Of a stretch of DNA of 42,022 nucleotides, positions 1 to 42,022 are shown piece by piece (the stretch's first letter is position 1; each line of letters begins with the position of its first letter). Made by a program: the position numbers and the translations under genes. A model generated the notes under the pieces. It was not told the DNA's origin and made no database searches. It saw nothing but the letters and a program-made list of their open reading frames with translations. This DNA comes from a virus: the IMG/VR virus record IMGVR_UViG_3300037468_000470, positions 1-42,022 of that record. One strand, given 5' to 3'.

Positions 1-127
1 GCCGTGATGGCGATCTGGTAGGTGGACAGCGGGATGTTCCAGAGGTTGCCCCCGGCGTCGCCGGCCAGGTTGGTCAGCAGGATGCCGACGAAGCCGGTCG
101 TGAAGACGACGGCGAGGATGAGGATGA
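1..127. repeat. Left copy of 127-bp exact terminal direct repeat
   Basis: Bases 1-127 are identical to the last 127 bases of the window. An exact overlap of this length is what de Bruijn assemblers run at k = 127 leave on a closed circular contig, so this most likely marks a circular or circularly permuted genome and not a biological terminal repeat. A small gene reads straight through the join. Confidence 0.95.
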
Positions 128-146
128 ATGCGCGGAGCTTGGGCAT
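1..146 (-). CDS. Holin-like small membrane protein, N-terminal part (crosses the circle join)
   Basis: This is the start of a 78-residue protein. ATG is at 144-146, with AGGAGG four bases upstream. The reading frame passes through the repeated end and stops at 41805. The protein has two hydrophobic segments, about residues 6-26 and 44-66, joined by a short turn containing Gly, Asp and Asn, and a short C-terminal tail. Size, two membrane spans and position right after a CHAP endolysin and another small membrane protein fit a holin, the pore former that times lysis. No family motif is decisive, so the holin role is inferred from context. It is too short, and too split by the contig ends, for ordinary gene callers. 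Confidence 0.7.
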   Translation of the reverse strand, partial: MPKLRAFILILAVVFTTGFVGILLTNLAGDAGGNLWNIPLSTYQIAIT

Positions 147-154
147 GGTGCCTC

Positions 155-568
155 CTACAGGGTTGTGTTCGGGAATGCGGCGCGCTTGACGCCGTAGAGC
201 ACTGCTCCCACGGCGGTCGACGTGCCCTGCGGCAGGCCCAGCCCCGTGAGGTTGTCTATCAAGTAGGTGAGGCCCTCGCCGACGGCCATGAAGACGAGCA
301 CCCAGCCGGCGCGTATCACGCCCATGAGCGTGCGCCGTTTGCGCGTCGGCGGTGCCTCAGCGGTACACAGCACCCCCTCACTCAGCGGAGCCGCTAGAAT
401 CGCCTCCTGTGCATCCATAGGGGCCGCCACCGGAGCCGGGTCCGGCGTGAGGGGCGCCGGTGCGGGGACAGGCACCGGCCCCGGTGGCAGCAGGTTGACC
501 TCGACGCAGTCGCCGTCGATGACCACTTCGATGGTCGTCTCGCCGAGGTAGCTGTAGCGGACGTTCAC
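155..568 (-). CDS. Proline-rich membrane protein of the lysis region (possible second holin)
   Basis: This 137-residue protein starts at GTG 568, sharing GTGA with the stop of the endolysin gene. The first 25 or so residues look like a small beta-rich head. Residues about 28-60 form a Pro/Ala-rich linker, then a basic RKRR patch near 77 precedes a hydrophobic C-terminal part with one or two possible membrane helices (about 80-102 and 112-130). Its place between the endolysin and a two-span membrane protein suggests a role in lysis, such as a holin or a regulator of one. I do not recognise a family. The next gene starts nine bases downstream behind its own AGGAGG. Confidence 0.6.
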   Translation of the reverse strand: MNVRYSYLGETTIEVVIDGDCVEVNLLPPGPVPVPAPAPLTPDPAPVAAPMDAQEAILAAPLSEGVLCTAEAPPTRKRRTLMGVIRAGWVLVFMAVGEGLTYLIDNLTGLGLPQGTSTAVGAVLYGVKRAAFPNTTL

Positions 569-1290
569 TTGAGCTTCGCCAGCTTCTCAAGGTCGATGCA
601 GGCCGTGATGAGGCCGCTCGACCGCTGCACCTGCGTGACCGAGCCACCGTAAGAGCCGACGTTGCCGTCAAGGCCGTAGGCGATGGCGTCTGCCGGGTCG
701 GTGTCGTCGCAGAAGCCGATGTGCGCGTGCGGGTTACCGCCGATGCCCCACACCCAGAGGTCGGCGAGCTTCGACTGCTTCACCGGCACGATGAGGTCGC
801 GCTGATGGGCGAGGTTGAGCCATGCCTCCACCGAGGCCGCTCCCTGCGGGATGACCTTGACGCCTTCCTTCTTCAGGCACCACGCCACGAACGCCGCGCA
901 CCACGGCCCCGCCCACGGATAGCCTGCCGCCTCCAGGTACTTGCGCACCGGCCCCGAGTTAGAGCCTGCGGGCCACTCATGCACGCCGAGCTCGCCGTGC
1001 GCCCGTGCCATGACGGAGCCGCGCAGGCCCACGGGCAGCAGCTTCGCCATCGTCTTCTGATCGAAGTGGCCACTGACCGGCAGGCGCAGGACGCGCTGCA
1101 CCTTCTTCAGCGTCTCGCGCGCCGGGATGCCGGTGACCTCGGTGGACGGGTCGAAGGCCGACTCCGTCTCGCCCTCGGCGCGGTAGTACGTGATGCGCAT
1201 CTCAGGGGGATGCTTCTCGTTGTACTCGCGGATGAACTTGACGAGCGCGTACTTCTTACGTGGCGCGGTCGGATCATGCAGGAGCGGCAT
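565..1290 (-). CDS. CHAP-domain endolysin
   Basis: This 241-residue protein carries a CHAP-type amidase/peptidase domain, which cuts peptide bonds in peptidoglycan. The catalytic cysteine is in the motif PWCAAFVAWC (Cys131) and the histidine is in NPHAHIGF (about His190). Upstream, residues about 60-85 resemble a small peptidoglycan-binding motif. The ATG at 1290 has AGGAGG seven bases before it, so this start is secure. There is no signal peptide, so release would need the neighbouring membrane proteins. It overlaps the papain-like protease gene by 17 bases, placing two different cell-wall or protein-cutting enzymes side by side. Confidence 0.85.
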   Translation of the reverse strand: MPLLHDPTAPRKKYALVKFIREYNEKHPPEMRITYYRAEGETESAFDPSTEVTGIPARETLKKVQRVLRLPVSGHFDQKTMAKLLPVGLRGSVMARAHGELGVHEWPAGSNSGPVRKYLEAAGYPWAGPWCAAFVAWCLKKEGVKVIPQGAASVEAWLNLAHQRDLIVPVKQSKLADLWVWGIGGNPHAHIGFCDDTDPADAIAYGLDGNVGSYGGSVTQVQRSSGLITACIDLEKLAKLK

Positions 1291-1951
1291 GCGTGCCTCC
1301 TATCGGCAGTGCCTTCTCAGTGGCGGCGCACAGCTCGCCGTCCTGCTTGAAGATGGCCTTCAGGTGGGCGATGGAGATGCGCGCGTCACCGTCCTTGCCC
1401 CAGGCAGTGCCCCACGAGTTGCGGATCGTGACGTAGCGGGAGTCGACGCCGATGAGCAGGTAGGCGTGCCCGCCCTTGACCGGACCCGTCGGCCGGATGA
1501 TCTTGCCGACGAGCGAGGGCTTGAACATATCCTCAGTCCAGACCGTGCCCGCGACCACCGGCCCGAAGCGCGCCAGGTAGTCGAGCGCCTCGTCGACCGA
1601 GGCGGCGAAGAAATACGTCTTGATGCGCCCCCGGTGGGCCATGACCTTGGCCCCCGAGCGCAGCGTGGAGCCGTTCTCCGCGCCGGGTTCGCCGTCGATG
1701 ACCTTGCACTCGCGGTAGATGCTGTGGCCCATGCAGTCGGTCCACTTGTCCTCGACGGGGCAGGCGATGCCCCAGCCAGCGAAGCTGAAGCCGACGCAGT
1801 GAGGCGTGAGCCCTTGATTCAGCACCCTGTCTGAGTGCCAACGCTTGACCGGCCGCGGCAGCGACACCTTCTCAAGAGCGCGCACGGCATCGGCCATGAG
1901 GTAGTCGCGCGGATCTCTCGGCGACGGCAGCCTGCCGAGGCCGTACTCCAT
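1274..1951 (-). CDS. Papain-like (C1-type) cysteine peptidase
   Basis: This 225-residue protein matches the papain fold. It has Gln46 in NQG, the nucleophile Cys52 in PHCVGFSF, His162 in GGHAYLLIG and Asn178 in RNSWGTAWG. The start at 1951 is chosen because ATGA overlaps the stop of the preceding gene, and an N-terminus reading MEYGLGRLPSPRDPRDY is typical of this phage-borne group. A start 15 bases upstream is possible but overlaps more. Such peptidases sit near lysis or tail-tip genes in many phages of Gram-positive hosts. The target, cell-wall peptide or host surface protein, cannot be read from sequence. Confidence 0.85.
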   Translation of the reverse strand: MEYGLGRLPSPRDPRDYLMADAVRALEKVSLPRPVKRWHSDRVLNQGLTPHCVGFSFAGWGIACPVEDKWTDCMGHSIYRECKVIDGEPGAENGSTLRSGAKVMAHRGRIKTYFFAASVDEALDYLARFGPVVAGTVWTEDMFKPSLVGKIIRPTGPVKGGHAYLLIGVDSRYVTIRNSWGTAWGKDGDARISIAHLKAIFKQDGELCAATEKALPIGGTHAAPA

Positions 1952-2349
1952 CACGGCTTCACCCACGTGAACTTCCAGCTGACCGTGCCGTCAGGCTGCG
2001 GCATGATGACCATGAGGTAACTCTGCGTGGCACCCGTAGCGCCCTTGGCGATGGTCCCGTAGGGCAGCTTGAACGCCTTGCTGACCGAGTAGTTCCCGGC
2101 GGGGAAGTAGACGATCGCGCCCTTGGCCGCGTAACACGCCTTGAGAATCGCCGCGTCCTGAATCCCAGTGCCGTCGTTCTTCGCGCCGTAGTCGAGCACG
2201 TTGTAGGTCGGCGTCAGGCCGCTCAGCGTCGGCTCAATCGGGTCCTGCTCGGCGTTCTGCGAGGCGACCACGGTGATGACCACGGCCACGACGAGGATCG
2301 CGACGGCGGCCAGCAGCCACCACTTGTACGCCTTGAGCCACTCACTCAT
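1951..2349 (-). CDS. Membrane-anchored protein with a truncated pectate-lyase-3-like motif
   Basis: This 132-residue protein has a strong N-terminal membrane helix (about residues 12-29). Residues 50-96 then follow the first-coil signature of pectate_lyase_3-type beta-helix proteins (YNVLDYGAKNDG, later YFPAGNYSVS). The remaining coils of a beta-helix are missing, so it cannot be a complete hydrolase. It may be a small binding or assembly module derived from a tailspike. The ATG at 2349 is preferred over one 21 bases upstream because AGGAAGG lies eight bases before it. It overlaps the previous gene by eight bases and is coupled to the papain-like peptidase gene by ATGA. Confidence 0.65.
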   Translation of the reverse strand: MSEWLKAYKWWLLAAVAILVVAVVITVVASQNAEQDPIEPTLSGLTPTYNVLDYGAKNDGTGIQDAAILKACYAAKGAIVYFPAGNYSVSKAFKLPYGTIAKGATGATQSYLMVIMPQPDGTVSWKFTWVKP

Positions 2350-2635
2350 CACAATCACCTTCCTGTTCACGCGCCATGACCAAGTTGCACATGCGGTCTG
2401 CGATCTGCTTCCAGTAGTCGCGCTGATTGAGCACCTCGTCGACGTGCCCGACCTCGTTGACGACGCGGGAGACGAGCACCTCGATTACCTTGGCGTCGCA
2501 GTCCTCGGCGTCTTCGAGGTAACAGGAATCGCAGGCGTCTTCCTTGCTGCCCCCGTCCCGGCAGCGGCACCACGAGGCCAGTGCGCGGCAGGAGACGCCG
2601 GCGGCGTTGAGCTTGGCGATGAGCGAGTCGCTCAC
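2342..2635 (-). CDS. Small cysteine-rich protein, function unknown
   Basis: This 97-residue protein starts at GTG 2635, sharing GTGA with the stop of the gene before it. Residues about 16-40 hold a cluster of cysteines (CRALASWCRC then DACDSC), which could bind a metal or form disulfides. The C-terminal half is acidic and predicted to be helical. I do not recognise a family. It lies in a run of tightly coupled small genes between the tail-tip and lysis genes. Confidence 0.6.
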   Translation of the reverse strand: MSDSLIAKLNAAGVSCRALASWCRCRDGGSKEDACDSCYLEDAEDCDAKVIEVLVSRVVNEVGHVDEVLNQRDYWKQIADRMCNLVMAREQEGDCDE

Positions 2636-3120
2636 GACGAGTATCCGAACAGCGTGTGCGACAGGTAGCGGGCGAACATGTCGACGAAGATGAGCCCGAA
2701 GGCGAGCGCGAACCAGCGCAGGGTGCGCCATGCCCGCCGCAGGTCGCCCATCTCGCTGTCCTCAGGGAACGCCGACAGGCGCTTCTCAAGGAAGGCGCTA
2801 TCGGGCGGGTCGTCGGCGCGTCGCTCGGGGCCGTGGTGAGACGCCATGTGCTCGGTGTGGCGCACGTCGTGCTCAGAGGCGACGAACGCCTTGACGCGCT
2901 CCGAGCAGCCGACCGATACCGTCTCCAACTCCGAGACGCGCAGGCACAGGCTGATGTGCCGTTCGTCAACGTCGTCGAGGCGCCCGATGGTCTCGACGTG
3001 GCGCGCGTCGCCGTCGGCGTCCACGGCCAGCACGAGGTCGACGACGTCCTTGTTCGTCAGCGGGTCACCGTTGCGGCCCTTGGCCCACTCCCTTACCTTG
3101 CGTTCGGCGTTGTCGGTCAT
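2632..3120 (-). CDS. Small protein with C-terminal membrane helix, function unknown
   Basis: This 162-residue protein starts at ATG 3120, sharing ATGA with the stop of the preceding repeat protein. Most of it is charged and likely helical. Residues about 132-155 form a membrane-type segment (FALAFGLIFVDMFARYL). The tail-anchored shape and its position next to lysis genes suggest a membrane-associated accessory. No family is recognised. Confidence 0.65.
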   Translation of the reverse strand: MTDNAERKVREWAKGRNGDPLTNKDVVDLVLAVDADGDARHVETIGRLDDVDERHISLCLRVSELETVSVGCSERVKAFVASEHDVRHTEHMASHHGPERRADDPPDSAFLEKRLSAFPEDSEMGDLRRAWRTLRWFALAFGLIFVDMFARYLSHTLFGYSS

Positions 3121-3806
3121 GCCGGCCACATGCGCAGGACGAGGGTCGCGTAGCTACGGTACAAAGCCTCGCGGGTCTTGTCGCGGACAAATGACGGCGC
3201 GTCCGAGGGTGCGAATGCGTCTGAGTGCATCGGCCCCACAGCGCCACCGGCGTCGACGCTCTGCCAGGCGATGGTGCCCCCGGCCATGCAGGCTGCCTTG
3301 ATGGCATCTTCCTGCCCGTCGAGATCTGTGTGGCTCGTGCCCCTGCACTTCACCCGCACGCGCCGATCGAAGATGTCGGGGCGCATGTTGTGGAGCCCAA
3401 TCGAGCCGTCGTGGTGCTCCATCTTGTCGAAGACCTGCGGCTCGTCGCCGGGGTCGAACTCGACGACGTTGAGATTGATGCCGTTGAGCTGGCAGAATGT
3501 GCTCACGTCCTCTGGCCTCCGTTCTACGGTCCACTCAGCCGCGCCCGTGAGACGGACCAGGCTCTTCACGTTCCACCCGGCGCCCGCGAGGAGCCGCACG
3601 GGGTTCGCCGCCACAACGTTCCACGAAGCCTCCGCCGAGAGCGTGGTCGTGCCGCGCACGTTCCACCGCGCTCCAGCCGTCAAGACGACTGCCGCGGGCG
3701 CCCCGAGCACGTCCCAGCGGGCACCGGCAGAGAGCGTCGTGGTCTGCACGGCGGGCGTGCCCAGCACGTCCCATTCGGCAGCTGCTCCGAGGGCTACCTG
3801 TGCCAT
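3117..3806 (-). CDS. Tail-tip protein with N-terminal Trp repeats
   Basis: This 229-residue protein begins with six short repeats of the form Ala-x-Trp-Asx-Val (EWDVLG, RWDVLG, RWNVRG, SWNVVA, GWNVKS, EWTVER), spaced 14-19 residues apart over residues about 10-95. A non-repeated domain (about 100-229) rich in Asp and His follows. Repeats of this kind suggest an extended or beta-solenoid-like adhesive segment. The place after three tail-tip proteins supports a virion role. The exact function is unknown. The ribosome binding site before ATG 3806 is weak, and the gene is two bases from the upstream stop, which suggests translational coupling. Confidence 0.65.
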   Translation of the reverse strand: MAQVALGAAAEWDVLGTPAVQTTTLSAGARWDVLGAPAAVVLTAGARWNVRGTTTLSAEASWNVVAANPVRLLAGAGWNVKSLVRLTGAAEWTVERRPEDVSTFCQLNGINLNVVEFDPGDEPQVFDKMEHHDGSIGLHNMRPDIFDRRVRVKCRGTSHTDLDGQEDAIKAACMAGGTIAWQSVDAGGAVGPMHSDAFAPSDAPSFVRDKTREALYRSYATLVLRMWPA

Positions 3807-3808
3807 GC

Positions 3809-4543
3809 TTAGGCGTCGTCTCCCGAGACTTCCCAGGCGATGTGCACGCCGGTCTTGATGGGCTGCGAACTCGGCGTATGGCGATGGAACCAGACGCCCA
3901 CGTAGTCGTTCTCGGCGTAAGGTGGCGTCGGCAGGTCCGTGCCCGTGAGCTTGGTAGCGGGGTCGTCGAAGACCACGTAGAGCGGCGCCGTATACGTGTC
4001 CGCGATGGTCTGCGCCACGGTGTTCTTCGCGGCCGTCCCGGTCACCGTGCCGCCCGTGCCGCCCACGGTCACGTCGACGGGGATTGAGAACGAAGTGCCG
4101 TCGATGACCGTGATGACGTGCGACCCGTTGATGCTCGGCGTGCTGCCCGAGTGGCCGGCGATGACGACCGTCGCACCGTCCTCGAGCCCGTGCGCCGCGG
4201 CCGTGGTGATGATGCTCGGGTCAGCCACGCTCGACGCCGAGATGGTCGCGCGCACGGCTTCGAGCCCGAACTCAAGCGTCTCGCCGCTGGGCACGTCGGC
4301 GACGTTGGGCTGCTCTGTGATCCACATGACCGGGTCGACCCAGTCGGTCGTGCCGTCGTTCTTGCAGTAGAGACAGCGGTACTCGTCCTCGCCCGCCGTC
4401 GCCTCGTCTCCGGTCACGGTGTCGAAGAGGCAGCCGAGCTGGGTACTCGACAGCATGACGCTCGACATCGCTCCGCCGATGGAGAGGCTCGGGTCGTCGT
4501 TGGTCGCTCCGCCCGAGTAGTACCAGTGTGGTGAAACGGCCAC
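3809..4543 (-). CDS. Tail protein with inserted FCCH-like domain
   Basis: This 244-residue protein has a module at residues about 100-170 that resembles the FCCH domain named from ubiquitin-activating enzymes and often annotated in phage tail proteins. Landmarks are SSVADPSIITTAAAHGL and VTVGGTGGTV. The flanks (about 1-98 and 172-244) read as one separate beta-rich domain, so the module looks inserted. A close relative of it lies in the 661-residue tail protein encoded at 6490-8475. GTG 4543 has a strong AGGAGGAGG upstream. Its position among tail-tip genes supports a minor tail or tip role. Confidence 0.7.
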   Translation of the reverse strand: MAVSPHWYYSGGATNDDPSLSIGGAMSSVMLSSTQLGCLFDTVTGDEATAGEDEYRCLYCKNDGTTDWVDPVMWITEQPNVADVPSGETLEFGLEAVRATISASSVADPSIITTAAAHGLEDGATVVIAGHSGSTPSINGSHVITVIDGTSFSIPVDVTVGGTGGTVTGTAAKNTVAQTIADTYTAPLYVVFDDPATKLTGTDLPTPPYAENDYVGVWFHRHTPSSQPIKTGVHIAWEVSGDDA

Positions 4544-4546
4544 GGC

Positions 4547-6493
4547 CTACCTCCTCCTGCCGCCGGAGCGGCCTCTGTCGTTTTGCCGACCGCGGTCGCG
4601 CCCGTCGCCCGGCGCTGCGGTGTTCGGCTTACCTGCGACGCGCGCGGGAAAGCGACCGTGGTAGCCGGTGGCACCCAGGGCGAGCGTCACCTGATCGCCG
4701 CCCACATTGAGCGTCGTCTGGGTGATGAGCGCACCCGAGATGCCGGCGCCGCCGAGGGTCTTGCCCGGCCGGATCTGGCTCGCGCCGACGATAGCCGTCA
4801 GGCCCACGCTGCCTGTCCACTGGCCTTCGCGGCGTTCGATGGCGATTGACTGGCCTATCCTCGCGGCGGCGATCTCGCTGCTCGCCTCGGAGGTCGCATC
4901 CTTGTAGGCCACGCGCTGACCGGCCGCGGGCTGCCAGTCGTCGGGCACGAGGCTGTAGGCGCCGTCCTTGTCGACGACCAGCTGCTTGACCACAGGCACG
5001 AGCATCTCGCCGGGCTTCGGCGCGACGTCTACGGTAGGGCAGAAGGCCACCTGCACCAGGTCGACGGCTCCCTCGTCGGAGGTTGCCGCGCCGGTCGTGT
5101 CGACGCCGATAGCGTCACTGATTGACGCGCTGCCGGGGTCGTGCGCGATGGTAAGCACCTTGTCTTCCCACCAGCCGTACTGCACCTCCTCGGGGTACAG
5201 CGAAAGCAGCTCAGGAACGGCGGCGCAGAGGGTCCGCGAGTCCGGGCGCAAGACGATCGACGTGGGCGCCGTGTCTTCGTCCGGCGCGGGCAGCTTCATC
5301 GATTCGAACGAGCCGGTGGGGAACAGGATCGTGAAGACGTCGGCGAGGTCGTCGCTGCCGTCGGCGCCCGACTCGTAGCCCTGTGAGTAGACGGAGACGT
5401 CGGTGATGCGCGCGGAGATGGGGCTGTTCGAGGCGCAGGCGTAGAGGCGATTTCTCGCAACCCACTTCGTGCGTACGAGGTGGTCGGCATTCTTCGAGTA
5501 CTTCGTGCCCAGGTTGTGCGGCAGCCTGACCGGCAGATAGGCGGCGTAGAAGACGATGAGCTTGCCGGCGCAGGCAAAGCGCAGGTTCTTGTGCTGGTAG
5601 AAGTCGTAGATGCTCCACTCGAACCGCTGGAGCAGGTGTGAGTCAGTGCGCATGGCGATGGGGTCGGCGAAGGGCAGGTCGCCAACGTCGTCGCAGACGT
5701 ACACGCCGAGGTAGTAGGGGCTTGGGCAGTTCGCCACGCCGTTGGCGTCGTAACCGCGCCCGTAGAACTCTGCCCAGTAGTCGATCCGGGGGTACTTCGC
5801 AAAGCGGTGCCCGTACTTCTCGTCGGCGGGGCCGATGGGGTTCGTGTAGTCGGGCGTCTTCTTGAAGATGTACGAGAATCCGAGCGTGAAGTCGCAAGTG
5901 GCCTGGAAGCTGAGGCCGGTGATGGTCTTGCTCCCGGCCAGCTTGTAGTACGCGGCGCTCCACAACTTTGGCGGCGCCGGGAAGTCCGAGTCGTCCCAGT
6001 GCGGCAGGCTGTTGCCGATGTGCTCGTAGGCGGTGCCAGTCTCGCTTTGGTAGCAGGTGAGCTTGTCGACGTCGGGCCACAGGAAGTTGAGCCCCTCGGA
6101 GGCGTCGACGTTGATTTGCCCCTCCGGCCACACGCCCCAGTTGTTGCAGTCCGTCGCGACCCACTGGCTGAGGTCACGGTCGACGAATACGCCCTCCACA
6201 GTCTCGTCTTCCTTGAACTCGTCAAAGTGCCCGACGCAGGACACGTGCCAGGAGTCCTGCGGGCCGACGCCGCTCGTGACGCTCGCGACCTTGCCCTCGA
6301 AGACGCGCCCACCTTCGACGTCGAACTCGATGGCTGTCCTCTTGGCGAGGCCGGGGTCCGAGAAGGTATCGAAGTCGCAGGTACCGAAGCCGCCCTTGGC
6401 GGTGTTGACGACGGAGATGTTGACGGCATCGGACGGCAAGCCGACGACGGTGCCCTTCAGCCTGTGCGGGATAACACCGTAGGTGGGGCTCAT
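4547..6493 (-). CDS. Minor tail / baseplate-hub-like protein
   Basis: This 648-residue protein lies third after the tape measure gene, where siphophages encode distal tail and hub proteins. The N-terminal 110 or so residues are beta-rich. The middle region is rich in Tyr and Trp, as in carbohydrate-facing tail proteins, and residues about 470-610 resemble the beta-barrel part of tail hubs. The last 25 residues are an odd Gly/Arg/Asp-rich tail (about 624-648) that may be disordered. ATG 6493 shares ATGA with the previous gene. Hub identity is inferred from order and size, with no motif certain. Confidence 0.65.
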   Translation of the reverse strand: MSPTYGVIPHRLKGTVVGLPSDAVNISVVNTAKGGFGTCDFDTFSDPGLAKRTAIEFDVEGGRVFEGKVASVTSGVGPQDSWHVSCVGHFDEFKEDETVEGVFVDRDLSQWVATDCNNWGVWPEGQINVDASEGLNFLWPDVDKLTCYQSETGTAYEHIGNSLPHWDDSDFPAPPKLWSAAYYKLAGSKTITGLSFQATCDFTLGFSYIFKKTPDYTNPIGPADEKYGHRFAKYPRIDYWAEFYGRGYDANGVANCPSPYYLGVYVCDDVGDLPFADPIAMRTDSHLLQRFEWSIYDFYQHKNLRFACAGKLIVFYAAYLPVRLPHNLGTKYSKNADHLVRTKWVARNRLYACASNSPISARITDVSVYSQGYESGADGSDDLADVFTILFPTGSFESMKLPAPDEDTAPTSIVLRPDSRTLCAAVPELLSLYPEEVQYGWWEDKVLTIAHDPGSASISDAIGVDTTGAATSDEGAVDLVQVAFCPTVDVAPKPGEMLVPVVKQLVVDKDGAYSLVPDDWQPAAGQRVAYKDATSEASSEIAAARIGQSIAIERREGQWTGSVGLTAIVGASQIRPGKTLGGAGISGALITQTTLNVGGDQVTLALGATGYHGRFPARVAGKPNTAAPGDGRDRGRQNDRGRSGGRRR

Positions 6494-8475
6494 GCCTGCT
6501 CCGAAACCGAGTCATGGGCGGTGCCGCTCCACTTCCAGGCAGCCGTGTCTCCGTCGGCGTAGTTTCCGAACAGGTACGCCTGCGTGCAGTAGGCGGTTCC
6601 CTCTGTGCCGGGGCGGTAGGAGTTCACGACCATCTGCACGGCGTCGCAGGTAGCAGGGATTTCAACGTCGCCAGCGAGTCGCTCCCAGCCGTCGCCAGCC
6701 GCGGCGTAGGGGTAGACGTTCGACGCGGAGACGAAGTTCTCGCCGCTGTACCACTGGAGCAGCACGTGGTGCTGAGATGATTCGGAATCGGCGCCCGGGG
6801 ACACATCGACCTGCCAGTGCAGCGCATCGCCTGCCACGCTGCCTTCTGGGAACGGCTCGGGTCCGTCCATGCCGAAGAAGGCGACGTAGTCGTTGGCGAG
6901 GTTCTGCTCAACCGCGAACGCGGCCACGGCAGGTGAGGGAATCGTAGTGCCGGGCACGCTCGTCACGCGGCTCAGGCTTGCGTCAGATCCATATATCCAG
7001 CCAGAGCAGTCGACAGCTGCGCTCGGGTTGGGCACGGCACTCGCGGTGGCTACGGGCTCGAACATGAAGCCGGTCATCCATACGTCGTCGCCGCTCGGGT
7101 ACTGGTTCATGTTGACCTCGGCCGACGCATAGAGCGGGTAGCCCGGGTATTCTGGTGAGCGCCCCACGAAGAAGCGACGCACGAAGGCGCTGTCGGCCTC
7201 CGAGGTGCCGTTCCTTACGGTGCCGCCGGTGCCGCCGACCGTGACGTTGACCGGGACCGTAAAGGTCGAGGGGCCAGTGACCGTGGCAACGTGCGTGCCG
7301 TTCAGCGACGGCGTGCTGCCGGCGTGCGCGCCGATGATGACCACTTGGCCATCCGTGAAGCCGTGGGGCTCCGCCGTGGTGATGACGGTCGGGTTCGCCA
7401 CAGACGAGGACTCGATCTGTGCGAACGCCCCGTACACGTAGGCTGTCGAGGCGGGCCAGTTCACGCAGACTCTCATGCCGCTGGCGCTCGGATGGTAGAG
7501 CCAGAAGGACAGCACGTAGTCGGTCTCCGGCTCGATACCCCAGAGAGTGTCGGTCCACCAGTGGCGCACGTCGCCGGTGATGTTCGGCGCCGTGTAGCGG
7601 GCGGCCGCGTCAACGACGGTTGGCAACGTCACCGGCGGACTCACTTCGCGCGTGAAGTCGTCGACAGGGTTTGTCGACCAACCGTCCAGCACGTTGACGT
7701 GAAAGCGCGGGTTCGGGATGAAGTTTACGCGCCCCTCGGACTCCGGGACGACCGGCTCCACCGGTTCGCGCTCCTTGCCCGGAGTCGCCGGGGGAAGCCC
7801 CGTCCACGGGTCGACACGCCCGGTCGGATCGCTGAGGTTCAGCTCGCAGTCGAGGGCGCGCATGATGTAGGGCTTCTTCCTGTCCGGCGTGCGGTCGAGC
7901 CACTTGTAGCGCGCCTGACTGATGGCCGTGAACGGTACTTCGCCGAGCGGCGCGTAGTCCTCAGTGCCGTCGTCCTCGCCGTAGGGCGTGCGCTCAAGCG
8001 GGTCTTCCAGCCACAGGATCGAGTCGGGCTGATGTTCGTTCGCGCTGTAGACGAAGTAGGCGAGCACGCCGGACTCGTCGTCGCAGGAGGCCAGCCACGA
8101 AAGTTCATTTCCGCCGGACTTGCGCCTGGCCTTCAGTTCGTTCGGCGGGCTCGGCGGCGTGTCGTCGTCGTAGAGCCGCGCTTGGGGCAGCTCCACGTCG
8201 ACGGACGGCCCTACCTGCCGCAGGCCGCCAGTCTTCATCTTCTCCATGATCCAGTAGGTGACCACGGAACCGTTCTCGACCTGGTCATCAAGGAACGCCT
8301 CGGCGGAGGTCTCTCCGACGTTCACGGCCACGCCCCCGTCGGCCGAGCGCCACACCTCGCAGGCGCCGAGGTACTTCTCCTTGATCGGCTTGCCCAGCGG
8401 GTCATATGCCCACGTCGGGCCGCAGCCCATGTCCCAGGCGATGAGGCACTTCCCGTCTCCCGTCAGGACGGTCAT
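6490..8475 (-). CDS. Minor tail protein with FN3-like, carbohydrate-binding-like and FCCH modules
   Basis: This 661-residue protein follows the tape measure gene with a TGATG overlap. Residues about 104-148 look like a fibronectin type III strand set (TPPSPPNELKA, LSWLASCDDESGVLAYFVYS). Residues about 250-352 and 425-480 look like one carbohydrate-binding beta-sandwich, split by an FCCH-like module at about 353-424. A second beta-sandwich (about 480-640) ends in DGDTAAWKWSGTAHDS, a closing motif common in siphophage tail proteins. It probably sits at the tail tip and contacts cell-surface glycans. Domain names are by motif recall, not by search. Confidence 0.75.
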   Translation of the reverse strand: MTVLTGDGKCLIAWDMGCGPTWAYDPLGKPIKEKYLGACEVWRSADGGVAVNVGETSAEAFLDDQVENGSVVTYWIMEKMKTGGLRQVGPSVDVELPQARLYDDDTPPSPPNELKARRKSGGNELSWLASCDDESGVLAYFVYSANEHQPDSILWLEDPLERTPYGEDDGTEDYAPLGEVPFTAISQARYKWLDRTPDRKKPYIMRALDCELNLSDPTGRVDPWTGLPPATPGKEREPVEPVVPESEGRVNFIPNPRFHVNVLDGWSTNPVDDFTREVSPPVTLPTVVDAAARYTAPNITGDVRHWWTDTLWGIEPETDYVLSFWLYHPSASGMRVCVNWPASTAYVYGAFAQIESSSVANPTVITTAEPHGFTDGQVVIIGAHAGSTPSLNGTHVATVTGPSTFTVPVNVTVGGTGGTVRNGTSEADSAFVRRFFVGRSPEYPGYPLYASAEVNMNQYPSGDDVWMTGFMFEPVATASAVPNPSAAVDCSGWIYGSDASLSRVTSVPGTTIPSPAVAAFAVEQNLANDYVAFFGMDGPEPFPEGSVAGDALHWQVDVSPGADSESSQHHVLLQWYSGENFVSASNVYPYAAAGDGWERLAGDVEIPATCDAVQMVVNSYRPGTEGTAYCTQAYLFGNYADGDTAAWKWSGTAHDSVSEQA

Positions 8476-10733
8476 CAGTAGCCCGTCACCGCGACCGCGA
8501 GTTGCTGCTGGCGGATGAGCTGCCCGACGCGGCCGGCGACCATGCGCGCGGCCTGTTCGTCGGTGCCGTTGAGGTTGCCGATGTTGACGACGAGATGGAG
8601 GCCGCCGCCGCCGGGCGCGGCCTTACCCTGCGGCGTGAAGGTCGCGCGCTCGGGGCCGGCCTCGCCGGCAAGGAACAGAGTCGGGCGGGTGACCATGTAG
8701 TCGCCGCCTGCGGCTTGGCCGCCGCCGAAGGCCCAGTTCCAGCCTGAGCTGATGCCACCCTTGACCTTGCCGGCGGCGCTGGCCCACCAAGGCATCTTGT
8801 AGGCGTCGCGGGCGATGGCGGCGCGCTGCTGCTTCTCGTACTCCAGCGCCTTCCTGTACTCCGGCGAGTCCTTGCCGTACTTCGCCGCCACTTTGGCCAT
8901 GTACTTGTCGAGCGCCTTGTCCGCCCCGGCCCGCGCCTGGCCCGCCTGGTCGGCAGCCTGGTTCATGCTGTCGATCGCGTTGCCGAGCTTGGACAGCTGA
9001 TTCATCGTGAACGTCACGGCGATCGCCAGAGCGGCGAACGTGGCGGCCGACTTCACGGCGCTCTTGTCCATCCCGAGGATGCTGCCCCTGGCGCGACCCG
9101 AGGCGGTGCCCATCTGGCCGATCGGCACGGCCGCGCCCTTCGCCTTCCCGCCCATGGTGCCGATGCGCGTGCCGGCCAGCGTGGAGGCCCCGGCGCTCCT
9201 GCGGTCGGCGGCCGTCTCAAGGTTGCTGGCGGTGACGGAGCGCGAGTCTGCCGCCGCTTCGCGGTTCGAGGCCGCTGCCTCGCGGTTGGCTGCAGCCGTG
9301 GAGCGCTGCTGCGCCTGCGTGTTGAGGTTGGTCGCGGCGGTGTTGCGCTGCTCGGCCGCGGTGCTCGCCTGCGTCGTCCCGCCAAGCGGCCCGGAGCCAC
9401 TTCCCGGCTGAAGGTTGCCGGGGCCGGAAGAAGTCCCTGCCATCTGGCGCTTGAAGCTGAAGTTGCGAATCGACTGGAAGCCCGTGAGGACCTTGCCGGT
9501 GATGACGAGCAGGGGGCCGATGGCGGCCACGAGCAGGCCCACGCCAACGACGACCGTCTGCAGCCACTTCGGCATGCCAGAGAGCCCGTCGGCCAGCCAC
9601 TTGATGGCGCCGGCGGCCTTCGAGATCATCGGGGCGAGTACCTCGCCGATGTTGATGGCCGCCGTCTCCAGGCTGCCCTTCATGTTCTCGAGGGCGCCGC
9701 CGAGGCCCTTCATGCGGGCCTCAGCCATATCGGTCGCGGCGCTCTGGTCGTTCGTCGCCTTGGTGTACTTCTCAAGGCCCTCGGCGCCGCCCTGCATGAG
9801 GATCGTCGCGGCGCGCGTCGCGTCGCTGCCGAACATCACGTTCATGGCGAGCGTCTTCTGCTCGTCGGAGAGCCCGCCCATCTTCTCCTGGAGGATCTCG
9901 GCGACCTCAGCGATCGATTTCATGCTGCCGTCTGCGTTCGTGAAGTCGATGCCGAGCTGCGCCATCATGCCGGCGGCCTTGTCCGTGGTCGGCACGAGGC
10001 GCGTGAGCATGGTCTTCAGCGAGGTTCCCGCGTCCGAGCCGCGGATGCCCTTGTCGGCGAACTCGGCGAGCACGGCCACTGTCTCCTGCAGCGAGAGCCC
10101 AGCCGTCTTCGCTCCAGGGCCGACCTGGCTGAGGGCGAGAGCGAGGTCGGAGACGTCGGCGCTGGAGGCGTTCGCACCACCGGCCAGGGCCGCCGCCACG
10201 GTGGCCGCGTCCTTGGCTTCCAGGCTGAAAGTGTTCATCGCGTTGCTCGTGATGGTCGCCGCGTCGGCGAGCGCGAGGTTACCCGCTGCCGCGAGGTCCA
10301 TGGTCGCCTTGAGGCCGCCGGCCTTGATCTGCACGGGCGTCATGCCGGACTTGGCCAGCTCGAGCATGGCGTCGGCCGCTTCGCCGGCGCTGAACACGGT
10401 GTCGGCGCCCATCTGCTTCGCGTACTCGGAGAGGTCGTCGAGCTCTGCAGACGAGGCCCCGGAGGCCGCCTGCACCTGGTTCATGGAGGTCTCGAACTTG
10501 GCGGCGGAGTTCACGGCCACGGCGCCGACCGCGAGCAGCGGCAGGGTCACGCCCATGGACATGCTCTTGCCGGCGCCCACCATCTTGTCGCCCATGAGAC
10601 CGAGCTTCTGCGACGGTGCGTCCAGCGAGCCGCCGGCGCCCTTGGCCGCGGCCTCGACGTCCTTCAGTGCCTTCTGCGCGCCCTTGGAGTCGCCGCTGAT
10701 GACGAGGCGCAGCATTGTCTCCATGGCGGGCAT
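8475..10733 (-). CDS. Tape measure protein (TP901-type)
   Basis: This 752-residue protein is the tail-length ruler. The N-terminal half has the Ala/Gly-rich helical pattern of TP901-type minor tail proteins (KFETSMNQVQAASGAS, then MGADTVFSAGEAADAMLELAKSG). A hydrophobic segment lies near residues 390-420. A helical repeat region (about 455-530) is built from blocks such as NREAAA and NLETAADRRS, and the C-terminus contains the tail-tip-like ending TRPTLFLAGEAGPE. At roughly 0.15 nm per residue it predicts a tail of about 110 nm. ATG 10733 is used. An in-frame ATG nine bases downstream is the alternative. Confidence 0.92.
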   Translation of the reverse strand: MPAMETMLRLVISGDSKGAQKALKDVEAAAKGAGGSLDAPSQKLGLMGDKMVGAGKSMSMGVTLPLLAVGAVAVNSAAKFETSMNQVQAASGASSAELDDLSEYAKQMGADTVFSAGEAADAMLELAKSGMTPVQIKAGGLKATMDLAAAGNLALADAATITSNAMNTFSLEAKDAATVAAALAGGANASSADVSDLALALSQVGPGAKTAGLSLQETVAVLAEFADKGIRGSDAGTSLKTMLTRLVPTTDKAAGMMAQLGIDFTNADGSMKSIAEVAEILQEKMGGLSDEQKTLAMNVMFGSDATRAATILMQGGAEGLEKYTKATNDQSAATDMAEARMKGLGGALENMKGSLETAAINIGEVLAPMISKAAGAIKWLADGLSGMPKWLQTVVVGVGLLVAAIGPLLVITGKVLTGFQSIRNFSFKRQMAGTSSGPGNLQPGSGSGPLGGTTQASTAAEQRNTAATNLNTQAQQRSTAAANREAAASNREAAADSRSVTASNLETAADRRSAGASTLAGTRIGTMGGKAKGAAVPIGQMGTASGRARGSILGMDKSAVKSAATFAALAIAVTFTMNQLSKLGNAIDSMNQAADQAGQARAGADKALDKYMAKVAAKYGKDSPEYRKALEYEKQQRAAIARDAYKMPWWASAAGKVKGGISSGWNWAFGGGQAAGGDYMVTRPTLFLAGEAGPERATFTPQGKAAPGGGGLHLVVNIGNLNGTDEQAARMVAGRVGQLIRQQQLAVAVTGY

Positions 10734-10737
10734 GAGG

Positions 10738-11160
10738 TCAGCCCCCGATCCTCAAGCTCAGAGCGTCGATGACGGCGGCCTTGTCCTGGTCGATGAGGTC
10801 GCCGATGTAGATCGTCCCGGCCTTGCGCGTCATGGACACCTTGGGCTCGATGAACGACTCGGCGATCATCCAGTCCATGAAGAGGCGGCGCTGCTCGTCG
10901 TCCATCTTGTTCATGGGGTCGGCGAGAATCTCGAGGCCACCCTTGCGCAGCAGGCTGCCGATCTTCGGCGGCACGCGGCCCGTGACGTACAGGTACTGCA
11001 GGGGCGGGTCGCAGATCCGCGCGACCGCGCCGCTTGGCAGGGTCGCAAGGGTGCCCGCCAGCGCCTTGCTCTTGCTCGGCCACGCCTCCGCAGAGGTCGG
11101 TTCAGCGGGCAGCGCCGCCACCAGCACGTCCTCGGCTGGCTCCTGCTTGGCGTTAGTCAT
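10738..11160 (-). CDS. Tail assembly chaperone, second reading frame
   Basis: This 140-residue protein sits between the tail chaperone-like gene and the tape measure, the usual place of the second chaperone frame (the T part of a G/GT pair). It is Ala-rich at the N-terminus and helical after that. ATG 11160 has GGAG upstream and overlaps the stop of the preceding gene by eight bases (ATGACTAA). The frame stays open upstream as far as 11211, so it could also be made as an extension of the previous protein by a frameshift. Confidence 0.65.
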   Translation of the reverse strand: MTNAKQEPAEDVLVAALPAEPTSAEAWPSKSKALAGTLATLPSGAVARICDPPLQYLYVTGRVPPKIGSLLRKGGLEILADPMNKMDDEQRRLFMDWMIAESFIEPKVSMTRKAGTIYIGDLIDQDKAAVIDALSLRIGG

Positions 11161-11575
11161 CGTCGTCTCCAGTCCAGGGGTCGGGAACGCTGAATACATG
11201 CGCGCCCTCACGCGGCTCGTCCTCCGCCTCTTCCGCGGCCGCGCGGCGCGCCGCCCGCAGAGCCAGGAGGCAGCCCTGGTCGAGCACCCACGCGAGCGTC
11301 GGTTCGCCGACCCTCAGGCGCGACGAGGGCAGCTCTTTGAAGCCCTCGCAGACCGCGGCAAGGGTGACGGCCTCTCCCGTCCCGCAGAACGAACGAAGGC
11401 CCCACAGGGCCACGGCGTGGACGTCTTCCGAGGTGAGGTCCCCGGCGTCCACCTCCGCGTGCGCGAGCGTCGCCCGTGCCAAGTCCAGCGCGCCGCCGCC
11501 CCCGGAGAGCAGGGAGATGAGTCCCGGCGTCTCCAGGGGCGCGAGCGCGCCACTCGGAAGGGCGACCAGCGGCAT
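11153..11575 (-). CDS. Tail assembly chaperone, first reading frame
   Basis: This 140-residue protein lies between the tail tube and tape measure genes. It is Leu/Ala-rich and helical and ends in the acidic run DPWTGDDDD. Position, size and the overlap with the next frame match siphophage tail chaperones that coat the tape measure before the tail tube forms. The end of the gene reads GTT CCC GAC CCC TGG. A +1 slip on CCC-T would enter the next gene's frame. Family assignment rests on synteny, as these proteins are poorly conserved. Confidence 0.65.
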   Translation of the reverse strand: MPLVALPSGALAPLETPGLISLLSGGGGALDLARATLAHAEVDAGDLTSEDVHAVALWGLRSFCGTGEAVTLAAVCEGFKELPSSRLRVGEPTLAWVLDQGCLLALRAARRAAAEEAEDEPREGAHVFSVPDPWTGDDDD

Positions 11576-11579
11576 GGGC

Positions 11580-12503
11580 TTACGGTGTGACGTCGTAGGT
11601 GGCAGTCGCGTAGGCGCCGCCGCCGGCCGGGTAGCGCGCTTCCCAGCCGTACTTGCCCTCGCGGCGCCGCTTGGCCTCGATGGGGTCGCGGTCGACGGAT
11701 ACGAGCTGGCAGGCGGGCATCACGAGGGTTACGCCCATGGAGCCGCGCGTCAGCGCGATGGTCACGGCAAACGGCGTTCCCGCGGCGAGCGCGGCGATGT
11801 CGGCGGCCGCCATGGACTGCTTGCCGATGGTCCCGGAGACGGTCGGCAGCGCGTCGTTCTTGTACTGCAGCGTGTCCGGGTAGAGCGAGCTGCCGAGGAA
11901 GGAGTTGATCGCCTCGATCTGATTGACGATCTTGAAGTCGAAGTCCGTGGTCACGGCGGTGTCGGTCATCCACGTGATCGTCATGTCGCCCTTGCGGAAC
12001 GGCGCGGCGGTGTCGAGGCTGGGCGTGATGACCGGGTCGGCGATGTCCTCGCAGGTGAGGCCTACGCAGGAGGCGTCCATCTCAAGGACGCCGGCGTTGA
12101 ACTTGAAGGCCAGTTCCTCGACGCCCATGCCGGCCGCACTCTGGTACTTCGCGTCGCCGCTCGCGCCGACGATCTTGAGGCTCGGCGGCGGGTCGGTCGT
12201 CACGAATACGGAGGTCGCGGCGACGGGAGCGCCCATGGCGGCGCACATGAACTGCTGCAGGTCGAGCGGGCGCGGGTGCATGCCCGTGAGCTTCACGGTC
12301 GGCTTGTACTCCGCGGCGCCGAGGTGCGGCATCGGCGCGAGGAAGCCGCGCACGATGTCCTGCTCTTCGAAGAGTTCGATGCCGTCGTCCATGGCGATCT
12401 GCTTGACGGCCGGGTAGCGGGCGCTGCCCACGAACTCGTCGACGTGCCCGGGATAGCCCGGCTTCTCGGTCTGCACCTGCACGTATGGTCCGGTCGATGC
12501 CAT
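11580..12503 (-). CDS. Major tail (tube) protein
   Basis: This 307-residue protein lies between tail-completion genes and the chaperone pair, the standard slot for the tail tube protein. The sequence is beta-rich, alternating hydrophobic strands with Thr, Gly and Asp, and ends in a strand (YATATYDVTP). ATG 12503 follows GAGG. Residues 1-35 resemble the start of long tail-tube proteins that carry an extra N-terminal arm. Tube identity is inferred from order, length and composition. Confidence 0.75.
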   Translation of the reverse strand: MASTGPYVQVQTEKPGYPGHVDEFVGSARYPAVKQIAMDDGIELFEEQDIVRGFLAPMPHLGAAEYKPTVKLTGMHPRPLDLQQFMCAAMGAPVAATSVFVTTDPPPSLKIVGASGDAKYQSAAGMGVEELAFKFNAGVLEMDASCVGLTCEDIADPVITPSLDTAAPFRKGDMTITWMTDTAVTTDFDFKIVNQIEAINSFLGSSLYPDTLQYKNDALPTVSGTIGKQSMAAADIAALAAGTPFAVTIALTRGSMGVTLVMPACQLVSVDRDPIEAKRRREGKYGWEARYPAGGGAYATATYDVTP

Positions 12504-12506
12504 GCC

Positions 12507-12668
12507 TCAGTCCTCCTCTTTGCGCGGCTTCTCGGCCGGCTTCTTGGCAGCAGGTTCGGGCGCGGTCGCGCCCCGCTCGGCGGCGGCCTTGGCTGCCTCG
12601 GCCTCTTCCGCCGTGTCGAAGTAGGCGTCTGCGCCGTCGCCGGCCAGGTCGTGGATGCGGTAAGCCAT
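12507..12668 (-). CDS. Small acidic/Lys-rich protein of the tail module
   Basis: This 53-residue protein starts at ATG 12668 with AAGGGGG seven bases upstream. The first 20 residues (MAYRIHDLAG..AYFDTAEEAE) look folded. The rest is an Ala, Glu, Lys and Pro-rich tail ending in KPRKEED. Small proteins of this shape are common between head-tail connector and tail tube genes, but no function is known. It lies 10 bases downstream of the previous stop. Confidence 0.6.
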   Translation of the reverse strand: MAYRIHDLAGDGADAYFDTAEEAEAAKAAAERGATAPEPAAKKPAEKPRKEED

Positions 12669-12678
12669 GGTCGCCCCC

Positions 12679-13164
12679 TTAGGGAGTCTCGTAGACGGTC
12701 GTGGTGAAGAGCAGGGCCACGTCGCGGAGGATGCCGTTGTCGGTCGTGTACTCGCGGGCGAAGCCGCCGCCGATGTAGTTGGTCTCGCCGCAGTCGAGCG
12801 AGTCGATGGGGCCGAGGATCTCCTTGGCGGCGCGCATGTAGCGAAGCAGCCGCGTCTCCTGCGCCACTTGGCTGTCAGGCCCCACGATGAAGGCGACCTC
12901 GACGGGGTGCGCGACCCCGTACTCACCGCCGACGCTGGGCTCTTGTGCGTCCTCAGGCTGCGGGCGGATGACCACGGCCGGATAGGAGACAAGGGCCTGC
13001 GCAGCCGGCTTGTCGAAGACGCGCAGGTAGCTCCTGGCGGCCGGCTCCGTGATCGCGTAGGCGTCGGCGTACTCGCTGTTCAGCGCGGAGACCTTGCTGG
13101 CCATGCCTGCCTGCAGCGCCGCGGCGACCTGGTCGAGAACCTGCTCCATGCCCGGCATGCCCAT
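12679..13164 (-). CDS. Probable tail terminator / completion protein
   Basis: This 161-residue protein overlaps the previous gene by TGATG at 13164. It has a helical N-terminus and a beta-rich core (PAVVIRPQPED, VEVAFIVGPDS, DVALLFTTTVYE), which fits the fold of tail terminator proteins that cap the tube and bind the head. It is encoded directly after a tail-completion protein and before the tail tube, where terminators normally lie. Assignment is by synteny and pattern. Confidence 0.6.
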   Translation of the reverse strand: MGMPGMEQVLDQVAAALQAGMASKVSALNSEYADAYAITEPAARSYLRVFDKPAAQALVSYPAVVIRPQPEDAQEPSVGGEYGVAHPVEVAFIVGPDSQVAQETRLLRYMRAAKEILGPIDSLDCGETNYIGGGFAREYTTDNGILRDVALLFTTTVYETP

Positions 13165-13751
13165 CAGGACACCGGCAGGGCGGAGCGGAAGTCGAGACTG
13201 GACAGCTCCTGGTTGTAGATCTTCGAGCCTTTGCCGATGAGGCCTGAGTGGTGCGCCTCTTCGCGCACCCAGATGTCGACCGTGCGGCGCATCTGCACGC
13301 CGCGCATGGCGGTGCCGACGATGACGGGGCGCGAGGGCATCTTTTTGGTGCCGTCGGAGAAGAACCTGCCGTACGCGATCGCCTTGGAGGCGGAGTCCAT
13401 GCCGAAGGACGCGGCCACCTTCGTGATGACCTGCGAGTAGCCGCTGCCGCCGGTCATGGACGAACGTAGGGCGCCGGTGAGCACGCCGATCTTGCGGCCC
13501 GGGTAGTGCCTCTGCTTCCAGGCGGCGTACTCTTCGCTGAGCCTTGCCCAGCGCCCGCTACCGGCCGCGCCCTCGGTCTGGAACTGCTTGCTCATCTGCT
13601 GGCGGAAGACGCCGCCGATGCGGCTGAACATCGGGCTCCAGTCGGAGATGCCCTCGGTGAAGCGGGAGAGCTGGAACTCGAACTCCTTGAGCGGCGGGTC
13701 GGTGCGCAGGTCGAAGGTGACGCCGGCGCTCTTGCGGCTGACGGTGGCCAC
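13164..13751 (-). CDS. Phage virion morphogenesis / tail completion protein (gpS-like)
   Basis: This 195-residue protein carries the signature of the phage_tail_S / virion morphogenesis family. WARLSEEYAAWKQRHYPGRK followed by LTGALRSSM lies at residues about 69-103. These proteins act in tail completion or head-tail joining. GTG 13751 is two bases from the upstream stop and has GGGG about 11 bases before it. It couples to the next gene by TGATG. Confidence 0.8.
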   Translation of the reverse strand: MATVSRKSAGVTFDLRTDPPLKEFEFQLSRFTEGISDWSPMFSRIGGVFRQQMSKQFQTEGAAGSGRWARLSEEYAAWKQRHYPGRKIGVLTGALRSSMTGGSGYSQVITKVAASFGMDSASKAIAYGRFFSDGTKKMPSRPVIVGTAMRGVQMRRTVDIWVREEAHHSGLIGKGSKIYNQELSSLDFRSALPVS

Positions 13752-13753
13752 GG

Positions 13754-14194
13754 TCAGAACCCCGTTTCCCGCGTGGTGCGCGTGACGAGAGTGCTGCTCG
13801 CCAGCGCCGTGCCGGCAGAGTCGCGGAAGCCGTGACTGACGCGGCCGCCGCCAGCCGGCGTCATGTCGGCGCCGAGCCCGCCCTTGTCGATGAGGTCGAG
13901 GCCGCTCTGGTAGGTCTTCTCGTGGGCGCTCGCCGCGCCCTGGTCGCCGCCGACGCCCTCTGACGACGGGAACAGGCTGCGCAGCGTGCGCGCGGCCGTG
14001 CCAGACGCGCAGACCGCAGTGAGGAAGGCGAGCGCCTCGCTGTCGGTCACGGGCAGTTCGTAGCCGCGGGCCCGCAGGTGACCGTCGATCTCGGCGGAGA
14101 CCAGCGTGATGAGCGCCGCCGCCGGGGAGTCGTGCAGGTCGCCGACGGCCTGGATCAGCGGGTAGACGTCCTCGAGAGTGGCGTACTCGGTCAT
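13754..14194 (-). CDS. Head-tail connector/adaptor protein
   Basis: This 146-residue protein is helical in the first 75 residues (TLEDVYPLIQAVGDL, LITLVSAEIDGHLRARGYELPV), a pattern typical of gp6-like or DUF1320-like adaptor proteins under the portal. The C-terminal part is Gly-rich and likely flexible. ATG 14194 shares ATGA with the preceding gene. The order decoration protein, capsid, small genes, adaptor, completion protein supports the call. Confidence 0.65.
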   Translation of the reverse strand: MTEYATLEDVYPLIQAVGDLHDSPAAALITLVSAEIDGHLRARGYELPVTDSEALAFLTAVCASGTAARTLRSLFPSSEGVGGDQGAASAHEKTYQSGLDLIDKGGLGADMTPAGGGRVSHGFRDSAGTALASSTLVTRTTRETGF

Positions 14195-14625
14195 TGCAGG
14201 AAGGCGCTCACGCTGAAGGTCACGGATTGTCCATGGGCGCCCGCGTCAACAAGCGTGTGACGGGCGCGGATCTGCGAGCCGAACAGGTAGGGCTTGGTCA
14301 CGCCGGCGGCGCAGTCCGCAGAGACGTCGAAGCTCGTCGCAGCGACGCTCGCGGAGTCGAGCACGAGCCAGTACTTCTTCGCCGCGGAGTTGCCTGCGAT
14401 CTGCTGGAAGTGCCCGGCGTTGAGCCAGGTAGCGCCGTCGGGCGCGAGCACGTCGATGAGCACGTCGAGCGTGTCACCGGCGACGCCTGCTGTGGCGGTC
14501 ACGTCGAGCAGGCAGGAGATGCGCCGGGCGCGCGCGCTGTCGACGCCGGCCGCGCCCGAGTTGGCGACGGCCGTGGTGCGGGTTGCCGAGGCAAGCAGGG
14601 TCGCGACGCGCGGATAGTGGCTCAC
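14191..14625 (-). CDS. Structural protein of the head-tail region, function unknown
   Basis: This 144-residue protein starts at GTG 14625, sharing GTGA with the preceding stop. It is beta-rich and resembles a jelly-roll type decoration or minor head protein (LLDVTATAGVAGDTLDVLIDVLAPDG, KKYWLVLD). No catalytic motif is seen. The place between capsid and adaptor genes makes a virion role likely. Confidence 0.6.
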   Translation of the reverse strand: MSHYPRVATLLASATRTTAVANSGAAGVDSARARRISCLLDVTATAGVAGDTLDVLIDVLAPDGATWLNAGHFQQIAGNSAAKKYWLVLDSASVAATSFDVSADCAAGVTKPYLFGSQIRARHTLVDAGAHGQSVTFSVSAFLQ

Positions 14626-14807
14626 GGCTTCACCGCCTTACGCTTGGCGGGTTCGGCCCTCTTGGCGGGCTCACGCACCGGCGCGTCGACCCACTCGACG
14701 GCGCCGGCCTCCTCCATTTCGGCGAGGCTGCCCTTCTCACCGGGCACGAAGTCGCCGCATTTGTAGGGCTGCCCGTAGATCGTGCCGCGCTTCAGGACGT
14801 ACGGCAT
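14622..14807 (-). CDS. Small basic-tailed protein, function unknown
   Basis: This 61-residue protein has a compact beta-rich N-terminus (MPYVLKRGTIYGQPYKCGDFVPGEKG) and a C-terminal tail made of PAKRAEPAKRK-type basic repeats. ATG 14807 follows CAGGTG. Short proteins of this kind next to capsid genes are often assembly accessories, but nothing here proves it. Confidence 0.6.
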   Translation of the reverse strand: MPYVLKRGTIYGQPYKCGDFVPGEKGSLAEMEEAGAVEWVDAPVREPAKRAEPAKRKAVKP

Positions 14808-14811
14808 GGCG

Positions 14812-15435
14812 TCACCTGGCCTCGTCGGACAGGTACGAGAGGACGGTCGTGGTGGCGGCTGCGACGCCGTTCTGGAAGGTCACGCCGTGCACGTTAGCGG
14901 TCGGCGCCTTCACGGGGCACGTGGTCTGCTGCACCATCGTGGTCATGCCGCTGGCCGTGGTGTAGACGCCGGAGGTCATGCCGACGCCAAGGACGCGGCG
15001 GCTGGTCCCGATGATGTCGCCGCAGCCGACGCTGATGTTGGCGGCGCCGGAACGGGCGCCGTTCGCGACCTGCGTCACGGTCTTGAAGACCTTGGTGCCG
15101 GCGACGGTGGAGGCGCCGTTGAAGGTGATCGCCTCGGTCTGCGCATTGCCGAACTGGTCGGTGCCGGTGATGGTGCAGACTTCCGTCTGCGCGGCGTCGG
15201 CCGTGATCGTGATGTTGCGCGGGATGTCGGGCTGCGCGGCGATGGCGAGGTTGACCGCTCCGACCGACGCGGCGACGGCGGTGACGATGGTGTCGACTGC
15301 GGCGGGATCGGGGCCGGCGAAGACGTCGACGTAGCGATAGCACGGGAAGGCGCCGCCGGTGTTGGCAGCCCTGCGGCTGCCGAATCCGAGTGCGCCCGAG
15401 ATGAGCTTGGCCGGGTGCTTGAAGATGCCTGCCAT
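14812..15435 (-). CDS. Capsid-associated beta-rich protein, function unknown
   Basis: This 207-residue protein is the first gene after the major capsid gene. It is rich in Ala, Thr, Val and Gly and reads as stacked beta strands (RNITITADAAQTEVCTITG, TEAITFNGASTVAG), similar in style to Ig-like decoration or head fibre proteins. ATG 15435 has AAGGAG nine bases upstream. A strong hairpin separates it from the capsid gene, so its expression may be lower than that of the capsid protein. Confidence 0.6.
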   Translation of the reverse strand: MAGIFKHPAKLISGALGFGSRRAANTGGAFPCYRYVDVFAGPDPAAVDTIVTAVAASVGAVNLAIAAQPDIPRNITITADAAQTEVCTITGTDQFGNAQTEAITFNGASTVAGTKVFKTVTQVANGARSGAANISVGCGDIIGTSRRVLGVGMTSGVYTTASGMTTMVQQTTCPVKAPTANVHGVTFQNGVAAATTTVLSYLSDEAR

Positions 15436-15456
15436 GTTTCCGTTCTCCTTTTCGGA

Positions 15457-15487
15457 GCCCGGGGCGAGCTAGCCGCCCGCCCCGGGC
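15457..15487 (-). terminator. Strong hairpin after the major capsid gene (possible partial terminator)
   Basis: GCCCGGGGCG at 15457-15466 pairs perfectly with CGCCCCGGGC at 15478-15487, with an 11-base loop. It lies 13 bases past the capsid stop and upstream of the next gene's ribosome binding site. There is no U tract in the minus-strand transcript, so it may be a processing or mRNA-protecting hairpin and not a full terminator. Confidence 0.45.
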
Positions 15488-15500
15488 ATCATGGGTTCGG

Positions 15501-16436
15501 TCAGCTCACGACCGTGGAGTAGAGATAGGCGGAGTACAGCGACGTCTTCTTGAGGTCGCGGTAGTCGTCCACGTACCACTTCCAGGACTTCGTGTCGTCG
15601 TCCCAGACGGGACCACGGGTCGCGTAGCGCGGACCTTCGCCGGTCCATCCGAAGCTCTTCATCGGGGCGATCGAGCGCGAGGTCGCGTTGGACTCCACGC
15701 AGCCGATGAAGGCGTACTTGCCCCAGATGTTCGTGAAGGTGTTGGCCGCCGAGTAGTACACGGCGCGGCCCACAAGCAGCTTGTCGAGGCCAAGCGCCTC
15801 GGCGATCTGCGCCTCGGTGGGAAGCGCTTCCGAGGCGTTGAGGCCGAAGATGATCTTGCGCAGCTCGGAGCGCTTGCGCATCTCGCGGAAGACGTCGTAG
15901 CCGACGGCCATGACGTTGGGCTCACGGCCGACTTTGCCGCGCACCGTGGCCTTGGCGTCGTCGACCTGGTCGACGATGTCGGAGGTGTCGACGTCCCAAC
16001 GATCGGCCGCGGCCAGGGCGCTGGTCTGCGTGAACTCGCCGGTCGCGAACGCCATGTCGGCGATCGCCTTCTCCTCGATGAGCTTCATCTGCGCGAGCGG
16101 CACGGAGAGCGCGTCCTTGGCCGGGTCGACCTCGGCGTCGGCGTTCTTCATGTCCTCGTCAGGGACGCGGGCCATGAGGCCGTAGCCCTCGCAGACGTAG
16201 GAGTCGGACGACTTCGCCCACTTGACCTCGCCGTACTGCGCGCCGGGGGCGCGAACGGCCTCGACCAGCTCGAACTTCTCGGCGCCGTGAATCCAGTACT
16301 TGTCGGTCTTCTTCGCCACCGGGATCACCGGGGCGAGCTGATTGCCGATCAGGGTCGCGTCCTGGTCGGCGTACTCCTGCGCCCACTGAGTCAGGGCGGC
16401 GTCGATGTGGAGGTTCGCGTGTTGAGTGCTTGCCAT
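15501..16436 (-). CDS. Major capsid protein
   Basis: This 311-residue protein follows the protease/scaffold and decoration genes, as the capsid gene does in Mu-like head modules. It has an N-terminal arm with ASTQHANLHIDAALTQWAQEY-type helices, a long central helix (MKLIEEKAIADMAFA), and a beta-rich end (FGWTGEGPRYATRG, WYVDDYRDLKKTS), all common in HK97-fold capsid proteins of the Mu T / E-like groups. ATG 16436 has AAGGAC about 11 bases upstream. No cleavage site is evident. A strong hairpin follows the gene. Confidence 0.85.
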   Translation of the reverse strand: MASTQHANLHIDAALTQWAQEYADQDATLIGNQLAPVIPVAKKTDKYWIHGAEKFELVEAVRAPGAQYGEVKWAKSSDSYVCEGYGLMARVPDEDMKNADAEVDPAKDALSVPLAQMKLIEEKAIADMAFATGEFTQTSALAAADRWDVDTSDIVDQVDDAKATVRGKVGREPNVMAVGYDVFREMRKRSELRKIIFGLNASEALPTEAQIAEALGLDKLLVGRAVYYSAANTFTNIWGKYAFIGCVESNATSRSIAPMKSFGWTGEGPRYATRGPVWDDDTKSWKWYVDDYRDLKKTSLYSAYLYSTVVS

Positions 16437-16455
16437 CTCAAGTCACCGTCCTTTC

Positions 16456-16845
16456 TCAGACGTCTTCGGTTTGCGGATGGATGTCGATCACGATGAGGCC
16501 GGGGGTCGCGCTGGTGTACGCCTCGCGGGCGTAGCCGACGATCCAACCCTTGTCGGTCTCCTGCTTGACGAGGTGGCCGGAGGCGTCCACGTCGAGCGGG
16601 TCGTTGATGGCGACGTCGGTCGTGCCGTCGACCATGGCGTAGGACTGGCCGGCGGTGCGCACGACGAGCTGCTCGCCGGAGGCCGAGAGGCCCTGTGCGA
16701 TGCCGATGCAACGCTCGTTCGCGGCGCCGACCTCGGCCAGGCCGGAGGTGTTGACCAGCACCGCGTGATACTGCGAACTGGCGAAGGTCTCGGCCGCGAC
16801 GAATGTCTCGTCACCGAACGGACCCACTGGGAGCTTGGTGGCCAT
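16456..16845 (-). CDS. Capsid decoration protein (DUF2190-like)
   Basis: This 129-residue protein between the protease/scaffold gene and the capsid gene has the small beta-barrel pattern of DUF2190-like or lambda D-like decoration proteins: a conserved Gly-rich start, CIGIAQGLSASGEQ, VVRTAGQSYAMVDG, then ASGHLVKQ. Such proteins stabilise the expanded capsid. ATG 16845 has GGAAGGGAGG upstream. The family is assigned by pattern and place. Confidence 0.65.
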   Translation of the reverse strand: MATKLPVGPFGDETFVAAETFASSQYHAVLVNTSGLAEVGAANERCIGIAQGLSASGEQLVVRTAGQSYAMVDGTTDVAINDPLDVDASGHLVKQETDKGWIVGYAREAYTSATPGLIVIDIHPQTEDV

Positions 16846-16847
16846 GC

Positions 16848-17345
16848 TCAGGCCTCCCTTCCGTATCGTTCGTGGTGGACGCGCTCGGCGAGGTCTTTGT
16901 CCTCGGTGAGCGTGAGCGTCTGGGCGGCGGTGATGGTGATGCCGTCCTTGGCGGCGCGCGCCTTGGCCTTCTCGGCCAGCTCGGCGGACGCATCGTCTGC
17001 GGCATCGTCGCGCTTGGCGCCGCTGCCGGTCTCGCCCAGCTCGATCGCCTTGGTCTTCTTCGCGTTCTCAGCGAACACGGAGAAGGACTCAGGGGCGTCC
17101 TCGGCGAGCTTCGCCCAGGCCTCTTTCTGGCCGGGCAGGATGTGGGCGCCGTCGACCAGCTCGGAGAGCAGGCGGTCGACCTCCTCGGCGCGCACGCGCT
17201 TGGCCTCTTCGGCGAGCTTGGCCACGGCCTCGTCGGCGCGAGCCTTCTCGGCGTCGCGAGACTCTTCGAGCTTCACGACCTCGGCGAGGATGAGCGCCTC
17301 GTCGGCGTCTTCGCTCAGGTTGAGCTTGAGTGCTACGGTCTTCAT
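16848..17345 (-). CDS. Nested scaffold protein from internal start
   Basis: Inside the protease/scaffold gene, and in the same frame, ATG at 17345 (residue 329) is preceded by AAGGAAGGAAG seven bases upstream. That is one of the strongest ribosome binding sites in the window, and it has no reason to exist inside a coding region unless used. The product is a 165-residue, charged, mostly helical protein, MKTVALKLNL onward. The arrangement matches Mu gpZ inside gpI and lambda Nu3 inside C, where free scaffold is needed in excess over protease. Confidence 0.7.
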   Translation of the reverse strand: MKTVALKLNLSEDADEALILAEVVKLEESRDAEKARADEAVAKLAEEAKRVRAEEVDRLLSELVDGAHILPGQKEAWAKLAEDAPESFSVFAENAKKTKAIELGETGSGAKRDDAADDASAELAEKAKARAAKDGITITAAQTLTLTEDKDLAERVHHERYGREA

Positions 17346-18329
17346 CTGGTCACTTCCTTCCTTTGCGGCGTCGCCATCGGCGAGCGTCACGGGGTGGCCT
17401 TCCTCGCCCTTCGCGGGACGCGAAGCAGGCTCGGAACTGCCGGCAATGGGCTCGGCATGGCTGCCGGGGTCTTCGGATGCCTTCATGTTCTCGGGCACGT
17501 CGTCTTCGGTCTTGTTGGGATGCGCCTTCAGCCACTTGGCGCGCATGGACTTCTTGATGAACTCGGGGATCGCGGCGAGGGAAACCGGGGCGTACGTGGT
17601 CGTGCGCTTCACGGGGTTGGGCACGCCGAATGTGTAGTTACCGCCGGCCACCGCGTAGGCGACCTGCACGTATTCGCCAACATCTATCGCTCCGCTTCGC
17701 TCGAAGACGGCCCAGTTGTCGGAGAAGTCCGCGAGCCATCCATCTCCGAGGCTCTCGCGAAGGGCCTGCTCAAGCGCCTCCCTCATCTCTTGATACGAGC
17801 CTTCGGCCGCGACGATCTCGGAGAGCGCCACGTCGACGGGCTCTGCCATGGAGTCGCCGGCCGCGAGGATGGGCGGCAGCAGGCGGATGACCGGCGTGTT
17901 CGTGAGCGTCACGGAGCGCAGCACGTTGTCGGTCTTCTTTCCGGTCACGTTGTCGACGACCGGCCCCAACTCGACGGAGTTGTACTGGTACTCGCGGCCC
18001 GTGACCTTCTGCGCGCCGACGTCGGTCCACTGCACATCGGCGAACGCGGCCTCGCCGCCATCCGTGGTGGGCGCCACGTAGACGCGCTTCACCCAGGCGG
18101 CAGCCGGCGCGCTCGTGTCGTGCGATCCGGAGCTGTCGACGACGGGCTCGGTGCCGAGCACGCCGCCGGCGAAATTCGCGATGACCTCGTCGGCCAGCTC
18201 GCGGGTCAGCGGCAGCTCGGGGTACTTGGCGCTCTTGAAGGTGCCGATGGGGAACAGCATCATCGGCGTCACGTCGCCAGCAGCCACGGCGTCAAGCGAC
18301 AGCTCGTAGTGGTCGAGGAACGCAGGCAC
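16848..18329 (-). CDS. Mu I-like prohead protease fused to scaffold
   Basis: This 493-residue protein starts at GTG 18329 behind GGGAGG. The N-terminal 160 residues match the Mu gpI protease pattern: His70 in DSSGSHDTSAPAAAW, Ser118 in YQYNSVELGPV, and SVTLTNTPVI near 139-148. The middle (about 180-320) is a linker with a Pro/Glu-rich end. Residues 329-493 are a charged helical scaffold (LSEDADEALILAEVVKLEE and later KAKARAAKDG). In Mu and lambda the scaffold is also made alone from an internal start, and a strong internal start exists here. The protease would remove the scaffold during head maturation. Confidence 0.8.
   Translation of the reverse strand: MPAFLDHYELSLDAVAAGDVTPMMLFPIGTFKSAKYPELPLTRELADEVIANFAGGVLGTEPVVDSSGSHDTSAPAAAWVKRVYVAPTTDGGEAAFADVQWTDVGAQKVTGREYQYNSVELGPVVDNVTGKKTDNVLRSVTLTNTPVIRLLPPILAAGDSMAEPVDVALSEIVAAEGSYQEMREALEQALRESLGDGWLADFSDNWAVFERSGAIDVGEYVQVAYAVAGGNYTFGVPNPVKRTTTYAPVSLAAIPEFIKKSMRAKWLKAHPNKTEDDVPENMKASEDPGSHAEPIAGSSEPASRPAKGEEGHPVTLADGDAAKEGSDQMKTVALKLNLSEDADEALILAEVVKLEESRDAEKARADEAVAKLAEEAKRVRAEEVDRLLSELVDGAHILPGQKEAWAKLAEDAPESFSVFAENAKKTKAIELGETGSGAKRDDAADDASAELAEKAKARAAKDGITITAAQTLTLTEDKDLAERVHHERYGREA
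17346..17364 (-). promoter_or_regulatory. Internal ribosome binding site for the nested scaffold
   Basis: The minus strand reads AAGGAAGGAAGTGACCAG directly before ATG 17345. It carries two overlapping Shine-Dalgarno cores within a gene body, at normal spacing. Confidence 0.65.
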
Positions 18330-18330
18330 G

Positions 18331-20535
18331 TCAGCCTCCCTGTCTCATCTCGTAGACAACGAGGCAGCGGCAGCGAGCGCCGCCCTCGCAGCCTGGGTTA
18401 GGAGCCCAGCCCGCAGCCTCGTCGAGGTCAGTAGTGGTCTCGCCGTCCATGGGGCCGCAGACGCCGCACACGGCCCCGTCGAGCAGAGCGCTGTACACGG
18501 CGTCCTCGATGTCCTGCGACTGCGCCCTGGCCTCGTCGGCGCGCCCCATGCTCATCACGTCCGAAGCGGAGGCCACGAAGCGCAGCGCGGCAGCGTCGCC
18601 TTCACGCGCCACGAGCGCTGCCATCACGTCAGGCGGGATGGGCGTGCCGGCATCGATGCGCGCGGCCTGCATGGCGGCGGCGGCCTGAATGGCCGCGGCG
18701 ATCGCTCTGGCCATGGCCTCGGCCTGCTGTTTCAGGGCGGCGAGGCCCTCGGGAGACGGCCCTTCGGCGAGCTCAACCTCCGCGGCGCGGATGGACTCTG
18801 CCGTCCAGGGCTTGCCTTGCTTCTGGCGCTTCAGCTCGGCGGCAACCTGAGTGCGGCCGGCCTTATAGAAGTCGGAGAGCACCTTCGTGATCTGCGTCGT
18901 CAGGCGGTCGACCATCGGCGGTGCCCCGGCGGCGAACTCGGCGAGCTTGCCCTTGGCCTGCGCCGAGCGGGCGCGCTTGGCCAGCTCGGCGGCGAGCTTC
19001 TCGCGGGTCGCCTTGGTCGCCTCGGCCACGGCCGTCTTCGCGGTGTCGAACTGCGCCGTGATCTCGGCGAGGTCGAGGTAGACCTCGACGCCGACGGCAG
19101 GACGACGCTCAGCGAGCTGGAGGCCAGCATCATGAGAGTGTGGTGCCTCGCTTGCCTGAGCGCCGTCCGCCATGGGGTCCGCCGGGGCTTTGCTGGCGGG
19201 GATGGGTGGTGCAGGTGGCTCTTCCGGTGGCTCTGGAGCGGCCGGCGGCACATCTCCGGGCACCTCCACCTGCGTGTCATCCGATTCGGGCAGGTTGAGC
19301 TCGGCGCGCACCCAGTCCCAGGTCTCTTCGCCGAAGTTCATGCCCGCCTGGGAGAGCGCGAGGAAGGCGCGCGCCATGGCCTGAATGTCGGTGCGCTGCA
19401 CGTTGCCGAATCTGAGGCTCGGCAGGTTGTCGTCCTTGGGAAAGTTGTAGGAGATCAGCTGATGGATCAGGCCGCCCTTGGCGTTCAGCACGTCCTCGCG
19501 GTAGCTGGCCTGCGCCTGGATCGAGTCGGAGAACATGTCGAGCATCGTGGTGCCGAGGGCGCGGCTGCCGACCTGGCCGACGCCGAGGTCAAGGACCTGC
19601 GCCTGGGCGACGCTCGTGAGCTGCGTGTCCCAGTACTTGATGGCGTCGAGCACCTCGCCGACCTTGGCGTTCGAGGCCATCAGCTCGGCGTCGATGTCGT
19701 CGTTCTTCAGGAGGTAGGCGCCGGCGGCGATTCCGAATGACTCGCCGGCCTCTTCGAGCATGGCCTGCGTCTCGTCGTCGAGCTCGGTGTGCGTGGTGAA
19801 CACCGGGACGCCGCCCATCTTGCCGATCAGCACGGCGAGCTGTACCTCGATCTCCTGCTTCAGCTTCCAGGGCTTGTACATGGGGCGCAGGATCGAGCGG
19901 CCGCGGAAGTCGTCGCCCTCTTTGCAGTGGGCAAACCACAGCAGGCGGTCGCCGGGAATCTCGAGGGCGCCGCCGCCTTGCGGGCGCTGGATGACGTGGT
20001 CGATCTTGCCGTCTGCGATGAAGATGTCGCTCGCGGCGATGGACGATGCCGGCCTGTAGGCGAGCCGGCAGCGCGCTTCGCCGTTCTCCATGCGCCAGAC
20101 GATCTCGAAGGCGGCGAAGCCGTAGTCCATGGCCAGGCTCGTGTCTGCGACGAATGCGCGCCAGGGGAAGTCGTCGACGAGGAGACGCTGCACAAGCTCG
20201 GCCTTGGCCACGGCGTCGGCGTCCTCTGCATCCAGGGGCTCGATGGTGACGGCGGCGCGCAGCAGGGGCAGGTTCTGAGCGAAGCGCAGGCCCGCGACCT
20301 TGGGATCGCTGAAGCGCATCTTGTCGAAGGTGCGATAAGCGTTCGTGCCGCGCAGGTCGAAGAGGTATTCGGTATCGAGCAGCTGGCGGGCCTTGCCGGC
20401 GCCGCGCGTGTAGGAGACGGAGGAGTCGCCTATCTCGCCTCGGGGAGCGGCCTTGCGCCCCTCCGCGAGAGACAGCGAAGCCGAACGCCTGGACGACGCC
20501 CGGAGCGCCTTACGATGGTGCGCGGTGGTGGCCAC
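18331..20535 (-). CDS. Portal protein (DUF935/Mu gp29-like) fused to MuF-type minor head domain
   Basis: This 734-residue protein has a portal domain in residues about 40-400. Landmarks are the DUF935-type motifs FSDPKVAGLRFAQ, AMDYGFAAFEIVW and GDRLLWFAHCKEG. A Pro-rich linker (about 405-460) leads to a helical region. The C-terminus (about 680-730) has the MuF/gp7-type ending CGVCGPMDG with CEGGARCRCLVVY, a Cys cluster typical of minor head proteins. The two are usually separate neighbouring genes (Mu gp29 and gp30). GTG 20535 is the first start after an in-frame stop and has no clear ribosome binding site. The portal is the DNA entry ring. The MuF part is normally inside the head. Confidence 0.82.
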   Translation of the reverse strand: MATTAHHRKALRASSRRSASLSLAEGRKAAPRGEIGDSSVSYTRGAGKARQLLDTEYLFDLRGTNAYRTFDKMRFSDPKVAGLRFAQNLPLLRAAVTIEPLDAEDADAVAKAELVQRLLVDDFPWRAFVADTSLAMDYGFAAFEIVWRMENGEARCRLAYRPASSIAASDIFIADGKIDHVIQRPQGGGALEIPGDRLLWFAHCKEGDDFRGRSILRPMYKPWKLKQEIEVQLAVLIGKMGGVPVFTTHTELDDETQAMLEEAGESFGIAAGAYLLKNDDIDAELMASNAKVGEVLDAIKYWDTQLTSVAQAQVLDLGVGQVGSRALGTTMLDMFSDSIQAQASYREDVLNAKGGLIHQLISYNFPKDDNLPSLRFGNVQRTDIQAMARAFLALSQAGMNFGEETWDWVRAELNLPESDDTQVEVPGDVPPAAPEPPEEPPAPPIPASKAPADPMADGAQASEAPHSHDAGLQLAERRPAVGVEVYLDLAEITAQFDTAKTAVAEATKATREKLAAELAKRARSAQAKGKLAEFAAGAPPMVDRLTTQITKVLSDFYKAGRTQVAAELKRQKQGKPWTAESIRAAEVELAEGPSPEGLAALKQQAEAMARAIAAAIQAAAAMQAARIDAGTPIPPDVMAALVAREGDAAALRFVASASDVMSMGRADEARAQSQDIEDAVYSALLDGAVCGVCGPMDGETTTDLDEAAGWAPNPGCEGGARCRCLVVYEMRQGG

Positions 20536-20597
20536 GACTCTGAGTCTGCGGCCGCGGCCAGCTACGAATTACTACCACTTGCCGGGGCCGGCGCCGC

Positions 20598-22148
20598 CTA
20601 GAAGTTGCCGCGATCTCCTGCGGTCTTGCGGGGCGTCTTGACGCCGCCGGCCGAGACGCGCCGCTTGCGGTAGCGGCAGACGTGCCAGTAGCGAAGCGCG
20701 TCGAGCGGGTGCGAGTAGACCTTGTGGTCGGTGTCGTAGACGTTGTCGTCGTTACGATGCGGCTGCACGTTCGCGAGCGCCGCGATCAGGCCGGAGCACC
20801 GTGGGTGAACAATGAGGCGCTGCTCGAGGTCGGGGTCGCCGAGCGACTCCATCATCAGCGTCACGCCGTCGTTCACCTTGCTGGGCTTGCCCTCGCAGCG
20901 CATGCCGAGGTCGCGGAAGACGTCGAACTCGCTGCGCTTGGTCTGCGTGTTGCGGGCGCGGCCGGCGGGGTCTGAGAAAGGTCCACGGACGCGGGCACCA
21001 AGCTTGTAGCGTTCCAGCCTGGCAAGGATGCCCTCGCCGAAGTCGGTCGTGCGGATCTCGGTGGGCAGGTACTCGTCGAAGACGAAGGGCTGGCCAGAGG
21101 GCGAGATCTGCAGGAAGAGCGCCGCCGGGTGGGCGAGGCCCCAGTCCACGCAGGTCTCGGTCGGCCAGCTCGCAACGACGTCGAACTCGCGCACGTTCAG
21201 CATGCGCTTGAAGCACTTGAAGAAGGCGCCCTCGCGAGGCCTGAAGACGTCAGTGATGTCGCGCGCCAGCTCGCGGTTCGCAAGGTCGGGATCGGCGGCC
21301 TCGTCGACGTTCCGCCGAAACCACTCTTCGTCGCGGCGCGGGTCAGCCGTGGCGGGGATGAAGTGCGAGCGCCACTTGCCGTCGCCCTTGAGCGCGGTCT
21401 TGTAGAGCATCGCGAAGTCATCCTCGTCGCCGTCGCCGGAGGAGACCACGTGCACCCGATGGGCGCCGTGCTCGAGCGCCGTCAGCTGCTCGTTCGGCCA
21501 TGGCCAGAAGGCGAATTCGTCGCAGAGCGTCCAGAAGGCTGCGTCGCCGCGGGCAATGTGGCGCGTCGCGGTCTTGGTCTGGAAGCGGCTGCCGTTCTCC
21601 AGGGTGAGGCTGGTGGTCGTCTTCGAGACAAGGCGCGGTCGCCAGGCATCCATCGCCGCCGGCGACTCGGGCAGCACGCGCATGTGCGGCGGGTCCGAGT
21701 TGGAGTCGTAGCCCATGAGGATGAGCAGGCGGCGGATCGCGTCCTTGGCATCGTCACCCGATTGGCGAGCGATGTTGAAGAGGCGGTGGCCATGGAAGAT
21801 GCCGGCGTGCAGCATGGCCATCAGTTCAAGCCAGGTGATGCCGACCTGGCGGCCCTTCGGCAGTACGAGGAAGCGCTCGCGCTCGATGACCTCAAGGGCG
21901 CGCTTCTGTTCGTCCCAGAGTGTGAACGGGATGAGGCCAGTCTCAGCCTCGCCCTCCTTCTGGACGATCAGGCAGGCGGCGGCGAAGACCGCGGCGGGAA
22001 CGGGATCGAGGTTGCGCCAGCTGGCGCTCAGACCAGATGAATCATCGAGTCGAGCTGCGAGCTGGCTGACGACCTGGCCGGGCGGCATGCGAGCGACGAC
22101 CAGCTCAGCCCGCCTGACCAGCTCCGGCGGTGGCGTTCTCAGCTTCAC
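20598..22148 (-). CDS. Terminase large subunit
   Basis: This 516-residue protein is the DNA-packaging motor. The ATPase part has a Walker A-like loop LPKGRQVGITW (about 96-106) and a Walker B motif FWTLCDEFAFW (about 205-215). The nuclease part has Asp335 in TCVDWGLAHPAA and a late Asp in SHPLDALRYWHV. GTG 22148 follows AGGAAG and lies inside the end of the small-subunit gene (44-base overlap), which suggests coupling. The relaxed Walker A loop resembles Mu gp28-like terminases. Confidence 0.93.
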   Translation of the reverse strand: MKLRTPPPELVRRAELVVARMPPGQVVSQLAARLDDSSGLSASWRNLDPVPAAVFAAACLIVQKEGEAETGLIPFTLWDEQKRALEVIERERFLVLPKGRQVGITWLELMAMLHAGIFHGHRLFNIARQSGDDAKDAIRRLLILMGYDSNSDPPHMRVLPESPAAMDAWRPRLVSKTTTSLTLENGSRFQTKTATRHIARGDAAFWTLCDEFAFWPWPNEQLTALEHGAHRVHVVSSGDGDEDDFAMLYKTALKGDGKWRSHFIPATADPRRDEEWFRRNVDEAADPDLANRELARDITDVFRPREGAFFKCFKRMLNVREFDVVASWPTETCVDWGLAHPAALFLQISPSGQPFVFDEYLPTEIRTTDFGEGILARLERYKLGARVRGPFSDPAGRARNTQTKRSEFDVFRDLGMRCEGKPSKVNDGVTLMMESLGDPDLEQRLIVHPRCSGLIAALANVQPHRNDDNVYDTDHKVYSHPLDALRYWHVCRYRKRRVSAGGVKTPRKTAGDRGNF

Positions 22149-22545
22149 GCATCACTTCCTCGACCATGAGGTCGACGAGCTGGCGGCGGGCGTCGTTCAG
22201 GTTGACCTCGATGGGCGCCTTGAGGCCGAGCAGATCGTTGATCTCCTTCTGCACGGCGAGTGCGTCTCTGTAGCTCTTGTCGTTCAAGCAGCGCGTGAAG
22301 AGGTCGTGGAGACGGCCCAGGGCGCGCCCGAACTCAAGCTCGCGGTCGTGCGCTCCCGACTCGATGAGGAGCTGCTTGGCCTTGGAGATGTAGACATCGA
22401 CGGTGCGCGGCCTGGAGCCCCAGGCAGGGTACTTCTTCTCGATGTGCTCAAGGATGCGTGGCCGGTCGAGGCCCAGCAGAAGGAGCCGGTAGACGACGTC
22501 CACGCGACGCGCGACGGCAGCCTTCGTTCCCTTAGTGCTGCTCAC
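22105..22545 (-). CDS. Terminase small subunit
   Basis: This 146-residue protein directly precedes TerL. Its first 75 residues form a helix-turn-helix-like DNA-binding part (VVYRLLLLGLDRPRILEHIEKKYPAWG, then RTVDVYISKAKQLL). The rest is helical, as expected for a ring-forming recognition subunit, and it ends in a flexible Ala/Gly-rich tail. GTG 22545 shares GTGA with the methyltransferase stop. Its target site on the genome is not recognised. Confidence 0.8.
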   Translation of the reverse strand: MSSTKGTKAAVARRVDVVYRLLLLGLDRPRILEHIEKKYPAWGSRPRTVDVYISKAKQLLIESGAHDRELEFGRALGRLHDLFTRCLNDKSYRDALAVQKEINDLLGLKAPIEVNLNDARRQLVDLMVEEVMREAENATAGAGQAG

Positions 22546-23822
22546 GGGAGGCGCTCCCGCGTCACATCGGCGAATGAGGCGCCGCTATCCGCGAGCGTCG
22601 CCTCTTCGCCCGTGTAGGCCTCCCAGCGCGACACGGCGGCGTCCACGAAGGCGGGGCTCTGCTCCATGGCGTAGCAGGCGCGGCCAGTGTTCTCGGCGGC
22701 GATGATCGCCGTGCCGCTTCCGCTGAACGGCTCGTAGATGAGGCCGCCTGGCTTGGTGTGGTAGAGGATCGGGCGACGGATCAGCTCGACTGGCTTCATG
22801 GTCGGGTGGATCGAGCCGGCGCCGTCTTCGATCTTGGACTCGATCTCCCAAACCGCCCTCGAGTCGGCCGGGGGCTTCAAGGGTGGCTGATGGCCCTGGC
22901 GCCAGCCGACGAGCAGCGGCTCGTAGTCCCACATGTACCAGGAGTAGGTGAGCACGCTGCGCGTCTTCTTCCAGATGAGGACTTGATGAGCAAGCAGGCC
23001 GACCTCGCGCCATGCCTGCCAGATGACCTCGCTGCGCATGATGCCGTAGCACTGGTACACGGCAGCATTGGCCGCCAGCGCGTCGTCGAGAGCGCAGCGC
23101 AGGAAGTCGACGTAGAACTCGACGGAGTGCTCGTGGTCGATGTAGGTATCCCAGTGCTTGTCCTTGTTCGCGGCGCCCTCGTTGGCTTCGCTCGCCGGGT
23201 GAGCACCGCCTTGGTAGTCGACGAGGTAGGGCGGGTCCGTGGCCATGAGCGACGCGCGCTTGCCAGCCATGAGCAGCTGCACGTCGTCGGCGCTCGTCGA
23301 GTCGCCGCAGAGCAGGCGGTGCTTGCCGAGCAGCCACAGGTCGCCGGTTCGAGACGCGGGGATCTCCGGAGGATCGCAGGGCGCGTCCTCGTCGGTCAGG
23401 CCTTCAGTGGGCTCTGCGAGAAGCGCCGCGATCTCATCCTGGTCGAACGCCGTCAGCTCGAGGTCGAAGTCCAGGCCGAGCAGCTCCTCAAGTTCGATGG
23501 CCAGCAGCTCGTCGTCCCACGATGTCTCTTGGCCGGTGCGATTGTCGGCGAGGCGCAGGGCCTTGACCTTGGCCGGCGAGAGGTCGGCGCAGACGATGAC
23601 GGGCACCCGTTCGAGCTCCAGGCGCTGCGCCGCCAGGAGGCGAGTGTGACCGGCGATGATGACGCCCTCACCGTCGACAAGGATCGGGTTGCGGAAGCCG
23701 AACTCGTGGATGCTGCCGGCGACCTTGGCGATCGCGGCCTCGGGACACACCCTGGCGTTGCGCGGATACGGAAGCAGGCGGGTGATGGGCCACTGCTCAA
23801 TGCTCACCTTGGTCGTGTTCAT
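22542..23822 (-). CDS. ParB-like nuclease domain fused to beta-class N6-adenine/N4-cytosine DNA methyltransferase
   Basis: This 426-residue protein starts at ATG 23822 (ATGA overlap). Residues about 8-100 are a ParB-like domain (LLPYPRNAR, IIAGHTRLLAAQRL). The methyltransferase part follows, with catalytic DPPY at 196-199 and the cofactor motif FSGSGTA at about 366-372. This order of motifs is typical of beta-class amino methyltransferases. Such fusions are common next to terminase genes of phages and may modify phage DNA against host restriction or mark DNA for packaging. No restriction partner lies nearby. Confidence 0.88.
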   Translation of the reverse strand: MNTTKVSIEQWPITRLLPYPRNARVCPEAAIAKVAGSIHEFGFRNPILVDGEGVIIAGHTRLLAAQRLELERVPVIVCADLSPAKVKALRLADNRTGQETSWDDELLAIELEELLGLDFDLELTAFDQDEIAALLAEPTEGLTDEDAPCDPPEIPASRTGDLWLLGKHRLLCGDSTSADDVQLLMAGKRASLMATDPPYLVDYQGGAHPASEANEGAANKDKHWDTYIDHEHSVEFYVDFLRCALDDALAANAAVYQCYGIMRSEVIWQAWREVGLLAHQVLIWKKTRSVLTYSWYMWDYEPLLVGWRQGHQPPLKPPADSRAVWEIESKIEDGAGSIHPTMKPVELIRRPILYHTKPGGLIYEPFSGSGTAIIAAENTGRACYAMEQSPAFVDAAVSRWEAYTGEEATLADSGASFADVTRERLP

Positions 23823-24232
23823 GCCTTGATCGTCCTTCCGCCGCGAGTCCGAATTGCTACGAGTTTGCGGCCGGCTGCTCCGACGCCCACGACGCGCACC
23901 ATGCCGCTGGCGTTGAGGCGCGTCACGGAGGCATGGATGGCGTTGTAGTTCTCCTTCAGCGAGTCGCAGCCGAGCGCCCGGTAGAGGTTCACCGGGGAGC
24001 CGTGGGCGCGCCACAGCAGCAGGAGGATGTGCTCGTCGAGGCGAGGGTCGTGGTGGGGGTTGTAGCCGTCGTGGGGATGCGAGTCACAGACGCAGTCGCC
24101 GAGCACGTGATCGCCGCGCAGGTCCGCGCCGCACACGACGCAGCTGGTCTTCTGCTGGCGAAGGGAGGTACTGGACCTGCCGCATTTGACGACGATCGGT
24201 TCGGGGCGGGCGGGGCGATGGCACTCGACCAT
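23819..24232 (-). CDS. Zinc-binding winged-helix protein, possible late-gene regulator
   Basis: This 137-residue protein starts at ATG 24232, with GGCGGAG eight bases upstream. Cysteines at 31, 34, 47 and 49 (CVVCGADL..GDCVC) could form a small zinc site. Residues about 65-125 look like a winged helix (LDEHILLLLWRAHG, VTRLNASGMVRVVG). It lies second in the late block, upstream of the methyltransferase. A DNA-binding, regulatory role is reasonable but unproven. Confidence 0.65.
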   Translation of the reverse strand: MVECHRPARPEPIVVKCGRSSTSLRQQKTSCVVCGADLRGDHVLGDCVCDSHPHDGYNPHHDPRLDEHILLLLWRAHGSPVNLYRALGCDSLKENYNAIHASVTRLNASGMVRVVGVGAAGRKLVAIRTRGGRTIKA

Positions 24233-24254
24233 CACGACATCTCCGCCGAGAACG

Positions 24255-24461
24255 CTACTCCGCCGCTTCCCCCAGAGACTTTGTGAGCGCGTCCCGCGTG
24301 GCCTGCGTCGTGAGGTAGGCGAAGCGGAAGGGCTCGTTCTCGTCCAGCTCGGTGAGGAGATCGCAATAGAGCACTTGCAGAGTGTCGCAGGCGGTCCTCG
24401 AAGTCGAGCCAAGCGCGAGCATGCCGAGCAGGAGCTCGCGCTGCGATGAGGTCATGGCCAT
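24255..24461 (-). CDS. First small gene of the late block, function unknown
   Basis: This 68-residue protein starts at ATG 24461, with a second in-frame ATG six bases later. It is helical (SQRELLLGMLALG, LQVLYCDLLTELDENEP) and ends in KSLGEAAE. The ribosome binding site is weak. It is the first gene after a 258-base stretch that separates the late block from the integrase. No family recognised. Confidence 0.55.
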   Translation of the reverse strand: MAMTSSQRELLLGMLALGSTSRTACDTLQVLYCDLLTELDENEPFRFAYLTTQATRDALTKSLGEAAE

Positions 24462-24719
24462 GTCGTGAGCGTACCACGGTAGAGACGCTACCCGGGCAGC
24501 CGATTCCCACGTATGACGACCTGCAGACGTGCGTGGTTGCGGATTGAGTGCGAGTCGCGTGGGAAAGCGGGTGACGCACGGTGACGCACGGTGACCGCTA
24601 TGAGTGAAAACGCCTGCGTGCGAGGGAAAATGTGAAGCGGAGGGTGACAAGAGCGTGGTGGGCGACGTTGGAATTGAAGTAACGACTGCCCTGACGTGAC
24701 GGGATCTCGAAACCAGCTT
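24462..24719. other. Intergenic control / candidate attP stretch between integrase and late genes
   Basis: No gene is supported here. The stretch holds a 10-bp tandem repeat (24571-24596) and a further CGTGCGT at 24528-24534. Temperate phages often keep attP next to the integrase end, so this is the best place to look for it, but no core site or tRNA-end match can be named. I saw no convincing sigma-70-type promoter for the late genes. They may need an activator, or be read through from the early transcript. Confidence 0.4.
24571..24596. repeat. 10-bp tandem repeat with ACGCACG cores (operator-like)
   Basis: GTGACGCACG is repeated exactly twice and followed by GTGACC. The core heptamer ACGCACG lies at 24574-24580 and 24584-24590, one helical turn apart. 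The same heptamer pair with the same spacing lies at the early promoter (33986-34002). It could be a regulator site or integrase arm sites. Confidence 0.5.
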
Positions 24720-25994
24720 CTATGCAGGCACTCTCTTACGGCGCCTGCGCGCCAGTTCGTCACCGCCGCCCAGAATGGTTGCCGATTGAGTGCTGATGCT
24801 CTGGTCGGGCCCCTGCTCAGGCTCGGCCGCGGGCTTGTCCCAGAGCGATCCGTAGCGCCCCGCAGCGGACACCACAGCGGCCTCGGTGACGTGCGCGTAG
24901 ATCCCCGAGGTGGTAGCGGCGTCGGCATGCCCTGCGGCCGCTTGGACCACGTCGAGACGCTCGCCGGCCCCGAGCATCGCCTCGACGAAACCATGGCGGA
25001 AAGCGTGCGGATGCGTGTGGGTCAAGCCGCGCCGTTTGCACAGGCGCTGCAGCTCGTGAGTGAAGCCGTCCGGCACGATCAGCTGACCCTTCAGGCCGCA
25101 GCACACGAAGGCGTCGTCGTCCCACGGCAGCCCCGTCCGCATCCACTTCTCCTGGCGTTCGCGCTTGAGGTCAGCCAGCGCGGCGAGCACGGCCGCCGGC
25201 AGCGGCACGAAGCGTGACTTGACGCGGCCCCTGCGTCCCTTCGGCGGTCCGAGCACGAGCGTTGCCCTGGTGCGCCCCGTGAGGTTGCCATCCTTGTGGT
25301 GGACAATGACGCCGCCCTCAGGGGCTCCATCCTTGTCTCGGATCTGCAGACGTGACCAGCGCACCGCCAGGAACTCGCCGCGACGCAGCCCCCCGCCGGC
25401 GCCAAGCAGCAGGCCCGGCCAGAGGCGCGTACCGCGCAGCGCCTCGAGGTAAGCGCGCATCTCAGGAACGGTGAGCGCATCGTGGTCTGCACGATCGAGC
25501 TGCGGCGGCTTCACCGCAGCCACTGGGTTCGCCGCCACGAGGTCTACCTCGATGCCCCACACGTACATGGCGTGCAGAGTGCCGCGGTAGCCGGAGACGG
25601 ACTTTGGCGCGCAGCCGGCTGTAAGCAGGTCCGCCTGCCAGGTCGCCACTCGGTCCTTGGGCAGCATCTCGGCAAGCTCGTCGCCGAGTTCCTCCTCGAT
25701 GTGGTGCGTGAAGTTCATCTTGTGGTGGCGCCTCGTGTTCGGCGACCACTCCGGTGCCTTGACCGCTCGCCAGCGGTCGTAGAGCTGGCGCACGGTCAGG
25801 CGGCTGGGCTTGCGATACACGCCCTTGAAGTAGCCGTCGAGGACCTTGACCAGCATCGCAGTTGCCTGCTTCTCACGGTCGAAGGTGCCGTGCGTCTCCC
25901 AGCGAGGGCCACCGTGGTCGGCATCAACGAAGACCAGCACCCGGTAGCGGGTGCCCCTGGTCTTCGATGTGCGCTTCTCGATGTGGCCGTTCAC
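24720..25994 (-). CDS. Tyrosine-type integrase
   Basis: This 424-residue protein has the full catalytic set: Arg204 in GGLRRGE, His330-x-x-Arg333 in HAFRHG, His356 in AGHADAAT and nucleophile Tyr366 in GIYAHV. The N-terminal part (1-60) resembles an arm-binding domain, and about 64-160 a SAM-like core-binding domain. GTG 25994 follows GGGGGA. It catalyses site-specific insertion and, with an excisionase, excision. It lies at the end of the early block in the same direction as the replication genes, so it could also be transcribed during lytic growth. Confidence 0.95.
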   Translation of the reverse strand: MNGHIEKRTSKTRGTRYRVLVFVDADHGGPRWETHGTFDREKQATAMLVKVLDGYFKGVYRKPSRLTVRQLYDRWRAVKAPEWSPNTRRHHKMNFTHHIEEELGDELAEMLPKDRVATWQADLLTAGCAPKSVSGYRGTLHAMYVWGIEVDLVAANPVAAVKPPQLDRADHDALTVPEMRAYLEALRGTRLWPGLLLGAGGGLRRGEFLAVRWSRLQIRDKDGAPEGGVIVHHKDGNLTGRTRATLVLGPPKGRRGRVKSRFVPLPAAVLAALADLKRERQEKWMRTGLPWDDDAFVCCGLKGQLIVPDGFTHELQRLCKRRGLTHTHPHAFRHGFVEAMLGAGERLDVVQAAAGHADAATTSGIYAHVTEAAVVSAAGRYGSLWDKPAAEPEQGPDQSISTQSATILGGGDELARRRRKRVPA

Positions 25995-26021
25995 GTGGTT
26001 CCCCCGCTGGTTGCAACGACT

Positions 26022-26420
26022 CTACCCCACCGCCTCCGCGATAGTCAGCTGCCCGAGCAGCGGCTGGGCGGCTCGGTGGGGGCGCTCGTCGCGCTCCGCA
26101 GGAGGCCACTGAAGCACATCGGCCAGACGGACGAAGCGCACACGCTTCCAGCCCGTGAGCCTGTAGCCGAGCACCGTGTCGCCCTCAATCTGAAAGCCGA
26201 CCCGGCGGGCGGCTTCCGCCGCCTTGTAGGTGGCAACCGCCAAGTCGGTGGGATCGCACTCGCCGCCGCGGCGCTCGAGGACGAGGCGGCCCGGGTGCCG
26301 CCACTCGTCGCGATGATCGAGCAAGTCGGCGATGACGTCGTCAACGAACGCCTCGTCGCAGAAGGGGTTGTAGGGAGCGGCCGGCCCCGTGACGTCAGCG
26401 AGCCGCTCCCTCGTACTCAA
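26022..26420 (-). CDS. Early-region protein, function unknown
   Basis: This 132-residue protein begins at TTG 26420, sharing TTGA with the stop of the resolvase gene, and ends 27 bases before the integrase start. It has a helical N-terminus, a region with ATYKAAEAARRVGFQIEGD, and a beta-rich part (LGYRLTGWKRVRFVRLADVLQW). No family is recognised. Coupling to the resolvase gene suggests a DNA-metabolism accessory. The TTG start is the weakest part of the call. Confidence 0.6.
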   Translation of the reverse strand: MSTRERLADVTGPAAPYNPFCDEAFVDDVIADLLDHRDEWRHPGRLVLERRGGECDPTDLAVATYKAAEAARRVGFQIEGDTVLGYRLTGWKRVRFVRLADVLQWPPAERDERPHRAAQPLLGQLTIAEAVG

Positions 26421-26944
26421 CCCTCAGCCCTCAGCACGCCGACTGCTGGCCAGACAACCTTGCCCAGTGCGTCCGCTTGGACCTGCGGGACCGCGGCGAC
26501 AGGCGCCCCGTAAGCGTGCCTGGCCATCGCCCACAGCAGGTAGGCATCGGCCTCGTTGTTGTCGCAGCCGGCGAACGTGAAGCGACGGATCGCGGCGGCG
26601 ATCATCTCGTCCTTACCGCAGTTGCCCTTGCCCGTGGCCCACTTCTTCAGCGTACTCGGCGGCACCTCGACGAAGGGAAGGCCAAGGCGGTAGAGCAGGA
26701 GACGCACGCCGCCGCCGAGCTCGGCGATGTTGAAGATGCTGCTGCCTTTGCTCCCGAAGGAATAGCCCTCGATGACGACCAGGTCGACGCCGCGTGTCAG
26801 GGCTTGGACCTGGCGCACGATGTGGTCGAGGCGTTCCACGCCGCGCAGCTTCGTTCCGTCGATGCGCCCGGTCGTTCCATCCGCCAGGCACCACCCGGTC
26901 GCCACGAGGCTGAGGTCGAGCGCGAGGATGCGCGGCGCGGTCAC
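26417..26944 (-). CDS. RuvC-like Holliday junction resolvase
   Basis: This 175-residue protein has the RNase H-like pattern of RuvC-type resolvases: Asp10 in ILALDLSLVATGW, Glu59 in LVVIEGYSFG, and an acidic cluster near 128-133 in CDNNEADAY. It would cut branched DNA during replication and packaging, working with ERF and SSB. GTG 26944 shares GTGA with the ASCH gene stop and is preferred over a longer upstream start. Confidence 0.8.
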   Translation of the reverse strand: MTAPRILALDLSLVATGWCLADGTTGRIDGTKLRGVERLDHIVRQVQALTRGVDLVVIEGYSFGSKGSSIFNIAELGGGVRLLLYRLGLPFVEVPPSTLKKWATGKGNCGKDEMIAAAIRRFTFAGCDNNEADAYLLWAMARHAYGAPVAAVPQVQADALGKVVWPAVGVLRAEG

Positions 26945-27270
26945 TGGACCACCTCGAAGTTCACGACCCACAGCAGGGCTGTCGTCGACATGCCACCGCC
27001 GTTGATGTCGCAGAGGACCTTGAGGTACTCAGGGAACGAGTCGTATCCCTCGGCGTGGATGTCGTCGTCGGAGATCTCGGCGAGCAGCTCCTGCCGCACG
27101 CCAAGGATATGGACTCGTGCGAACGGCTCCGCCCCGCCTTTGGCGAACGGCGGACGTGTGTAGCAGGCATGCACTCCGCCGACCTTCCAGCGACGCTTAC
27201 CCAGCCGCCGCGTCTGCGTCTTGCGCCCGGAGAGGATCATCTCGACATGCTCGGGCCTGAAGAGAATCAC
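26941..27270 (-). CDS. ASCH-domain protein
   Basis: This 109-residue protein has the ASCH/PUA-like signature near the N-terminus (PEHVEMILSGRKTQTRRLGKR) and strands at VHACYTRPP, ARVHILGVRQE and LLWVVNFEVV. ASCH domains bind RNA or modified nucleotides and are frequent in phages. The role in this phage is unknown. GTG 27270 shares GTGA with the preceding stop. Confidence 0.75.
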   Translation of the reverse strand: MILFRPEHVEMILSGRKTQTRRLGKRRWKVGGVHACYTRPPFAKGGAEPFARVHILGVRQELLAEISDDDIHAEGYDSFPEYLKVLCDINGGGMSTTALLWVVNFEVVQ

Positions 27271-28049
27271 GCAGCGCTCTCCGCGGCCGCCGGCACGTGG
27301 TTCGCCTCGACGCTGAAGGAGAGCCCGTAGTCGCTCACCACGATGACGGCGTGCGGATCGCGCTCGCTGCCCGCGTCGACGTCGACGATGCGGTAGTCGA
27401 GGAACGAGTCCTCGCGGCGCGGATCGCCGGTCTTGAGAGACGAGAGGAAGTCGGCGGCCAGCTCGCCGTAGCGGGTGAGCGGGCCGACCTCGGTGGTCTG
27501 CATGTCGGGATTGTCGGGCCAGGCGACGAGGACGAAGGGATCGCCCCAGCCGCTGCCACCGCAGCGCAGGCATGAGCCGTGATGGCCGCCGCCGGTCTTG
27601 TCGGGGATGCGGCCGTCGCCGCCGCAACCAGGGCAGGTCATCCGCACATCGTCTTCGTTCACGATGACGCCCTCGCTCGCCAGCTCGGCAAGCATTTCCT
27701 CAGCCAGCGGCTCAAGGCCCTCGGCGAGAGGCCCAGTGGTGGGCCCAGCTTTGCTGATGACCTCGCCGGTGATCGGGTCGAGCACGTCGCTCTCAATCTC
27801 GAGGATCTCGGCGTCTTCGACGTCGCCGAAGAAGTCGCTCTCTACCATCGGCTCAGCGGCCGGCATCATGGACTGCAGCTTGGCGACGACGTGGCGCTGC
27901 TTGACGACGCGCCAGCCGGCATCGCTGGATTTCTGCTCAGCGCTGTCTGCGGCCTTCTCCGCCTTCTCCTGCTCGGTGATCAGGTGGTTGAGCACGGCTG
28001 TCGCCTCGTCGAGCTCGGTCTTCGGGAACATCTCGGTCTGCGTGGTCAT
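27267..28049 (-). CDS. Protein with DnaJ-type zinc motif, function unknown
   Basis: This 260-residue protein has a helical, acidic N-terminal half and one DnaJ-style zinc hairpin, CPGCGGDG (Cys139, Cys142) and CLRCGGSGWG (Cys160, Cys163). The C-terminal 90 residues are beta-rich. A single zinc hairpin without a J domain suggests metal-supported binding of protein or nucleic acid and not chaperone activity. ATG 28049 with AGGAGG four bases before it is preferred. An ATG 15 bases upstream overlaps the previous stop as ATGA. Confidence 0.65.
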   Translation of the reverse strand: MTTQTEMFPKTELDEATAVLNHLITEQEKAEKAADSAEQKSSDAGWRVVKQRHVVAKLQSMMPAAEPMVESDFFGDVEDAEILEIESDVLDPITGEVISKAGPTTGPLAEGLEPLAEEMLAELASEGVIVNEDDVRMTCPGCGGDGRIPDKTGGGHHGSCLRCGGSGWGDPFVLVAWPDNPDMQTTEVGPLTRYGELAADFLSSLKTGDPRREDSFLDYRIVDVDAGSERDPHAVIVVSDYGLSFSVEANHVPAAAESAA

Positions 28050-28060
28050 CGGTCCTCCTG

Positions 28061-28324
28061 TCATGGCCGGCGCACCTGGCGCGCGTCGGCGACCTTGCGG
28101 GCAAGCTGCTTGGGGATGGTCGTGGCGGTCGGCTCGTAGACGTCGGCGCAGATCTGCCCGTCGCTGTCGGTGAAGGCGCTGGTGACCTCGAGGTTCCTGT
28201 CAGCCACGAGCGCCACCACCCACAGGGCGCCGTCCGGCGTCTCGACCGCATCGCCGGGCTTGATCAGGGCGGCGTACTCGTCCTGCCGATCTTCGTCTGG
28301 GGGGGGGCTGGTAGAGTCGTCCAT
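28061..28324 (-). CDS. Small early protein, function unknown
   Basis: This 87-residue protein starts at ATG 28324 with AGGAGG seven bases upstream. It has a Pro-rich acidic start followed by a small beta-rich fold (IKPGDAVETPDGALWVVALVADRNLEVTSAF). A run of nine G bases (28299-28307) encodes Pro-Pro-Pro near the start and is a place where a sequencing error could shift the frame. It couples to the zinc-motif gene downstream. Confidence 0.65.
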   Translation of the reverse strand: MDDSTSPPPDEDRQDEYAALIKPGDAVETPDGALWVVALVADRNLEVTSAFTDSDGQICADVYEPTATTIPKQLARKVADARQVRRP

Positions 28325-28510
28325 GTGATCGCCTCCTGGGGCGGTTGCCACGCCCCGGGCCGTTCCAGCGGCGCCGGGGCACTTGTCGGTCTTGGGGGCC
28401 CGCGAGACCTCGTGTCGCAGGTCTGCGCGAGATGTGAAGCGAGCGCCCAAATGGCTGCCAGACGAAACGCTGACAGAAGCAACGCGAATGGCGCCTTGTT
28501 CGGGCCTGTG

Positions 28511-28554
28511 AGCGCGATGTTCAAACCTTAAGAGAGTGGTTTGAACATCGCGCT
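28511..28554. repeat. Perfect 17-bp inverted repeat, half-site GCGATGTTCAAA
   Basis: AGCGCGATGTTCAAACC (28511-28527) is repeated in inverse at 28538-28554 without mismatch around a 10-base spacer. The same half-site recurs in the next repeat. No U tract follows in either direction, so a simple terminator is unlikely. A protein-binding site or origin element is more likely. Confidence 0.85.
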
Positions 28555-28592
28555 TTACACGTTGGCCGTGGTGTTTACCATCGCAAAACGGT

Positions 28593-28624
28593 GCGATGTT
28601 CAAATACGTCCCTTTGAACATCGC
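28593..28624. repeat. Perfect 12-bp inverted repeat, same half-site
   Basis: GCGATGTTCAAA (28593-28604) is repeated in inverse at 28613-28624 around an 8-base spacer. A fifth, partial half-site ending in CATCGC lies at about 28573-28584. The right arm ends three bases before the primase-helicase stop codon. Confidence 0.85.
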
Positions 28625-28626
28625 CA

Positions 28627-30339
28627 TTATTTGGCCTCTTCTCGCCAGTAGACCGCTACCTGTCCGTGGCCGTCGCTCCGGGCCCGTTTCCCGACGCTGA
28701 TGACGCCCCTCTTGGTGAGGTCTTGAAGCGCCCTCCGGGCCACTGTGTGGTCGATCTCCAGGCGCTCCCGGAGGTCGCTCTCGCTGAGCGCCCACTGCTC
28801 GCCCATGGGCAGGACCTCGAGGATCTGTAGCTCAACCTCGCGCCGGCGCCCCTCGGCGTTTTCCATGACCACCCGATAGCCGCCCTCCTCCAGTTCGATG
28901 GTCACCGCTCCAGGCGTCTCGTCGAAGCGTCCCACGGCGTGCAGCTCACGGCGGTTGTCGTGGCCACGGCCGCGCGTCCGGCGCAGCGAGACAAGGATGT
29001 CCATGGCCCCGCCGAATGCAGACGAGCCGCGAGCGCTCTCGCCGATGTCGCCGGTGCCCTTGCGTTCATGGCGTATGGCGATCACGGCGCGGCCCGAGTC
29101 GGCCAGGGCGCGTAGGGGCGCCATGGCGGCCAGGGCGGCTCCGGCTGAGTTCTCGTCGTCACCGCGGAGGCCGGCCCAGTCGGAGAGTGTGTCCGTGACC
29201 ACGAGGTCGATGTGGTGCTGCTCGCAGTAGGCGAGCACAAGCTCGCCGATCTGATCCCAGGCGAGGCTGCGCACAGATCCCCGCATGAGTACGTGGCAAC
29301 TGTCACCGCGAGCGTTGATGCCGGAGCGCTTGGCGCCAGCGACGAAGCTGCCGCGGCTTTCCTCCGTCATGTAGAGCACGCGGCAGGCGAAGGTCGCGTG
29401 CCCGATGTACTCCTCGCCGGCGAGGATGCGCGCCACCGCCTCCATCACAAAGCGCGTTTTGCCGACCTTGGGCTTCGCCGCGACCTCCGTGATCGCACCA
29501 CGGGCGACGTAGCCAAAGAGCACGTACTCGGGCCGTTCTGGCGCTGAGGCCATGAGGTCGGCCAGTGTGACCGCTGGCAGAGTCGTAGCCGGCGCTGCGT
29601 CCTGCCCCCCGCGGCAGGCGACGAACTCGCTGGTCGTGTAGCCGGCGTCGAGGTGGTCGGAGGCATCCTTTCCTTCAACAGCCTCCACAATGCTGATGTC
29701 TGCCGCCCTGCCGGCCAGAGACGCAGCGACCGCGAAGGCATGCTTGCGGCCGGGCTCGTCCTTGTCGGCGACGATGACCACCTTGGCCCCGGAGAGCGCA
29801 GTCGTGTACTCGTCCCGCCACTTGCCGGCGCCGGCGGCGTTGCAGGTCGCCGTGAGCCCAAGCTCGGCGAGGGCGTCGGCGTCCTTCTCACCCTCGACCA
29901 CGTAGACCAGCTCGCCGCCGGCAATCGCCGCGAGAACCTGCGGCAGGCGGTAGAGAACGCGCCGCGTGCCCGCAAGCTTCCACTCCCAGCCACCGCTGCC
30001 GTTCGGCTTGCGCTGACGGAAGTCCTTGGGCGTGAAGCGCACCACCTGGAAGAGCAACTCGCCGCTTTCGTCGACGTAGTCGTAGGTGGCGACGATCTTG
30101 CGCTGCCCGTTGCCGTTCTGCTTCTCCGGGAAGAGGTCGGCCAGGGCGACGCCGAGCGCGCCGCAGACGGCCTCCGTGTCGCAGCCGGCAAAGCAGGTGA
30201 CGAGCAGGCGGCCGTCATCACCCATGCCCACCGACAGGCTCTGCCGGTGGTCCTCGTGGGCCGGGCAGCGGGCGACGAATCCGGCCTCGCCGGAGCGCTT
30301 CACCCCGTCGAGGCGGCTGAGAAGCTCGTCAAGTAGCAT
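28627..30339 (-). CDS. Primase-helicase fusion (CHC2-type zinc finger, TOPRIM, RepA-like ATPase)
   Basis: This 570-residue protein is the main replication enzyme. Residues about 22-55 form a primase zinc finger (Cys25, His28, Cys49, Cys53). A TOPRIM part follows with VYVVEGEKDADAL (about 145-157) and VVIVADKDEPG (about 187-197). The helicase part has Walker A AAKPKVGKT (about 287-295) and Walker B LVVTD (about 379-383). The last 75 residues look like a winged helix (SESDLRERLEIDHTVARRALQDL). It would open and prime the phage origin. ATG 30339 overlaps the previous gene by 11 bases. Inverted repeats follow the stop. Confidence 0.9.
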   Translation of the reverse strand: MLLDELLSRLDGVKRSGEAGFVARCPAHEDHRQSLSVGMGDDGRLLVTCFAGCDTEAVCGALGVALADLFPEKQNGNGQRKIVATYDYVDESGELLFQVVRFTPKDFRQRKPNGSGGWEWKLAGTRRVLYRLPQVLAAIAGGELVYVVEGEKDADALAELGLTATCNAAGAGKWRDEYTTALSGAKVVIVADKDEPGRKHAFAVAASLAGRAADISIVEAVEGKDASDHLDAGYTTSEFVACRGGQDAAPATTLPAVTLADLMASAPERPEYVLFGYVARGAITEVAAKPKVGKTRFVMEAVARILAGEEYIGHATFACRVLYMTEESRGSFVAGAKRSGINARGDSCHVLMRGSVRSLAWDQIGELVLAYCEQHHIDLVVTDTLSDWAGLRGDDENSAGAALAAMAPLRALADSGRAVIAIRHERKGTGDIGESARGSSAFGGAMDILVSLRRTRGRGHDNRRELHAVGRFDETPGAVTIELEEGGYRVVMENAEGRRREVELQILEVLPMGEQWALSESDLRERLEIDHTVARRALQDLTKRGVISVGKRARSDGHGQVAVYWREEAK

Positions 30340-30520
30340 CGTGGGGGCTGGCGTGGTCGTCCTGGCTGGCGAGCAGCAGTCTCATCTCCTCCACGGCCAG
30401 CTTGAAGCCGTGGCGGATGTAGGCTCGCTTGGCCTCGTTCGTGGTGCCAAAGGTCCGCGCGTCGGCGTCCACGACGATCAGCTCGAGGTCGAGGTTCAGA
30501 GGCCCGCGGCGGTCAATCAT
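30329..30520 (-). CDS. Small early protein, function unknown
   Basis: This 63-residue protein starts at ATG 30520, overlapping the stop of the small membrane protein gene by eight bases (ATGATTGA), with GGGGG six bases upstream. It has a strand-like start (LNLDLELIVVDADAR) and a helical middle (NEAKRAYIRHGFKLAVEEMRLLLAS). No family recognised. It couples to the primase-helicase. Confidence 0.6.
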   Translation of the reverse strand: MIDRRGPLNLDLELIVVDADARTFGTTNEAKRAYIRHGFKLAVEEMRLLLASQDDHASPHDAT

Positions 30521-30683
30521 CGGTGCCCCCAAACGAGTCGCACTCGCAAGCCGTATGGTCGGGCTCCTGGCGCCAACACGATCGGCAGTTGTCCTCACGG
30601 TGTCCGGTGGCCACGATTGCCATGAAGAGCACTCCGCTGAAGGCTCCAGTGAACAGCCCGGCGAAGTACACAAGGGCAATCAC
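30513..30683 (-). CDS. Small membrane protein with Cys-rich tail
   Basis: This 56-residue frame starts at GTG 30683 with a membrane helix (VYFAGLFTGAFSGVLFMAIVA, in part) and ends in a polar tail with four cysteines (DNCRSCW, TACECD). The GTG shares GTGA with the stop of a nine-codon frame that starts at ATG 30709 behind GAGG. Either the short frame is a coupling leader, or one base is missing or extra and the true protein is a 65-residue product starting MTNDALFP. The hydrophobic profile and exact stop/start overlaps on both sides support a real gene. Confidence 0.55.
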   Translation of the reverse strand: MIALVYFAGLFTGAFSGVLFMAIVATGHREDNCRSCWRQEPDHTACECDSFGGTDD

Positions 30684-30719
30684 GGTGGGAATAGGGCGTC
30701 GTTGGTCATGGCGGCCGCC

Positions 30720-31151
30720 TCAGAACGGGATGTCGTCGTCGCCCAGCGTTGCCGCTGCGAGGCCTCCCTGCGCAGGCGCCGCCTCCCGCTGACGCTGCGC
30801 CTGCGCCTGCGTCTTGCCGTTGCCGTTGCCGTCGCTCTTTGGCGGGAATGACCACTGGGCGTTGCGGATGATGAGCGTCGTGCGCAGGTTGCCGTCCTTG
30901 TCCGTCCATGAGCGCTCCTGCAGCTCGCCAGCGACCTCGATGCCGCTTCCTTTGTGGAAGTGCGTCTCGATGGCGTCGACGCTGCGCCAGATCTCCACGT
31001 CGAAGAACAGCGCCTGGCTCTCGTACTGGCCGTCGTCGCCCTTGGCGCGGAAGTTGCCGGCCACGCGCAGGTTGGCGACGCGGGAGCCAGAGGGGGTGTC
31101 GTTGATGCGCGGATCGGCGCAGAGGTAGCCGCTGAGGATGGTCTGGATCAT
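30720..31151 (-). CDS. Single-stranded DNA-binding protein
   Basis: This 143-residue protein has the OB-fold pattern of SSB (GYLCADPRIND, SRVANLRVAGNFRAKG, FFDVEIWRSVDAIETHFHKGS), a Gln/Ala-rich linker, and the conserved acidic tip DDDIPF at the C-terminus, through which SSBs recruit partners. It protects single strands in replication and in ERF-type annealing. ATG 31151 shares ATGA with the preceding gene. Confidence 0.93.
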   Translation of the reverse strand: MIQTILSGYLCADPRINDTPSGSRVANLRVAGNFRAKGDDGQYESQALFFDVEIWRSVDAIETHFHKGSGIEVAGELQERSWTDKDGNLRTTLIIRNAQWSFPPKSDGNGNGKTQAQAQRQREAAPAQGGLAAATLGDDDIPF

Positions 31152-31390
31152 GATGGAGTCCTTTCACGTGCCGCGTCCTGCGGCTCGGATGTCTTGAGTG
31201 AAGAGCCGAAACGCACGAAGACCTCGCCGCCGCAGCGGCGCACTATGTCAACCCACTCGCCAGCCTCGGCCAGGGTGATCTCGCGCTCCGACTCTGGATT
31301 GGCGAAGTAGGTGCGCATCACGTAGGCGTTGCCGCGCCTGAGGAGCTCGTGGACGGCATCATCGGTGGAGATGCGGGCGATGAGAGTCAC
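31148..31390 (-). CDS. Small early protein, function unknown
   Basis: This 80-residue protein between an unknown gene and SSB has a helical start (STDDAVHELLRRGNAYVMRTYF) and a middle part EREITLAEAGEWVDIVRRCGG. No motif is recognised. It is ATGA-coupled on both sides, so it is surely translated as part of the block. Confidence 0.65.
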   Translation of the reverse strand: MTLIARISTDDAVHELLRRGNAYVMRTYFANPESEREITLAEAGEWVDIVRRCGGEVFVRFGSSLKTSEPQDAARERTPS

Positions 31391-31740
31391 GGTTGGCCGC
31401 CTTCGATGATCGGCAAGTAGCCGAGCAGCTTCACCACGAGCAGGCGCTTGCTGAGCACGATCGAGCGCCCGTCGCGGTCACAGGGCAGCTCGCCCTCGCG
31501 GGCGTAGAGACTGTCGAGAGGCAGGAGCATCGAGTGACGACGCTTGCGCTCCTTCTCGATGCGCCGCAGGTAGGCGCCGGCCATGCGATAGGCCTTGTTC
31601 TTGTTCCAGGGCAGATAGGGCGCGGCGTCGGGGATCGTGATCCACGGCTTGTGCTCGCCGCCGACGGCCAGGAGCTCGAACGCCCAGCCGGGGACAACAG
31701 CGGCGATGTCCTGCGGCTGCGCCATGACGGGAGCGTTCAT
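31387..31740 (-). CDS. Early protein, possibly DNA-binding, function unknown
   Basis: This 117-residue protein starts at ATG 31740 with TGATG overlap to the ERF gene. It has a basic central helix (KAYRMAGAYLRRIEKERKRRHS) flanked by PWNKN and SLYAREGELP, and a hydrophobic end (VVKLLGYLPII). A nucleic-acid role is plausible from charge and position between ERF and SSB, but unproven. Confidence 0.6.
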   Translation of the reverse strand: MNAPVMAQPQDIAAVVPGWAFELLAVGGEHKPWITIPDAAPYLPWNKNKAYRMAGAYLRRIEKERKRRHSMLLPLDSLYAREGELPCDRDGRSIVLSKRLLVVKLLGYLPIIEGGQP

Positions 31741-32978
31741 CAGGCCACCATCTCGCCGGGAGCCGACACGCCCGTCTTGAGATCTATCAGCCAGCGCTTG
31801 AGTGCATCGATGCACTGCGGGGCAGTAGTTGTCTTCATGAGCTGCGTGCGGCTGGAAACTCCGAACTTCTCACTCATCCACAGGCGCCACTCGTCGCGGC
31901 CCACGCCAAGCTCCTCGAGCTCGGCGGTCTGCTTCACGACGCGGAGCAGCTGCGGCTCGGTGACCGTTCCTCTCTTGCTGGGCTTCTCGGCCTCAGGCTG
32001 AGCATCCCGCCGCGTCGCCGCGTCGAGCGGCTTCCAGTCGGCATCGTGGTACTGGCAGCTCTCGCACTGTGGCTCCTGGCCGGCCTTGATCTGCGCGCAG
32101 GTCTGGAACGTGTGGTCGAGCGTGCAGCCATCGGGGCGTACCTGGGCTGCGAGTGCCTCGCTGGCGTCGGAGGCTGCCGCTGGCGCGGCGGCCTCCTGCG
32201 TGGCGAGAGCTGCCACTTCGGCAACTTCAGTCTGCGGCACGGGAGCGGCTGCCGGCGGCTCCGGGTCGGGGATCTTGGCGAGGATCTCGAGCAAGCCGGC
32301 GAGGTGCTCGCGAGGGATGCTTTCGAGGCTCTCGCCGTCACCGATGCTGTACCGCTCCTTGAGCGTCGCGAGCACGCTCTCATCGGTGCGCCCTTTGGCG
32401 TGGATCACGGCGCGCAGCTTCTCGACCTCGTTCGCGGTCAGCGTTCCGTTGCCGTTGCGTGGGGGCTGCGCTGCGGCTTGCTCACGCTGCTCGTCGTGAC
32501 GCACGGCTTGCGATCGCGGCGCAGCTTCCTGAGTAGTCGCTTCGTTATCGGCGTCGTCGCCAGACTCGATCATGAAGGTCTTCAGCAGCCCGTTCTTAAT
32601 TGCGTAGGAGAGGGCCTTGCCTGAGCCCTTGTCGTCCGTGTCGATGCCCTCACCGGGGAACGACACGCTGTAGGCGTCGCCGGGGTCGTCGGCGTTGACG
32701 AACGTCATGTCGAGGATCAGCGTCGTCTTGTAGCGCAGCGATCCAGACTTGGTCGCGCCGTGCTCGACGCAGCTGACCGTCTCCGGCCTGACGGTCGCGA
32801 GAAACGCGACGCCGTGCTTGACGAGCGCCGGGCGCACGAGCGCTACGACGTCGTCGTGTTTCACGTACTTGAAGGACGGCCCGCTCTGGGTCTTGCCGCC
32901 CTTCTGCACGTAGCCGACGTCGCCCATGACGGCAGCGAGACGCTGCGCCAGGGTGAGCGGCTGGGTGGGTTCACTCAT
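31740..32978 (-). CDS. ERF-family single-strand annealing protein
   Basis: This 412-residue protein carries the ERF core in residues about 8-135: LAQRLAAVMGDVGYVQK, FKYVKHDDVVALVRPALVKHG and the signature GKALSYAIKNGLLKTFMI. ERF proteins anneal single strands in recombination and help circularise phage genomes. After a variable linker (about 140-175), the C-terminal half has a Cys pair region (CTLDHTFQTC, CESCQYHD) and a helical end, longer than minimal ERF proteins. It works with the SSB and resolvase encoded downstream. Confidence 0.88.
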   Translation of the reverse strand: MSEPTQPLTLAQRLAAVMGDVGYVQKGGKTQSGPSFKYVKHDDVVALVRPALVKHGVAFLATVRPETVSCVEHGATKSGSLRYKTTLILDMTFVNADDPGDAYSVSFPGEGIDTDDKGSGKALSYAIKNGLLKTFMIESGDDADNEATTQEAAPRSQAVRHDEQREQAAAQPPRNGNGTLTANEVEKLRAVIHAKGRTDESVLATLKERYSIGDGESLESIPREHLAGLLEILAKIPDPEPPAAAPVPQTEVAEVAALATQEAAAPAAASDASEALAAQVRPDGCTLDHTFQTCAQIKAGQEPQCESCQYHDADWKPLDAATRRDAQPEAEKPSKRGTVTEPQLLRVVKQTAELEELGVGRDEWRLWMSEKFGVSSRTQLMKTTTAPQCIDALKRWLIDLKTGVSAPGEMVA

Positions 32979-33268
32979 GACGTCTTCCTCCTCATCCCGC
33001 GCGTCAGCGCGTGCGCGGGACCTTCTCTCGTCTCAAGGCGCTCGGCGGCCAAGCGGCCGCAGGCAGTTGTCAGGTAGTAACGCTCCGAGGCAGCGCCGGC
33101 GGCCGCGTCCTCACGTGCGCGGCGCGTACGAGCCTCAGCGAGGATGCGAAGTTGCTCATCCGTGAGCTTGCCGGGCAGACGCCAGCCGCGCGCCTCCTCG
33201 ATCTCACGCTCGTGGTCGAGCATCATGTGCTCGGGATAGGACTCGGCGTCCTCGGGCTGGCGGCTCAT
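32975..33268 (-). CDS. Small early protein, function unknown
   Basis: This 97-residue protein starts at ATG 33268 (ATGA overlap). The first 40 residues are acidic. The second half is Arg-rich and helical (DEQLRILAEARTRRARED, RLAAERLETREG) and ends in GMRRKTS. It could bind nucleic acid. No family recognised. Confidence 0.6.
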   Translation of the reverse strand: MSRQPEDAESYPEHMMLDHEREIEEARGWRLPGKLTDEQLRILAEARTRRAREDAAAGAASERYYLTTACGRLAAERLETREGPAHALTRGMRRKTS

Positions 33269-33441
33269 GCCGCCTGCTCCTGCATCGACCGCGGGCAGAC
33301 GCTCGCGGTCATGTGCTCGCCGGAGACGACAAACTCCTGGGCGATGACGCACACCGGCTCACCGTAGGCGTTGGAGTCCTTGAAGAGGCAGGTAGCGCAG
33401 CCCAGTTCGTGGCCTGCGTGCCAGCCGTCAATGCCGGTCAT
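33265..33441 (-). CDS. Small Cys-containing protein (58 residues)
   Basis: This protein is below the size cut of most gene callers. ATG 33441 follows GAGGAGG, a strong ribosome binding site, and both ends have ATGA overlaps. Cysteines are in GCATCLF and later PVCVIA and SVCPRS, which could bind zinc. No family is recognised. Confidence 0.7.
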   Translation of the reverse strand: MTGIDGWHAGHELGCATCLFKDSNAYGEPVCVIAQEFVVSGEHMTASVCPRSMQEQAA

Positions 33442-33644
33442 GGCGCCACCTCCTCGCTAGCGCCGGTGAGGAACCCGATGGCCTGAGCGAGCAACACGTT
33501 GACGTAGTTGATGTCTCCGACGTGCCCGTAATGAACGGTGTAGGCGGGCGTATCGTCGTGGTGCTCGGCGAGTGCGGCGGTGAGTGTGTCGATCTGCTTG
33601 GCCGCAGTCTGCTGCGCGACGACGTACGCTTCCGTGGCGCTCAT
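33438..33644 (-). CDS. Small early protein, function unknown
   Basis: This 68-residue protein starts at ATG 33644, ATGA-coupled to the preceding gene. It is helical at the start (TEAYVVAQQTAAKQIDTLTAALAEHHDD), with a short strand YTVHYGHVGDINYVN and a hydrophobic end. No family recognised. Confidence 0.65.
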   Translation of the reverse strand: MSATEAYVVAQQTAAKQIDTLTAALAEHHDDTPAYTVHYGHVGDINYVNVLLAQAIGFLTGASEEVAP

Positions 33645-33922
33645 GACGCCACCCATAGGAGAGCGCACATCGCCAGGATCGCGCCGGCGACGAGGGCAAA
33701 CCAGATGGTCCACACGACGGCCTCGCAGGCGAGGTCAGCGATGGTCTTCCGACCGTGGTTCCAGCGCTTGGAGTGGGCATCTTGCGAGGCTGAGACGCTC
33801 GAAAACGGTACGAGCGTGCTAGAATCGAAAATGCCCGTGTTCTTGGTGATTCTTGACTCGGGTGCGGTGGCGCCGGATTCTCTGCCAAGGGACGTCCGGC
33901 GCTCCGCCTTTAAGCGAAGCAT
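33641..33922 (-). CDS. Small protein with C-terminal membrane helix, first gene of the early block (start uncertain)
   Basis: This 93-residue frame starts at ATG 33922 behind GGGGGA eight bases upstream. Only the last 27 residues are protein-like in style: one membrane helix, VVWTIWFALVAGAILAMCALLWV. The N-terminal 65 residues are low in structure. A GTG right before the helix (VWTIW) with GAGG upstream would give a single-helix peptide of about 24 residues. The early promoter lies about 80 bases upstream. Confidence 0.5.
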   Translation of the reverse strand: MLRLKAERRTSLGRESGATAPESRITKNTGIFDSSTLVPFSSVSASQDAHSKRWNHGRKTIADLACEAVVWTIWFALVAGAILAMCALLWVAS

Positions 33923-33985
33923 GTGTGTTCCCCCAAAGGTTAGCCCATCAGGGCTATTGCTGTATCAGTTCCCCCTTTCCGTCAT

Positions 33986-34002
33986 CGTGCGTTGCCGTGC
34001 GT
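33986..34002. promoter_or_regulatory. Operator-like CGTGCGT pair at the early promoter
   Basis: CGTGCGT occurs at 33986-33992 and 33996-34002, exactly 10 bases apart, directly downstream of the -10 element of the leftward promoter, where a bound protein would block initiation. The same pair, in inverse orientation and with the same spacing, lies at 24574-24590 before the late block. Confidence 0.5.
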
Positions 34003-34004
34003 TC

Positions 34005-34033
34005 AAGCTATATCAGAGGTCAACGAAAGTCAA
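34005..34033 (-). promoter_or_regulatory. Candidate early leftward promoter
   Basis: The minus strand reads TTGACT (34033-34028), 17 bases, then TAGCTT (34010-34005), fitting the TAnnnT -10 of high-GC Gram-positives. TATAGC at 34012-34007 is an alternative -10 with 15-base spacing. A second TTGACC overlaps the spacer. It precedes the early block, whose first gene starts at 33922. Confidence 0.55.
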
Positions 34034-34242
34034 CCTTTTACGATGAACCTTCCCCCGTTTTGAAGCTTCCAGGCATTCCAGTCCTTGACCAGAACGAGTC
34101 GGCGGCCGCCGCCCCTGCTCCAGTGCCACGGGATCTCCCCGTCCTCCAGCAGCGCAATGGCAGTGGTTCGGTTCACACCGAGCTCCTGAGCGATCTGGCC
34201 GGTCGTGTAGGGCTTCAGACTTCCCGGCTTGCGTGGTGCCAT
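34030..34242 (-). CDS. Small helix-turn-helix protein (excisionase/MerR-like)
   Basis: This 70-residue protein has a MerR/excisionase-type motif: YTTGQIAQELGVNRTTAIALLEDGEIPWHWS, in part, then RRLVLVKDWNAW, covering residues about 12-58. ATG 34242 follows GGGGGAG. It has its own candidate promoter and a SOS-box-like palindrome further upstream, so it is a candidate switch regulator or excisionase. The early promoter overlaps its stop codon. Confidence 0.75.
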   Translation of the reverse strand: MAPRKPGSLKPYTTGQIAQELGVNRTTAIALLEDGEIPWHWSRGGGRRLVLVKDWNAWKLQNGGRFIVKG

Positions 34243-34283
34243 GTCTCCCCCATCATTCGCCCAACTTCGAGCGTTCCGGGGTC

Positions 34284-34312
34284 ACGATAGCACGACGCCC
34301 CGGCCCTGTCGC
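34284..34312 (-). promoter_or_regulatory. Candidate promoter of the small HTH gene
   Basis: The minus strand reads GCGACA (34312-34307), 17 bases, then TATCGT (34289-34284), with TG one base before the -10 (extended -10). It points at the HTH gene starting at 34242, about 40 bases downstream. Confidence 0.45.
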
Positions 34313-34380
34313 TGAGGTTCTACCATCACGTGAGCTTTCCACGAGGGGACCGCAGGGTACACGCCAGAGCGGACGTAAAA

Positions 34381-34394
34381 CGAACACGTGTTCG
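34381..34394. promoter_or_regulatory. LexA/SOS-box-like palindrome
   Basis: CGAACACGTGTTCG is a perfect 14-bp palindrome fitting the Gram-positive LexA box CGAAC-N4-GTTCG. It lies in a gene-free stretch upstream of the HTH gene. A weak promoter-like pair (TTCGTT overlapping the box, TACCCT at 34359-34354) points in the same direction, so LexA could repress it until DNA damage. Confidence 0.55.
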
Positions 34395-34405
34395 CTAGTG
34401 GCAGA

Positions 34406-34437
34406 GCGGCCCAGGCCCGTGGAGGCGCCTGGGCCGC
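34406..34437 (-). terminator. Strong hairpin after the excisionase-like gene
   Basis: GCGGCCCAGGC (34406-34416) pairs perfectly with GCCTGGGCCGC (34427-34437) around a 10-base loop, 22 bases past the stop of the excisionase-like gene. There is no U tract, so termination would depend on other factors. It would separate the upstream genes from the SOS-box unit. Confidence 0.45.
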
Positions 34438-34458
34438 GAGGCTTTGGCTTCACGATCG

Positions 34459-34635
34459 TTACCGCTCTGCCTCTCTCGCCAGCACTTGCCATGAGCCGCG
34501 TCTCTTCCCTACCTTGCGGCCGCGGAGGCGCCCCTCACGTAGCTGGCGACGCACAGTCTGCTTGGGCGTGCCGGTGAGTGCGCTGTACTCGCCCACTGAG
34601 ACCCAGAGGCGCTTGCCCAGGAGCCGTGCGTTCAC
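34459..34635 (-). CDS. Excisionase-like winged-helix protein (58 residues)
   Basis: This protein is too short for common size cuts. GTG 34635 shares GTGA with the preceding stop. The sequence has the Xis/MerR-like winged-helix pattern: LWVSVGEYSALTGTPKQTV, then RRQLREGRLRGRKVGKRRG, ending SWQVLAREAER. It is very basic, as expected for a DNA-bending directionality factor that works with the tyrosine integrase. It lies about 9 kb from the integrase gene, in the control region. Confidence 0.7.
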   Translation of the reverse strand: MNARLLGKRLWVSVGEYSALTGTPKQTVRRQLREGRLRGRKVGKRRGSWQVLAREAER

Positions 34636-34874
34636 TCCTCTTCTTCCTCCTGTAGCAGCTGCCGCTGCCAGCCAAGCACCAGCTCGCGGAACTCCGCTCG
34701 GCTGAGCTGGATGTAGCCCGTCCCCTCGCCCAGCTTGATCCGGGTGATGACCACCGTCGTGGGGGTGACCGACGCCTGGTGCTTGCCGTCGCCCCAGATG
34801 ACCTTGGGCTTGTCGTCTTCTGCCTGCTCGCTGGCGTCAAAGCCCGCGACGCTGATGGTCTGGTCTTCAGGCAT
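34632..34874 (-). CDS. Small acidic protein, function unknown
   Basis: This 80-residue protein has a strong AAAGGAGG before ATG 34874. Residues about 24-60 are beta-rich (PKVIWGDGKHQASVTPTTVVITRIKLGEG), followed by a helix (SRAEFRELVLGWQRQLL) and a run of five Glu at the end. It couples to the excisionase-like gene and may be a regulatory partner. No family recognised. Confidence 0.65.
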   Translation of the reverse strand: MPEDQTISVAGFDASEQAEDDKPKVIWGDGKHQASVTPTTVVITRIKLGEGTGYIQLSRAEFRELVLGWQRQLLQEEEEE

Positions 34875-35079
34875 GCGATTCCTCCTTTGGGAGTCGGTAC
34901 AGGTAGCCGCCGCGGGCGCCGCACTTGCCGACGCACTGCTTGCGGCCGAGCCGTCCGGCGGCCTTCGATACCGCCGAGCGGCTCACGTCGTGGCCCAGGC
35001 GGGCGCATACGTCGCGGTAGGTGACGAGCTCGCCAGGGCGCTCGGTGAGAAGCTGCAGGAGGGCCTCGCGGGTGGTCAT
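34867..35079 (-). CDS. Winged-helix DNA-binding protein (70 residues)
   Basis: ATG 35079 shares ATGA with the 27-residue membrane peptide gene. The protein reads as a winged helix over residues about 5-60: EALLQLLTERPGELVTYRDV, CARLGHDVSRSAVSKAAGRLGRK, then a Gly-rich wing with GKCGARGGYLYRL. It is a candidate transcription regulator. Its size is far below that of a classical CI repressor. Confidence 0.7.
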   Translation of the reverse strand: MTTREALLQLLTERPGELVTYRDVCARLGHDVSRSAVSKAAGRLGRKQCVGKCGARGGYLYRLPKEESHA

Positions 35080-35159
35080 CTCCGCGCCCACCACATAAGC
35101 ACGGCGTTGGCGACGAACAGGGTGATGAGGACGAGGCAGACGAACCAAAGGATGGTCAT
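35076..35159 (-). CDS. 27-residue single-pass membrane peptide
   Basis: The frame reads MTILWFVCLVLITLFVANAV and ends LMWWARR. It is one uninterrupted membrane helix with a basic end. ATG 35159 overlaps the preceding stop as TGATG, and its own stop overlaps the next start as ATGA, so it sits exactly in a translation-coupled chain. Such peptides may be toxins, superinfection factors or partners of the neighbouring secreted protein. Confidence 0.65.
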   Translation of the reverse strand: MTILWFVCLVLITLFVANAVLMWWARR

Positions 35160-35899
35160 CAGAACGCCCTGCATCCGGCCCACGGCAGCCAGCCGTTGCC
35201 GTACTGGCGCAGGCTCGGCAGATACTTGTGCTGGTAGGCGTAGACGAGGTTGAACAACGGATCGGCCCAGCCAGCCGGAGCGGGCTTGCACTGCATCAGG
35301 CCCCCCGCCCTTGAGTCGTAACTGCCATTGCCGGCGCTCCTGGGCAACACGTACCCGCCGCAGAGCACACGGGCATTGCCGCTCGACTCGTAGCGGATGA
35401 TCCGAATGACCGTGTTGACGCAGGCCGCTGGCCACGTCCAGCGCACGAGAGGCCGCCAGCGTTCCCAAGCATTGCCACGGGGGCTCTTCATCCGTCTAAC
35501 GAGGACAGCCGTACGTACCCGGTACTCCCGCGCGTCGATGTGCCACTCCCGTAGAGCGACCAGCCACCGGGCTCGAGATTCGGCGCGCGGCGGGCGGCGT
35601 TCGCTTGTCTTGTGGAAGCGCACCACTCTTTCGCCGAGACAGACGCGGGCACGGTTCCACTCGTGCCACTCCCGGACGGCTGCCCGGCGTTGCTTGAGAG
35701 CTCGCTTGACGAGGCTAGACGGCGCACGAGGGATGGGTGTGGCGGTGGGCTCGACAGATGGACTTGCGGAGGGACTTGGGCTTGACGCTCCCGCGGCAGC
35801 AGACGGACTACCACTCGCAGGCAGGCCAGCAAGACTGAATAGCAGCAGTCCTCCAGCCACGATCGCAACGACGATGAGAAGTCTCGGCGCATGATGCAC
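35159..35899 (-). CDS. Secreted lytic-transglycosylase-like protein
   Basis: This 246-residue protein starts at GTG 35899 behind AAGGAG. Residues 1-30 form a signal peptide (RLLIVVAIVAGGLLLFSLAG). A Ser/Pro/Ala-rich linker (about 30-62) and a basic helical segment (about 62-150) follow. The last 95 residues resemble a lysozyme-fold transglycosylase (SLT): IIRYESSGNA with a possible catalytic Glu, then GGLMQCKPAPAGWADPLFNLVYAYQHKYL and PWAGC. Conserved Cys residues suggest disulfides outside the cell. It lies in the control region, not with the lysis genes. Confidence 0.72.
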   Translation of the reverse strand: MHHAPRLLIVVAIVAGGLLLFSLAGLPASGSPSAAAGASSPSPSASPSVEPTATPIPRAPSSLVKRALKQRRAAVREWHEWNRARVCLGERVVRFHKTSERRPPRAESRARWLVALREWHIDAREYRVRTAVLVRRMKSPRGNAWERWRPLVRWTWPAACVNTVIRIIRYESSGNARVLCGGYVLPRSAGNGSYDSRAGGLMQCKPAPAGWADPLFNLVYAYQHKYLPSLRQYGNGWLPWAGCRAF

Positions 35900-35910
35900 G
35901 CTCGCTCCTT

Positions 35911-36014
35911 GCCTCGCCTACAGAATGGGGGCCGGGCGGCTGCAGCGATGCAGGGGGAGGTAAGCCCCGACCGCCCGGCCCCACGCATGTGGGGGAAACC
36001 ACACGAGGCGAGGC
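35911..36014. ncRNA. Candidate structured RNA / nested inverted-repeat element
   Basis: Several perfect stems nest here. The outer stem is GCCTCGCCT (35911-35919) with AGGCGAGGC (36006-36014). A 12-bp stem joins 35928-35939 to 35971-35982. Inside it are hairpin CTGCA-GCGA-TGCAG (35940-35953, a GNRA loop on the plus strand) and GGGG/CCCC (35954-35968). CCAC/GTGG (35981-35992) follows. The layout is a multi-way junction in the leader of either the secreted protein (minus) or the surface protein (plus). It matches no riboswitch consensus I can recall. It could also be a DNA element. Confidence 0.45.
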
Positions 36015-36115
36015 TAGAAGGTTCGTTGTCCCGGGTGTATGACAACCTTGGGCAGGGCCTGTGTTTCTGCCCGGCGCCGGTCAATAATGGGGGCACTGCT
36101 ACCGAGGGAGGGGCC

Positions 36116-37123
36116 ATGCTCATCGCGACGTTCGGGCCTAGCACCGGCTGGGCTGGGAAGACGATCGACTATGAGGGTGGCGTCTTCACCCTCGAAGGGC
36201 ACGGCCAGATCTCAGCCAGCGACGTGCTCGCCTACGATCAGCAGGGCAACCTCGAGTGGGCCTACGACGGGCTGCGGGAATGGGTAACAACGCAGTCGTC
36301 GTCGCAGACAGCTCTCCCTACATCGGTGGCTTCTGGGTCGCTCATGGGAACGGCTGTTGCGTCCGGGCCTGTGGGAGCTCCTCCGAAGAAGCATCGCACT
36401 GGGCTTATCATCGCTATCGTCGTGGCTGCCGTCGTCGTCCTCATCCTCGTCATCGCGGCCATCGGCTCGATCGGCTCCATGGACAAGGCAGCGGGGACCG
36501 CCGAGAACGCGCCTGCCGTGACGGAGCCGGCTACCCCAGCGACTGAACCCACGTCGGCGGCTCCCACCCCGGAACCTGCACCCACAGTCGCTGTCGCCAA
36601 GGCGATCGCCTACCTAGGATCGGGCAATCGCATCGTGAAGATCAAGAAGCCGAGCGGCGACCCCACCGAGGCGGTCATGGTCACGGCTACCCACCGCGGC
36701 CAATCGAACTTCGCCGTCTGGACGCTGGACAAGCAGCTGAAGCAGGGCGCTCTCCTCGTGAACACCATCGGCAACTACAGGGGCACGGTGCCACTCGACT
36801 TCGAGGAGGGCACCGAGACGACGAGACTCCAGGTCGAGGCCGACGGCACCTGGACACTGAAGATCAAGCCCATGTCATCGGCGCGCAGCTTCTCCGGCGA
36901 CATCAAGGGGAGGGGCGACGACGTCGTGCTCTACGACAGCGGCGCCAAGGTCGCGACGATCAAACACCGGGGGTCGAGCAACTTCGCTGTGTGGTTCTAC
37001 GGGCAGGACGGCAGCGACCTCCTGGTCAACGAGATCGGAAACTACCAGGGCGAGTCGGTGCTCACCGGGCAGGCCATCCTCGCCATCACCGCAGACGGCG
37101 CCTGGAGCATCGTGGCTAAGTAG
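36116..37123 (+). CDS. Single-pass surface protein, likely lysogenic-conversion gene
   Basis: This 335-residue protein is the only convincing plus-strand gene. ATG 36116 follows GGGAGGGG. Residues 1-58 are a small cytoplasmic domain seen in high-GC Gram-positive proteins (GWAGKTIDYEGGVFTLEGHG, LEWAYDGLREWV). A membrane helix spans about 96-117, then a Pro/Thr/Glu linker, then two related extracellular domains (about 183-250 and 265-333). Both share HRGxSNFAVW and LLVNxIGNYxG. Opposite orientation and own leader suggest expression from the prophage. Possible roles are exclusion of other phages or change of the host surface. Confidence 0.75.
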   Translation: MLIATFGPSTGWAGKTIDYEGGVFTLEGHGQISASDVLAYDQQGNLEWAYDGLREWVTTQSSSQTALPTSVASGSLMGTAVASGPVGAPPKKHRTGLIIAIVVAAVVVLILVIAAIGSIGSMDKAAGTAENAPAVTEPATPATEPTSAAPTPEPAPTVAVAKAIAYLGSGNRIVKIKKPSGDPTEAVMVTATHRGQSNFAVWTLDKQLKQGALLVNTIGNYRGTVPLDFEEGTETTRLQVEADGTWTLKIKPMSSARSFSGDIKGRGDDVVLYDSGAKVATIKHRGSSNFAVWFYGQDGSDLLVNEIGNYQGESVLTGQAILAITADGAWSIVAK

Positions 37124-37139
37124 AGAGGTTAGCTGGGGC

Positions 37140-37159
37140 TCACGGTGCCTTGACCGTGA
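37140..37159. terminator. Hairpin between convergent genes
   Basis: TCACGGT (37140-37146) pairs with ACCGTGA (37153-37159) around six bases. It lies 16 bases past the plus-strand stop and includes the stop codon of the minus-strand gene. It may end transcription from both sides, but lacks a clear U tract. Confidence 0.3.
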
Positions 37160-37493
37160 CCCTGCCCTCCGCCTTAAGCAGCGGGGTCTCTGCGCCGCCC
37201 CCCGTCTTCGTGAGGCGCGTAAGGATGCGGTACTTGCCGACGACCACCGGATCGAGGAGGTCGACGAGCTTGGCCCTCCCGTACTTCGTAGCGTTGACGA
37301 GGCTGAGCACGGCGTCCGTCCAGACGCTGGGGTCGGCTTCCGGAGTGGCGTCGTCGACGAACGGCTGGTCGAGGGGGACCATGGCGCCCACCGCCGTCCA
37401 CTCTGCGGGGCTGAAGGTCTCTCCCGGCGTGATGCACTCGATCTTCCAGACGACGTACTCGTCGGTGCCCACGAGGTAGGTGGCGTCGCTCAT
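37140..37493 (-). CDS. Small protein downstream of the tail fibre, function unknown
   Basis: This 117-residue protein starts at ATG 37493, sharing ATGA with the fibre stop. It is beta-rich (YLVGTDEYVVWKIECITPGETFSPAEW, in part) with VVVGKYRILTRLTKTGG. It ends the late block. By position it could be a fibre accessory or chaperone. No family recognised. Confidence 0.65.
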   Translation of the reverse strand: MSDATYLVGTDEYVVWKIECITPGETFSPAEWTAVGAMVPLDQPFVDDATPEADPSVWTDAVLSLVNATKYGRAKLVDLLDPVVVGKYRILTRLTKTGGGAETPLLKAEGRVTVKAP

Positions 37494-40400
37494 GTCTCGT
37501 CTCTCCTGACTGCGGCCTTCCAGCCGCTCGGTTGCGTCTCTGCCTGCCAGCCCTCGCGCTCGAGGTGCGCGTTCCAGCCCTGCCTCTGCGTCTCTGCGCT
37601 CCACTGGTTGCCGGCCAGGCGCGCGCTCCAGCCGCTCGGCATCACGGTGATGATGAAGGCGAGGTCGGGGCCGAGCGCGCGCGCGTTGCCGAAGGCCTCG
37701 CCTGAGGGGATGCCGTCCGGGTAGGCGATCTGGAAGGCCAGCAGCGCGGTCGGCGTGCCGATTGCCTCACCGCTGGCGATGCCGGCTAGGGTCCGCGTGA
37801 CGTTGCCAGGCAGGCCGGTCGGCGTGCCCATCTCCTCGCCCGAGGCGATCGCCGCGACAACGGCCGTGTAGACCGGGTGCGCCGTGGGGTTGCCGATCAC
37901 TGCCCCGGAGCCAATCCCGGTGCAGCTGCGCACCACGGGCCCGGGCAGCCGCGTCGCCGTGCCGCAGGCGAAGCCCGAGGCGATGCCCGCGGGCGTGCGG
38001 CTGACGGCGCCCGCCAGGGCGCTGACGCTGCCGAGCGCCTCACCACTGGCGATGCCCGCCGGCTGGCGCGTGACCGCGCCCTTGACCGCAACTGCGCTGC
38101 CGAGCGCCTCCGCCGAGCCGATGCCGTCGGGGGTAGCCGTCTGCGGAGTCCCGCCGGCCTGCGTCGCGGTCGCGCTGCCGAAGTCCTCTGTCGAAGTGAT
38201 GCCGCTGGCAACTCTGGAGACCGCGCCCTTGAGGACGGTCGGTGCCCCTAGTGCCTCGGCACTCGCGATGCCACTCGTCGAGCGTGCCACCGCCGTGCTG
38301 CGCGCCGCTGCGCCGATCTGCTCGCCACTGCCGATGCCCGTGACGACGCGCGTGACGCCGGCTACGGAGGCCGTGGCGCTGCCGAAGGCCTCACCAGAGG
38401 CGATACCAGCCGGAGTGCGTAGGACCGCGCCCCTGAGGGCCGTGGCGCTTCCCAGAGCCTCACCGCTGTCGATGCCGACGACGACCTGAGTGCGGGTCTT
38501 GACGACGGCCGGGGTACCCAAGCTCTCCGCGCCGGCGATACCGCTTGCGGACCTCGTGAACGAGGGGCTGCGCGTTGCCGTGCCCAGCGACTCACCGCTG
38601 GCGATCCCGCTGACCAGACGCACGAGGTGCCAGGTGACCGTGCCCATCGGACCGGACCAGTCGTAGCCCCCGGCGTTGGTGACGGTCTGGCCCCAGGTGA
38701 CGGTGAGCGAGCCGATGGCCTCCGCGCTCGCGATGCCTGCAGGCGTGCGGGTGACCGCGCCCTTGAGCGCTGTGATCGTGCCCAGACTCTCGGCCGAGGC
38801 GATGCCGCTGGGAGCGCGACTCACGCCTCCCTTGAGAGCGGTGACGGAACCGAGGGCCTCGCCGCTGGCGACTCCCGTGGGCGTGCGCGTGACGTTGCCC
38901 TTCGCTACTGTGGCCGTGCCGAAGGCCTCTGCGGTCCCGATCCCCGTGAGAGTGCGGGAAACCGCGCCCTTGAGGACAGTGGGCGTGCCGATGGACTCGC
39001 CGCTCGCGATCCCTGTAAGCGTCCTGCTGACGCCGCCCTTCAGGACCGTGACGGTGCCAAACGTCTCTGCCGAAGCGATGCCGCTTGCCGTCCTCGTGAA
39101 GGCGGCAGCCCGTGTCGCCGTGCCAAGAGCCTCTGCGCTGGCGATGCCAGTGAGGGTGCGGCTAATGGTGGCAGCACATGTGACCGTGCCGAAGGCTTCT
39201 CCAGAAGAGATGCCGGTCGGAGATGCACTCTGGTCGATCTTGACTGTCGGGGTCCCGAAGGACTCTGCACCACTGATTCCGGTAGCCGTGCGCGTGAAGG
39301 CCTTGAGGATTGTGGGAGTACCGAAGGACTCAGCTGTGGCGATGCCGCTGGTCGAACGGGAGAAGGCCGTAGAGCGACTGGCGGTGCCGATCGTTTCGCC
39401 GCTGGCGATGCCACTCGTGGTCCTCGTGAATGACGTCGAGCGGGCAGCCGTCCCTATGCTTTCACTGGAAGCGATCCCCGTAGGAGTAGCAGTCTGTGGA
39501 CTGGTCCCGCCGCCTACGGTCGTGACCGCACCGATGGCCTCCGCGCTGGCGATGCCCGTAGGGGTGACAGTCTTGGTCTTTAGGACGACCATCCCGGCCA
39601 CGAAATCAAACAGGTACAGAAGACCGTAGCTGCCAGCGTAGCCGGATGATGCCCCGCGCAGACCGTTTCCGCTGACTACCGTGTTCTGGTCGTAAGAAGC
39701 CCCGATCATGGGCGTAGCCCCAAGATACGTCCATGAGCTACCACCGTTGGTCGAGTAGTACGTGTAGAAGCTGTCGTGAGCCGTCATCACGGACCCGTCC
39801 GCGCTCATGGCGCAGCCGTACCAGTCGGCGCTCACGTCACCCTTCGGCCTAGTCTCCGCCCAACTAGACCCACCATCGGTAGAAAGCCAGAGGCGATTCG
39901 TGGCGCCAGCGGCAGCTAGGATCTTCTGCCCGTCGTCGCTTATGGATAGCGAACGCCACGGTTTGTCTACTGCTCCGGCAGGCTGAACCTCAGCCCAAGT
40001 GCTTCCTGAGTTCGCAGACCGCCAGAGGCGTCCGCTCCACTCCCCGGCGAGCTGAATAGACCCGTCTCCACTGACCGCAACGCAGGTCCATGGCGAGTGC
40101 TCATTGACTCCCGTGGGGTTTATCTCAGACCAGCTAGAGCCGCTGTCGGTCGAGAGGTAGCAGTGACCGCTTGTGACTCCGGCGAGGATGACGGAGCCAT
40201 TCGTGCGGCTTAGGGCTACACAGTTATATGAGAATCCGGCCTCAGCGGGGTAGCCCGCCGCCGACCAGCTCGCTCCGCTGTTGACGCTGTAGTAGATCCC
40301 CCCCACGACCGCCCCAGAGCACACAGCGACCTGCACGGAGCCGTCCGCGTCCATATCTGCGCCATTCCACGCACGGTTTACACTCCCGGCGGGCTGTTCT

Positions 40401-41314
40401 TCGTGCCATCCGGTGCCGCCATTGATCGTGTGCCAGCACTGCCCACTCGATCCGTCCCCGTGAACCGCCAAGATGATGGAGCCAGCGTCGTTCATGGCGA
40501 CAGCCGTCCAATCGTGGACGCCGGAGCCGGAAGGCGTGTGCTCAGCCGACGAAAGGCCGGGCGCTCCGCCCATGGCCTCTGCGGAGGCGATGCCCGCAGG
40601 CGTCCTGTATTGGTGCATGAGAACGGCGACCGGCGTGCCCATAGCCTCCGCAGGGGCGATCCCGGTTGGCGCGACCGTGCGATGCTGGACCGCACAGGCC
40701 GTCCATGCATACCAGTAGGTGCTCGCCGTGAAGGTGGTCCCGTAGGCGGCTGGGTCTACGGCTGAGCCGGTGCCGCCGTCGAGGTCATAGCTCATACCTG
40801 CGGAGGCGTCCGTGCCCAAGGTGGTTTCCCACGTCCCGGCGGTGGTGAAGTTGGCGGGCTGAGTCACCGTCCCGTAGTCGTCCATGCCGCCGAAGCCGCA
40901 GAGCATCATGCCCCCGGACTTGGACGAACAGGAGGGCGGGTTAGGGATCTGATTGGAGCCGCCCGCTACCGAAGCCTTGTAGTCGTCAACGAAGGGGGTG
41001 GGTGTCAGGCCCCGGAACGTGGCCGTGCCCCAGCCCGTAGAGCCGTTGCTCACCGATCCCGCCGTCCACGCCTTGGAGTCGGAGGATCCGGCGGCGATCC
41101 ACCAGCCGACGAAGAGGTGCCCGCCGTTGGCGGTGCTCACGTCGATCAGTTGGTTTACGTCGGAGGGCTTCGTGAACGTTTTGGAGCTGGCGCGCGAGTA
41201 CCACTGAGCCACAACCAAGTCGCCCGCCTGCGTACTCGCATGAACGGTGAAGTTACCGCCCGTGGGGTTCGCAGCGGGCGTGCCTTGGGCGTTCCCGATG
41301 TAGGAGATAGCCAC
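37490..41314 (-). CDS. Large repetitive tail fibre with Asp-box propeller
   Basis: This 1274-residue protein starts at GTG 41314. The N-terminal 200 or so residues form a beta-rich virion or binding domain. Then come two copies of a 20-residue repeat, a region with about six Asp-box motifs such as STDGGSSW and SANSGSTW (about residues 260-550, sialidase-type beta-propeller), and about 27 more copies of the repeat (consensus TGIASAEALGT). The end has five 9-residue Trp repeats (GWSARL.., GWNAHL.., GWQAET..). It likely binds the host surface. The propeller could bind or cut glycans. Catalytic residues cannot be confirmed. Confidence 0.82.
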   Translation of the reverse strand: MAISYIGNAQGTPAANPTGGNFTVHASTQAGDLVVAQWYSRASSKTFTKPSDVNQLIDVSTANGGHLFVGWWIAAGSSDSKAWTAGSVSNGSTGWGTATFRGLTPTPFVDDYKASVAGGSNQIPNPPSCSSKSGGMMLCGFGGMDDYGTVTQPANFTTAGTWETTLGTDASAGMSYDLDGGTGSAVDPAAYGTTFTASTYWYAWTACAVQHRTVAPTGIAPAEAMGTPVAVLMHQYRTPAGIASAEAMGGAPGLSSAEHTPSGSGVHDWTAVAMNDAGSIILAVHGDGSSGQCWHTINGGTGWHEEQPAGSVNRAWNGADMDADGSVQVAVCSGAVVGGIYYSVNSGASWSAAGYPAEAGFSYNCVALSRTNGSVILAGVTSGHCYLSTDSGSSWSEINPTGVNEHSPWTCVAVSGDGSIQLAGEWSGRLWRSANSGSTWAEVQPAGAVDKPWRSLSISDDGQKILAAAGATNRLWLSTDGGSSWAETRPKGDVSADWYGCAMSADGSVMTAHDSFYTYYSTNGGSSWTYLGATPMIGASYDQNTVVSGNGLRGASSGYAGSYGLLYLFDFVAGMVVLKTKTVTPTGIASAEAIGAVTTVGGGTSPQTATPTGIASSESIGTAARSTSFTRTTSGIASGETIGTASRSTAFSRSTSGIATAESFGTPTILKAFTRTATGISGAESFGTPTVKIDQSASPTGISSGEAFGTVTCAATISRTLTGIASAEALGTATRAAAFTRTASGIASAETFGTVTVLKGGVSRTLTGIASGESIGTPTVLKGAVSRTLTGIGTAEAFGTATVAKGNVTRTPTGVASGEALGSVTALKGGVSRAPSGIASAESLGTITALKGAVTRTPAGIASAEAIGSLTVTWGQTVTNAGGYDWSGPMGTVTWHLVRLVSGIASGESLGTATRSPSFTRSASGIAGAESLGTPAVVKTRTQVVVGIDSGEALGSATALRGAVLRTPAGIASGEAFGSATASVAGVTRVVTGIGSGEQIGAAARSTAVARSTSGIASAEALGAPTVLKGAVSRVASGITSTEDFGSATATQAGGTPQTATPDGIGSAEALGSAVAVKGAVTRQPAGIASGEALGSVSALAGAVSRTPAGIASGFACGTATRLPGPVVRSCTGIGSGAVIGNPTAHPVYTAVVAAIASGEEMGTPTGLPGNVTRTLAGIASGEAIGTPTALLAFQIAYPDGIPSGEAFGNARALGPDLAFIITVMPSGWSARLAGNQWSAETQRQGWNAHLEREGWQAETQPSGWKAAVRRDET
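37685..39575 (-). repeat. Degenerate 60-bp (20-residue) repeat array inside the tail fibre
   Basis: About 27 copies of a 20-residue unit, Thr-x-(Ser/Thr/Pro/Ala)-Gly-Ile-x-Ser-x-Glu-x-x-Gly-(Thr/Ser), lie here, broken once near 38600-38700 by a GGYDWSGPMG insert. Two more copies lie at about 40560-40690. Copies differ in DNA sequence, so the array is old, but it could still change length by recombination. Confidence 0.85.
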
Positions 41315-41350
41315 AGGCTACCCCGTCTGTCTCAGCGCCTCTCTACGCGC

Positions 41351-41758
41351 CTACAGCTTGAAGACGAAGGGAGTCGTGCCCTGCCACTGGATGGTGATGT
41401 TGCCACCGTTCGGCGTGACTGCGGTGAACTCCACCCAGCCGAGCAGGAAGCGGCTGGCGTCCGAGGCCGAGACCTCCTGGTAGAAGACCACGCCCTCGAC
41501 GTGCGCCCCGGTGACGCTGGAGAACACCACGTCGTCGGCGTCGCAGGCGCCGGCCGCGGGGTCGATCAGGGTCATGGCAGTATCGGAGCCCACGACGGCC
41601 GTGCGCAGGTCGCTCATGGTGGTGTGGGTGGAGAGGTTGGGCGCGGTCACGGCGCTGTCGATGAGAGCTGCCTTGATCGTGGAACCGGCGGAGGCCTTCC
41701 AGAGGACATCACCGCGGGCGAACCTGTTGCGTCCGTTGTCAAAGAGTCCTGAAGCCAT
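41351..41758 (-). CDS. Small structural protein upstream of the tail fibre
   Basis: This 135-residue protein has a perfect AAGGAG before ATG 41758. It starts with MASGLFDNGRNRFARGDVLW and contains IKAALIDSAV and a beta-rich second half ending FVFKL. Proteins of this style are commonly found next to tail-fibre genes of siphophages and are thought to be virion parts. The exact role is unknown. It is the first gene after the small membrane protein that crosses the join. Confidence 0.65.
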   Translation of the reverse strand: MASGLFDNGRNRFARGDVLWKASAGSTIKAALIDSAVTAPNLSTHTTMSDLRTAVVGSDTAMTLIDPAAGACDADDVVFSSVTGAHVEGVVFYQEVSASDASRFLLGWVEFTAVTPNGGNITIQWQGTTPFVFKL

Positions 41759-41804
41759 GATCTACTCCTTTGTCGTGGTCAGTCTTTCTGGGACGGGGTC
41801 TGCG

Positions 41805-42022
41805 TCACGCTTCCGGGAACTTGAGGTACGTCGATGGCTTGATGATGACCGGGAACACGACCGTGCCCAGGTACGTGAACACGGCCACGACGCCGGCCGT
41901 GATGGCGATCTGGTAGGTGGACAGCGGGATGTTCCAGAGGTTGCCCCCGGCGTCGCCGGCCAGGTTGGTCAGCAGGATGCCGACGAAGCCGGTCGTGAAG
42001 ACGACGGCGAGGATGAGGATGA
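41805..42022 (-). CDS. Holin-like small membrane protein, C-terminal part (crosses the circle join)
   Basis: This is the continuation of the gene that starts at 146. It stops with TGA at 41805-41807 and ends in Lys-Phe-Pro-Glu-Ala. The second hydrophobic segment (about residues 44-66) is encoded here. On the closed circle the gene spans 237 bases and lies 46 bases upstream of the next late gene, whose start is at 41758. Confidence 0.7.
   Translation of the reverse strand, partial: ILILAVVFTTGFVGILLTNLAGDAGGNLWNIPLSTYQIAITAGVVAVFTYLGTVVFPVIIKPSTYLKFPEA
41896..42022. repeat. Right copy of 127-bp exact terminal direct repeat
   Basis: This is the second copy of bases 1-127. Removing one copy leaves about 41,895 unique bases. 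The open reading frame on the minus strand continues from position 146 down to 1 and on through this copy to a stop at 41805, which supports circular closure. Confidence 0.95.

Follow-up and report, generated by a model that had tools for sequence, protein, structure and literature searches.

What do two perfect inverted repeats do immediately downstream of a phage primase-helicase gene: do they mark an origin of replication or serve as an operator? The original prediction named both possibilities for this locus, and both fit its place beside the primase-helicase. Judging from sequence comparisons, relatives and the parallel with P4 and PICI elements favour an origin over an operator and make the winged helix of the enzyme the likely binder. 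We therefore consider it quite probable that the locus forms all or an essential part of the phage replication origin and is read by the C-terminal winged helix of the primase-helicase itself. This reading is grounded in the repeats, the domain anatomy of the enzyme, the conservation of the layout and the coordinated switching of half-sites in relatives, all of which are observed directly. The features concerned are listed in Table 1, in which the window means the whole 42,022-base stretch of DNA analysed.

Table 1. Features of the window around the inverted repeats, and repeat arrays in intergenic gaps after related primase genes in other replicons (positions are those of each replicon).
Feature	Position	Strand	Details
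ParB-like/DNA methyltransferase fusion protein (matches phage families of both kinds)	22542-24014	-	
Integrase	24720-25994		gene ~2.5 kb from the repeats
Next gene, 87 aa	28061-28324	-	start ~190 bp beyond inverted repeat 1
Intergenic region, proposed origin	28325-28626		60% GC; between primase-helicase stop and next minus-strand start
Inverted repeat 1	28511-28554		AGCGCGATGTTCAAACC-10 nt-GGTTTGAACATCGCGCT; arms 28511-28527/28538-28554, 17 bp, 100% identical; long-spaced, TA-containing core
Core of inverted repeat 1	28528-28537		minus strand ACTCTCTTAA; candidate melting site, from comparison
Weak fifth half-site	28574-28584		TTTACCATCGC; 9/11 bases matching
Inverted repeat 2	28593-28624		GCGATGTTCAAA-8 nt-TTTGAACATCGC; arms 28593-28604/28613-28624, 12 bp, 100% identical; short-spaced
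Primase-helicase, 570 aa	28627-30339	-	PHROG primase/helicase, Pfam, AlphaFold/Foldseek
C-terminal winged helix, residues 495-570, proposed half-site reader	28630-28857	-	Pfam wHTH families at 502-567
Array in Roseomonas 9.7 kb plasmid (L172)	6108-6690		TCCAGGG x9
Array in Salinibacter plasmid pSR11 (L171)	2725-3230		TAACACA x4
Array in Rhizobium phage RHph_Y3_1 (L176)	5698-6010		GTTCCCA x9
Array in Salinibacter phage (L174)	6244-6915		TAACACA x5

Both repeats are built from one half-site, the 12-mer GCGATGTTCAAA, which is present in four exact copies, one per arm, all within 28514-28624, and has no other exact copy in the 42,022-base record. The four half-sites originally described as perfect 17-bp and 12-bp inverted repeats are thus exactly that; of the five originally counted, four are exact and the last is weak. 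When up to two mismatches are allowed, the record holds eight matches to the 12-mer, against 1.64 expected and a maximum of five in 100 shuffles. The window has no other perfect inverted repeats with arms of 12 bp or more and a spacer of up to 30, and one of five shuffled sequences held such a repeat (12-13 bp). The locus (28511-28624) has a GC content of 48%, against ~67% for the window, whose lowest-GC 114-bp stretch begins at 28517 (45%); the AT-richness that had been claimed therefore holds only relative to this genome. Another low-GC stretch, the second lowest in the window, lies elsewhere, at 33955-34068 (47%). Within the 48% GC region, the 38 bp between the two palindromes contain no strong AT-rich unwinding stretch, which counts against an origin, and the TA-containing core sits inside inverted repeat 1. 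GC skew has no informative turning point at the locus, which neither helps nor hurts the case. Searching viral and genome collections for the window's palindrome returned one viral contig (L017) and scattered genomes, which we take as chance matches, and an exact search of viral contigs with the centre CAAAGGG-ACGTATTTG found flanking arms only in the contig of the nearest relative (L005).

The primase-helicase, encoded on the minus strand, ends in a TAA stop codon (28627-28629) only 2 nt from the start of inverted repeat 2. It consists of a zinc-finger-like N-terminus, a Toprim domain (146-229), a RecA-fold AAA_25 helicase (252-429) and the C-terminal winged helix. A Toprim primase is thus fused to a RecA-fold helicase in the manner of T7 gp4 (Pfam, Foldseek), and the same analyses found no P4-type (D5/DUF5906/VapE-like) helicase domain in the enzyme, AAA_25 with a RecA fold being present instead. 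The predicted structure (AlphaFold/Foldseek) is closest to T7 gp4, Twinkle and RepA, with RSF1010 RepA matching the helicase part (1nlf among the matches). The winged helix is modelled by AlphaFold as an H-H-H-E-E fold with a pLDDT of about 87-94 over most of the domain, for which Foldseek matched generic wHTH regulators, none below E 0.001. Likewise, a PDB sequence search with this domain gave generic winged-helix-type matches only (eS25, MarR) and did not recover P4 alpha. The next gene, beyond the repeats, has no PHROG or Pfam match, and L005 apparently lacks it between its origin-like region and the gene that follows.

The enzyme of this nearest relative is 63% identical to that of the window and its gene is also followed, directly after the stop, by a pair of palindromes ordered as in the window (GCGTTGCCCAAA-9-TTTGGGCAACG and GCGTTGCCCAAACC-11-GGTTTGGGCAACGC). 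Its half-site is its own: in GCGTTGCCCAAA, the ATGTT of the window has become TTGCC, in 4/4 arms. The elements kept between the two phages are the inner AAA, the CC/GG of inverted repeat 1, and both the inner part of inverted repeat 2 (AAGGGACGTATT vs AAGGGGACGTATT) and its GGGACGTA spacer, 8 nt long in the window and 9 nt in L005. Across the two proteins, the winged helix is the most divergent part (46% identity; Toprim part 68%, helicase 66%). That the two-palindrome layout persists in this position with another half-site, while the winged helix has diverged most, argues for an origin read by that domain. The conservation in relatives to which the original prediction had looked is therefore found in the layout, but not in the letters of the half-site.

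Is such a layout common? Two IMG/VR searches gave more than 150 loci with related primases, some being the same contigs, and each was scored for at least five copies of one 7-mer, on either strand, in the 320 bp past the primase stop (the repeats of L010 and L011, which lie inside the ORF as bounded, were left out of the count). Five or more copies were found in 27/128 distinct downstream windows vs 54/3,742 control windows of the same loci (odds ratio 18; Fisher p 3e-21, which overstates the case because related sequences are not independent), an enrichment that supports the origin reading. In many more distant relatives, phage-specific 7-mers form inverted and direct pairs directly after the primase stop, in 4-11 copies and with up to 11 spread over ~200 bp, for example TGTCCCA x11 (L103), TGCCCCA x11 (L104), TGATACG x9-10 (L187, L188), TGTCCAC x8 (L183) and TTGCTCA x6 (L102). 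By plain 7-mer count the window is unexceptional, its four copies being reached in 31/513 of its own control windows, which we count against it; what speaks for it instead is the length of its perfect palindromes, together with L005.

Arrays also go with the winged helix, which again favours an origin: 8/17 AAA_25 enzymes with this domain are followed by at least five copies (the window and L184 have four), as against 0/15 of those ending within 40 aa past the helicase. Among the winged-helix enzymes, L109, L189, L194 and L195 have arrays farther downstream, and L100 and L117 have no array directly after the gene, which counts against the origin reading. In L093, L095, L097, L099, L116, L120, L124, L125 and similar loci, the Toprim-AAA_25 protein ends right after the helicase, with neither winged helix nor adjacent array, and their origins must be specified in another way. 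The arrays have an internal order too. A long-spaced distal pair with a TA-containing core recurs in the window, L005, L103, L104, L183, L184, L187 and L188 (cores CTCTTAAGG, CCCTAGG, CCTTATATAAGG, CCCTTTATAAGG and CTATATAG), and a short-spaced pair nearer the stop is found in the window, L005, L103, L104 and L183, its spacers elsewhere being 7-9 nt long and of unrelated sequence. In L102, L187 and L188, and similarly in L183, L184 and L194, a conserved element close to AAACCCGCATGAATACTGGGTTT lies between the repeats and stays constant while the half-site changes. Small plasmids with related primases, the Roseomonas plasmid and pSR11, carry arrays at the same place (Table 1), as expected of an origin. 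Other array carriers (L122, L126, L172) have P4-type helicase domains (D5/DUF5906/VapE-like), and Mycobacterium phage Colbert, which encodes a related primase, has no array after the gene.

A further comparison is between L103 and L104, whose enzymes are 90% identical and whose arrays follow the primase stops (3042 and 2431, respectively). From one to the other, TGTCCCA becomes TGCCCCA, the same base having changed in 11/11 half-sites, mirrored in the reverse copies, with no further half-site base altered and with spacers that differ at 56/150 positions. In the proteins, 8/21 residues differ in the segment 583-603, spanning the recognition helix, vs 10% overall (Fisher p 4e-4, for a segment chosen after inspection). 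A half-site switch accompanied by changes in the recognition-helix region is what is predicted for a protein reading the half-sites, whereas RNA pairing needs none, and it speaks for the origin reading. We nevertheless count against this argument that an operator read by the same winged helix would co-vary too.

Origins in known systems occupy the same position, which also favours the origin reading. In P4, our positive control, crr with ten type 1 iterons (TGTTCACC) lies directly 3' of the alpha gene, and the iteron has TGTTCA in common with the window half-site GCGATGTTCAAA. Unlike the window, P4 has a second ori region ~2 kb past the opposite end of alpha, and its iterons are short, direct or inverted, where the window has two long perfect palindromes; the four good half-sites of the window, fewer than in crr or in L103, count against an origin. 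The helicase of P4 alpha belongs to a class that differs from the RecA fold. Given the RecA-fold helicase of the window enzyme, the notion that it works like P4/PICI initiators is supported, whereas the notion that it is a P4 alpha protein is not. T7 gp4 and Twinkle are the best structural matches of the whole protein and yet, to our knowledge, T7 gp4 has neither a C-terminal winged helix nor such an adjacent iteron origin. RSF1010, which has an iteron origin, has in RepA a RecA-fold helicase like that of the window enzyme. Its RepA, RepB and RepC are three separate polypeptides (PMC4234260), whereas in the window these functions are fused and the proposed reader sits on the primase-helicase itself. 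P4 alpha is, like the window enzyme, a single polypeptide with a Toprim primase, a helicase and a winged helix at its C-terminus (PMC4234260). In pRN1, the origin lies directly downstream of the gene for ORF904, a primase-helicase that carries a winged helix at its C-terminus (PMC4234260), but this is an archaeal plasmid with a 100-nt stem-loop instead of iterons. Finally, in PICI/SaPI elements the origin is immediately 3' of the initiator gene and its iterons are recognised by the C-terminal domain of the initiator (PMC6092414, PMC7581432). As satellites, these elements use helicases of other families and flank an AT-rich stretch with two sets of iterons; the window, by contrast, comes from a tailed phage, its enzyme is T7-gp4-like and its good half-sites number only four. 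What the window has in common with P4/PICI-type origins is repeats directly 3' of the gene, several replicon-specific copies and a C-terminal winged helix on the initiator.

Initiation might then proceed as follows: (i) the primase-helicase would bind the GCGATGTTCAAA half-sites through its own C-terminal winged helix, with paired subunits on each palindrome, (ii) the RecA-fold helicase would be loaded by the bound complexes where the DNA is locally AT-rich, the TA-containing core of inverted repeat 1 probably being opened, and (iii) the fused Toprim primase would prime synthesis.

The main rival, which we regard as unlikely, is an operator through which a repressor, or the primase-helicase itself, regulates how the genes that follow the primase are transcribed, or else an origin that also works as such an autoregulatory site. 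Perfect palindromes between two same-strand genes would suit it, as would the -10-like TA core of some relatives and the single weak promoter-like match, which is on the opposite (+) strand. However, a phage repressor with several operators would have copies of the half-site at several promoters, and these are not found in this record, where the search of the rest of the genome that had been proposed gave no further copy. Nor does an operator account readily for up to 11 copies over ~200 bp in relatives, for half-sites that switch together with the winged helix of the primase, or for small plasmids that put such arrays after the same gene.

Far less probable still are two readings that do without initiation. 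The repeats could act as RNA hairpins past the primase coding sequence, that is, as a terminator, attenuator or processing sites, and their perfect stems do remain paired as the sequence changes; but a stem sequence common to two hairpins, and direct copies changing together with the inverted ones, are unneeded for RNA pairing and fit a protein reading DNA. There is moreover no T tract after a GC-rich stem on the coding strand, and the locus has no Rfam match above chance. An intrinsic terminator is rejected for lack of a T tract on the transcribed strand, in agreement with the original prediction, which had discounted terminators in the absence of U tracts; no good terminator was found at the locus, the one match being a weak T-tail on the + strand. 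It is just as improbable that the locus is a recombination, partition or packaging site, for which the 12-bp arms and conserved 8/9-nt asymmetric spacer of inverted repeat 2 would resemble a tyrosine-recombinase core site or a centromere, in a phage that encodes both an integrase and a ParB-like protein. The spacer, conserved in L005, nonetheless varies in length there and is unrelated in sequence elsewhere, the integrase gene is at a distance, and across relatives it is the primase gene, with its winged helix, that such repeats accompany.

The layout of an origin after its initiator gene is already known; its occurrence on a T7-gp4-type, RecA-fold enzyme in ordinary phages, with natural switching of initiator and iterons, appears to be new, and in the open-access literature searched (which misses most subscription journals) we found no account of origins of this kind for T7-gp4-like enzymes of phages. 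A broader proposition, to which we give roughly equal belief and doubt, is that in a large phage group T7-gp4-type primase-helicases have turned into self-contained, origin-specific initiators by gaining a C-terminal winged helix and matching adjacent iterons, that the two co-evolve rapidly and that pairs like L103/L104 represent specificity switches against cross-initiation of related replicons. If true, ordinary phages and small plasmids would widely share a similar layout of initiator then iterons, joined to helicases of different classes. Most environmental phages have unmapped origins, and the rule that we offer for finding them is to seek a phage-specific repeated word immediately behind a primase-helicase gene whose product has a winged helix at its end. 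The correspondence between recognition helix and half-site would amount to a testable code. With their near-identical primase-helicases and a one-base switch in all 11 half-sites, L103 and L104 form a ready specificity-swap pair.
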